From a virus, in the IMG/VR virus record IMGVR_UViG_3300036772_000110, positions 1 to 39,872 of that record: DNA of 39,872 nucleotides; one strand, written 5' to 3'. The notes below the pieces were generated by a model. The model was not told the DNA's origin. It searched no databases and saw only the letters and a list, made by a program, of their open reading frames with translations. Shown here one piece after another: positions 1 through 39,872 of this stretch. The translations under genes and the position numbers were made by a program. Positions within the stretch are counted from its first letter, which is position 1, and each line of letters opens with the position of its first letter.

Positions 1-127
1 ATGCGGCACCGTCGATAACCCCAGCTTGATAGTTTGCGGTGGCCGTTAATCCTTTCACGGAGTTTACAGTTAGTTTTGTAGTTACGGGGAATGACGGCAG
101 TTCTATATGTTTGCGGCGTTCCATCCA
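1..127. repeat. Terminal overlap of a circular assembly
   Basis: Bases 1-127 recur exactly at 39746-39872, in direct orientation, at the two ends of the window. The repeat lies inside the parA reading frame, which continues without interruption when the ends are joined. The length of 127 bases is a common largest k-mer size in short-read assembly, so I read this as an assembly overlap of a circular (or circularly permuted) molecule rather than a biological terminal repeat. The unique genome would be 39,745 bp. Confidence 0.93.
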
Positions 128-268
128 ACGGTAGAGGCTCGCTTGTTCCTCGTCCATATCAAAACCCGCTACAGTGAAACCACGCTCCAGGAGTCGAACC
201 CCAACGGCGCGCGCTATGGCGGATTTAGTCACGCCGCCTTTTCCTGCCAGAATCGCAATCTTTAACAT
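1..268 (-). CDS. parA: ParA-family partition ATPase, N-terminal part (continues at right end)
   Basis: ParA/MinD-type P-loop ATPase for plasmid partition, read from ATG at 268 leftward across the circular join to a stop at 39369, giving 214 residues in all. The deviant Walker A KGGVTKS (residues 10-16) carries the signature lysine. A Walker A' region FDMDEEQAS follows at 36-44. The Walker B aspartate is probably in VIDGAA (about residue 86), in the right-end part. The short length without an N-terminal HTH fits type Ib ParF-like proteins. The next gene is a small RHH protein that overlaps its stop codon, matching a parF/parG-style operon. A palindrome array and a promoter lie directly upstream (302-349). 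Being split by the window edge is not a real truncation. Confidence 0.92.
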   Translation of the reverse strand, partial: MLKIAILAGKGGVTKSAIARAVGVRLLERGFTVAGFDMDEEQASLYRWMERRKHIELPSFPVTTKLTVNSVKGLTATANYQAGVIDGAA

Positions 269-301
269 TGTTCTGCCCTATGCTCGATAGCCAATGCAAA
301 A

Positions 302-349
302 AGATTACACGTAACATGTATTACATGCAATAGGTATTACATGTAATAC
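302..349 (-). promoter_or_regulatory. parA promoter with triple palindrome array (candidate parS/operator)
   Basis: Three abutting 16-bp units lie here: a perfect palindrome GTATTACATGTAATAC at 334-349, a near-perfect one at 318-333, and a degenerate one at 302-317. On the minus strand a promoter is embedded: -35 TTGCAT (325-330), 17-bp spacer, -10 TAATCT (302-307), directed at parA. Type Ib partition systems usually place their centromere/operator just upstream of parA, so this is the best parS candidate. Binding would cover the -35 and -10 and so should repress. Which protein binds is not shown by the sequence; the RHH protein at 39163-39372 is the first candidate. Confidence 0.75.
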
Positions 350-356
350 AGTGATA

Positions 357-578
357 TTATTTTGATTGTGTGATGCGTTTCAAGTACCAGCCCGCCTTTG
401 CTAAATCTTCCGCCGCGCTTCCCTTCTTGCCCGCACGCCACAGATATTTAAGCGCGTTCCCTTTGCAAAAACCGGCGAACTCTTCCGGCGTAAGCGCCGC
501 CTCGATTGCCTCGATGCACTCCACCTTTTCCGTTTGGTAATGCGCGGGGTGATCTACTGCGTTGCTAATACCGGTCAT
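357..578 (-). CDS. DUF3310 family protein (phage nucleotide kinase-like annotation)
   Basis: A 73-residue protein starting MTGISNAVDHPAHY and containing the DUF3310 pattern: DHPAHY near the N-terminus, then ECIEAIEA and FCKGNALKYLWRAGKKG. Members are small phage proteins often labelled nucleotide kinase; the reaction is not established. A longer open frame exists upstream, but the ATG at 578 is preferred. It follows AAGGCGG with good spacing and the family begins near the DHPxHY motif. The start overlaps the last codons of the methylase-like gene by 14 bases, indicating translational coupling. It is the last gene of the early minus-strand operon, before the parA promoter. Confidence 0.85.
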   Translation of the reverse strand: MTGISNAVDHPAHYQTEKVECIEAIEAALTPEEFAGFCKGNALKYLWRAGKKGSAAEDLAKAGWYLKRITQSK

Positions 579-1281
579 CGTTTGCCGCCTTTGTGTTTGC
601 GTTGAATACAGCCAGCGCAAAACCGCGCGGCGTTGTGCTTCTGATTCGTTTCGTTCTTTCCGACTTCCCGCCGAGGCTAAAGGCTTCATGAAAGGGCAAG
701 CCAGGAACGGGGCGCGCTTCTGGCATAACGAAGCCGTTACCCGTCCAAAGACAGGTTTTTTTCATGTAGCCATCGCGCGCGGGAATTATCCCCGGATAGA
801 TAGGGTGCGCGTCTTCGTCGGGTAGGTAGCCGCCGAAGTCGCAAGGGTTAAATATGTGATCTGGCTTGCCGAAGATAGACGAAAAAACCGACACAGGATT
901 TTCAAAGAACCACGGCGCGCCGGATAGTTGCCCAACCATGCGGCATTGTTCGGCAATGAGCGCCGCCTTTGCCTGGAAATGGATATCACGCGCGCGTTTC
1001 TCTTCGAACTTACCCGATCCGCTTACGGCTACATCAGTGCAAGGCGGGAAGCCCGCCACGAAAGCGACACCGTAATCTATCGCAATGCGTAAGTAGTACA
1101 TTGCATTCTCGCTATTGATCACGTCGCCGACTTTAAACACGGTGCCACCTTCGGGGCGTTTATCCCATTGAGCGGGCTTACCGTGTTGCGGGTCTATCAG
1201 CAGGGCGCTATATCCATCACGTAACCACGGCTCCGCCATCACGCCGGATTCGTCACAAAGACAAATAACAAACGGTTTCAA
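565..1281 (-). CDS. C5-cytosine-methylase-like phage protein
   Basis: A 238-residue protein resembling phage proteins annotated as DNA cytosine methyltransferase. The catalytic-type loop GFPPCTDVAVSGSG is at 77-90 (Cys81 in the PC motif). An FENPV segment at 126-130 matches the ENV-type motif VI. The N-terminal part (ESGVMAEPW, then LIDPQ) would be the AdoMet side, but it lacks the full FxGxG motif, so activity is uncertain. It could methylate phage DNA against restriction, or be a diverged inactive relative. The start is TTG at 1281, overlapping the TGA stop of the upstream gene (TTGA), with GAGAGGG as ribosome-binding site. The C-terminus ends in KAANDD, encoded by a cassette reused at two other gene junctions. 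Confidence 0.7.
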   Translation of the reverse strand: MKPFVICLCDESGVMAEPWLRDGYSALLIDPQHGKPAQWDKRPEGGTVFKVGDVINSENAMYYLRIAIDYGVAFVAGFPPCTDVAVSGSGKFEEKRARDIHFQAKAALIAEQCRMVGQLSGAPWFFENPVSVFSSIFGKPDHIFNPCDFGGYLPDEDAHPIYPGIIPARDGYMKKTCLWTGNGFVMPEARPVPGLPFHEAFSLGGKSERTKRIRSTTPRGFALAVFNANTKAANDDRY

Positions 1282-1679
1282 AAATCCCTCTCAATAGGCG
1301 CGGCAAAGTCGACGAGGTGATACTTTTCGCCGGGGCTTTTGCCGTTGTCTGCCAACAGTTCAAAGGTGGAGTGATAAGCACGCAGCCACAGGAACGCAGA
1401 TTCGCCGCGTTGCGCTTTCCAGATAATTTGACGGGTTGAGATACGTTTAACGGTATCGCCCGCCAGAGCGTCGCGCAGCGCACGCCTACACCATTGCTCC
1501 GCGTCGCGTCCTGGTTCGATGAGCGCACCTATCAAAACGTCGGTGATAAACGTAAACGCCTCGATAGCGTCTTGTAGGTTATCGTCGGCTGTTTTGGTTC
1601 GGTTAATGGCGCGCATTTCGGAAGTGGTAAGGCGGGGGAGTTTTCCCCGTCGTGATACGGGGTGACGGTTTTTAAACAC
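1278..1679 (-). CDS. Hypothetical protein in early operon
   Basis: A 133-residue soluble protein that I do not recognise. It is basic at the N-terminus (FKNRHPVSRRGK) and mostly helical by composition, with a single WCRR motif and no clear nuclease or zinc pattern. The start is GTG at 1679, inside the end of the small membrane-protein gene (8-base overlap); the stop overlaps the TTG start of the methylase-like gene. The tight overlaps on both sides make it a real gene of the early operon. Function cannot be inferred beyond its place among DNA-metabolism genes. Confidence 0.7.
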   Translation of the reverse strand: MFKNRHPVSRRGKLPRLTTSEMRAINRTKTADDNLQDAIEAFTFITDVLIGALIEPGRDAEQWCRRALRDALAGDTVKRISTRQIIWKAQRGESAFLWLRAYHSTFELLADNGKSPGEKYHLVDFAAPIERDF

Positions 1680-1872
1680 CTGCGGCCCCCGGATATGGAA
1701 AAGGAGAACCAGGGAAAGCTAGATCTTCATCGTTAGTTTTCGCCGGTGCGGGGTCTACCTTTTGCGGCGCTTCGGTTGGCTTTACGGCTTCGTATGTGCG
1801 CGGGGGCGCGTCATAGCTGGCGAGTACATAGCCCCCTAAAGCGCATAATGTTACAAGTAATATGTATTTCAT
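1672..1872 (-). CDS. Small membrane-anchored protein with proline-rich tail
   Basis: A 66-residue protein starting MKYILLVTLCALGGYVLASY: one N-terminal hydrophobic helix (signal anchor, or signal peptide with weak cleavage site). A Pro/Ala-rich tail of about 45 residues, probably periplasmic, follows. The ATG at 1872 sits 9 bases after AAGGAG. An in-frame ATG at 1911 (MTNTRLERKELYY...) also has the GGCGG..AACGATGAC junction cassette seen at other genes, so a 79-residue form is possible. A tandem palindrome of the genome-wide type covers the start codon at 1872. Not recognised as a known spanin or lipoprotein (no lipobox). Confidence 0.6.
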   Translation of the reverse strand: MKYILLVTLCALGGYVLASYDAPPRTYEAVKPTEAPQKVDPAPAKTNDEDLAFPGSPFPYPGAAGV

Positions 1873-1879
1873 GTAATAC
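1848..1879 (-). promoter_or_regulatory. Tandem palindrome over a start codon
   Basis: Minus strand: GTATTACATGAAATAC (1864-1879) followed directly by the degenerate unit ATATTACTTGTAACAT (1848-1863). The first unit contains the ATG of the small membrane protein. Same 16-bp period and same perfect-then-degenerate order as the sites at 302, 16770 and 38306. Because it overlaps coding bases, chance is harder to exclude here than at the other sites. Confidence 0.55.
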
Positions 1880-1885
1880 AACTCC

Positions 1886-3283
1886 TTACGCTCTAACCTT
1901 GTATTCGTCATCGTTCGCCGCATACCCGCCGTTTTTCATGGCATTGAGTAAAAGCTCTTGTACGCTGGCTTTTGTGTGTAGTCGCTCGCGTACAAGCACG
2001 TCGACGGTTCCAAGCGCAATGATGTAGTAAATGAAAACGGGGCGGTCGTGGCCCGCTTGCGCTTGTCGTGTCGGGCCTATGCGCTCAATGATTTGTTGAT
2101 GTTGTTCTAAGTCCCACCACAGCGAGAAAAACACCAGGATGTTTCCGCCGTCTTGCAGGTTTAGGCCGTGGCCCGCGCTTGCAGGGTGAGCAAAGAGGAT
2201 AGGGATTTTTCCGGCGTTCCAGTCGCGCAAAGTTTTAGGGTCGGCATCGAGCACGCGCCCAGCGGGAAATGCTTTTCGCAGTCGTTCCAGGTCGTGCCGC
2301 CAGTGGTACGCAACGAGAACAGGAGCGCCCGCCGCCTCTTCGATGATGCTTTCAAGTGCCTTAATTTTCTCATCGTGAATCGCTTCCCAGGTTTCGCCGT
2401 CTTCGGTGTATACCGCGCCGTTTGCCATTTGTAGGCACTTGATGGATTTAGCCGCCGCGCTCATTGCTTCGAACTCGACGCCGCGCAGCTCGAAAAACAT
2501 TTCCTTTTCCATTTGCTTGTATAGCTTCGCCGCTTTCGCTGGCAGTTTGACCGGCACAGGAACGTAAACAGGATCGGCAACGTCGAAGTAATCGCGGGCA
2601 TCAATCGAGATAGTGATACCGCTTAAACACGTTTGTATTTCCTTTTGGCTATGCGGGTGCGGGGACAGCTTGAAGAAGTTCCCGAAACGCTGCTGATTGA
2701 ACCAACGGGAAACAAACGCGTTAAACGTGCGGCCCAGGCGTTGCCCCTTGTCGATAAACCAACATTGGCCCCACAGATCTATAAGCCCGTTTGGGGCCGG
2801 TGTGCCGGTCAGGTTTACCCAATGTGGGGTTTTCGCGTGTGCTATCTTCGCCAGTGCCGCCGCGCGTTTACTACCGCCGCGCAAACGGAAACTTTTTAGC
2901 CGAGTTGATTCGTCAGCGATAACCATCGCAAAGGGCCAGGTATCGCCGCACTCTTCAAGCAACCAAACAACATTTTCGTAGTTGATTGTGTATACAAGCG
3001 CGTCACGCTGTAGGGCGGCTTTACGTTGGGTGGCGGTGCCGGTGACGGGTACAACGACCAGATCTTTTAAGTGTTCCCACTTTTCCGCCTCATCGGGCCA
3101 GGTCGACACGGCGACGCGCAAAGGGGCCAGAACTAACACCGGCCCCTCGAGATACATCTGATCTATCGCCGTCAGACATGACACGGTTTTACCCACGCCC
3201 ATAGACGCAAACACATTCACGCGCTTGATTGTGGTAATTGCCTGGATGATAGGGAGTTGATAGGGGCGGGGGTTAAACTTCAT
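1886..3283 (-). CDS. SNF2/DEAD-type superfamily 2 helicase
   Basis: A 465-residue SF2 helicase of the phage SNF2-like type. Visible motifs are Q-like NPRPYQLPII (4-13), Walker A ASMGVGKT (26-33), motif Ia LAPLRV (52-57), motif II DEST (124-127), motif III LTGTPAPNG, motif V HGLNLQDGG and motif VI ERIGPTRQ (400-407). Members are phage double-stranded DNA translocases next to VRR-NUC nucleases and family A polymerases, and probably remodel DNA during replication or recombination. The start at 3283 overlaps the upstream small zinc protein by 11 bases. The C-terminus encodes AANDD with the coupling cassette for the next gene. Essentially complete for the family. Confidence 0.9.
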   Translation of the reverse strand: MKFNPRPYQLPIIQAITTIKRVNVFASMGVGKTVSCLTAIDQMYLEGPVLVLAPLRVAVSTWPDEAEKWEHLKDLVVVPVTGTATQRKAALQRDALVYTINYENVVWLLEECGDTWPFAMVIADESTRLKSFRLRGGSKRAAALAKIAHAKTPHWVNLTGTPAPNGLIDLWGQCWFIDKGQRLGRTFNAFVSRWFNQQRFGNFFKLSPHPHSQKEIQTCLSGITISIDARDYFDVADPVYVPVPVKLPAKAAKLYKQMEKEMFFELRGVEFEAMSAAAKSIKCLQMANGAVYTEDGETWEAIHDEKIKALESIIEEAAGAPVLVAYHWRHDLERLRKAFPAGRVLDADPKTLRDWNAGKIPILFAHPASAGHGLNLQDGGNILVFFSLWWDLEQHQQIIERIGPTRQAQAGHDRPVFIYYIIALGTVDVLVRERLHTKASVQELLLNAMKNGGYAANDDEYKVRA

Positions 3284-3521
3284 AGTCGATAGCCTTAAAA
3301 AAACGCGCTGTACCCGCTACGTTTTCCCCCGTTTTGTAACGCTTAGTGTGGTATTTGCTCGTCGCGGCTTTTCCTGTTTCAGTTCGTCTATACCGGTAGT
3401 TGTATTGTTTTTCTGCGGCGTGCTTGGCGGGGTCTTTCAGCTTCTCTTTGCGCCGATGGCGCTCACATAGCCCATCGCGCCCCGCTTTGCGTTCGCAAAT
3501 CTCTACGCTACAAACTGTCAT
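3273..3521 (-). CDS. Small zinc-finger-like basic protein
   Basis: An 82-residue, strongly basic protein. Cys4, Cys9, Cys19 and His22 form a CX4C-X9-CX2H arrangement that could bind one zinc. An Arg/Lys/Tyr-rich helix follows, probably contacting nucleic acid. The start ATG at 3521 lies in the AAGGCGGCGAACGATGAC junction cassette inside the end of the VRR-NUC gene. An upstream in-frame start exists but has no better ribosome site. No HNH catalytic residues are visible. Similar small zinc proteins are common in phage early operons; the exact function is unknown. Confidence 0.65.
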   Translation of the reverse strand: MTVCSVEICERKAGRDGLCERHRRKEKLKDPAKHAAEKQYNYRYRRTETGKAATSKYHTKRYKTGENVAGTARFFKAIDYEV

Positions 3522-3879
3522 CGTTCGCCGCCTTGCGGTTTCGATAGCCGCTATCGACAATCATTACCGATTCGTAAAACTCCAGCGGGGGGACGCCTTC
3601 GATCTCCTTTAGCAACTCGGGGATAGCTTCGGCACTGTCCAGGACAAACACCTTGTAACCCAACGCCCTTAGCCGCTTATGTTCGCGGAGTTGCGCCGCC
3701 GTCGGCTTTTGCCCCGGCGCTTTGACTTCTACAAACGCAAAACGCCCCCCAGGTAATAAAACGATACGGTCAGGTACAGACGTTCGCCCAGGTGAAACAA
3801 ACTTGTAAGCAATGCCGCCGCGCTTTTCCGTGGCGATCACTAGCGGCTTTTCGACGGTAATTTCTCGGATGTAAACCAT
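3508..3879 (-). CDS. VRR-NUC domain nuclease
   Basis: A 123-residue VRR-NUC protein of the PD-(D/E)XK superfamily. The core pattern is complete: GGIAYKFVSPGR (21-32), VPDRIVLL (35-42, Asp37), FVEVKAPGQKPT (49-60, Glu51 and Lys53), then QLREHKRL. Stand-alone VRR-NUC proteins of phages are thought to be structure-specific nucleases acting on flaps or junctions in replication or recombination, usually beside an SNF2 helicase as here. The start overlaps the upstream stop as TAATG at 3879. The final KAANDD codons hold the ribosome site and ATG of the next gene. Confidence 0.92.
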   Translation of the reverse strand: MVYIREITVEKPLVIATEKRGGIAYKFVSPGRTSVPDRIVLLPGGRFAFVEVKAPGQKPTAAQLREHKRLRALGYKVFVLDSAEAIPELLKEIEGVPPLEFYESVMIVDSGYRNRKAANDDSL

Positions 3880-4145
3880 TAGAATTTAGTCCCTCGCGTT
3901 TGGGGGCCGCAGTAGTTGCCGGTGAATACGGTGTAATCACAATCAAGGTTCAAGGGATCGCGCCCCGTCAGGCGTTCTAACCGGCTTTCATTGGCGGCGC
4001 GTTCGAAGTGGCGAGCACGCGCCAGCGCGTTATCTACCAGTTCGTTATTGCCCAGATCTTTAGCTTTAAGCCGGTACATATTCGCGGCGCGACGATGCAG
4101 CCCACGCGCGGCGAGGGCTTCGGCTTCTTTATTTCGGTATGGCAT
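3879..4145 (-). CDS. Putative ANR/PerC-like small regulator
   Basis: An 88-residue helical protein. The first half, with EAEALAARGLHRRAANMYRL then NNELVDNALARARHFERAA, resembles the repeat-like helices of ANR or PerC family regulators of enterobacteria and their phages. Those modulate AraC-type activators or act as small transcription regulators. The match is by eye and moderate; the tryptophan usual in this helix is replaced by tyrosine. The C-terminal third (two Cys, several Tyr/Asn) is unlike the family. The gene is overlapped on both sides (TAATG junctions at 4145 and 3879), so it is surely co-translated between polymerase and nuclease. Confidence 0.5.
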   Translation of the reverse strand: MPYRNKEAEALAARGLHRRAANMYRLKAKDLGNNELVDNALARARHFERAANESRLERLTGRDPLNLDCDYTVFTGNYCGPQTRGTKF

Positions 4146-6205
4146 TAGTCGTCCTTGCGGTAACGGTCAGCCTCGAACCCCGCCGCAGCGAGCGGCAAGC
4201 CTTTCGCCCATTTGGGTTGTATGGCGAGCAAGTTTGAAAGTTCGGTGACGTTGTAACGCGGGGTGTTTGGGGCTTCGGTTATAACTTCATCGTGTACGGT
4301 TAAAACGATGAAATAACCGGCGTTCATTATGTGCGGCATGTTGTGGCCTAATACGTCGCGGGCTATGGCTTGAACAATGTTTTCGACCAGCTTCCCGCCG
4401 AACGTTTTCAGGCGTTTCCATTTGCGGGTATACGGGCAAACGCCCATATAGCTGATCTCTTTGCCGTTCACTTTTGGCGATGGGTAGCAAAGGTAACGCC
4501 CCGACGGTAAGCGGATACGCAGCCAGGCGCCCACTTTCTGGAAGGAAAGCCCATGCGTTACCGTCGGGGTGCCGTTAATCGCAGAGCGCGCGGCATCTTC
4601 AACAGCTTTCCATAGCGTGACGACGTTAGGATGAGCGCCGCGCCAGAGCCGTTTAAGTGACTCCATAGCGATAAACGTTTCATCGTTTAAGGCTTTCGGC
4701 TTGCTGCCTTTGCGCGTCATCCATCCCAGGAAATCGCGGGCCTCTTCCAGTGTCGCCGCCGGTATCGTTGGCAGTGCTTGACGGGCCAGATCATCTAAAT
4801 CCATACCATAGGCCAGCGCCATAGCCGCCAGCGCGCCAGCTCCGCCACCAAAGCCCATTGATAGCTCAAGAACCTTACCGATTTGGCGTAGCATCTTGTC
4901 GACATCTTCGGGGGGGATGTTGAACGCTTTCGCGTAGGCCAGCTTGTAAAGGTCGTGTCCGGTGCCTTGGTCGTAGGCGGCGAACGCTTCAATCTTCCAC
5001 GTTTCACGCGCAAGCCAGGCCAACACGCGCCCCTCGATGTTTGAAAGGTCGCTTATAACTAGTTTGTTTCCGTCGGATGGGATGATGCAGCCACGCAGCG
5101 CAGAGGATGCCGCTTGCATTACGTCATCTAACACCAGATCAGCGGAGCCGCGCTTAAATGCCTCAATAGCCGCGTGGATAAGTTCAGCGGTAAGCGTGGG
5201 GCGCGGTAAGTTTTGGGGTTGCCATATACGCCCAGCCCAGCGACCGGTGCGGGCGGCCCCGCAAAACTGTAGCAATCCGCGCAACCTGCCATCAGACGAC
5301 ACTGATTGAATGAGTTTCTTATATTTGGCAGTGCTAGAAGTTGTTGCCGCAAGGCGTACACATAACAATTCACGCAGTGGCGCGGGCAAATCGGGGTCAT
5401 TGATTCGACGCTCTAGGGTTGCGGCTTGCATATCTGGCAGCGTTACGCCGAATGATTCGCAGATATAGGCCAGTAACTTATCTCGTTGGGTGGCGCTTTC
5501 TACTTCGCCGCCGGTCAGGTCGTTGGCGCGTTCCGCCAGCTCGATTTGTGCCAGCTCCACGGCTTCGATTGCGCCTTGTGCCAGCTCCAGATCTACAAGT
5601 ACACCGGCGCGGTTAATCATTTGGTCAAGGTGCCAAAGCGCCAGCTCTTCGGGGGTGCAGTTCCACGCGGGCATTTTCTTATGAATAATGCGCATCGAGC
5701 GGATATCGCCGCCAGCGTAGGAAACGAATTGCGCCCATTGCTTCGGGTGAGTCTCACGCGTAGCGCGGCGCAACTTCATAGATTTGGGGCGCGGCTTACA
5801 GAAAAGTTGTATTAACTTTTTGCCGTCTTTGTCTTTTGCTTCATCGGATGTTAGGCCGAAAATCTCGCACAGCATCCCGAGCGCGCCAGGTAGTGAATGC
5901 TGGTACGCCTGGATCATTGTGTCGTGTACGCGGTCGAGCGGAATATCTATTCCTAGCGCTTCGCGCAAAACGACTAAATCGAAGTTCCCGCCGTTGTGCC
6001 ATACGGTTTTAACGTTCGGGTCAGTTAGCCAGGCTTTCAGGTTGGCGGGCATTGGTTCGCCGGTAGTCAGATCCCAAACGTAAATGGGGCCATCTTCCAG
6101 CGCGTAAGCGAATAACATCACCTCCGCCAGCTCGCTATATTTATGCGTGCCGTGATTTATCGGAGTAGGGGAAAAAGTTTCAAGGTCACAATATAGAAAG
6201 GGCAT
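4145..6205 (-). CDS. Family A DNA polymerase with 3'-5' exonuclease
   Basis: A 686-residue replicative phage polymerase. The exonuclease domain has ExoI DLET (7-10), ExoII NGGNFD (71-76) and ExoIII YAGGD (163-167). The polymerase domain has motif A DLSNIEGR (386-393), motif B RQIGKVLELSMGFGGG (440-455) and motif C HDE (638-640). All catalytic acidic residues are present, so it should be active and proofreading. Length and layout match the phage DNA polymerase I-like type found with DUF2800, DUF2815 and VRR-NUC genes, rather than T7 gp5. A terminator lies just upstream (6216-6240), so its expression may be reduced relative to DUF2815 or driven partly by read-through. Confidence 0.97.
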   Translation of the reverse strand: MPFLYCDLETFSPTPINHGTHKYSELAEVMLFAYALEDGPIYVWDLTTGEPMPANLKAWLTDPNVKTVWHNGGNFDLVVLREALGIDIPLDRVHDTMIQAYQHSLPGALGMLCEIFGLTSDEAKDKDGKKLIQLFCKPRPKSMKLRRATRETHPKQWAQFVSYAGGDIRSMRIIHKKMPAWNCTPEELALWHLDQMINRAGVLVDLELAQGAIEAVELAQIELAERANDLTGGEVESATQRDKLLAYICESFGVTLPDMQAATLERRINDPDLPAPLRELLCVRLAATTSSTAKYKKLIQSVSSDGRLRGLLQFCGAARTGRWAGRIWQPQNLPRPTLTAELIHAAIEAFKRGSADLVLDDVMQAASSALRGCIIPSDGNKLVISDLSNIEGRVLAWLARETWKIEAFAAYDQGTGHDLYKLAYAKAFNIPPEDVDKMLRQIGKVLELSMGFGGGAGALAAMALAYGMDLDDLARQALPTIPAATLEEARDFLGWMTRKGSKPKALNDETFIAMESLKRLWRGAHPNVVTLWKAVEDAARSAINGTPTVTHGLSFQKVGAWLRIRLPSGRYLCYPSPKVNGKEISYMGVCPYTRKWKRLKTFGGKLVENIVQAIARDVLGHNMPHIMNAGYFIVLTVHDEVITEAPNTPRYNVTELSNLLAIQPKWAKGLPLAAAGFEADRYRKDD

Positions 6206-6215
6206 AGCGGGCCTA

Positions 6216-6240
6216 TAAAAAAGCCCCCTTGCGGGGGCTT
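6216..6240 (-). terminator. Intrinsic terminator inside early operon
   Basis: On the minus strand the stem AAGCCCCC / GGGGGCTT with a 4-base loop is followed by a run of Ts (TTTTTTA). It follows the DUF2815 stop and precedes the polymerase ATG by about 10 bases, so it may set the ratio of ssDNA-binding protein to polymerase, or require antitermination. Confidence 0.85.
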
Positions 6241-6245
6241 AGTGG

Positions 6246-6791
6246 TTATGCGAAATCGTGGGTTTCTTCGCCTTCGGTGCTCAGGTCGTCGAAGTCGTCA
6301 GGGGATGCAACGCCGCCGCCGGTGAATGCGTCGCCGTCTTTGAAGAACTGGACGCCTTTAAGCGTGGCGGCGATACCTTTGCCGTTGTTGTCGTATGCGT
6401 AAAACTCTACGGACGCGTTAACGTAGCAGCCGGAATATGGTTTCCCGTCAGCTTGAACAAGCGGGGCTTTATCACGATCTAACACGGTAGGGCGGCTAGT
6501 ATTTGTCGCTTTAAAGAAGCGGTTGCCTTCATATCCCTGATAATCCTTTTCACCTTCAGGGCGGAAGCAATAGCGCATGTTGTTACCAGCGATTGACTTG
6601 ATAACTTGCGCACCTTTGCCCGGCCATTTCTTTTCAGCCGCCGCCAAACATGCCGCGTCGATTTGTTTTTCCAATGCAGAGCCTGCGGGGATCAGGAAAG
6701 TACCCGCGAATTTTTCTACTTCGGCGGTATCGGATTGCTTGCGAGCGATGAACAGATCAGGAAAAGAAATACGTACATTTTGAACTAACAT
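6246..6791 (-). CDS. DUF2815 ssDNA-binding-type protein
   Basis: A 181-residue DUF2815 protein. Family features are the N-terminal VRISFPDLF, FAGTFLIP, then FRPEGEKDYQGYEGNRFF, a central D-K-Y-S-G-C-Y-VNASVEFYAYDN segment, and an acidic tail (DDFDDLSTEGEETHDF). The family is regarded as a phage single-stranded DNA-binding protein with an OB-like fold. The acidic C-terminus is what partner-recruiting SSBs show. It sits between the DUF2800 nuclease and the polymerase, the usual order of this module. AAGG precedes the ATG at 6791. Followed by a strong terminator, consistent with high dosage relative to the polymerase. Confidence 0.9.
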   Translation of the reverse strand: MLVQNVRISFPDLFIARKQSDTAEVEKFAGTFLIPAGSALEKQIDAACLAAAEKKWPGKGAQVIKSIAGNNMRYCFRPEGEKDYQGYEGNRFFKATNTSRPTVLDRDKAPLVQADGKPYSGCYVNASVEFYAYDNNGKGIAATLKGVQFFKDGDAFTGGGVASPDDFDDLSTEGEETHDFA

Positions 6792-6799
6792 AATCAGCC

Positions 6800-8035
6800 T
6801 TATTGTGTGTTTGAAACGTCGGTAAATTCGTCAGAGACGGAGAGAGCAGGGCGGGGGTCAGATTCAGAGACGACGACAGGCGCACCGGCAGGGCGAACAA
6901 TCAGGGATTGCAGCCGTTGCCATGCTTCCTCGTCATGCTTGAATAGTTTTTCCGCCTGGGTAGGTGAAACAATTTTGCGGGTGTAGATGTCGCCGGACTC
7001 TTCCAGCTCGAGCAGTAGGTTTTCGGCGTCGTCCTTGTCAGCCCACGCGCGCGAACCGGCGCGGCCCTCGACAACTTTCAGGCCTGGCAATCCGCCGCCA
7101 TCGAGCAAACGGGAATAGACTTCTTTTTTCACCTTGCCGCACCACGCTTCAATAAAATCAATGTTCGCGTGTGCAGTGGTGAGTTGTTCCGGCGTCAGCT
7201 CGGCGGGGTTGAGCGCGTTAAACTCGGCGGCGTCCAGGTCGACAAATTCACCGGCTACGGCTTCATAGATGTAAGCCGTTTGCGGCGCACAGCTCCCGGA
7301 GCGTTTGCACCAACGACATTGGGCCTCGCCTGGGGCGTAATACTTAGCGGGGATGATTTCGCCAGCTTCGGCGGCGTCAAACAGCTTGATACAGAGTTTT
7401 GCCGCCATCTTTACTGTCTTGCCAAACGCCAACAGCTCTTTAACCGTGAGTTGCCACTCTGAGACGTGATTCAAACGCGGCTGATGTATAAACAAACGAA
7501 TGTGTTTAAAATCTTGCCCGAGGTCGAACATCTTCAAAGCGCCCAACGCGTAAATCATTAGCTGTTTGTTTTGATACGCATCGACACGGACGCCGCGCCC
7601 GAATTTCAGATCGTGAACCTGCAATTCGTCGCCGTTGATAATTACGGCGTCAGCGGTGCCGAATGAGCCGCGCACTCCTACAACATGCGAAAAATCGACA
7701 CGTTGCTCGACGTGTAGAATTTTTCCGGTCGCTTCGGCTAGAACCGTGTCGACGTAGGTTTGTATCGGGTCGCTCATGTCGTCAGTAATGAGCCAGTTTT
7801 CTACATGTTCCCCCACGTAATCAGCCGCACAAGTGCGTTTGAACTCGGGGCGCTTCCAACGCCACGACGGGTTAAGAGCACGTAAAACCAACTCGGCTAC
7901 GCCATGCGCGGCGGTGCCTTCTGCTGCATGTTCTGATCTCTTCTCTGTTATGCCCCGTTCCGCCGCAAGTGAAGCGGGGCATAACATCCACTTTGAAGCC
8001 CCCGAAGGGCTTAATCTCGCGTGTTGGTTAGGCAT
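6800..8035 (-). CDS. DUF2800 family nuclease (Cas4/AddB-like, PD-(D/E)XK)
   Basis: A 411-residue DUF2800 protein, a RecB/AddB/Cas4-like nuclease of phages. It has N-terminal LSPSGASKWMLCPAS with Cys19, active-site GTADA (Asp129) and HDLK (Asp142, Lys144), then QNKQLMIYALGAL, the QxxxY-type motif. A CX2CX5C cluster is at Cys240, Cys243 and Cys249. One upstream plus three downstream cysteines is the iron-sulphur arrangement of AddB/Cas4 nucleases, so a 4Fe-4S cluster is likely. It probably resects DNA ends for recombination or replication with the downstream SSB-like protein. The start overlaps the upstream gene by 8 bases. Confidence 0.9.
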   Translation of the reverse strand: MPNQHARLSPSGASKWMLCPASLAAERGITEKRSEHAAEGTAAHGVAELVLRALNPSWRWKRPEFKRTCAADYVGEHVENWLITDDMSDPIQTYVDTVLAEATGKILHVEQRVDFSHVVGVRGSFGTADAVIINGDELQVHDLKFGRGVRVDAYQNKQLMIYALGALKMFDLGQDFKHIRLFIHQPRLNHVSEWQLTVKELLAFGKTVKMAAKLCIKLFDAAEAGEIIPAKYYAPGEAQCRWCKRSGSCAPQTAYIYEAVAGEFVDLDAAEFNALNPAELTPEQLTTAHANIDFIEAWCGKVKKEVYSRLLDGGGLPGLKVVEGRAGSRAWADKDDAENLLLELEESGDIYTRKIVSPTQAEKLFKHDEEAWQRLQSLIVRPAGAPVVVSESDPRPALSVSDEFTDVSNTQ

Positions 8036-8339
8036 CGCGCAGCGCCACCAGGTCAGCTAAAAGCGCCGGTAGTGCTTCGTCGACAATTTCACCAAGTCGC
8101 TTGCCGCCGTGGGCTGGAAGCATCGCGCGCAGTTGCTTTCCATGAGTCGGGGCCAACTGGTTGATGATTGTCAGGCAGTCGGCGCGCAGGTCGCCGGTTG
8201 TCTCTACCGGTGCGGGCTTTACTTGCTCAGGTTCCGGCGCGGGGGTGCTATTGGTGCCGTTTTTGTTCAGGTGGTCGATAACTTCCGAGGCAATCGCTTT
8301 TACTAGCGTGCCGAACAGCTCGGTAATGATTGGGGTCAT
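8028..8339 (-). CDS. Hypothetical early protein
   Basis: A 103-residue protein with two parts: an N-terminal helix (MTPIITELFGTLVKAIASEVIDHL) joined by a Pro/Glu-rich linker to a C-terminal helical domain from DLRADCLTIINQLAP to the end. I do not recognise the domain; the C-terminal part looks like a small interaction module. AAAGG six bases before ATG 8339 is a clear ribosome site. It overlaps the DUF2800 start, so it is part of the same operon and may act with that nuclease, which is inference only. Confidence 0.7.
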   Translation of the reverse strand: MTPIITELFGTLVKAIASEVIDHLNKNGTNSTPAPEPEQVKPAPVETTGDLRADCLTIINQLAPTHGKQLRAMLPAHGGKRLGEIVDEALPALLADLVALRDA

Positions 8340-8341
8340 GG

Positions 8342-8479
8342 TTAACCTTTGTGATAAATATCGAGAGGAAAAACCGCGCCCGGATTGCTCCGTCGCTCAA
8401 GCAACTTGAGCCGCCACCGGATAAGCCGAACGCGGTTTGATTTGGGGTAATCCCGATCACGTAAAGGGGGCTTTTTCAT
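8342..8479 (-). CDS. Small basic protein, first gene of early operon
   Basis: A 45-residue open frame starting MKKPPLRDRDYPKSNRVRL, with a net charge well above +8, whose TAA stop lies two bases before the next gene's ATG. This exact packing supports a real gene. The ribosome site is weak (GGA eight bases upstream), so it is uncertain. Composition suggests nucleic-acid binding. Its upstream edge directly meets a terminator (8494-8519), so the early operon promoter must lie very close to, or within, that terminator region. Confidence 0.45.
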   Translation of the reverse strand: MKKPPLRDRDYPKSNRVRLIRWRLKLLERRSNPGAVFPLDIYHKG

Positions 8480-8493
8480 GGATTTTTTCCAAT

Positions 8494-8519
8494 AAAAAAC
8501 CCGCCTCAGTGGGCGGGTT
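8494..8519 (-). terminator. Intrinsic terminator of TerB cassette
   Basis: Minus-strand stem AACCCGCC / GGCGGGTT with a T run (TTTTTTATT). The stop codon of the two-helix membrane protein lies at the base of the stem. It separates this cassette from the early operon. The stem is nearly the same as that at 9146-9172. Confidence 0.9.
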
Positions 8520-8697
8520 ATTTGTTCAGGGTTTTTAATATCTTATGCGACGCTATTCCAGCGGCTATGACAATAAACAGCCATAGCAGATCCGTCGCGC
8601 ACGCCCAAAAATGGCGCATAACCATATCAAGGCCAAAACAGAGCAGGATCAAAACAATAGTTAGCCCCGTTGCGACTTTTGAAAATATTTTGAACAT
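8518..8697 (-). CDS. Small two-helix membrane protein
   Basis: A 59-residue protein starting MFKIFSKVATGLTIVLILLC. Two predicted transmembrane helices (about 9-27 and 34-51) are separated by a short loop with a Trp and a Cys, and the C-terminus is lysine-rich. The start at 8697 overlaps the TerB stop as TAATG. Longer upstream starts in this frame would lie inside terB and are not needed. Function unknown; pairing with TerB suggests a membrane partner. Confidence 0.65.
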   Translation of the reverse strand: MFKIFSKVATGLTIVLILLCFGLDMVMRHFWACATDLLWLFIVIAAGIASHKILKTLNK

Positions 8698-9131
8698 TAC
8701 AGATATTGATCCAGCGGCAATTGCAACGCCTGGGCGATTTTCTTCAATGCGCCTTGTTCCTCTTCCCCGATGCCGTCCTGATCTGCAATGTCCAGGCACA
8801 GGCAAAGCACATCGACCGCCGCAGAAGTTCCGGCAACCTCAGAAAGTTTGCGCATTGCTTCGGCGTGGGCGCTACGTGGTGACGCTTCATAACGGGCGCG
8901 GATATTAGACGACATTTGCGCAATTTCACCGGCGAACGGGGCGAACGCTGGCAGGGCGCTAATCGTTTTCTCTAAAACTGAAATCTCTTTAGCGTCACAA
9001 GTGCCGTCGGCGTATGCGATATCGTACGCGCCCCACACAGTAGCCTCCACGTCATCGCGGTTTTCCATCTTCTTAACTTCTTGTACTGCCTTGCGCGCTT
9101 TCTTTCCAAATCCAAACATGTTTTTGCTCAC
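8697..9131 (-). CDS. TerB-family (tellurite resistance-like) protein
   Basis: A 144-residue TerB-like helical protein. The family pattern is visible in two repeats of acidic loops, AYADGTCDAKEISVLE (about 39-54) and DIADQDGIGEEEQGALKKIAQAL (about 112-134). Such acidic loops are metal-binding in TerB. The N-terminus (FGFGKKARKAVQEVKK) is basic. TerB proteins occur in ter operons linked to tellurite, colicin and phage resistance, and lone copies are common on phages; no role is proven for those. The frame starts with GTG at 9131; ATG at 9119 is an alternative. Only about 15 bases separate it from the upstream terminator, so its promoter is not obvious. Confidence 0.85.
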   Translation of the reverse strand: MSKNMFGFGKKARKAVQEVKKMENRDDVEATVWGAYDIAYADGTCDAKEISVLEKTISALPAFAPFAGEIAQMSSNIRARYEASPRSAHAEAMRKLSEVAGTSAAVDVLCLCLDIADQDGIGEEEQGALKKIAQALQLPLDQYL

Positions 9132-9145
9132 TTTTCTTTAGGTAA

Positions 9146-9172
9146 TAAAAAACCCGCCACGGTGGGCGGGTT
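9146..9172 (-). terminator. Intrinsic terminator after mazF
   Basis: Minus strand stem AACCCGCC / GGCGGGTT, loop of six, followed by TTTTTTATTACC. It closes the mazEF unit and isolates it from terB. Confidence 0.9.
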
Positions 9173-9193
9173 GGTTGTGTATCTGGTGCGGCG

Positions 9194-9526
9194 CTATTCG
9201 AGGATAGCGCGAACTTTAGCGAGGGCTTTTTCTGTTACTTCGTGCGGTGCTTCTTCGATAAATACCGCGTTACGGAAGCTATACGCGAGGCTTTTCGCTT
9301 GCTGGCAAACAACAACGCCGCGCGTTTCACAATCGTTTAACGCTACTTCGAAAACGTGGCCCCGAACCGTGGAGGTTATCGGGGCGATCATTGCGTAATT
9401 CGTTATCCGGTTAAAATCGCGGGTTGATAACACCAAACCAGGGCGGCGCTTTTTTATTTCGCTTCCGGCGGCTGGGTCAAAATCAAGCCAAACAACATCG
9501 CCGCGATCAGGAATGAATTTGTCCAT
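9194..9526 (-). CDS. mazF: MazF/PemK-family endoribonuclease toxin
   Basis: A 110-residue toxin of the MazF/PemK fold. Matching segments are PDRGDVVWLDFDPAAGSEIK (6-25), KRRPGLVLS, NYAMIAPITSTVRG, FEVAL, GVVVCQQAKSL and the closing helix EKALAKVRAILE. MazF toxins cut single-stranded RNA at short motifs and inhibit translation. The catalytic region (Arg in the RRP motif and Thr/Ser in APITST) is intact. It overlaps the antitoxin gene as TAATG. Here it most likely works as a post-segregational killing module that stabilises the episome, and possibly also in defence. Confidence 0.95.
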   Translation of the reverse strand: MDKFIPDRGDVVWLDFDPAAGSEIKKRRPGLVLSTRDFNRITNYAMIAPITSTVRGHVFEVALNDCETRGVVVCQQAKSLAYSFRNAVFIEEAPHEVTEKALAKVRAILE

Positions 9527-9780
9527 TATAAAAGCTCATCCCCTACAGGGCGCATGGTTTCCCACTCCAGATCAGCCGCATCAAGAGCAAAATCTTCTGG
9601 CTTACACTGGGCAAGCATTTCAGCCAGGCTATAGACGGGCTTTGCAGGTTTCAGCAGCAAACCGCCGTCAACCTTGATAATTTCCACGTCGTCGCCTAAC
9701 TCAAAACCCGCTTGATTCAGGGCCGCAGCGGGAAAAATCATCCCGTGTGAGTTGCCCCATTTCCTTACACTCGTTCTCAT
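9526..9780 (-). CDS. mazE: MazE/PemI-family antitoxin (AbrB-type)
   Basis: An 84-residue antitoxin. N-terminal swapped-hairpin AbrB-like domain MRTSVRKWGNSHGM...ALNQAGFELGDDVEI, then the toxin-binding tail with YSLAEMLAQCKPEDF and an acidic stretch. Start ATG 9780 is preferred over GTG 9783 because GAGG lies seven bases upstream. It neutralises MazF and, with it, should repress its own promoter through the repeats upstream. Confidence 0.95.
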   Translation of the reverse strand: MRTSVRKWGNSHGMIFPAAALNQAGFELGDDVEIIKVDGGLLLKPAKPVYSLAEMLAQCKPEDFALDAADLEWETMRPVGDELL

Positions 9781-9796
9781 CACATCACCTCAAGTT

Positions 9797-9848
9797 TAAA
9801 CAATGTTTAATGAGTATACCTCACTTTAATGTTTATACAATGTTTTAT
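9797..9848 (-). promoter_or_regulatory. mazEF promoter and operators
   Basis: Minus strand promoter -35 TTGTAT (9835-9840), 16-bp spacer, -10 TATACT (9813-9818). Flanking it are a palindrome TAAACAATGTTTA (9797-9809) and two further copies of AATGTTTA on the plus strand (9829-9836, and 9840-9848 with one extra T). This is what an autoregulated antitoxin/toxin operator looks like. It is distinct from the GTATTAC palindromes. Confidence 0.75.
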
Positions 9849-9855
9849 AGAGGCG

Positions 9856-9883
9856 AAAAAAAGCCCGCCGGGTTAGGGCGGGC
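9856..9883 (-). terminator. Intrinsic terminator of AP2 operon
   Basis: Minus strand stem GCCCGCC / GGCGGGC with a 7-base loop, followed by TTTTTTT. It ends the 11390-9931 operon. Confidence 0.9.
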
Positions 9884-9930
9884 AACAACTTCACAGCCTT
9901 ACTTTTAGCACTACCTACTTTGTGAAACTC

Positions 9931-10059
9931 TTAATCAAGATGCTTTTCAAGCTCTTCAAGGATTTCGTCTGCGTTGTCGCCATTTTCGGCGCAAAAGGCT
10001 TCAAACTTCGCCCAGTTCTCTTCAATAAACCCACGCAAACGCATTAATTCATATTCCAT
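9931..10059 (-). CDS. Small acidic protein
   Basis: A 42-residue open frame, MEYELMRLRGFIEENWAKFE and on to ...LEELEKHLD. It is amphipathic, helical and acidic. AAGGG stands six bases before ATG 10059. It lies 10 bases after the AP2 gene stop and ahead of a terminator, so it is a natural last gene of the operon. Function unknown; it could be a small partner or inhibitor. Confidence 0.6.
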   Translation of the reverse strand: MEYELMRLRGFIEENWAKFEAFCAENGDNADEILEELEKHLD

Positions 10060-10069
10060 ACCGAACCCT

Positions 10070-11182
10070 TTATTTGTTTACCATCGCTTTCAGCTCGGAG
10101 ATCTGTTTTTCCAGCTCCGCGCCGTAATCTATCTGTTTAATCAACGCTTGCTGAAAACCGGCTAGGCTTTCGCTCATCGTTTCGATAACGGCGATCATGG
10201 AATGTCTTACCGCCAGTTCGTCAGCTTCTGCCGCTTGCTTTAATAGCAGTTCGGCGCGTTTCCGCAGCTCGTCGCCAGCGCTAAACGGTTTAGTCAGTGG
10301 CATAAGTTCACTAATCGGGGACAGATTCACCGCCGCCGGTTGAGTGATATCAGCCCGAGCGGGGTTAATCACCGGTGGAAGCGGCAAATCTGGATCAGGT
10401 TGAATAGGTTCCGCAGTTTTAAGCAGTTTGGGCGCGGTTTCTTCCTCTTCATCGGCGGTATCTGACATTAGCCGCGCTGCTTCAATTTGGGCCAAGCGTT
10501 CTTGCTCGGGCGTCAAAGGTTGCAACATTGGCGCAGCATTGCTTTTAGCCGGTGGGGTCGGATTGTTCTCAATTTTAATTGCCGGATGAGATGCGTTTGT
10601 ATTAATCACATTCAACTGAGGAGAAGAGCGACCAGGAGTAAACTTAATTTCTTCATCCGGCGGTAATAACCCTAAACTAGCGTTAGTTATTGCGTCAACA
10701 CCTAATAATTGAATCGCTTTAATATCATGTGCGCGCGCGGCATCTTCCGCTGTAGGGAAAGAACCTACATAAATCTGTTTCTTATGAACCTGAATATAAG
10801 ACATAAACGGATTTATTTTAGATTTAGGGTTGGCACTAACACCCCTAAACCCATATTTACCCACTGGGCGTGTATTTTTTTGGGGTTTATGCTTCTCTGC
10901 TTTACTTATCTTTTCACGAATAGCCAAAACTACACGATCTTTTAAATATCCTAACGCTTGATTTGTGTCAGCATTAGGAACGTGCGTCGTTAAAAACTCG
11001 TCGTAAGCGTAAGCGGCTTCCTCGGCGGTATCATAACCGCCTTTTGTCACCCTGCCGAGCGTGGGGCCGACGTACTCCCAGGAAAAGCATGATCCCGTTC
11101 GTTTAACGCCGTTGTAGCCTCTTCCCGTAGCCCAAACGTTTGCGCCTTGATTGCGGCGCGTAACTTCTTTGGTTTTAGCCAT
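10070..11182 (-). CDS. Tandem AP2-domain DNA-binding protein with coiled-coil tail
   Basis: A 370-residue protein with two AP2/ERF-like domains. The first is at about 22-74 (GYNGVKRTGSCFSWEY..., YDTAEEAAYAYDEF). The second, at about 109-167, is canonical: KYGFRGVSANP, SYIQVHKKQIYVGSF, TAEDAARAHDIKAI, ITN. A long Pro/Ala-rich acidic linker follows, then a C-terminal helical or coiled-coil segment (about 300-370). In phages AP2 domains usually sit in HNH homing endonucleases; no HNH motif is visible here. It therefore looks like a sequence-specific regulator or nucleoid-type protein. The middle of the gene is clearly richer in A+T than its neighbours, suggesting separate ancestry. Overlaps the upstream 71-residue gene by 8 bases. 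Confidence 0.8.
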   Translation of the reverse strand: MAKTKEVTRRNQGANVWATGRGYNGVKRTGSCFSWEYVGPTLGRVTKGGYDTAEEAAYAYDEFLTTHVPNADTNQALGYLKDRVVLAIREKISKAEKHKPQKNTRPVGKYGFRGVSANPKSKINPFMSYIQVHKKQIYVGSFPTAEDAARAHDIKAIQLLGVDAITNASLGLLPPDEEIKFTPGRSSPQLNVINTNASHPAIKIENNPTPPAKSNAAPMLQPLTPEQERLAQIEAARLMSDTADEEEETAPKLLKTAEPIQPDPDLPLPPVINPARADITQPAAVNLSPISELMPLTKPFSAGDELRKRAELLLKQAAEADELAVRHSMIAVIETMSESLAGFQQALIKQIDYGAELEKQISELKAMVNK

Positions 11183-11390
11183 TGGTATGTTTCTCGCTTA
11201 ATATCATTAAATGCCGCGTACTTATTACGCGTGTTTTTCGGGTCTTTGCCCTAATTGCCTGGCTTAATACCGGATGATGAGACACCGGTACGCCAGTTAT
11301 TTTATCGACTACTGAAAAGAACAAACCTAGATTTATTAATCTGCCGATCTCTTTCTTTACTACTAACTCATCACGCAATTTAAAAGCCAT
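11175..11390 (-). CDS. Small protein, first gene of AP2 operon
   Basis: A 71-residue basic protein, MAFKLRDELVVKKEIGRLIN... with a hydrophobic centre (LGLFFSVVDKITG) and an Arg/Lys/Thr-rich C-terminal half. No HTH or RHH pattern is certain. It starts at 11390 facing the divergent control region and overlaps the AP2 gene, so it is a candidate regulator by position only. The ribosome site is poor. Confidence 0.5.
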   Translation of the reverse strand: MAFKLRDELVVKKEIGRLINLGLFFSVVDKITGVPVSHHPVLSQAIRAKTRKTRVISTRHLMILSEKHTNG

Positions 11391-11899
11391 ATTTGTATAC
11401 GCCTTCGGGCTACTTTCTGAAATGCGGGGCGAACTACTCCCCGCACTTTAAAAGCAGCTCTAGTGTGATAGTTCAGCAGTTTATTATTAAAGAGCATCTT
11501 CGACAGGAAACAACCAGGCACCTCGACGAGTTAATTATTCGCCTTCGCCGTTCTTGTTTTCGCACGATTACCTAAAATACTGCGCCAAAAACTAACAATT
11601 GGCAATACTGATCAAGCGTAATTTATTATTTGCGTATTTGTAGTTTAAGTTACCGATCAATATTTAATTTATGTTAAACCTGATCATTATTAATAACTTA
11701 GCGCAAGTTTTTAGAATTGAAATCCGCTTTCTTTTCGTCGCAATTTAACAAATCGCCCACAATTTGATCGTTTACTTATTAGAAAACGTGACCTATTACA
11801 AGTTTGCATATTCATGCAGACCGAAAATAAATCGTTAGCCACGGCTAGCCGCTTTCGCCAAAATAGGCCGTCCATGAATCACCCTGGACAGCGGATAAC
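11391..11899. other. AT-rich divergent control region
   Basis: About 510 bp between the leftward AP2 operon and the rightward primase gene. It holds an inverted repeat GCGGGG...CCCCGC around 11421-11442 and TGATCA or GATCA motifs at 11609, 11655 and 11681 (TGATCG at 11765) in very AT-rich DNA. A TGCAT-ATTC-ATGCA inverted repeat (11805-11818) overlaps a possible plus-strand -35 TTGCAT (11804-11809), with a weak -10 ATAAAT 17 bp on. AAAATAGGCCG (11860-11870) recurs at 16436-16446 before the late leader. Gene orientation diverges here, so it is a natural place for the early/lysogenic switch and possibly the replication origin. I see no convincing gene in it. Confidence 0.5.
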
Positions 11900-14140
11900 A
11901 TGAGTACGGCTATCTGGCAGCACTTCGCGGCGGCGTTCGGCCCCGCTAACCTGGTGCCTATCGCGTTAGCACGCGAGGGCATCAAGACAGAATTACCAGC
12001 GGGCGTTGTTGGCAAAGTCCCCTCTGTTTACAACACGCGCGGCGAGATCGTCGGCTTCAAAGATTGGCAAAAGTGCCGCGTCACACTGCGTAACATAGAA
12101 CAATGGCAGTGTGACAGCCGCTACGGGTTCGGCGTTATCCTGGGCCAGCCAGTAACGAACCTCGGCGGCGCGGTTGCCGTGTGCGTCGACGTAGACACCG
12201 AAAACACCGAATATCAAACCATTGTCGAGAACCTGATCCGCAAGGCTGTAGGCACCGCGAAGGTTGCGCAGCGTGTACGCACGAACAGCCAGCGCCGCGC
12301 CTACGTGTTAGCCGTCCTGCCGCGCGAAGGTGACGACGAAAAGCCGATCACTAAACGCGTGCTTACCCTTCGCAAAGGCGTAAAAGCCCACGGTATCAAG
12401 GGCGAGGCCGTCGAGATCCTGGCCCACGGTCAGCAGTTCGCCGCGTTCGGCGTCCATCCATCCGGCGTTGAACTGGAATGGTTAGACGGCCCCGCCGACA
12501 GCCTAACCGCCGACGTGTGCCTACCTTGTCCCGCGCTGCTTAGTATGAGTGCGGGCGAGTTCGACAAACTGCTATCTGATATCGCCGTTGCGCTCCCCAT
12601 CCTTGCCGATTCACAGAAGAACCCACGCCGCGCACGCGGTAAGCGTGGCGAAGTGGTCAAGCCTGATGACGTGGCGTTATACCTCGACGCCAACGGCTAT
12701 ACGCTGGAGATCGGCGCAGACGGTCAGCGTTATATTCGATCCCCTTTCGAAGATGAATACACCACCGAACAGACAGACCGTGATACTAGTGTGTCGTACT
12801 TCCTGCCCGGCACCTGCGGTTATGAGCAAGGCCACTTTGTAAGCCTCCACGCTAGCGACGCCGACCGCACAGACGCCGATTTTCTGGACGCTATCGGCTT
12901 TGTGGCCTCACAGTTTGACGCGTTCCCCGTCGAAATGGAGCAGGGGAAACCCGTTGCGCCTAGCTTTGAGCGTGATAAACACGGCAAGGCAGAGCCAACA
13001 GTGCCAAACGTGCTAGCAGCGTTGGGCGCGCCGCGTTGGTTGGGCCAGGATGTGCGCTTTGATGCCTTTGCCGGTGAGCTAGTGATCGGCGGCGCGGGCG
13101 CGTGGCGTTCGTTCCGCGATACGGATTACACTTGGCTACGTGCCACGCTCGAGGGCTTAGGGTTTAAGCCGGTAGGCCGTGAGCTAATCCGCGATGCCGT
13201 CGCCGCCGTTGCGGAGATCCGCACAATCGACACCGCGCAAGAATGGCTAAACAGCTTGAAATGGGACGGCGTAAAACGCCTTGCCGACTTCCTGCCGCGT
13301 TACTTCCGCACTGCCGATAACGATTACACGCGCGCCGTGTCGCTTTACATGTGGACGGCGCAAGCGGGGCGCGTGCTCAAACCAGGCTGTAAAGCCGACA
13401 TGATGCCGATATTCATCGGTGATCAGGGTTGCGGCAAATCTACCGGCGTTGCGGCGCTATCGCCCGCCGTTCGTTTCTTCTCGGAATTATCATTCAACGA
13501 TAAAGACGCCGACGCAGCGCGCAAGATACGCGGCGTTTTAGTCGGGGAATACGGCGAAATGAACGGGCTACGCGGGCGCGCTATCGAAGCCATTAAGCAA
13601 TATGTAACGTGTACGAGTGATAAATGGGTCGCTAAGTATCAAGAGCACGCGACGCAGTATGATCGCCGTTGTGTGTTCTATGGCACGTCGAACGATACCG
13701 ACTTGCTAGACGATTCCACCGGTAACCGCCGATGGTTGCCCATCGAATGCGGCGCGGTCGATGTTGCCGCCATCAAAGCCGATTGTGCGCAGTTGTGGGC
13801 CGAAGCCCGCGAGCTATTCAAGCGCAAGGGCGTACAGTACACGACCGCCGCGCAGCTTGCGCCAGCGATACACGACGCTTTCCGCGACGTTGACCCTTTC
13901 GAACTCCTTCTTAGCGAGTGGCTGTCTACTCCTTGCGAGCTGGACGGCACCACGCCAGCAGACAGCGAAGCGCTAACTACTACTCAAGTATTGACCACTA
14001 TCGGTAAAGAGTGGGGCTTGAAGGTAGACCGTAGCGGGCAAATAAGAGTCGGCAAGGTACTAAAAGCGCTTGGCTTCCTACGGTTTCGCAAATTTCACAA
14101 CGGTTCGCTTATTTGGGCGTACAAAAAACAATCTAAATAA
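11900..14140 (+). CDS. Prim-Pol/VapE-type primase-helicase
   Basis: A 746-residue fusion. The N-terminal 200 residues resemble a bifunctional primase-polymerase: GFGVILG (76-82), VCVDVD (94-99) with paired aspartates, and GVHPSGVELEW (184-194). The C-terminal part (about 380-700) is a virulence-associated-E type SF3-like ATPase: LNSLKWDGVKRL, Walker A GDQGCGKST (507-515), Walker B-like LVGEYGE (547-553) and the conserved GTSNDTDLLDDSTGNRRW (595-612). Such proteins prime and unwind at phage or satellite origins. It is likely the replication initiator of this episome, acting at a nearby origin. It faces away from the other replication genes, which lie on the minus strand. Confidence 0.92.
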   Translation: MSTAIWQHFAAAFGPANLVPIALAREGIKTELPAGVVGKVPSVYNTRGEIVGFKDWQKCRVTLRNIEQWQCDSRYGFGVILGQPVTNLGGAVAVCVDVDTENTEYQTIVENLIRKAVGTAKVAQRVRTNSQRRAYVLAVLPREGDDEKPITKRVLTLRKGVKAHGIKGEAVEILAHGQQFAAFGVHPSGVELEWLDGPADSLTADVCLPCPALLSMSAGEFDKLLSDIAVALPILADSQKNPRRARGKRGEVVKPDDVALYLDANGYTLEIGADGQRYIRSPFEDEYTTEQTDRDTSVSYFLPGTCGYEQGHFVSLHASDADRTDADFLDAIGFVASQFDAFPVEMEQGKPVAPSFERDKHGKAEPTVPNVLAALGAPRWLGQDVRFDAFAGELVIGGAGAWRSFRDTDYTWLRATLEGLGFKPVGRELIRDAVAAVAEIRTIDTAQEWLNSLKWDGVKRLADFLPRYFRTADNDYTRAVSLYMWTAQAGRVLKPGCKADMMPIFIGDQGCGKSTGVAALSPAVRFFSELSFNDKDADAARKIRGVLVGEYGEMNGLRGRAIEAIKQYVTCTSDKWVAKYQEHATQYDRRCVFYGTSNDTDLLDDSTGNRRWLPIECGAVDVAAIKADCAQLWAEARELFKRKGVQYTTAAQLAPAIHDAFRDVDPFELLLSEWLSTPCELDGTTPADSEALTTTQVLTTIGKEWGLKVDRSGQIRVGKVLKALGFLRFRKFHNGSLIWAYKKQSK

Positions 14141-14491
14141 GGTTGTTTTATATGCTGTTTGTATAAAAAACATACTCGTTATTTTGTTGCTTGCACTTAG
14201 CTTTCTACGTTTTCGCAAAGGTTGTAACAAGTCGCCTGTTTTCACGTATGAAAAACGAACAGAGCGCCAGCGCTAAAACTTATTACGGATAGGATATTTT
14301 CATCGAGTGGGAAAATCACCGATCCGCGTTAGCGCTGGCTTACTCTTATTATTCTTATCTTTCCTATTAGAAAAGAATAAATAAAGAGTAAAGAGTGATT
14401 GTAATAAAGATGTAAAAAATGCTTAAAAATGAATTTCCAGATAAAGATGCAAAAACGTGTTTTTCTATGGAATAGACAGGAATAAGGAAAC
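14141..14491. other. Non-coding AT-rich region after primase (candidate origin)
   Basis: About 350 bp without a supported gene. The left part holds a 74-base hairpin (14266-14339). The right part (14340-14480) is extremely A+T rich, with repeated AAGAGTAAAGAGT and AAGATG motifs and an AAAACGTGTTTT palindrome. A structured element beside an AT-rich stretch next to a primase-helicase gene resembles an origin, but this is inference. Confidence 0.4.
14266..14339. repeat. Long imperfect inverted repeat (hairpin)
   Basis: Outer arms GCCAGCGCTAA (14266-14276) and TTAGCGCTGGC (14329-14339) are perfect. Inner arms 14286-14301 and 14311-14326 pair over 13 of 16 positions around a 9-base loop. It is too long and lacks the T tract for an ordinary terminator. 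It could fold as RNA, or as a DNA cruciform or single-strand initiation site. Confidence 0.8.
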
Positions 14492-14854
14492 ATGAGCCAG
14501 ATCGAACGCCTTTTAAATATGTGGGGCGCGTGGGCAAACGAGCGCCCCGCGTTGCACATCAAGCCGGTGACAATATACGGCGACAGCACGCCGCGCCCCG
14601 CTTCCCGCGCTACGATGCCGGATGACGACGCCGCGATTTTTGATCCATGCGTAAGCGCGTTGGCGGATTATGACCGTGGGTTATATGAATTGATAAAGAG
14701 CCGCTATCTTTATTCTATGCCTTACGCAGAGATAGCAAAGTTACACAATATTTCGAAGATAGCCGCGCAGCGGGGGATTGAAACCGGCGGCGCTTATATT
14801 TTCGGATATTGGCAAGCGCGCGTAATTGCGCTTGATATCGCTAGCAAAGGCTAG
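14492..14854 (+). CDS. Q-family late antiterminator
   Basis: A 120-residue protein matching the Phage_antitermQ type: MSQIERLLNMWGAWANE at the start, PDDDAAIFDPCVSALADYDR in the middle, and the HTH-like ELIKSRYLYSMPYAEIAKLHNISKIAAQRGIETGGAYIFGYW. In lambdoid phages Q binds near the late promoter and lets host RNA polymerase ignore terminators. AAGGA precedes the ATG. With no phage RNA polymerase in the genome, this is probably the main late-gene switch. A strong terminator follows 90 bases downstream and may be its target. Confidence 0.88.
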   Translation: MSQIERLLNMWGAWANERPALHIKPVTIYGDSTPRPASRATMPDDDAAIFDPCVSALADYDRGLYELIKSRYLYSMPYAEIAKLHNISKIAAQRGIETGGAYIFGYWQARVIALDIASKG

Positions 14855-14944
14855 CCGTAATCTATATGATCTTGTCTATGTTGCCGCTATTGGCGGCACG
14901 AACAAATATTTAACTATTTCGCGTCACATTTACGCTTAATATCT

Positions 14945-14976
14945 GCCCCTGCCGTTTTGGTCAGGGGCTTTTTTTT
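14945..14976 (+). terminator. Intrinsic terminator after Q
   Basis: GCCCCTG / CAGGGGC stem, 10-base loop and eight Ts on the plus strand. It also lies just past the stop of the convergent minus-strand gene. A smaller hairpin TGCCGC / GCGGCA is at about 14881-14897. It could be a tR'-type site at which Q acts. Confidence 0.88.
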
Positions 14977-14978
14977 GT

Positions 14979-15827
14979 CTAGACCGTGAGTCTTAGCGCG
15001 CTGTTTATTAGTTGGTTGCGCTTGCCTGGGGCGACGTTGGAATAGTTGCCGGTGAAGAAGGGTTGAAACATATCTTTAAGCAGGTTTATTTCAGAGATAG
15101 ATTTGCCAGTCTTGCCAGCCAGGGCGACAGCATGACGGCCCGCCAGTTGCAGCAGCACGACGGCAACGGCTTCGAGTTTAGTTTCTGCTTCGTCGTATGC
15201 CTCTTCGGTGCCGGTTTCGTCTGCGGCATCGCACAGTGCCTGATATGAAGCCTCATGCGCAGCGGTGTAGCGTTTTTGAGCAGCAAACAAGGCTTTAACG
15301 CCTTGCGCCTTGTATGTTTCATCGGTGGCGTTGTTCAAGGCTTTTACTTCGTCGTTACCGACGGCGATCAGCAGAGTAGCCGCGCGAGCGGGGGAGATAC
15401 CGGCGGCGGTTGCGATACGTTCCGCTTTTGCTTCGCGCTCAATTCTAGCCACGCGGCAAGCCTCGTTACGTTCGAACTGTAGATGATAGTCGGACGGGAA
15501 GCGCTCCGCGTCCTCAAGGATAGCCGCACAGTGTGCGCGGGCGATCTTGCTTAACTCTTCGCGCATGTTATCCAGGGTTTCGACCAGCAGATGACAGCGA
15601 CGCACAAAGTCAGATTTCGCGCGGCAATCCATCGCTTGCCATAAACATTCCTTAACCTCTTCGATGTCTACACCTTCCACGATAGGGAACAAGGTAGAAG
15701 CGCCAGATACTGCGAGCGTTACCTCAGCCTTTGCAGATTTCAGGGTTGCGCCGGTGCCTACACACTCAGCCACGTAAGAAGCCAGTTTATGGGTGTATGT
15801 GATTGTTGCAGCGTTCAATGTAGTCAT
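14979..15827 (-). CDS. Hypothetical Ala-rich helical protein
   Basis: A 282-residue protein, alanine-rich and mostly helical, that I do not recognise. It has no signal peptide or membrane helix. It contains a segment with HTH flavour (AERIATAAGISPARAATLLIAV, about 135-156), but no complete DNA-binding fold is certain. GAGG stands before ATG 15827. It is the only minus-strand gene in the 11.9-37.9 kb plus-strand arm and has its own promoter (-35 TTGCAT, -10 GATTAT) inside the shared palindrome array. Control by the same protein as parA suggests expression tied to the plasmid/lytic decision; a prophage-stage function is possible. Confidence 0.6.
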   Translation of the reverse strand: MTTLNAATITYTHKLASYVAECVGTGATLKSAKAEVTLAVSGASTLFPIVEGVDIEEVKECLWQAMDCRAKSDFVRRCHLLVETLDNMREELSKIARAHCAAILEDAERFPSDYHLQFERNEACRVARIEREAKAERIATAAGISPARAATLLIAVGNDEVKALNNATDETYKAQGVKALFAAQKRYTAAHEASYQALCDAADETGTEEAYDEAETKLEAVAVVLLQLAGRHAVALAGKTGKSISEINLLKDMFQPFFTGNYSNVAPGKRNQLINSALRLTV

Positions 15828-15887
15828 TTCTAAATCCTCGATAGTCAGTAATGGCAGCTCATGGCGGTGAGTTCTGCCGGTAGAAAG

Positions 15888-15935
15888 ATAATCTCATAAA
15901 GTTGTATTACATGCAATACATATTACATGTAATAC
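15888..15935 (-). promoter_or_regulatory. Divergent promoter with tandem palindromes (282-aa gene / endolysin)
   Basis: Two abutting 16-bp palindromes, GTATTACATGCAATAC (15904-15919) and ATATTACATGTAATAC (15920-15935). A minus-strand promoter has -35 TTGCAT (15911-15916), 17-bp spacer and -10 GATTAT (15888-15893), the same -35 and spacing as at parA. To the right the array ends 21 bases before the endolysin ATG, and TTATAA at about 15938-15943 could be a plus-strand -10. Binding should control both genes. Confidence 0.7.
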
Positions 15936-15956
15936 AATTATAAAAGTGGAGATCAC

Positions 15957-16382
15957 ATGGAAAAGTTCGCACTAGGCGCGACAAGCCGCGCAAACCTGGC
16001 GGGCGTTCATCCTATCTTGCGTGAAATTATCGAACGGGCAATTCAGATCACCTCGCAAGATTTCCGCGTAACCGAGGGGCTACGGTCGTACGCACGACAA
16101 GAGCAGCTCTTCAAAGCAAAGCTAACCAAGACCATGAACAGCCGCCACCTATCCGGCTATGCCGTCGACCTGGTGCCGGTTGGCGTTAACGATGTGTGGA
16201 ACCGTAACCGCGCTGATGTATTGGCGGCATGGTTGGCGGTGTCTGATGCCGTTCACCAGGCAGCAGCGGAGAGCAAGATCACCATTCGTTGGGGCGGCGA
16301 CTTCAACGGCGACGGGTTCGGCGTAGGTAATGACGATTGGGATTTACCACACTTTGAGCTACCGATACGCAACTACCCCTAA
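15957..16382 (+). CDS. M15-family peptidoglycan endopeptidase (endolysin)
   Basis: A 141-residue L-alanyl-D-glutamate peptidase of the VanY/M15C kind. Zinc ligands are visible as SRHLSGYAVDL (62-72, His64 and Asp71) and DLPHFEL (129-135, His132), with WGGDFN at 112-117. It lacks a signal peptide, so it needs the holin encoded at 31705-32007 to reach the wall. GTGGAG precedes the ATG. The gene is far from the holin and has a palindrome array in front of it, so lysin expression seems separately controlled. Confidence 0.93.
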   Translation: MEKFALGATSRANLAGVHPILREIIERAIQITSQDFRVTEGLRSYARQEQLFKAKLTKTMNSRHLSGYAVDLVPVGVNDVWNRNRADVLAAWLAVSDAVHQAAAESKITIRWGGDFNGDGFGVGNDDWDLPHFELPIRNYP

Positions 16383-16554
16383 AAGCCGCTTGATAACCTG
16401 GACGCGCGGCGCTATCGCGCGTGCGAATTTTGCCGAAAATAGGCCGAAAACCCGCGTCAAATCTGGCCCGAAAATTGGTGCGCACAACATTCATTATGTT
16501 AAATGGCCTGATTTTGGGCGTCGAAACCGTTCCAGATAATGCCGTGATGTGGGC

Positions 16555-16670
16555 CAGGTCAAGGGCGAAGGTCAACGGATAATAATGCCGCTCGCTTGCG
16601 CTCGCCTTCTATGGCAGGTCAAGGGCCAAGGTCAACGGCGTTGATGGGGGTGCCCCCCTCTTTACAGGTC
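16555..16670 (+). repeat. Spaced direct repeats in late leader
   Basis: A 24-base unit beginning CAGGTCAAGGG and ending GGTCAACGG occurs at 16555-16578 and 16615-16638 with one mismatch, exactly 60 bp apart. A shorter relative starting CAGGTCGAAAACC begins at 16665. The exact period suggests a protein-binding array or a pac/TerS site, unproven. Confidence 0.75.
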
Positions 16671-16769
16671 GAAAACCAAACGGCGACGATGGGCCATAGG
16701 CCCGCTTTTTCGCCGTCGAACACACAGCCTCATACCTCCAAAATTATTAGCGCAGTCCAAAAGCAAATT

Positions 16770-16801
16770 GTATTACACGTAATACATATTACTAAATTAC
16801 A
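16770..16801 (+). promoter_or_regulatory. Tandem palindrome upstream of virion operon
   Basis: Perfect GTATTACACGTAATAC (16770-16785) followed directly by degenerate ATATTACTAAATTACA (16786-16801), preceded by AAT. It lies 260 bp upstream of the first virion gene and has the same order and orientation relative to the downstream gene as the other four sites. Confidence 0.7.
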
Positions 16802-17060
16802 TCAAAAAACGCCCCGGTAAGCGCTTACTTACCTTCTCTACATTTCAGTTAAATCAACATCTTACAAAATCGCCCTACCGCCCTGCCGCGTTGGGGAAAA
16901 AATCCCGATCCAGCGGTTAATCAATTGTTGCCCATCACATTGGCTAATAACTGATTAAGCGTTGATCAATTCCGGGGCAGCGCCCGCCGAGTTACGTTGT
17001 CACGCTCACGACGACGGCAACAAGGCCGGAAGTGCGCCCCCTTCACTTTAGGGAATGCCA

Positions 17061-17246
17061 ATGGCACGCAAACCAAGAGCAATTGAAACACCAGGCGACG
17101 TAGTGCCAGCGGCGGCACCGACCGAAGAGACAAAAAAGGCAACAGCACCGACCGGCGAACCCGGCGCGGCGTGTGTGATTACGGGGATTAGCCACGGCTG
17201 GCAGCAATGCGAATGCCACGGCTGGCAACCTAAGCACAAGGAGTAA
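17061..17246 (+). CDS. Small hypothetical protein, first gene of virion operon
   Basis: A 61-residue protein, MARKPRAIETPGDVVPAAAP... with a Pro/Ala/Thr-rich first half and a C-terminal Cys/His cluster (ACVITGISHGWQQCECHGWQ) that could bind metal. The repeated SHGWQ/CHGWQ is encoded by a duplicated GCCACGGCTGGCA. Start at ATG 17061 is preferred to 17055, as AGGGA would otherwise abut the ATG. Position next to the portal suggests a virion or assembly role; not recognised. Confidence 0.55.
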   Translation: MARKPRAIETPGDVVPAAAPTEETKKATAPTGEPGAACVITGISHGWQQCECHGWQPKHKE

Positions 17247-17249
17247 CTT

Positions 17250-18404
17250 ATGCCTGGATTCAGTTACGGCGGCGGCGGCAACTCAATAGGTGGCAATAGC
17301 CAATTCGGGAACATGGGGCCGAATGACCCTTACGGAAACGGTGATTCACGCGGAAGCCGAAACGGAAACGGCGGCGGAAACGGTGGGGGTAGTGGCAACC
17401 GCGACAACAACAATAACGCGGCAGCAGAAGCAGCACGTAAAGCCGCAGCAGATGCAGCGGCAAAAGCGGCGGCAGAAGCAGCACGTAAAGCCGCAGCAGA
17501 TGCAGCGGCAAAGGCGGCGGCAGAAGCAGCAGCTCGACAAGCAGCGGAGCAAGCGGCACGACAAGCCGCAGCGGAGCAAGCGGCACGACAAGCCGCAGCG
17601 GAACAAGCGGCACGACAAGCCGCAGCGGAACAAGCAGCGCGAGAAGAAGCGGCCCGCCTTGCTCAGATCCAACAGACCAAAGAAGAGCAAACCGCAGAGC
17701 GAGATAAAGCTATCGCGGGGCTTGAACCCGGCGTAAATCTCGGCTCGCGTCTTTGGGGGGGAGTCACTTCCGCATTTTCTGGACTCGGGAACCTGTTAGG
17801 TTTTGGTGATGAAGACGAAGGGCGGGGGACAGTTGGCGGGGCGTTATCTGGCGGGCTTAAATGGGGATCGCGTGGCTTTTCCACTATGGGGCCAGTTGGC
17901 GGAATCCTCGGCGCGCTAGGAGGGATGATCTACGGAGCAGGAGTTACGGACAAAATGACGCTCGGCTCTCTCAGGGGTTACAACCCCAACGGCGAGGGCG
18001 GAGTAACAAGCGCCGGAGATCTGGCGAGTCGACAAGGTAATTTCTGGAATGAAAACCGCGCAGGGGGCAGCAACACCGGTAATGGAAGCGGAAGCCCCCA
18101 AACGGGGAATAAGCCCGTAAGTACACCGCAACCGCCAATAAATCAGCCAACCAACGGGCAACCGGTCGACAAGCAAGCCCAAGCAGCAATTAACCAGCTC
18201 TTACCCCAAACAGCAAAAGACATGCTGCAAGCGGGACAGCAAGAACAAAACCAATACCTTCGAGCGCTCCACGGACGCTATGCCAAGTATGCACTGGCGA
18301 CAGGCGCAGACGGCAGCGGCACAAGTTTGTTAGGCCGAACGGCTGGCGGGCAAAACGCGCTCGGCGGTCTTAGCGGTCGAACCCTTCTAGGCGGTAATAC
18401 CTGA
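17250..18404 (+). CDS. Gly-rich protein with long Ala-rich helix (gp7.3-position virion protein)
   Basis: A 384-residue low-complexity protein. Residues 1-56 are Gly/Asn-rich, and 57-155 form an uninterrupted Ala-rich charged helix of 16- and 9-residue repeats (EAARKAAADAAAKAAA, AEQAARQAA). Next come a glycine-rich hydrophobic part (about 165-235, FSGLGNLLGFG and GPVGGILGALGGMIYGAG) and a Gly/Gln/Asn-rich tail. It occupies the place of T7 gp7.3 (tail/host-range, ejected early) just before the portal. The helix composition resembles TolA domain II. Ejection or tail-tip assembly is the best guess. The TGA stop overlaps the portal ATG. Confidence 0.6.
   Translation: MPGFSYGGGGNSIGGNSQFGNMGPNDPYGNGDSRGSRNGNGGGNGGGSGNRDNNNNAAAEAARKAAADAAAKAAAEAARKAAADAAAKAAAEAAARQAAEQAARQAAAEQAARQAAAEQAARQAAAEQAAREEAARLAQIQQTKEEQTAERDKAIAGLEPGVNLGSRLWGGVTSAFSGLGNLLGFGDEDEGRGTVGGALSGGLKWGSRGFSTMGPVGGILGALGGMIYGAGVTDKMTLGSLRGYNPNGEGGVTSAGDLASRQGNFWNENRAGGSNTGNGSGSPQTGNKPVSTPQPPINQPTNGQPVDKQAQAAINQLLPQTAKDMLQAGQQEQNQYLRALHGRYAKYALATGADGSGTSLLGRTAGGQNALGGLSGRTLLGGNT
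17424..17650 (+). repeat. Coding tandem repeats in Ala-rich helix
   Basis: Two nearly exact 48-bp units (17424-17471, 17472-17519) are followed by about four 27-bp units carrying CGACAAGCCGCAGCGGA. They encode 16- and 9-residue helical repeats. Copy number could change by slippage and so alter helix length. Confidence 0.8.
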
Positions 18405-20032
18405 TGGATAACTTAGCAAACCAGATTTGCGCCCGCCTGGATGACATGAAGGCAGGGCGACAAGAGCACGAAACGCACTGGCGCGAATGCTACAAATACA
18501 CCTTTCCTTTTCGTGGTACGGGCTTCGCGGGGCTAACCAGCCCCGAGCAAACGCGCAAAGAGCAAGCGGATTTACTCGACAGCACCGGCAGCGAAAGCGC
18601 CAACGTATTAGCGGCGTCTATCGTTTCCGGCTTAACACCGGCTAACGACCAGTGGCTAAACCTGAAAAGCGATAGCGACAAAGACGCGGTAGAGCGTTGG
18701 CTTTCGGTTGTCGCCTCGAAGATCTGGCGAAACATCCACGCGAGCGGCTTCGATGCTGAATGCTTCGAGGGCGTGGTCGATGGCGTTGTAGGCGGTATGT
18801 TCGCGCTCTATATCGACATTGACCGCACACGCGGCGGTTTCATGTTCCAGCAGTGGCCTTTAGCTCAATGCTATTTCGCCAGCTCAACAAACATGACGGT
18901 CGACACCGTATTTCGTGCGTACAAGTTAACGGCGGCGCAAGCGTTCGCGGCGTTCGGGGATGCGTGCGGCGAAGCGGTAAGCCTGGCGGCGAAGGATAAA
19001 CCGGAAACCAAATTCGATTTTATTCACGCCATTTTTCCGCGTGCCGTGTACCAGCCTAAAGGCTTGCGCTCTCGCAATATGCCTTTTGCATCGGTTCACG
19101 TTTGCAAGGAAACGCGACGAGTAGCGCGCGAGTCGGGCTATCACGAATTTCCAGTAGTTGCCCCGAGATACAACCGAATCCCTGGCACCGTTTACGGCAC
19201 CGGCGCGGTATCGCTCGCCCTTCCCGACATTAAAGAATTAAACATTCTGAAAGGCTGGGAAAAGAAAGCAGCGGCGCTTGCCGTGGCGGGAATGTTCATC
19301 GCAGAAGACGACGGCGTTTTGAACCCTTCGACGGTCAAAGTCGGCCCCGGAAAGATCATCGTTGCTAACAGCGTTGAATCAATGCGGCCCCTGATGACCG
19401 GCAGTGATTTTAAAGTTGCGTTTACGTCTGAAGCGAACCTCCAGGCGCAGATCCGAAAAATCATGATGGCGGATACCCTGGGGCAGCAAGGCGGGCAACC
19501 GATGACCGCGACCGAAGTACAGGCGCGTTTAAATCTTCTCCGCCAACAGCTCGGCCCCGTCTTTGGGCGCTTCCAAGCTGAATACCTCACGCCGTTAGTT
19601 GAGCGTTGTTTCTTCCTTATGTTGCGTGATGGCGCTTTGCCAGAACCACCGGCGGAAATGGACAACGTTAATTTTCACGTCACGTTCGATAACCCATTGG
19701 CACGCGCCCAGCGCATGACGCAGGTAGCAGCGATTGAGCAGCTAGAGCAAGGCTTAGTCGGACTTAGCCAGGCATTGGGGCCGGATGTGATGGACATATT
19801 CAACGTTGAAGCGGCACAGCGTGAAAAAGCCTTTGCTCTCGGCGTCCCTATGTCGTGCGTGCGGTCAGAGGATGAAGTCGCAGCAATGCGACAGCAGCGC
19901 GCGCAGCAACAACAACAGGCGCAGCAGCAAGACCAGCAAAACCAAATGGCATTGCAAAACAATCAGGCGGCGGCTAACGCACAAGGCCAGATTGCTACAC
20001 AGCAAGCAGCACAGGCGGCACCGGCAGCATGA
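18404..20032 (+). CDS. Portal protein (T7 gp8-like head-tail connector)
   Basis: A 542-residue head-tail connecting protein of the podovirus type. Recognisable segments are LDDMKAGRQEHETHWRECYKYTFPFRG (residues 12-38), LLDSTGSESANVLAASIVSGLTPANDQWLNL, FQQWPLAQCYFASS, YNRIPGTVYGTGAVSLALPDIKELN, and MTATEVQARLNLLRQQLGPVFGR near 370. The C-terminal 60 residues are Gln/Ala-rich, as in T7-like portals. Twelve copies form the ring at the packaging vertex that the terminase docks to. It overlaps the previous gene by TGATG and the next by 4 bases. Confidence 0.96.
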   Translation: MDNLANQICARLDDMKAGRQEHETHWRECYKYTFPFRGTGFAGLTSPEQTRKEQADLLDSTGSESANVLAASIVSGLTPANDQWLNLKSDSDKDAVERWLSVVASKIWRNIHASGFDAECFEGVVDGVVGGMFALYIDIDRTRGGFMFQQWPLAQCYFASSTNMTVDTVFRAYKLTAAQAFAAFGDACGEAVSLAAKDKPETKFDFIHAIFPRAVYQPKGLRSRNMPFASVHVCKETRRVARESGYHEFPVVAPRYNRIPGTVYGTGAVSLALPDIKELNILKGWEKKAAALAVAGMFIAEDDGVLNPSTVKVGPGKIIVANSVESMRPLMTGSDFKVAFTSEANLQAQIRKIMMADTLGQQGGQPMTATEVQARLNLLRQQLGPVFGRFQAEYLTPLVERCFFLMLRDGALPEPPAEMDNVNFHVTFDNPLARAQRMTQVAAIEQLEQGLVGLSQALGPDVMDIFNVEAAQREKAFALGVPMSCVRSEDEVAAMRQQRAQQQQQAQQQDQQNQMALQNNQAAANAQGQIATQQAAQAAPAA

Positions 20033-20250
20033 AACAGCCCCTAACCCCCCATGACTATCAACGACTCTTTGAAGATCACGAACTAGGCCGCGACGTGCTC
20101 GCGGCGCTAGTCGCCAAGTTTGGCGGCGCGGGGTTCATCAAAGGCGGCGACGAAGCAAACCGACAGATGATTTACGACGCGGGGCAAAAATCCGTCGTCG
20201 ACTTCATCCAACGAATGATTAACCAAGCGAACGGACATCAAAATGAGTGA
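20029..20250 (+). CDS. Bbp19-like small virion-module protein
   Basis: A 73-residue protein with DYQRLFEDHELGRDVLAALV ... GGDEANRQMIYDAGQKSVVDFIQRM, the pattern of the Bbp19-type family named from Bordetella phage BPP-1, where the gene also lies between portal and scaffold/capsid. The biochemical role is unknown. Overlaps both neighbours (4 and 8 bases), so it is translated with them. Confidence 0.75.
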   Translation: MKQPLTPHDYQRLFEDHELGRDVLAALVAKFGGAGFIKGGDEANRQMIYDAGQKSVVDFIQRMINQANGHQNE

Positions 20251-21022
20251 GCAAATCTTAGACGTGCCAGCGGTTGAAACACCGGCGGCAATTGAAACAC
20301 CGGCACCGGTGGCGACTCCCGCACAAGTCGAAGCCCCGTTACTGGCAGACCCTACCCCCGCACCGTTTGAGTTTCCCGAAGCCTTCCGCGTCGTTAACGG
20401 CGAAGCGGTAGATGTAACGGCATCGGCGGCAAAGCTGGCGGAAGCGTACCAGGCGCGCGCAGCTTATGGCGAGATCCCCGCAGCCGACGCCGAATACAAC
20501 CCCGTCGAAGGGCTGGCGCAACCGTGGGAAGAGATTAAAAGCCTCGAAGCCGTGAAGGGGTTTGCGGAAGAAGCGAAAAAGCTCGGTATGACACATGAGC
20601 AATTCGCCTTTTCCCTGAAAACGATCAGCAACGCCGAGCGCGACGGGCGTTTGATGCAAATCGAAGAAGACCGCACAGCGAACGAGGCGAAGTTACGCGA
20701 AGTGTGGAAGGAACCGGCGGTATTCGACGCGCAGATTAAGAACGCGCGCAGCGGGCTAAACCTGCTACCGGAAGCCGAACGCACAGAGTTTATGACGCGT
20801 TACGGTAACGACGCCTCGATCATTAAGCTCCTGGCAAAAATCGGCGGTGAGATTAGCGAAGATGCGCCAATCCATACCCCGACGATTGTTAGCGGGGAAG
20901 ACATTAAAACGCTGATGCACTCCGACGCATACAAAGACAGCAAGCACCCCGAGCACGCGGCAGCGATGGCGCGAGTTCAAAAGTATTACTCAGAAAATTA
21001 CACCGAGGACAGCGCCATTTAA
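20243..21022 (+). CDS. Capsid scaffolding protein
   Basis: A 259-residue acidic protein. Its Pro/Ala/Glu-rich disordered N-terminus (about 1-50) is followed by helices (LEAVKGFAEEAKKLGMTHEQF, SNAERDGRLMQIEEDRTANEAKLREVWK) and a short C-terminal helix ending RVQKYYSENYTEDSAI. Size, composition and position directly before the capsid gene are those of podovirus assembly scaffolds, which are lost from the mature head. A terminator follows, separating it from the capsid gene. Confidence 0.87.
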   Translation: MSEQILDVPAVETPAAIETPAPVATPAQVEAPLLADPTPAPFEFPEAFRVVNGEAVDVTASAAKLAEAYQARAAYGEIPAADAEYNPVEGLAQPWEEIKSLEAVKGFAEEAKKLGMTHEQFAFSLKTISNAERDGRLMQIEEDRTANEAKLREVWKEPAVFDAQIKNARSGLNLLPEAERTEFMTRYGNDASIIKLLAKIGGEISEDAPIHTPTIVSGEDIKTLMHSDAYKDSKHPEHAAAMARVQKYYSENYTEDSAI

Positions 21023-21045
21023 ACGCGGCGATTCCTGACCAAACC

Positions 21046-21072
21046 AACCCGGCCAATGTGCCGGGTTTTTTT
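21046..21072 (+). terminator. Terminator between scaffold and capsid genes
   Basis: AACCCGGC / GCCGGGTT stem with T7 run. Inside the late operon, so it must be bypassed (Q antitermination) or there is an unseen capsid promoter. Confidence 0.88.
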
Positions 21073-21099
21073 ATGCCTGAAATTTAAGGAAATAAGCAC

Positions 21100-22062
21100 A
21101 TGGCAGCTCCAACAAATAGCGCGCAAATCACAGCCGCGTTTAAACAACAGTTTCACGACTCTTTCGAGATTGCGTGTCAGCAGAAAACCTCTGTACTTGA
21201 ATCACTCGTAACCTCTCGCGGCGCGATTCAGGGTAGTTCTTTCACCATTAACGACATGGGCAAACTGTCTATGTCACAGCGCAAATTTGCCGACCGTTTC
21301 AGCGGCACCACGCTAACAACTCCTGGCGCGGGTACGCGTATCGCGTACATGGAAGATTACGATTTGTTCGTACCTATCGAACCTTTCGACCTTCCGAAAC
21401 TGTCAGCCGCGCCGGATTCTGCTTACATGCAGCTCATGGCATCGGCAGCAGCGCGCGCAAAAGATGATCTGATTTTCCGCCAACTGACCGCCGACATTAT
21501 GCGTAAAGTTGAAACGCCGGATCAGATTGATGCAGCGGGCGGCGCAGTTACAGCGGGCAAAGGCAGCTACACCGCGACCTCTTTACCGGCGGGCATTGGC
21601 ACCAACGCGGCCCCTATCGCGTTGAACAAAGCCGCACTGATTAAGTTGCGCACTCTCTTCCGTCGTCGTTTCGCTGATGACGAGGAAATTGTAGTTCTTT
21701 ATAACTCCTATTTCATGGAAACCATTCTCTCTGACAGCACTTTGACAAACGCCGATTTCATGGCGATTCAGATGCTGCAAGCGGGCGATATCGGCGGTAA
21801 ATGGATGGGTATGACGTTTGTACCGTTCGAGCGTACTACCATGCTTAAAGCGGGCGCGGCAGTAACCAACGGCACCGAGGACGGTTATCAGACCGTAGCA
21901 TTCACTAAATCCGCGTTGCATTTCGGTACTGGTATCGGCTACAGCACCGACATTCAAACGCGTGCGGATCTGCGTAACATCAAACAGCTTTCCGCTCAAA
22001 TGTCCTTCGGCGCAGGTCGCGCCAACGAGGATAAAGTCGTCGCGCTTAACTTCGCAATCTAA
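21100..22062 (+). CDS. Major capsid protein
   Basis: A 320-residue HK97-fold-type capsid protein of the BPP-1-like family. Visible features are MAAPTNSAQITAAFKQQFHD at the start, a possible E-loop region FTINDMGKLSMSQRKFADRFSG, YDLFVPIEPFDLPKLSAAPDS, and C-terminal SALHFGTGIGYSTDIQTRADLRNI. Strong AAGGA site. Terminators stand on both sides, which would give a discrete, abundant message. No N-terminal prohead protease domain is seen, consistent with T7-like heads. Confidence 0.93.
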   Translation: MAAPTNSAQITAAFKQQFHDSFEIACQQKTSVLESLVTSRGAIQGSSFTINDMGKLSMSQRKFADRFSGTTLTTPGAGTRIAYMEDYDLFVPIEPFDLPKLSAAPDSAYMQLMASAAARAKDDLIFRQLTADIMRKVETPDQIDAAGGAVTAGKGSYTATSLPAGIGTNAAPIALNKAALIKLRTLFRRRFADDEEIVVLYNSYFMETILSDSTLTNADFMAIQMLQAGDIGGKWMGMTFVPFERTTMLKAGAAVTNGTEDGYQTVAFTKSALHFGTGIGYSTDIQTRADLRNIKQLSAQMSFGAGRANEDKVVALNFAI

Positions 22063-22068
22063 GCCCTC

Positions 22069-22094
22069 AAGCCCCCTTTTTGGGGGCTTTTTTT
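22069..22094 (+). terminator. Terminator after capsid gene
   Basis: AAGCCCCC / GGGGGCTT with T4-5 loop and T7 run, seven bases past the capsid stop; same position as T7's T-phi. Confidence 0.92.
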
Positions 22095-22115
22095 CGTCTA
22101 TAGAGCGCCCCCCTA

Positions 22116-22703
22116 ATGAATGTAAATATCTCAGACCTTTCTATTTGCTCGACGGCGTTACTTGCATTAGGTGAGCGCCCTATCAACTCCTTTGTAGAGA
22201 ACAACACACCGGCGCGCTTGTGCGCGAACATGTACGGCGCAGTGCGTGACAACATGCTCCGCCAACACGTTTGGAATTTTGCAAAAACGCGCGTTCGTCT
22301 TTCCCCCGATGAAACTAGGCCAGCGTTTGGCTACGCGTACCAGTTCACCCTACCAGGTGATTTCATCCGTTTGATTGAAGTTAACGGGAGTCAAGCGATT
22401 GGCGCGGGCTGGCCTTATGGCTATTCAGTCGAAGGCACAAAGGTATTAACCGACGCGTCTAGTCTCGAGATCCGATACATCTACCGAAACGACGCGGAAC
22501 AGACCTGGGACGCGGCATTTATCGAAGTTGTCATGTTGGCTATGAAGAAGGCGCTTGCGTACCCCATCACGCGCGACGTAGCTGTACGCAACGCGAGCGA
22601 ACAAGAATGGGCGATAGCTTTAAAACTGGCGAAGACGATCAACGGGATGGAATTGCCGCCGATAGATATAGATAACAATGTATTCATGGAGGCTCGTTAC
22701 TAA
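22116..22703 (+). CDS. Tail tubular protein A (T7 gp11-like adaptor)
   Basis: A 195-residue adaptor between portal and nozzle. Family features are ALLALGERPINSF (15-27), NMYGAVRDNMLRQHVWNFAKTRVRL (38-62), FGYAYQFTLPGDFIRLIEV and DAAFIEVVMLAMKKALAYPIT. Forms a twelve-fold ring under the portal and holds the nozzle. The stop TAA overlaps the ATG of tail tube B (TAATG at 22703). Confidence 0.94.
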   Translation: MNVNISDLSICSTALLALGERPINSFVENNTPARLCANMYGAVRDNMLRQHVWNFAKTRVRLSPDETRPAFGYAYQFTLPGDFIRLIEVNGSQAIGAGWPYGYSVEGTKVLTDASSLEIRYIYRNDAEQTWDAAFIEVVMLAMKKALAYPITRDVAVRNASEQEWAIALKLAKTINGMELPPIDIDNNVFMEARY

Positions 22704-24712
22704 TGCGCACCCATGTAATTCAGACCAATTTCACCGCCGGTGAAGTAACGCCAAAGCTCGGCGGGCGTGTCGATATCAATCGTTATAACAACGCGGCGGA
22801 GATTTGCGAAAACGTCACGGTAGTAGTTCAAGGCGGGTTACGTCGCCGCGACGGGCTAAAGTTCGTTTATCAGGCGAAAATCCCTGGTGGAAAAGTTCGC
22901 CTCATTCCGTGGGTTTTTTCGCGTGAAGAGTCATACGTTTTGGAGTTGGGCGAGAAATATATCCGCATATTCCAGAATGGCGGCATTGTACTAACTAACC
23001 CCAACGACCCAAACAGCGCGCCGGTTGAAGTAGCGACGACCATCACGGCGGCAATGCTTGATCAGATCAGCTATGCCCAGGGTGCGGATACAATGTTTAT
23101 GGCACACCCGGACACCGCACCGATGCGGTTAGTGCGTAACAGTCAAACGAATTGGGTATTTGAAAAACTTCCGTTTACTAATTCCCCTTTTTTAGAAGTT
23201 ACGCCGTCACCTGATGCGTGGATCGTATCAAGCGCCGCCGCAGTGGTCGGCGTGGTTGTTACGCTAAAACTGCAAAAGACAGATGAAACGAATAGCGGCG
23301 CGCCGACAACCTACACATGGACTCAAGCCGACGTAGGAAAATACGTTCGCATGAATGGCGGCATTGTGAAGCTAACGACGTTTGTCGACGGCGTGAGTAT
23401 TAAAGGCGAGTTAACATCGCTGATGTATTCCGGCGGCGACACGACGCCAGCAAGCCCGAATAGTTGGACGTTAGAAGAAACTTGCTGGAGTGATTCCCTC
23501 GGCTGGCCGGGATGCGTAGCGCTCCACCAACAACGCCTAATCTTTGCCGGTTCGAAGAAATATCCCCAAACGGTTTGGGGTTCGGGTATCCGTACTTATT
23601 TAGATTTCCAGCTCGGCTACATGGACGATTCCGCGTATTCGTTCACGCTGGACAGCGACCAGATAAACCCGATCACCGCTATTTTCTCAATGAATGCGCT
23701 TATCGCTATGACGCATTCAAGCGAGTTTATTATCACCGGCACAAGCGGCCCTATTACCCCATCGAGTGTTAGCGTTCGCGTACCGTCAAACTATGGTACG
23801 TCATACGTTCGCCCCGTTCGTGTTGGTACTGAATTGCTGTTTACGCAGCGCGCCGGTCGAAAGGTTATGGCGATTTCATACGACCCGCAGAGTCAAACGG
23901 CGTACAGCGTTAGCGACTTATCGGTATTAGCCGAGCACATGACCGAAACGGGAATTGTGGATTGTGCCTATCAGCAAGAACCCGAAGGGCTTTTACGCCT
24001 GGTAACGGGCGTCGGGGAAATGATCACCGTTACCTATAACAAAGAAAACGAGGTAACAGGCTGGACGCGTAACACTACTGGCGGGGACGAAGACACGTTT
24101 AAAGCCGTTGCGAGTATTCCGACGACGACAGGGGAAGATGCTTGTTATTGCGCGGTAGAGCGTACTGTTAGCGGCAAAACGGCGACTTACATCGAGCTAT
24201 TTACCAGTGGGCTAAATGTCGATAGCGCGCTAGTTGGTAAAATCGTCAACGGTTCCCCAGCGGCTAAGGACTGGACGGCGCTAGAACACCTCGAAGGTAA
24301 AACGGTGCAAATCGTAGCCGACGGCGTGCCAATAGATGACCAAGTAGTTACCGGCGGGAAAATCACCCTACCCCGTCCGGCGTCAATGGTACACATCGGG
24401 CTACAGTTTATTTCCCGCGTGAAAACGCTCAAACCAGAGTTTCAATCCCCTATCGGCACCCCGCAAGGCGCGCGCGTGTCGACCGTCTCGGCGTTAATCC
24501 GTGTATTGGACACCATCGGGCTATCCATCAACGGCGAGCAAATCCCTTTTCGTAAATATGGGACGAAAGTGCTCGACCACGCTACGGGTAAGTTTACGGG
24601 GGATGTTCCGTGGACGTTGAACGGATGGGATAACAACGAATTGTTAATTGAGCAGACCCAGCCGCTACCTTTCCACCTTCTCGCAATCATTCGCACAATC
24701 GCAGCGAACTAA
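22703..24712 (+). CDS. Tail tubular protein B / nozzle (T7 gp12-like)
   Basis: A 669-residue beta-rich protein beginning MRTHVIQTNFTAGEVTPKLGGRVDI, then YNNAAEICENVTVVVQGGLRRRDGLKFV, the usual start of podovirus nozzle proteins. It also has PWVFSREESYVLELGEKYIRIFQNGG and QRLIFAGSKKYPQTVWGSG. Six copies form the tail nozzle and platform for fibres. Length is a little under T7 gp12 (794). Translationally coupled to gp11-like gene. Confidence 0.95.
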   Translation: MRTHVIQTNFTAGEVTPKLGGRVDINRYNNAAEICENVTVVVQGGLRRRDGLKFVYQAKIPGGKVRLIPWVFSREESYVLELGEKYIRIFQNGGIVLTNPNDPNSAPVEVATTITAAMLDQISYAQGADTMFMAHPDTAPMRLVRNSQTNWVFEKLPFTNSPFLEVTPSPDAWIVSSAAAVVGVVVTLKLQKTDETNSGAPTTYTWTQADVGKYVRMNGGIVKLTTFVDGVSIKGELTSLMYSGGDTTPASPNSWTLEETCWSDSLGWPGCVALHQQRLIFAGSKKYPQTVWGSGIRTYLDFQLGYMDDSAYSFTLDSDQINPITAIFSMNALIAMTHSSEFIITGTSGPITPSSVSVRVPSNYGTSYVRPVRVGTELLFTQRAGRKVMAISYDPQSQTAYSVSDLSVLAEHMTETGIVDCAYQQEPEGLLRLVTGVGEMITVTYNKENEVTGWTRNTTGGDEDTFKAVASIPTTTGEDACYCAVERTVSGKTATYIELFTSGLNVDSALVGKIVNGSPAAKDWTALEHLEGKTVQIVADGVPIDDQVVTGGKITLPRPASMVHIGLQFISRVKTLKPEFQSPIGTPQGARVSTVSALIRVLDTIGLSINGEQIPFRKYGTKVLDHATGKFTGDVPWTLNGWDNNELLIEQTQPLPFHLLAIIRTIAAN

Positions 24713-24721
24713 GGATTCATT

Positions 24722-25306
24722 ATGGCTTTTGGATGGGGCGACGCTATTAGCGGCGTTCTTCAAATTGGCGGGCAACTTCTCAGCCACAAAGCGAAGAGCG
24801 ACGAAAACAAACAAGTAGAGAAGGCATCACAGGCCGAAGCGGAAGGCATTTATGAGGCGTCATTAGCTCAGAAAAACGAGCTATATCAACAAGCCTCTGA
24901 CCTTGACGAAATGGCACGACGTGAAGCTATCGCGGCATCACGGAAAAGCTACCAGATCCAGCGGGCGGGCTATGAGGCGGCAAGTACCGCTCTAACTAAT
25001 TACGCCGGTTCCGGTGTTGTCGCCGGTGAAGGTTCGGCGGGGCTTGTACCGGCGCATATTGTCGGCGCAGCGGCGGAGGATGTTTATACCAACATCGCCA
25101 ATGCTAACGATCAGATTTTCCAGATTCAAAGCCAGGCAGCGGCGAACCGTCGACAGGGCGATACGAAGTTAGCGGCGGGTTTATTGGCGCGCGACAGCGG
25201 CAGCGACTCAGCAACAGCGGCGGCAAAGTCTATCAATCAAGCTAATTGGGCGGGAACGCTAATGGGCGTCGGCTCGACGGTTTCTAGTCATGGGTGGTTC
25301 GACTAA
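24722..25306 (+). CDS. Internal virion protein (T7 gp14-like ejection protein)
   Basis: A 194-residue protein: an amphipathic or hydrophobic N-terminus (FGWGDAISGVLQIGGQLL), a long Ala/Glu/Gln-rich helix (about 25-95), and a glycine-rich turn YAGSGVVAGEGSAG before a second helical half. Matches the size (T7 gp14, 196) and place of the first ejection protein, which forms the outer-membrane pore during DNA entry. AAGGA six bases before ATG. The stop overlaps the next start as TAATG at 25306. Confidence 0.85.
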   Translation: MAFGWGDAISGVLQIGGQLLSHKAKSDENKQVEKASQAEAEGIYEASLAQKNELYQQASDLDEMARREAIAASRKSYQIQRAGYEAASTALTNYAGSGVVAGEGSAGLVPAHIVGAAAEDVYTNIANANDQIFQIQSQAAANRRQGDTKLAAGLLARDSGSDSATAAAKSINQANWAGTLMGVGSTVSSHGWFD

Positions 25307-27393
25307 TGAAAATTGATATGGGTAATTTTGGTAACGCACAGCGTGAGGTTGTGAATAACCAAGTGAACCGAGGCAACCCCGCAGAAATGGCGGAAGCCAA
25401 GATTAATAGCGCGCGCAACACGCAACAGCAGGAAACGCGCGTTAACCAGGCGTGGGAACAAGTCGGGCAACAGGCGCAGCAGCTCGGCGGCGAGATCTGG
25501 CAGCAGACACAGCAGCTAGCGGCGCAGAAAGGCGCGGCTAGCGTGCAGGATTACCAGATACACCGCCAGGGCGTTATACAGTCGGCACAAGATAAAATCG
25601 ACTCGGGCGACTTGAAAGCCGCCGGTGTTAAAGACTACATCCAGAAAGGGATGGAAGAGTTTAAGCGCCCGGAGATCGACAGCCTTTCGCCAACGGCAAA
25701 AATGCAGGTCGAAAAAGGCTATCAATCCGTTGACCTCTCAGCTAACACGGACTCGGATCACCTTTTCCGCGCGGCGCATAAGATTGAAACCCGCACGTTT
25801 ACAGATGACTTTATTTCTAAAAACGAGCGGATAGCGCTTAACGGCGGCCCCGATGTTTCCCAGGCGGCGGCGCAGTACGATTCCGAAGGATTTATTGCAT
25901 CAGCGCGCGAGGCTTACGGCGCGGATTACCAGAAGGTTTTAAACTCCGCGAAGGGCAATCTTTGGAAAGCCAGCGCGTTAAATCAGGTATTGAACAACCG
26001 CGATAGCTACGACGGATTGAACAAAATCGGGCAAGCGATCACGGACGAAAACGGGCTTTATCACGGCAAGTTAGACCCTGATTCTCAGCTCGCCATTATG
26101 GGCCAAATTGAAACCCGCAAAACGGGCTTAGAAGCCAAAGCGATAGCCGAACAGACACGGCAGCAAGCCGCAGCCGCACGCGCCGAAACTCATCAAGCGC
26201 ACGTCGACCAAGTGGCCTATAACACGCTACAGCAAGCCGAAGATTTTCAGGCAAGCAACCCAGGCGCCACACTATCCCCGGACTACCTCGAAAACATAAG
26301 CCAGAAGTTGCAAGGCTCCGCATACGCGGGCGGCGAAAAGCAGCTTGCCTATCAGAATAAACAGCTAGTCGAATTTAGCGGGCTGACAGCTCCGCAACAA
26401 AACGCATGGCTAACAGAGCGTGCGGCGCAGCTCTCACAGAGCGACGACCCCGCAGCACAAAAGCAATACAACCTTCTGAAAAGCGCAGCGGATAGAAGCC
26501 AGGCCGAACGCAAGGCCGACCCTATCACCGCGCAAGCAAAAACCTTGCAGCAGGATATACCGGCTTTACCTTTCGACGTGGTAGGCAAAGGCTCGACGTG
26601 GCAGGAGAAACAGCAAAACATGCAGACATTCAGCGCGGCGCTATATCAGCGCAAGGCACTGTATGACTCCGCTAAGATGCAAGACCCGTCTATATCCCCA
26701 ATGTTTCTTACCAAAGACGAGCAGACCGCTTTTGCAAAGCAGCTAAAAGACTCAGTACCGGCAGAGCGCGTAAAGATGATCGCAGACCTGCAAAACTACG
26801 GGGGCAAATACGGCCCGGAGTTAGTTAAGCAGATTGGCGCAACGAAAAGCGATCAGGTGGCGGCGTGGCATATGTCGAGCGACCCGAACGGCGAAGCGGC
26901 GACACTTATCGTAGGGGGCCAAACGCTCCGCACTGCGAAGGGGGCCAACTACAAAGCCCCGCCAACGACGAAAACTCAGCCCCTAATTGATAGCACCTAT
27001 GGCGGGGCGATGACGCCGACCATGCGCAACACGGTAGGGACTACGTTTAACGATGCGTATATCCAATACCGCGCAGATAAGAACGAAGACCCGAACACCT
27101 TCGACTCTGACGACTACGCCGCCGTTATGGAAAAAGTAGCGGGTAAGGTTATCCAGTACGGGGCCAGCGGAAAAATTGCAGTGCCACCGAGTACCGATGA
27201 AAACCAATTCCGCGACAAGCTCTATTCATCCATCAAGGCGCTACCCGACGGCGTAAACATCAATGCGAACCTGCAAACTGGCGACGCGACACTAACCGCA
27301 GTTGGCGGCAGTTCGTACCTAGTGACGCAGCCAAACGGCGCGCCGTTGTTAGGTTCCCAAACCCATCAACCGATTTATATCACGGTGAACTAA
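25306..27393 (+). CDS. Internal virion protein (T7 gp15-like ejection protein)
   Basis: A 695-residue, Gln/Ala-rich, largely helical protein starting MKIDMGNFGNAQREVVNNQV. Start at 25306 is chosen for the TAATG overlap; an upstream in-frame start lies inside the previous gene. Similar in size to T7 gp15 (747), the periplasmic tube protein of the ejectosome. The C-terminus (about 560-690) is globular. No enzymatic motif is visible. Overlaps the next gene by one base. Confidence 0.82.
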   Translation: MKIDMGNFGNAQREVVNNQVNRGNPAEMAEAKINSARNTQQQETRVNQAWEQVGQQAQQLGGEIWQQTQQLAAQKGAASVQDYQIHRQGVIQSAQDKIDSGDLKAAGVKDYIQKGMEEFKRPEIDSLSPTAKMQVEKGYQSVDLSANTDSDHLFRAAHKIETRTFTDDFISKNERIALNGGPDVSQAAAQYDSEGFIASAREAYGADYQKVLNSAKGNLWKASALNQVLNNRDSYDGLNKIGQAITDENGLYHGKLDPDSQLAIMGQIETRKTGLEAKAIAEQTRQQAAAARAETHQAHVDQVAYNTLQQAEDFQASNPGATLSPDYLENISQKLQGSAYAGGEKQLAYQNKQLVEFSGLTAPQQNAWLTERAAQLSQSDDPAAQKQYNLLKSAADRSQAERKADPITAQAKTLQQDIPALPFDVVGKGSTWQEKQQNMQTFSAALYQRKALYDSAKMQDPSISPMFLTKDEQTAFAKQLKDSVPAERVKMIADLQNYGGKYGPELVKQIGATKSDQVAAWHMSSDPNGEAATLIVGGQTLRTAKGANYKAPPTTKTQPLIDSTYGGAMTPTMRNTVGTTFNDAYIQYRADKNEDPNTFDSDDYAAVMEKVAGKVIQYGASGKIAVPPSTDENQFRDKLYSSIKALPDGVNINANLQTGDATLTAVGGSSYLVTQPNGAPLLGSQTHQPIYITVN

Positions 27394-29015
27394 TGCCAGC
27401 GATTAACCCGCTATTCTACGACGACCAAACCGAGCAACAGGCTTTAAGCACCCCAGGCGCGAAAGTTATCGAACCGCCAAAAGTCGGAGCAATGGCGGGC
27501 TTATTCAACGCAACCGGCATCGAGGCGGGAAACATTGCGGTAACGGCATGGAACGCCGCGAAGGAAACCGCAGCCGCGCAGTTTACAGGGCAAGAAGATT
27601 TGCTTAAATCCGTTGGCGCAGACGAGATTTTAAAGCCGACGCGCCAGCGTGAGATTGACCCGGAGACTACCGGCACCGCAGCCAAAATCATTGCCCCGAT
27701 TGCGGGCGATATGATGAAACTCGCCTTTGGGCCAGTTGCGCCGTTTATCGCTGGAGAAGAAAAGCGCCAGCAGACGAAGAAAAAGCTCTTAGATCAGGGC
27801 ATTGATGAATCCACCGCGTCGACCGTTGCCAATGAGCAGGGCATCGAGACGGGCTTACTCTTTGGGCTAAACCGAATCCCTTTTAGCGGGCGGCTAGCGG
27901 CTATCTCTTCCCGCGCTTTACGCTGGACGGCAAAGGGCGCGATTGGTGCGGGCGTAATGACGGGGATTGATGCAATCGGCGGCGAAACCCGCGCCACTGT
28001 TTTAGAAGCGAACGGCTATACCAAACAGGCCGAACAAATGCGCCCTTGGGACGGGATGCGCGTAGCTAGCGACATTCTCGGCGGGGCTATGCTCGGGATT
28101 ACCACACAAGCGCCAGAACTCGGCGGAAAGCTCCCCTCTGATGATGAGTTGTTAGCCGGACGCGCAGCAATTGCAACCGACGACCTGATCCACGAAAGCG
28201 CGCCAGGAATCCCCGTTGACGCAAACAGCAGCGCAGCCACGGCGCAAGCGACACAACGGGCAATGGATAGCATCACCAACGGCGACCCGGTAAATGTGTC
28301 CGACGTGCCAGGCATCCACGACGCGCACTTTTTGGCGAAGGTGGAAACTGACACCGCAACGGCTAAAGCGCAATTATCGAATGCGGAAAGCGAGATTAAA
28401 CAAGCTCAAGAGCGGATCGACGGACACACGGCAGACCTTGAACGGGCGAAAAGCGACGGCATGGACGACATAGCCGAATACATATCCGAGACTCAATTAC
28501 CGCGCTGGCAAGCGGCGAAACGATACTTTGAAGATGTAGCCGACCGCACCCGCGATGACATCCACCGGCTGGAGAACCCTAACGGTTTAAGCCGCGCGGC
28601 GGAGGATGTGCGCCCGCAGCTTGAAGAGCACACGGCAATCACGCAGGAGATGGCGGCTAAGGCCGACGACCTCGCAACTACTCCGCGCGATACATCACCG
28701 GCGGCGATTGCGCAGAAAAACGACGTTGAACCCCAACGCGATTACGTCACTGAAGCCCAGCAGATGATCAGCGCGACGAAAAGCCCGATAGCGCAAGCAC
28801 TGGAAGCCCCAACACCAGGCGCAGCAGCCGCGCCAAAACTTACCCCAAGCCAACAAGAGCTAGTGAATCACGTTAACGATTTGCGCAAGACGGCAGATGC
28901 GAACGGCGATACCGAGTTACACGGCGTGCTAGATAACATCATGAATAATCATGCGGTAGAGCACGCCGAGGCGGGAAAATTCAGCGTTGCGGCTCTTTGC
29001 TCAATAGGACTTTAA
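27393..29015 (+). CDS. Putative ejection protein (gp16-like, N-terminal portion)
   Basis: A 540-residue protein, MPAINPLFYDDQTEQQALST... It contains a Gly/Ala-rich amphipathic stretch (IIAPIAGDMMKLAFGPVAPFIAGEE and AKGAIGAGVMTGIDAIGG, about 90-215) that could insert in membranes, then a long coiled-coil region (about 315-400). Together with the next gene it occupies the place of the single huge gp16 of T7. No lytic transglycosylase motif was found. Role in the inner-membrane channel of the ejectosome is inferred from order and composition. Confidence 0.7.
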   Translation: MPAINPLFYDDQTEQQALSTPGAKVIEPPKVGAMAGLFNATGIEAGNIAVTAWNAAKETAAAQFTGQEDLLKSVGADEILKPTRQREIDPETTGTAAKIIAPIAGDMMKLAFGPVAPFIAGEEKRQQTKKKLLDQGIDESTASTVANEQGIETGLLFGLNRIPFSGRLAAISSRALRWTAKGAIGAGVMTGIDAIGGETRATVLEANGYTKQAEQMRPWDGMRVASDILGGAMLGITTQAPELGGKLPSDDELLAGRAAIATDDLIHESAPGIPVDANSSAATAQATQRAMDSITNGDPVNVSDVPGIHDAHFLAKVETDTATAKAQLSNAESEIKQAQERIDGHTADLERAKSDGMDDIAEYISETQLPRWQAAKRYFEDVADRTRDDIHRLENPNGLSRAAEDVRPQLEEHTAITQEMAAKADDLATTPRDTSPAAIAQKNDVEPQRDYVTEAQQMISATKSPIAQALEAPTPGAAAAPKLTPSQQELVNHVNDLRKTADANGDTELHGVLDNIMNNHAVEHAEAGKFSVAALCSIGL

Positions 29016-29018
29016 ACA

Positions 29019-31649
29019 ATGACCCCAGCATGTAAAACGAAGGTTGAAGAGTTTTTACGCGTTGCCCGCAAAGATCCAAAGCTCACCCTTAGCGCCACCG
29101 AAGAAAAGCAAATTGATAAAGCTATCAATCAAAGCGCCCGCGACATTCGCGCGCGTGACCCGAACAAATGGCGCGCGATGACAGCAGAAGAGCGCACCAC
29201 GGCGGCGGGTATCGAGGCGGCGGGCTATCTGGAGCGCAAAGCAGACGCTAACGCATTGAGTAAGATCTGGAGTGAAAAGCAGCGCGTTTCCAATCAGCGC
29301 GACATGTTCGACCTGGCGAAACTTGACCAGAACGAAGGCGGCACCGCGACGACCGGCATTTTCAAAACCAAAGAAAACGACATGCCATACAGCGCCGCGC
29401 TAATCAAAATCATGGAGCAAACATACCGCCAGAAGCAAGGCGCTATGGCACAGCTACACGGTGAATTAGCGGATCTATGGGGCAAACTTTCCGGTAAGTT
29501 TTCCCGTATGCCGTACATGGACGCGCCCGAGGCTCAAGGCTTTATGAACCTCGTTTATCGAGAGATGCGCGGCGAAAGTACGAACAGCGCAGAAGCCAAA
29601 ACGATGGCAATGCAGCTTTCGGAAATGATGGAAGGATACCGCCAGCGGTTGAACGGCTTCGGCGCAAATATCGCCAAGATGAAAGACTTCGTACCGCAAA
29701 GCCATTCTGCGTTATTGGTGCGTAAGGCGGGGCGGGAAAATTGGGTTAATAAAACTTACGACCTTATCGACCGCAACGACTTTATAGACGAAACCGGCGC
29801 GAACATGGACGAGGCCGGTATCAAATCCACGCTTTCGGATATGTGGGAAACCATCGTATCTAAAGGCGAAAGCAAAAAGGTACATAACGAGAAGCTGGCC
29901 CAGCTCGAGGGGCCACTAGGCGACCGGTCAATAATGGATCGCGCAAGTGCATTCAGCCGCAAAATCAATTTCAAAGATGCCGCCAGCCACGAAGCCTATC
30001 ACGCACAATTCAGCGAACAAGAACCCGTAGGGCTATTGCTGGAGCACTTGAACAACGTCGCCGGTGATCTGGCTATTATCGAGCGCCACGGCCCCGACGC
30101 TAAAGCGAACATCGAAAAACTGCGAGAAGTGGCGAACTACAAAGACGTAGAGCACGCGCTCGATATGACAGGACGCGGCAAGAAGGCCAACACGGAAGAA
30201 ACCGGCAAGCGCACAGTAGCGGGCGTAAACACTTACCAAATGATGGAGGCGCTATTAGGTCGTGAAAACGATTTTAAAAGTGGCCTAGTCGATGCGGTTC
30301 GCTGGTTTACCTCGATGCACTCCGCAACAAAGCTAACGCGTACAGCGTTGCGCGCAGTGCCGCAGGATATGAACACCCTCGTAAGCTATAGCGGAGAACT
30401 CGGTGTAAGGGGCCAGATCCCCCAAATGGTAAAAGCGGCAACTAACGGCGCAACGAAAAAACAATTGCGCTCTATGGGGCTGGCTTCCGCGATGATAGAG
30501 CAGTCATTGCAGAACATTTCACGCCGTACCAACGTACAAACCGGAAAGTTGAAGGGGATCGGCATCCTCGGACAAAGCGGCATGAACCGCGCCGCGTACA
30601 CGACCGCGCACCTAACCGGCTTGCAAGCCTGGACGAATACAGCGGGCGCAATTGGGCAGCTGATCCACGGCGCGCACTTTGCGGAGATGGCGGGCAAGGA
30701 ATGGGGGCAGCTTAAAAACGGCACTAAGCAACTTTTTAGCATGAGCGGCATTACGGAAAATAACTGGAACAGTATTAGACGCGTTCCCCTTTCCGACGTG
30801 GGCGGCGTCAAAATCCCCGACGTGGGCGCGCTTAAATCGCTGAACTTGCCAGCCGGTGAACACAACGAGATAGCGCGCACCGTTCAAGGGTTTTTGAATG
30901 ATGGCCACAACATGATAACCAATGAAAAAGACCTGCTATCTCGAACCGCCGCGATGGTTGGCGCGCAGCCTGGCACCGGCGCACATGCGGTTATGCAGTC
31001 GCTTATGTTGTTTAAAGGCGTGGTATCGGTAATCACTGCGAACATGATTAAACGCTGGAAGCGTCAAGACACTTTAGGGATGCGGTTAGCGGTCACGGCT
31101 CCTTACATGGTCGGCGCAACGCTCGGCGGCTACGTCGGGAATCAGCTTGTAAATCTGTCAGACGGGAAAGACCTACAAGACGCTAACGACTGGCGCACCT
31201 GGGGCGCGGCATTTAGTACCGGAGGCGGCGCAGGTTTTGCGGGCGACATGATCGCCGGAGGATTGGGCCAGATTAACGACACGCAGGGCGGCGGGAACGG
31301 TTGGCGCTTGCTCGGACCGACCGGCTCGGAAGTTGGCGACATCCTCGACCTTACGGGCGCAGTACATAAAGCGATTGGCGGCGATAGCACCGCGAGGGGC
31401 AAGGCGGAATATAAGGCGCTACGCTTCGCCAGAAATCACATACCCGTTATGAATCTTTGGTATGCAAAAACCGCTATCGACCGCTTGCTAATGGACGATG
31501 TAAACGAGGACGCAATGCCAGGATACAAACAAAAAATGAATGATTTAACCGGCAAGTACGGCGGTTCGTATTGGCTACCTCCGACCGGCGGCGCAGACGC
31601 TCCCGGAATGTCTACCGCACACGATCAGAACGCATTGCCGATTTTCTAA
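29019..31649 (+). CDS. Large internal virion protein (gp16-like, C-terminal portion)
   Basis: An 876-residue protein starting MTPACKTKVEEFLRVARKDP. It is mainly helical. Features include RDIRARDPNKWRAMTAEER, a glycine/Ala segment AVTAPYMVGATLGGYVGNQLV (about 680-705), and a C-terminus NHIPVMNLWYAKTAIDRLLMDDVNEDAMPGYKQKM like the tail ends of large podovirus ejection proteins. T7 gp16 is 1318 residues; here the equivalent seems split in two genes (540 plus 876) separated by three bases. AGGAC site before the ATG. No protease or muramidase residues recognised. Confidence 0.78.
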   Translation: MTPACKTKVEEFLRVARKDPKLTLSATEEKQIDKAINQSARDIRARDPNKWRAMTAEERTTAAGIEAAGYLERKADANALSKIWSEKQRVSNQRDMFDLAKLDQNEGGTATTGIFKTKENDMPYSAALIKIMEQTYRQKQGAMAQLHGELADLWGKLSGKFSRMPYMDAPEAQGFMNLVYREMRGESTNSAEAKTMAMQLSEMMEGYRQRLNGFGANIAKMKDFVPQSHSALLVRKAGRENWVNKTYDLIDRNDFIDETGANMDEAGIKSTLSDMWETIVSKGESKKVHNEKLAQLEGPLGDRSIMDRASAFSRKINFKDAASHEAYHAQFSEQEPVGLLLEHLNNVAGDLAIIERHGPDAKANIEKLREVANYKDVEHALDMTGRGKKANTEETGKRTVAGVNTYQMMEALLGRENDFKSGLVDAVRWFTSMHSATKLTRTALRAVPQDMNTLVSYSGELGVRGQIPQMVKAATNGATKKQLRSMGLASAMIEQSLQNISRRTNVQTGKLKGIGILGQSGMNRAAYTTAHLTGLQAWTNTAGAIGQLIHGAHFAEMAGKEWGQLKNGTKQLFSMSGITENNWNSIRRVPLSDVGGVKIPDVGALKSLNLPAGEHNEIARTVQGFLNDGHNMITNEKDLLSRTAAMVGAQPGTGAHAVMQSLMLFKGVVSVITANMIKRWKRQDTLGMRLAVTAPYMVGATLGGYVGNQLVNLSDGKDLQDANDWRTWGAAFSTGGGAGFAGDMIAGGLGQINDTQGGGNGWRLLGPTGSEVGDILDLTGAVHKAIGGDSTARGKAEYKALRFARNHIPVMNLWYAKTAIDRLLMDDVNEDAMPGYKQKMNDLTGKYGGSYWLPPTGGADAPGMSTAHDQNALPIF

Positions 31650-31667
31650 ATCCCCCCTCCCCCAACT

Positions 31668-31690
31668 AACCCGCTTCGGCGGGTTTTTTT
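31668..31690 (+). terminator. Terminator after ejection genes
   Basis: AACCCGC-TTCG-GCGGGTT stem with T7 run, 19 bases past the stop, before the lysis/terminase genes. Confidence 0.92.
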
Positions 31691-31704
31691 ATGGATATTT
31701 TCCG

Positions 31705-32007
31705 ATGAATGAAGAACTAAAGCGCCGTCTATGGCTCATGGCGGCGGGGCTTGCTGGCGGCTTCATTACGCTAAACATGCGAAAGCAGGAACTCACCGCA
31801 GGGCAACAAATCGCTTACCTCATTTCTGCGTTACTTGTCGCGTTATTCCTTACGCCGTGGGCGTGCGAATACTTCGGCATTGTCACCCCTTCCGCCGTTT
31901 CGGGGCTGGCCTTTGTCGTTGGCGCATTTTGGCAAACCGTAATCAGCAAAGGCGCGGAAGTGCTTCAAAACTGGCGCGTACCGGTCGGGGGTAAATCGAA
32001 TGACTGA
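31705..32007 (+). CDS. Holin
   Basis: A 100-residue membrane protein with three predicted transmembrane helices (about 8-22, 33-50, 58-78) and a charged C-terminus, the layout of class I holins. It resembles the LydA/phage_holin_3 type. It would make the inner-membrane lesion that frees the M15 endolysin. The ribosome site is weak. Overlaps the next gene by 8 bases. Confidence 0.8.
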   Translation: MNEELKRRLWLMAAGLAGGFITLNMRKQELTAGQQIAYLISALLVALFLTPWACEYFGIVTPSAVSGLAFVVGAFWQTVISKGAEVLQNWRVPVGGKSND

Positions 32008-32323
32008 TTTTTTAACCTGGCTGGGTTGGTCGGTAGATAACACTTTTGTACCCGTACACGTTGCGGCGACGTTCTGGCAATCGCCCCTCGGCTTGTTTTG
32101 CACCGGATCACTACTAATCACCTCGGCTTTCCGCGTCATGCACGACAAGGCGCGCGCGGGGATATTCGACACCCTTTGGCATTGCGCGTTTGCGACCGTC
32201 ACCGGCGCGGGCTTTGTCATTGGGCTTTCCGGTTCCCTACCCCATCAGCTGATCAAAAGCCTCGTAATCCTCACCGCTCTACGCGGGATTTATAAAGCCG
32301 TCGAAGTGCTTCGCAAGGAATAG
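32000..32323 (+). CDS. Small membrane protein, possible second holin or antiholin
   Basis: A 107-residue protein with about three hydrophobic segments (VPVHVAATFW, LGLFCTGSLLITSAF, FATVTGAGFVIGLS and LIKSLVILTAL) and a basic end (YKAVEVLRKE). Overlapping translation with the holin suggests a paired lysis role (antiholin or holin partner). It is not an obvious spanin: there is no lipobox and no long periplasmic coiled coil. Confidence 0.6.
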   Translation: MTDFLTWLGWSVDNTFVPVHVAATFWQSPLGLFCTGSLLITSAFRVMHDKARAGIFDTLWHCAFATVTGAGFVIGLSGSLPHQLIKSLVILTALRGIYKAVEVLRKE

Positions 32324-32326
32324 ACC

Positions 32327-32686
32327 ATGAAAAAGAAAAAAGACCCCGCGTATGTCGAACGCCTGGAAGCGCTAGCCGACACGCTAACAGAGCAGCTTTT
32401 CGAGGAAGCCGACCCGAAGAAATGGACAGGCGGCAGCAAAGACCTTTTGCAGATGACCAAACAAGAGCGCGGCGACCGGTATTGGGACAAGAAAAACGCC
32501 GCAATGACGCTAACCCTTGTCGTGAAAATGCACAGCTTGATTGATCTCAACCTTCGCACCAAAGGCGGAAAGATTAAAGCCGCAGGGGAAGAGGAAGAAG
32601 CCGAAACCCTCGAGAACGAAATCAAGAAAGCCAACAAAGCCGCTATGCGGATCATGGAAAAAGTACAGGCAGGTAAGCCCCACTAA
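32327..32686 (+). CDS. terS: Terminase small subunit
   Basis: A 119-residue, highly charged helical protein (MKKKKDPAYVERLEALADTL ... KKANKAAMRIMEKVQAGKPH) directly before and overlapping the large terminase (TAATG at 32686). Size and place match podovirus TerS, which recognises the packaging site and regulates TerL. Its DNA target is unknown; the repeats at 16555-16670 are one candidate. Confidence 0.8.
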   Translation: MKKKKDPAYVERLEALADTLTEQLFEEADPKKWTGGSKDLLQMTKQERGDRYWDKKNAAMTLTLVVKMHSLIDLNLRTKGGKIKAAGEEEEAETLENEIKKANKAAMRIMEKVQAGKPH

Positions 32687-34311
32687 TGAAAAAAGTCGAT
32701 TTTGCTACGTTCTTTTTGATGTGGGCAATTCGAATGAAATGGACGGTGCCGGATATCCACTGGCGCGCCGTCCATTGGCTGCAAAACTCCGGCGAGCTAA
32801 ACCTTTTCCGGTGTTTTCGTGGCTTCGGCAAGTCCACCATCATAGATCTTTATTGTGCGTGGGATTTGTATCTGAGCGGCGCGGCTATGATTCTTTTGCA
32901 ATCTGAGTCCGACGGCACCGCTTACAAATCATCACGCGACGTTCAATACATTCTACGCAATCACCCACTGACTAAAGGCATGATGCCGGACGGTAAAGGC
33001 ACCGTCGAGCAGTGGTGGACAACGACCGCAGAAGACCCGCGAAACAGTTCTTTCTATGCGCGCGGCGTGTTGTCGAACGTCACCGGCTCGCGTGCTCGCC
33101 TGGCGGTAGTCGATGACGTAGAAGTACCGCGAAATATCCAGACGGAAGAAAGCCGCGAAAAGCTACGCTACCGCCTCGAAGAACTTACTCACATCCTCGT
33201 ACCAGGCGGGCGCACAACATACATCGGCACCCCTCACACTTACGACTCGATTTATAACGAGATCGAAAAGCGCGGGGCTAACTGCCTAACTATCAAGCTG
33301 TTTGAGCATGAGTACCGGCTCGAAGCGAAGGACGCGCGGCACAAGCACGTAAAACTATCGTTTAAGCCTGATTACATTTTCACCGGCATTTACACCGGCG
33401 CAAAATTGCTAGTCGAGGGCATCGATTACGAGCTGGTAGACGACGGCGTTATTTTCGTTACTCCGCCTCATCGCCTTGTCGACTTCTACGCGGGCAGCGC
33501 CTGGCCCGAACGCTTCGACACAAAAGAGCTGATTAAGCGCCGATATAGCACGCGCACGATCTCCGCGTGGGATTCGCAATATCAGCTACACAGTAAGCCC
33601 CTAACTGATGCGCGATTAGACCCCGACAGAATCCGAGAATACAACGTTGAACCGGTGTTACACGTCGCCAACGGAACGGCAGAAATGCGCCTCGGCAACG
33701 TCAAGATAGCGGGCATGATCGCGTATTGGGATGTTGCACTAGGGAAAGTAAAAGGCGATGCGTCGACCCTTTCGCTAATGCTTACGGACGAAAAAGGCCA
33801 CTTGTATTGGCACGTCTGCGAAGCGCTCAAGGGCGAGCTGGCGACCTTCTCCGACGATACGAAGATAGACGGCGGGCAAGTCGTACAGATTCGGGATCTC
33901 GTCGAGAAGTATCACATCCCTAAAGTTGTTGTAGAAGTGAACGGCCCCGGCAGCTTTGCCGCCAAACTTCTGAAAACAGCACTAAAGGGCATGGGTTGCG
34001 GCGTGGCGGAAGAGTACAGCGTTGCAAACAAACAAAAGCGAATCCTAGACGCCTTCGAAGCGCCTATATCCTCCGCGTTCTTATGGGCGCACACGCGTGT
34101 ACTTGATGGCGAAGCCTACAAGCAGCTACGCGAGTTTGACCCCTCACTAACTAACCAGCCAGATGACTTCATCGACTCAGGCGCGGGCGCGATCCATCAA
34201 ACGCCGGTACGCATTGGGCAGCGCGTAGCACTGGCAAAAGTAGACCCTCGCGCTAACTGGAAACTTACAGACGGCACCCACGAAGTAACATTGTCTTTTG
34301 AAGAGGCTTAA
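32686..34311 (+). CDS. terL: Terminase large subunit
   Basis: A 541-residue packaging motor. ATPase domain: Walker A CFRGFGKST (43-51) and Walker B LAVVDDVE (139-146). An SGS-like NVTGSRARLA segment precedes the Walker B, and GTPHTYDSIY at 181-190 is the coupling motif. RNase H-like nuclease domain: YWDVALGKVKGDAS (347-360, Asp349), VVVEVNG (414-420, Glu417) and DDFID (493-497). All catalytic acidic residues are present. T7 gp19-like in layout. Whether it packages from a fixed end or by headful cannot be told from the sequence. Confidence 0.95.
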   Translation: MKKVDFATFFLMWAIRMKWTVPDIHWRAVHWLQNSGELNLFRCFRGFGKSTIIDLYCAWDLYLSGAAMILLQSESDGTAYKSSRDVQYILRNHPLTKGMMPDGKGTVEQWWTTTAEDPRNSSFYARGVLSNVTGSRARLAVVDDVEVPRNIQTEESREKLRYRLEELTHILVPGGRTTYIGTPHTYDSIYNEIEKRGANCLTIKLFEHEYRLEAKDARHKHVKLSFKPDYIFTGIYTGAKLLVEGIDYELVDDGVIFVTPPHRLVDFYAGSAWPERFDTKELIKRRYSTRTISAWDSQYQLHSKPLTDARLDPDRIREYNVEPVLHVANGTAEMRLGNVKIAGMIAYWDVALGKVKGDASTLSLMLTDEKGHLYWHVCEALKGELATFSDDTKIDGGQVVQIRDLVEKYHIPKVVVEVNGPGSFAAKLLKTALKGMGCGVAEEYSVANKQKRILDAFEAPISSAFLWAHTRVLDGEAYKQLREFDPSLTNQPDDFIDSGAGAIHQTPVRIGQRVALAKVDPRANWKLTDGTHEVTLSFEEA

Positions 34312-34313
34312 AC

Positions 34314-34838
34314 ATGGCTTTTGCATTTTTTGAAGTATATCCCGACGAGCGCGCGTTACGTGTTCGCCTCCGCCGTCTCAGCGGCCCGCGCGACTCTTGC
34401 GGGGTTGTCGCTTATTTTGACGATAAAGTTTTACATGACGACACCGGCAAGCTAGCCGCCGGTGTTGAAGCCGCGCAGATCCCCGCAGAGTGGGCGCAAT
34501 GGCCGGGCGGCAATCTCCCGCAAAACTTGAACGTGTTTTTCATCAAGTACCCTGCTTATTTCTTCTTGTCATGGGATACCCCGTTACCTGCAACTAAAAC
34601 GGCAGCGATTGGCGCAGACGTTACATTTACGGCTGTACCGAAAGGAGGCACAGCGCCTTATACATACGCTTGGTACTTCGGCAGCATCCTAATCGACCCA
34701 AAAATTAACCCGACGGCGAGCACCCCGGCGCTAATTAATCACGCAGTAGCGGCTAACTCTTCCGGTAAATACAAATGTGTCGTTAGCGACTCAGGCGGTC
34801 AGACCATCGAAACAACAACCACGCTAACCGTTAGCTAA
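34314..34838 (+). CDS. Virion protein with Ig-like domain
   Basis: A 174-residue protein. The N-terminal 90 residues (AFAFFEVYPDERALRVRLRR...) are a small beta-rich domain. Residues about 92-174 form an Ig-like domain: AAIGADVTFTAVPKGGTAPY, TYAWYFG (the core Trp), then SGKYKCVVSDSGG and TTTTLTVS. Ig-like domains on phage heads and tails bind host surface sugars or mucus, or decorate capsids. Lying between terminase and fibre, it is probably a surface decoration or tail-associated protein. Confidence 0.72.
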   Translation: MAFAFFEVYPDERALRVRLRRLSGPRDSCGVVAYFDDKVLHDDTGKLAAGVEAAQIPAEWAQWPGGNLPQNLNVFFIKYPAYFFLSWDTPLPATKTAAIGADVTFTAVPKGGTAPYTYAWYFGSILIDPKINPTASTPALINHAVAANSSGKYKCVVSDSGGQTIETTTTLTVS

Positions 34839-34857
34839 TCCCTCCCCTACTTCCTCT

Positions 34858-34882
34858 AAGCCGCCTACGGGCGGCTTTTTTT
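34858..34882 (+). terminator. Terminator before tail fibre gene
   Basis: AAGCCGC / GCGGCTT hairpin and T7 run; it leaves only a short leader before the fibre gene. Confidence 0.9.
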
Positions 34883-34895
34883 ATGGGTAAAAAAC

Positions 34896-37010
34896 ATGAT
34901 TAACGACATTGTACCTATTGCCACGTTTACGGCAGACGGGGCAACTACGACGTTTGCTTTTCGATTCCTTGTGCTCAATGCGGCAGATCTGAAAGTACAC
35001 ATTAACCTCGTAGAAGCCCCCGCAAATACCTACACCGTCAACGGCGTAGGTAACACCACCGGCGGCACCGTCGTAATGAATACGGCACCGGCTAACGGGT
35101 ATGCGGTCATGCTTGCGCGTGAATCGCCGTTTGTACGCACCACCACGTACAGCGAAAACGGGGATTTAATGGCCTCGGAATTAAACGCTGATTTTAATGC
35201 TATCTGGCTGGCGATGCAGGAAACCAAAGCCAGCAACCAAAGCGCCATTACGCGACCGATTGCGGGCGGCTCCTGGGATGCGCAAAACCGTAGCATTCAG
35301 AACCTTGCAGACGGCGTAACAGAAAAAGACGCTGCAACCGTTGGGCAGGTGAAAGCATTTAACGGCGGCGCAGAAAACAGCATGAACGCCGCTAAAGCGT
35401 CTGAAACAGCCGCAGCGGGCAGCGCGAGCGCCGCCGGAGTATCAGCAGGGCAAGCAGCCGCAAGCGCTACAGCGGCAGCGGGAAGCGCCACAGCAGCCGC
35501 TAATAGTGCCTCAGCCGCAGCCGCCAGCGAAAAGAACGCAGCGGGCAGCGCTACAGCAGCGGCGGGAAGTGCAAGCGCAGCCGGTACAAGCGCCACAGCA
35601 GCAGCCGGAAGCGCTACAACCGCAGGGCAGCAAGCAGACCGCGCCAAAACAGAAGCAGACCGCGCGCAGACAGCTAACCCTGATAACCAGCTAAAGAAAG
35701 CTAACAACCTTTCAGACGTGCCGGACAAACAAGCGGCGCGTTTTAGCCTGGGGTTGGGTAGTTTTGTGCAAAACACGACAGCAACGGGAATGCAGTCGCC
35801 AGACGCGCACAACGGCTTTAACGTCGACAATAGCGGGGATTGGGGGACTAACGACGTTAACGGGCAGCCTATCCCGCTCGCGCTGCGTCGCGGCGGCACA
35901 GGTCACGGCAACACCCTTAATAACCTAGTGGGCAGCCTTGATGACATTAGCGAAAGCGGGCTGGTTTGCGCGAACGACTCGAACAACCTCGGGCCGTGGC
36001 CCCTCGCGCCACGCGCTGAATGGGCGTTTGTACAAACAGAGGTACACGCTGATCCGCAATACCGCAGCCAACGATTGAGCTATTTTGTTAACGGCCTGCA
36101 ATATCGACGCCAACGGGGAACAGCGGGCTGGGGGCAGTGGTGTCTAGATTGGAGCGATAACCCTATCAGCGGCGTTCAGGTGATGCAGCGCAGCGCGGAT
36201 AATGTTGCGCAGTACCTCGGCGGTAAAAAAGCTAATGGGGCTCTTGATTGGTATGTGGGCAAAAGTAACGCGGAGGATTCTGCTGGTTTTTATAAAGCCA
36301 ATGGTGCGGGTATTGAACTTTACAACGACCGCATCACGCAGAATAAGCAGGTCAAAAGCTCTTACAACACTAACGTAGGTTGGGCGTGGAGTCATACGCG
36401 CGCGGGGATCTCTTTTGACCGCGTAACCGTTCAACAAGGCGCAGAGAATGCAGGCTCGTTAATCTCTCAGGCTATGGCGACGACGGGCCTAGGCTTTAGC
36501 GGTTTTGTTTCCTACGGGTGGAAAACAACAGGGATTAATACCTGGCCGCGCCCCGTTACCGCAGCAGCAGTTAGCGACGCCGGAACGGATGGAACCTACG
36601 CCAGTATCGCGTACTGGGAACACACCCCCGAAAACGGCGATATTGTTAGTAACAACCCAACAGGCGTACAGGTATTCACCAAAGCTCCTACTTCTGATGC
36701 AACGTTAAAAGACGATATTCAGGACTATGACGGGCTGCAATCACTCGCCAACATTGAAGCCATCGAACTTAAAACGTTTGTGTACAAGAAGGATGAAAAA
36801 CGCCGCGTGCGCCGTGGTGCGGTAGCGCAGCAGCTACAGACCATCGACAAGGACTATGTAAAACGTATTGGGGTATCGGCGGAAAGCGAGGGCGTGTTAG
36901 CGCTCGATCCAAATCCGTTGCTCATGGATGCACTGGCAGCGATCAAAGTGTTATCAGCGGAGGTAAAGGCGCTAAAGGGGGAAAAAGCGAAGAGCGAGAA
37001 GACGGGGTAA
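34896..37010 (+). CDS. Tail fibre with T7-type N-terminus and S74 intramolecular chaperone
   Basis: A 704-residue fibre. Residues 1-150 are the T7 gp17-type virion-attachment domain (PIATFTADGATTTFAFRFLV, YTVNGVGNTTGGTVV, SELNADFNAIWLAMQE). Residues about 160-260 are an Ala/Ser/Gly heptad-like shaft similar to lambda side-fibre linkers, followed by a beta-rich receptor region. The end is a peptidase S74 chaperone: SDATLK at 600-605 with the Ser600/Lys605 dyad, ELKTFVYKKDEKRR, and a final coiled coil. The chaperone helps trimerise the fibre and then should cut itself off before Ser600. It determines host range. Confidence 0.93.
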   Translation: MINDIVPIATFTADGATTTFAFRFLVLNAADLKVHINLVEAPANTYTVNGVGNTTGGTVVMNTAPANGYAVMLARESPFVRTTTYSENGDLMASELNADFNAIWLAMQETKASNQSAITRPIAGGSWDAQNRSIQNLADGVTEKDAATVGQVKAFNGGAENSMNAAKASETAAAGSASAAGVSAGQAAASATAAAGSATAAANSASAAAASEKNAAGSATAAAGSASAAGTSATAAAGSATTAGQQADRAKTEADRAQTANPDNQLKKANNLSDVPDKQAARFSLGLGSFVQNTTATGMQSPDAHNGFNVDNSGDWGTNDVNGQPIPLALRRGGTGHGNTLNNLVGSLDDISESGLVCANDSNNLGPWPLAPRAEWAFVQTEVHADPQYRSQRLSYFVNGLQYRRQRGTAGWGQWCLDWSDNPISGVQVMQRSADNVAQYLGGKKANGALDWYVGKSNAEDSAGFYKANGAGIELYNDRITQNKQVKSSYNTNVGWAWSHTRAGISFDRVTVQQGAENAGSLISQAMATTGLGFSGFVSYGWKTTGINTWPRPVTAAAVSDAGTDGTYASIAYWEHTPENGDIVSNNPTGVQVFTKAPTSDATLKDDIQDYDGLQSLANIEAIELKTFVYKKDEKRRVRRGAVAQQLQTIDKDYVKRIGVSAESEGVLALDPNPLLMDALAAIKVLSAEVKALKGEKAKSEKTG

Positions 37011-37142
37011 AGACTCGTAAAGCCGCGTAGCGCATAACGAGGCGGTAATAAACGCTTAATTAGTCGGCACTTGTGATCTATCGGGCGTAAAGATCCTTTG
37101 CGGATCTTCGCCGCCTGGTTTATCTTAATCGCCAGAAACGAC

Positions 37143-37168
37143 AAAACCGCCTTGCAGGGCGGTTTTAT
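37143..37168 (+). terminator. End-of-late-operon terminator
   Basis: AAAACCGCC / GGCGGTTTT stem, 6-base loop, followed by ATT. It closes the virion operon about 130 bases after the fibre gene. Confidence 0.8.
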
Positions 37169-37726
37169 TCGGAACTAGTAATCTTCTTGCTTGGCGGCAG
37201 GGGGATTAAAAAGACACCTCTTATGTGGGGCGGCTTTCTTGCGTCTAAAGATACTTAAAAACTCTAATGCGCGCAAGTACCCTATATAAGATTGATGCCT
37301 CTCTAGTTCTAAAACTATGTTTAAGTCGTTGTTTTACCGTTGGGTTCAGTGTTTTTGGGCGGTAAAAATTCATAGTCATGGCCTACAAGGGGAGTGCGTG
37401 CAAGGCCAGCCAGGAACAGCAATCTAAAAGAATCCGAGTCTGTATAGGGTAGGAATTAGAGAACTCACCCGCGCTCTTAGGAGCGAAAGAAGGCATAGCA
37501 GACGGAAACTCTCATGATTGTGTGACAGAGGGCGCACGCGGCAGATGTACGCGAGGAAACGAGCGTGTGTCTTTCAACTGTCATGGGTTCCGGTACATCT
37601 ACCATTGGGTTTTTTATAACTCTAATTAGAAAGATCTTTTCTCAATGGGCAGGGGCCGGAACTTCGGTAAAGCGCATCACCCTACGGGGGGAGGGGGGGT
37701 TATGTTTAAAGCCCGGAGATCGAACA
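37169..37726. other. Non-coding region with hairpins after virion operon
   Basis: About 560 bp with no supported gene. It has an 8-bp stem TTTTACCG / CGGTAAAA around a 20-base loop (about 37332-37367), TAGTT/AACTA at about 37304-37317, and CGCTC-TTAG-GAGCG near 37472-37485. A purine-rich stretch runs from 37385 to 37570. A weak promoter-like TTGCGT, 18 bp, TCTAAT is at 37239-37268. The density of short stems would suit a non-coding RNA, but no known family is recognised. An open frame begins at 37565, but its first half looks unlike protein. Confidence 0.4.
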
Positions 37727-37918
37727 TTGGAAGAGTTTAAGATTGACCATAGCGCAATGATGGAAATGGTTGAACGTAGAGAAAATGCTATGAGATCGGT
37801 AACGCCTTGCCCGAAATGCGAAAGTGTTCACGTTCAATTGGTAGATTGGTATAGCGCATTCCTCAAATTGAAATGCCGTCACTGCAAACATGCTTGGGCA
37901 ACCGAAAGCCCCATTTAG
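37727..37918 (+). CDS. Small zinc-ribbon protein
   Basis: A 63-residue protein with CPKCESVHVQLVDWYSAFLK then CRHCKHAW, a two-knuckle CX2C...CX2C zinc ribbon. The likely start is TTG at 37727, with GGAG eight bases upstream; ATG 37757 or 37760 would give about 53 residues. The frame stays open upstream to 37565 but with unlikely protein composition. Convergent with the TolA-III gene. Zinc ribbons of this kind often bind nucleic acid; function unknown. Confidence 0.6.
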   Translation: MEEFKIDHSAMMEMVERRENAMRSVTPCPKCESVHVQLVDWYSAFLKLKCRHCKHAWATESPI

Positions 37919-37924
37919 CGGGGC
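37908..37924 (-). terminator. Short hairpin between convergent genes
   Basis: GCCCC / GGGGC stem with a 7-base loop over the stop of the zinc-ribbon gene. On the minus strand it is followed by TTTC, so it may terminate the TolA-III message; weak T tract. Confidence 0.5.
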
Positions 37925-37930
37925 CAGTTC

Positions 37931-38293
37931 TTACAGACTCAAATCCAGCGGGAACGATTTAAACATTTGATATGTTGCATCATCGGGGAACGGGGGAAAC
38001 TTCGTATTCCATGCCGCTTGTGTTGCCGCGCTACAAAGGGTTTTATCCCCCTTTTCTACTTTCGCGTTTGTCAAAGCAGCATTACCGCCGAAAGATAACC
38101 GCAATGTGCAAGATTGCCCTTTATAGTTTTGCATGTCAGGAAATGCGCCGGTGAACGCCATTTTTGCGCTATCAATCCATGAGTACGCTGCATTATTTGA
38201 TTTAGTAACTGCCATCGAGTGATCGTAATCCTCGTTTGCCAATGCGTTAAATGAAACGGTAATCATGGCCCCTGCTATCAATAATCTTTTCAT
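37931..38293 (-). CDS. Secreted stand-alone TolA domain III
   Basis: A 120-residue protein with a cleavable signal peptide (MKRLLIAGAMITVSFNALA, cut after residue 19), then a complete TolA C-terminal domain: YSWIDSAKMAFTGAF, NYKGQSCTLRLSFGG, KGDKTLCSAA, and DDATYQMFKSFPLDLSL. Two cysteines (62 and 87) have the same 24-residue spacing as the disulphide pair of E. coli TolA domain III. TolA's membrane anchor and long helix are absent, so the product should float in the periplasm. The host domain III is the handle used by group A colicins and filamentous phage g3p, and contacts the Tol-Pal system. Either exclusion of competitors or outer-membrane weakening is plausible. GAGGG precedes ATG 38293; a palindrome array lies directly upstream. 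Confidence 0.85.
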   Translation of the reverse strand: MKRLLIAGAMITVSFNALANEDYDHSMAVTKSNNAAYSWIDSAKMAFTGAFPDMQNYKGQSCTLRLSFGGNAALTNAKVEKGDKTLCSAATQAAWNTKFPPFPDDATYQMFKSFPLDLSL

Positions 38294-38305
38294 CACACCC
38301 TCAAT

Positions 38306-38337
38306 AGTAATACTGTAATAAGTATTTCATGTAATAC
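38306..38337 (-). promoter_or_regulatory. Tandem palindrome upstream of TolA-III gene
   Basis: Minus strand: GTATTACATGAAATAC (38322-38337) then degenerate TTATTACAGTATTACT (38306-38321), ending 12 bases before the ATG. It lies between the terminator of the upstream operon and the gene, so any promoter of this gene must overlap it. A possible -10 TACTAT overlaps the distal end of the second unit; no strong -35 is visible, so either repression or activation is possible. Confidence 0.72.
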
Positions 38338-38361
38338 AAAAAAGCCCCATTAAAGGGGCTT
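38337..38361 (-). terminator. Terminator after 94-aa membrane protein gene
   Basis: Minus strand AAGCCCC / GGGGCTT stem and T6. The TAA stop of the upstream gene lies in its loop and the palindrome array begins right after it. Confidence 0.9.
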
Positions 38362-38634
38362 GTATCTATTCCAGCTTTTCAAGTTGCACCGTATCGCCCA
38401 AAGGTTAACAGTAACGTTTATCGCATTAAGCGCTTTAGCCCATGCTTGCGGCGCATACAGCCCCATAAAAAAACACCACACAACGAGCACAGACGCAAAC
38501 GCGATCAGCACCGCGCAAGTGATACGGTTACGGCGGTGTAGGCTGACTTGAAACCTTTGGTGATCATCCTTTATTTTTTTTAGAAGGGCCGCCAGCTCCT
38601 GCTTATAGGCGGCTTTTAATTCTTCGTCGGTCAT
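38350..38634 (-). CDS. Small membrane protein
   Basis: A 94-residue protein. A charged N-terminal helix (DEELKAAYKQELAALLKKIK) is followed by two hydrophobic helices (about 39-60 and 66-82) with basic flanks. Likely an inner-membrane hairpin with both ends cytoplasmic. Translation is coupled to the upstream gene (TAATG at 38634). Not recognised; two-helix proteins of this type are common in superinfection exclusion and plasmid maintenance loci, but nothing specific shows that here. Confidence 0.62.
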   Translation of the reverse strand: MTDEELKAAYKQELAALLKKIKDDHQRFQVSLHRRNRITCAVLIAFASVLVVWCFFMGLYAPQAWAKALNAINVTVNLWAIRCNLKSWNRYKPL

Positions 38635-38897
38635 TAGTGCTTTACGCGTGGAGTTTCGACACTAGGGGCGCAATTTCCGCATGTGCAAGGTTCAATATTA
38701 AGAGCGCCCCCTATAGCATCCATCATGCCAGGCGTAGCGGATTTGAGGAACGAGTTCACCGCAGCAACGTAGCGGGGACGTACTGCCACGGTATATTGCT
38801 CATCATCAATTTTACTTTCTACGCACACTTGTTCGTGCTCTTTGCCGTCGTCTGTTTGTACAAATACGCGCAAAGCCATTCCGATAATATTCGACAT
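38634..38897 (-). CDS. Hypothetical protein
   Basis: An 87-residue protein (MSNIIGMALRVFVQTDDGKE...). The N-terminal half is beta-rich, the second half has helical NSFLKSATPGMMDAIGGAL, and a Cys-rich end IEPCTCGNC has three cysteines. Start at ATG 38897, or GTG three bases earlier, fits the AGGT ribosome site. The frame extends to ATG 38915, within a terminator's T tract. Function unknown; co-translated with the membrane protein. Confidence 0.55.
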   Translation of the reverse strand: MSNIIGMALRVFVQTDDGKEHEQVCVESKIDDEQYTVAVRPRYVAAVNSFLKSATPGMMDAIGGALNIEPCTCGNCAPSVETPRVKH

Positions 38898-38915
38898 CAC
38901 ATTTTTACCTATCAT

Positions 38916-38938
38916 TAAAAAGCCCCTCGATGGGGGCT
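38916..38938 (-). terminator. Intrinsic terminator
   Basis: Minus strand AGCCCC / GGGGCT stem with TTTTTAA. It ends transcription of the 42-residue gene at 38952-39080 or reads from the partition operon. Confidence 0.85.
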
Positions 38939-38951
38939 AGAATCTTTATAG

Positions 38952-39080
38952 TTATTTCTGGTCTGCTAACCAGTTTATTATCCGCCAAAAAACGCGGTCG
39001 TCCATGTTCACGATCAACGGTAACACCTGATGAAAGGGCATGGTTTGCAAATCAATAAGCCTAACGTTACTATTTGTCAT
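38952..39080 (-). CDS. Small hypothetical protein downstream of partition operon
   Basis: A 42-residue open frame (MTNSNVRLIDLQTMPFHQVL ... INWLADQK) with GAGG eight bases before ATG 39080. Stop lies 14 bases before a terminator stem. Ends amphipathic and Trp-containing. Small and unrecognised, but the ribosome site and packing support it. Confidence 0.5.
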   Translation of the reverse strand: MTNSNVRLIDLQTMPFHQVLPLIVNMDDRVFWRIINWLADQK

Positions 39081-39107
39081 AGCATCTACCTCGATAGTCG
39101 ATGTTAA

Positions 39108-39142
39108 GCGCCGTCCCTTATCTTGGCGGAGACGGGCGGCGC
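39108..39142 (-). terminator. GC-rich hairpin after partition genes
   Basis: Stem of nine pairs (one G-T) between 39108-39116 and 39134-39142, 17-base loop, with only a weak T tract (TTAAC) on the minus strand. Probably attenuates the parA/RHH message. Confidence 0.5.
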
Positions 39143-39162
39143 GCTCTTACTGCTTTTACTGC

Positions 39163-39372
39163 TTACTTAATCAATGGGTTTGCAGCCTTCCAAAGCTCGA
39201 AAGCCTCTTCAAGAATTTCACCCTGTGACTTGTCTGTATAAAACGCGGCTTCTTTCAATTCACGTTTCATTGTTTCCGAAATACGGAAAGATTGCGGCTT
39301 GGTTTGTCGTGCGCCTACGCGCTCTAATGCAGCCCCGCCAATCGGCAGATCTTCACTATCGAAATCACTCAT
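39163..39372 (-). CDS. Ribbon-helix-helix partition partner (ParG/CopG-like)
   Basis: A 69-residue protein. A flexible N-terminus (about 1-25, MSDFDSEDLPIGGAAL...) precedes a ribbon-helix-helix fold: strand PQSFRIS (about 26-32), helix ETMKRELKEAAFYT, turn DKSQ, helix GEILEEAFELWKAAN. The start ATG overlaps the parA stop (ATGA). Small size, unstructured N-terminus and parA overlap are the hallmarks of ParG-type centromere-binding partners, which also repress their own operon and stimulate ParA's ATPase. It is the leading candidate to bind the GTATTAC palindromes, since RHH dimers read short palindromic or tandem half-sites. Confidence 0.82.
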   Translation of the reverse strand: MSDFDSEDLPIGGAALERVGARQTKPQSFRISETMKRELKEAAFYTDKSQGEILEEAFELWKAANPLIK

Positions 39373-39872
39373 GTACTTTTAACCTCTAACGCTCGATCAA
39401 TTATGCTATCTATCATTTTAGCGGCTAACGCAGCCAGGCGCGGGAATGGAACCTCGCAGATAGATAACCCTCTGTCTTGTGCCTTTCCGATAGACTTAAA
39501 GCGCGGTGCATAGCCAGCGGCGATAGACACGCCCAACGGCGCGAAATAGTCGCGGGCTTCGGTTTCGTCGACGCTGGACTCTTCAACGCCCGAAAGCGCT
39601 ATACAGATCCGCGAAGCGGGAACGCCTTTCTCTAGCAAACTTTTCACTAGTCGGCGCGCGCTGCCTTTATCGTCCAGGCTGTAGGATGTTGGGATAACTA
39701 GCAGGTCTGCAAACTGCGCAAACTCCAGGGTAGAGCGCGCGGCGTATGCGGCACCGTCGATAACCCCAGCTTGATAGTTTGCGGTGGCCGTTAATCCTTT
39801 CACGGAGTTTACAGTTAGTTTTGTAGTTACGGGGAATGACGGCAGTTCTATATGTTTGCGGCGTTCCATCCA
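39369..39872 (-). CDS. parA: ParA-family partition ATPase, C-terminal part (start at position 268)
   Basis: Remaining part of the ParA described at 1-268. It contains the Walker B-like AGVIDGAAYAARS (about residues 83-95), FADLLVIPTSYSLDD (about 101-115) and ARRLVKSLLEKGVPASRICIALSG. The frame runs off the right edge only because the circle was opened here. The 127 bases 39746-39872 duplicate the left edge. ATGA junction with the RHH gene. Confidence 0.92.
   Translation of the reverse strand, partial: WMERRKHIELPSFPVTTKLTVNSVKGLTATANYQAGVIDGAAYAARSTLEFAQFADLLVIPTSYSLDDKGSARRLVKSLLEKGVPASRICIALSGVEESSVDETEARDYFAPLGVSIAAGYAPRFKSIGKAQDRGLSICEVPFPRLAALAAKMIDSIIDRALEVKST

Follow-up and report, generated by a model that had tools for sequence, protein, structure and literature searches.

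Partition systems with several sites

Partition sites are commonly pictured as a single locus beside the par genes. The RHH protein omega of plasmid pSM19035 has six parS sites over three promoters, and its ParA is reported to need at least four contiguous repeats for full activation (PMC9499535). SegB of Sulfolobales is another RHH protein, with scattered chromosomal sites (PMC12284271). Both are precedents for a ParG-type protein with several sites, which the original prediction on this DNA had taken to be new. N15, named there as a precedent for scattered centromeres with a non-RHH protein, does have four IR sites (IR1-4) for its F-type SopB (PMC7205306). In addition, KorB (RK2) and StbA (R388) are partition-linked proteins that repress several plasmid promoters (PMC11790492, PMC3937220). 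RHH centromere proteins with several sites are thus already known, while for RHH arrays scattered across phage-plasmids no description was found in open-access full texts, an absence which is not proof of novelty.

Genome form and lifestyle

The window, the whole stretch of DNA analysed here (39,872 nt), covers the full length of IMG/VR record IMGVR_UViG_3300036772_000110. Positions 39746-39872 are a copy of 1-127, and this terminal repeat of 127 bp suggests a circular record, with a circle of 39,745 bp as had been predicted.

The portal was 53% identical to the portal of Yersinia phages YeP4-6, and terminase and tail homologues were also revealed on the virion side; the maintenance side was composed of parAB and mazEF. 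The window gave no match to tyrosine integrase (PF00589) or to a CI/Cro-type HTH_3 repressor, and HTH ParB (PF17762) was also without match in it, with the control matched in 9 genomes. Since integrase, HTH_3 and HTH ParB were not found, while parA, a 69-aa RHH gene and mazEF were present, the virus is probably a phage-plasmid, and its prophage would exist in a plasmid state. YeP5, Alcaligenes phage Piluca and an Acinetobacter phage relative each had a CI-type repressor together with an integrase or recombinase. An AP2-domain protein of 370 aa, kin to phage HNH endonucleases, was encoded at 10070-11182; its gene occupies the position where relatives have the CI-type repressor and adjoins the early control region (11390-11900).

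ParA and its RHH partner

The partition genes were located across the circle joint:

1 to 268, minus strand: parA, N-terminal part (circular ORF across the joint; family alignment, ParF match)
39369 to 39745, minus strand: parA, remainder to the circle joint (214 aa in all)
39163 to 39372, minus strand: RHH protein, ParG-like, 69 aa, predicted centromere binder (family profile E=2e-10)

ParA carries KGGVTKS, a deviant Walker A motif, and the invariant columns common to its relatives, as a small ParA does. Over the aligned length it shared 28-38% of residues with ParAs from phage-plasmids and plasmids, and the ParA family profile matched ParF (E=1.6e-13). The 69-aa ORF begins at the end of parA, so that an RHH gene lies just downstream, and a repeat array (six 8-bp boxes, 302-349) lies upstream of parA, which is the arrangement of type Ib. 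Direct searches with the window RHH protein or ParA among viral contigs, and with ParA among genome contigs, confirmed no relatives; these were found only through the search with the ParA family alignment.

In the relatives, the gene after parA encoded a small RHH-like protein, whose family profile matched ParG weakly (E=0.054). Built without the window protein, the RHH family profile gave E=2e-10 to the 69-aa ORF, the sole significant match among 816 ORFs. The 69-aa protein was below the cut-off of Pfam RHH_1. The predicted structure has two helices after a disordered tail, and the nearest solved structures to this model were mostly RHH proteins with low scores. The RHH fold rests mainly on the profile match, because the structure search gave no match at Z>=5. 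At about 13-31% identity, the window RHH protein is distant from its relatives, and its short acidic tail is without the KGxPP motif common among them; the low identity and the missing motif were counted against reading the arrays as centromeres. The tail may contact ParA differently.

Five arrays of 8-bp boxes

The five palindromic sites were found exactly where they had been predicted. They are given here with the neighbouring genes:

302 to 349, unstranded: parS-like array at parA, made of six 8-bp boxes that alternate in orientation
1672 to 1872, minus strand: small putative membrane protein, 66 aa, start codon in array, no PHROG match
1848 to 1879, unstranded: four-box array; the small membrane protein likely starts inside it (ATG at 1872, minus strand)
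14979 to 15827, minus strand: 282-aa protein, divergent from the endolysin, no Pfam or PHROG match
15904 to 15935, unstranded: four-box array flanked by the 282-aa gene and the endolysin; the strongest one apart from parA
15957 to 16382, plus strand: M15-type endolysin (Pfam PF13539; phrog_465, E=3e-44)
16770 to 16801, unstranded: four-box array in the gap ahead of the virion leader gene (start 17055)
37931 to 38296, minus strand: secreted TolA C-terminal domain protein (Pfam PF06519, E=2e-13)
38306 to 38337, unstranded: four-box array, with an intrinsic terminator on one side and the TolA-domain gene on the other
38342 to 38361, minus strand: intrinsic-terminator-like stem, which stops just before the 38306-38337 array

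The sites are palindromic, as first described, and the stronger unit precedes the weaker one at four of the five, with one mismatch in each of the two units at 15904-15935. A box of 8 bp (GTATTACA) in alternating orientation describes the repeat better than the unit of 16 bp, with six boxes at parA and four at each of the other sites. Seven 16-mers within three mismatches of GTATTACATGTAATAC were present in the window, against 0.09 expected from dinucleotide shuffles. A scoring matrix trained on the parA array alone gave 38.9-46.1 to the other four sites, 15.0 to the next window position and at most 23.6 in 200 shuffled genomes. The palindromes are thus far above chance in a scan of the kind proposed with the original prediction.

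No comparable four-box array was found at any other locus in about 2.3 Mb of compared sequence. Lone 16-mers of the GTATTACATGTAATAC type in 32 viral loci were put down to chance, as none of these loci has a four-box array. That the arrays are chance or mobile repeats without a common binder is hardly credible: short repeats dispersed in intergenic DNA can arise in this way, but chance was excluded by the shuffles, the five sites share only the array sequence while their flanks are dissimilar, and arrays of other sequence with the equal 8-bp period accompany the same par genes elsewhere.

All five arrays were near gene starts. The matrix scan revealed none in the early control region (11390-11900), and none was inside the virion operon of the window, in contrast to Vibrio phages. 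A promoter-like TTGAAA-18-TAATAT on the minus strand stops 4 bp before the parA array, and because of this abutment par autoregulation is likely. The 1848-1879 array is by the small membrane protein gene as predicted, with the likely start codon (1872) inside the array, which would therefore be in the transcribed leader. A TATAAT abuts 15904-15935 on the minus strand (leftward). A promoter made of the two palindromes themselves (TTACAT-17-TAATAC) was rejected, its hexamers being poor sigma-70 matches with scores near background. From their position, 15904-15935 and 38306-38337 appear to be good operator candidates, and local repression might perhaps occur at two or three sites of the window. 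The TolA-domain gene, behind its own terminator-bounded array, is possibly a lysogenic-conversion (moron) gene.

Scattered arrays in relatives

Arrays with an 8-bp period were also present upstream of parA in the relatives, with a sequence specific to each record (TTTCTTTA, GCGTTATT, CGAATTAA, TATAAATA and others); about nine box types were counted by eye. In the pooled arrays, self-identity peaked at lag 8 (0.59), was intermediate at lags 4 and 12 (0.41) and stayed at 0.27-0.32 for the other lags to 15. Each whole record was searched with its own parA region as query. Six phage-plasmids with related ParA, read whole, had 5-10 sites, a few of which were weak or belonged to other repeats; shuffled regions found 0.07-0.67. 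When random windows of the same genomes served as queries, the means were 0.3-0.9, and isolated high counts occurred where such a query hit an array or another repeat. The best 18 of 80 IMG/VR loci with related ParA all had 2-7 sites (0-1.2 in shuffles); these span at most about 20 kb each and include several close relatives, so they are not 18 independent cases.

Dispersal was not limited to phage-plasmids. Two conjugative plasmids, which have the same kind of par genes as the phage-plasmids with arrays, had 5-6 sites, some of them between virB genes, and two mobilizable Halomonas plasmids had 2-3 sites, some weak or near par. In the conjugative plasmids, box arrays were located between T4SS genes, including virB9/virB10 (L149, 25740-25776 and 27509-27545; L148, 13658-13697). 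A second, unrelated palindrome, GTGACAGGTCAC, was observed in two Vibrio phage-plasmids (L066, 32217-32255; L067, 8849-8879), with one copy near parA and one elsewhere.

Scattered RHH-type arrays are, by these comparisons, a family-wide trait. The original proposal of a ParG-like RHH protein as the binder gains support by comparison, as the family goes with 8-bp box arrays both at parA and elsewhere. The array sequence also appears to track the RHH sequence: RHH distance was correlated with array-spectrum distance (Mantel r=0.685, 0 of 2000 permutations), which supports rather than proves recognition, because shared ancestry inflates r.

Centromeres or operators

At parA, most relatives had a recognisable promoter (often TTGnnn-17-TATACT), with the array after it. 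Among the 125 dispersed non-parA arrays of the family, sigma-70 promoters at the array edge were not enriched over shuffled flanks (p=0.13, with a generic E. coli promoter matrix). According to the annotation tables, the dispersed arrays were almost always between co-directional genes, and a few ran into gene ends; in unannotated loci the gene contexts came from a simple ORF caller. In Vibrio and Aliivibrio phages they were often between consecutive virion genes. For three of these phages 11 of 20 arrays were in virion operons against about 38% of junctions, a hand-counted difference which was not significant (p=0.09). The median length of dispersed arrays was 34 bp, about four boxes, which was counted for centromeres as it matches the four-repeat minimum for full ParA activation in pSM19035 (PMC9499535).

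Distributed centromeres are favoured because promoters were not enriched, many arrays are inside operons and the median is about four boxes, and also because par genes are what the otherwise different replicons share (they were the selection criterion as well). The five sites of the window thus quite likely serve a type Ib partition system, similar to ParF/ParG, as distributed parS arrays. The original prediction gave one protein two roles; that of partition binder is supported by comparison, while a lytic and envelope regulon is not, given the 125 dispersed arrays without promoter enrichment. Distributed centromeres together with par autoregulation and local repression at a few sites are favoured over such a dedicated regulon.

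Binding, cooperativity, ParA engagement and repression are proposed here on grounds of sequence comparison. Dimers of the 69-aa RHH protein would bind contiguous 8-bp boxes cooperatively, and every array of four to six boxes would form a partition complex engaging ParA on the nucleoid, so that the circular prophage could be held at several points. As the parA array begins just past the promoter, RHH binding would also repress par. Bound arrays at 15904, 38306 and perhaps 1848 would overlap a promoter or leader, and the expression of the neighbouring genes would probably be lowered.

It is rather unlikely that the dispersed arrays are primarily operators, with the RHH protein silencing the endolysin region and the virion and envelope genes of the prophage, and with a centromere only at parA. 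The position of all five window arrays near gene starts, with none inside the virion operon, fits operators also and speaks against centromeres. The leftward TATAAT at 15904 agrees with this; at 38306 the terminator lies just before the array, and any promoter belonging to the TolA-domain gene itself would then need to overlap with the array. Repression of several promoters by a partition-linked protein is known from omega of pSM19035, KorB and StbA (PMC9499535, PMC11790492, PMC3937220). Against it, dispersed arrays lack promoter association across the family, many of them lie inside operons between co-directional genes, and the early control region has no array.

More doubtful still is that the RHH partition protein also keeps the prophage state, its scattered binding blocking lysis and virion transcription and so coupling partition with release. 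It could be a main repressor of the window phage, which is conceivable because no CI/Cro-type HTH_3 repressor was found, and the early control region without an array weighs this idea down. If true, a prophage-keeper RHH of this type would block T4SS genes in the conjugative relatives.

Another phage or host protein as binder (AP2-domain protein, 71-aa protein, MazE or a host repressor) is very improbable. Both the AP2-domain protein and MazE could plausibly bind DNA, and the AP2 gene is next to the early control region; but the same 8-bp architecture accompanies ParA/RHH pairs in many unrelated replicons, the array sequence varies with the RHH sequence, and the AP2 gene has its kin among HNH endonucleases. 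Whether an RNA polymerase encoded by the phage reads the sites was weakly tested: PF00940 had no match, and its control was also unmatched.

With distributed centromeres as the preferred reading, the scattered sites are probably anchoring sites for inheritance and may control a few genes. In some conjugative plasmids and a widespread group of phage-plasmids, short RHH-type centromere arrays appear to be spread across the replicon. This raises the questions what a small replicon gains from having many centromeres, and whether vertical inheritance is balanced against phage or conjugative release by the partition complex as well. The common 8-bp period, with a box that tracks the RHH protein, offers a way to predict parS sites of unstudied phage-plasmids from sequence only.

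Comparison with known partition systems

N15 is like the window in being a prophage plasmid with several centromere sites (PMC7205306), while its SopB is an F-type HTH protein rather than RHH, and no such protein was present in the window. KorB and StbA would resemble the window RHH protein in function, and KorB is a CTP-dependent sliding-clamp ParB. SegAB shares a ParA-type ATPase, an RHH protein and multiple scattered sites with the window, but it belongs to an archaeal chromosome, and its sites are mainly intragenic with a palindromic motif instead of box arrays (PMC12284271).

TP228 ParF/ParG and pMET1 ParFG have, like the window, a type Ib ParA and an RHH partner in one operon with upstream repeats (PMC2262945). 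The repeats described there are upstream of parF, and the boxes of the window are unrelated to them in sequence. The tail of the window RHH protein differs as well.

In pSM19035 delta/omega, as in the window, a small ParA is paired with an RHH centromere protein, the short boxes are contiguous and of mixed orientation, and several parS sites per replicon overlap the par promoters (PMC9499535). Box length is 7 bp in pSM19035 and 8 bp in the window, and the replicons are a Gram-positive plasmid and a phage-plasmid, respectively. The six sites of pSM19035 overlap three promoters, whereas most dispersed arrays of the phage-plasmid family are not linked to promoters.
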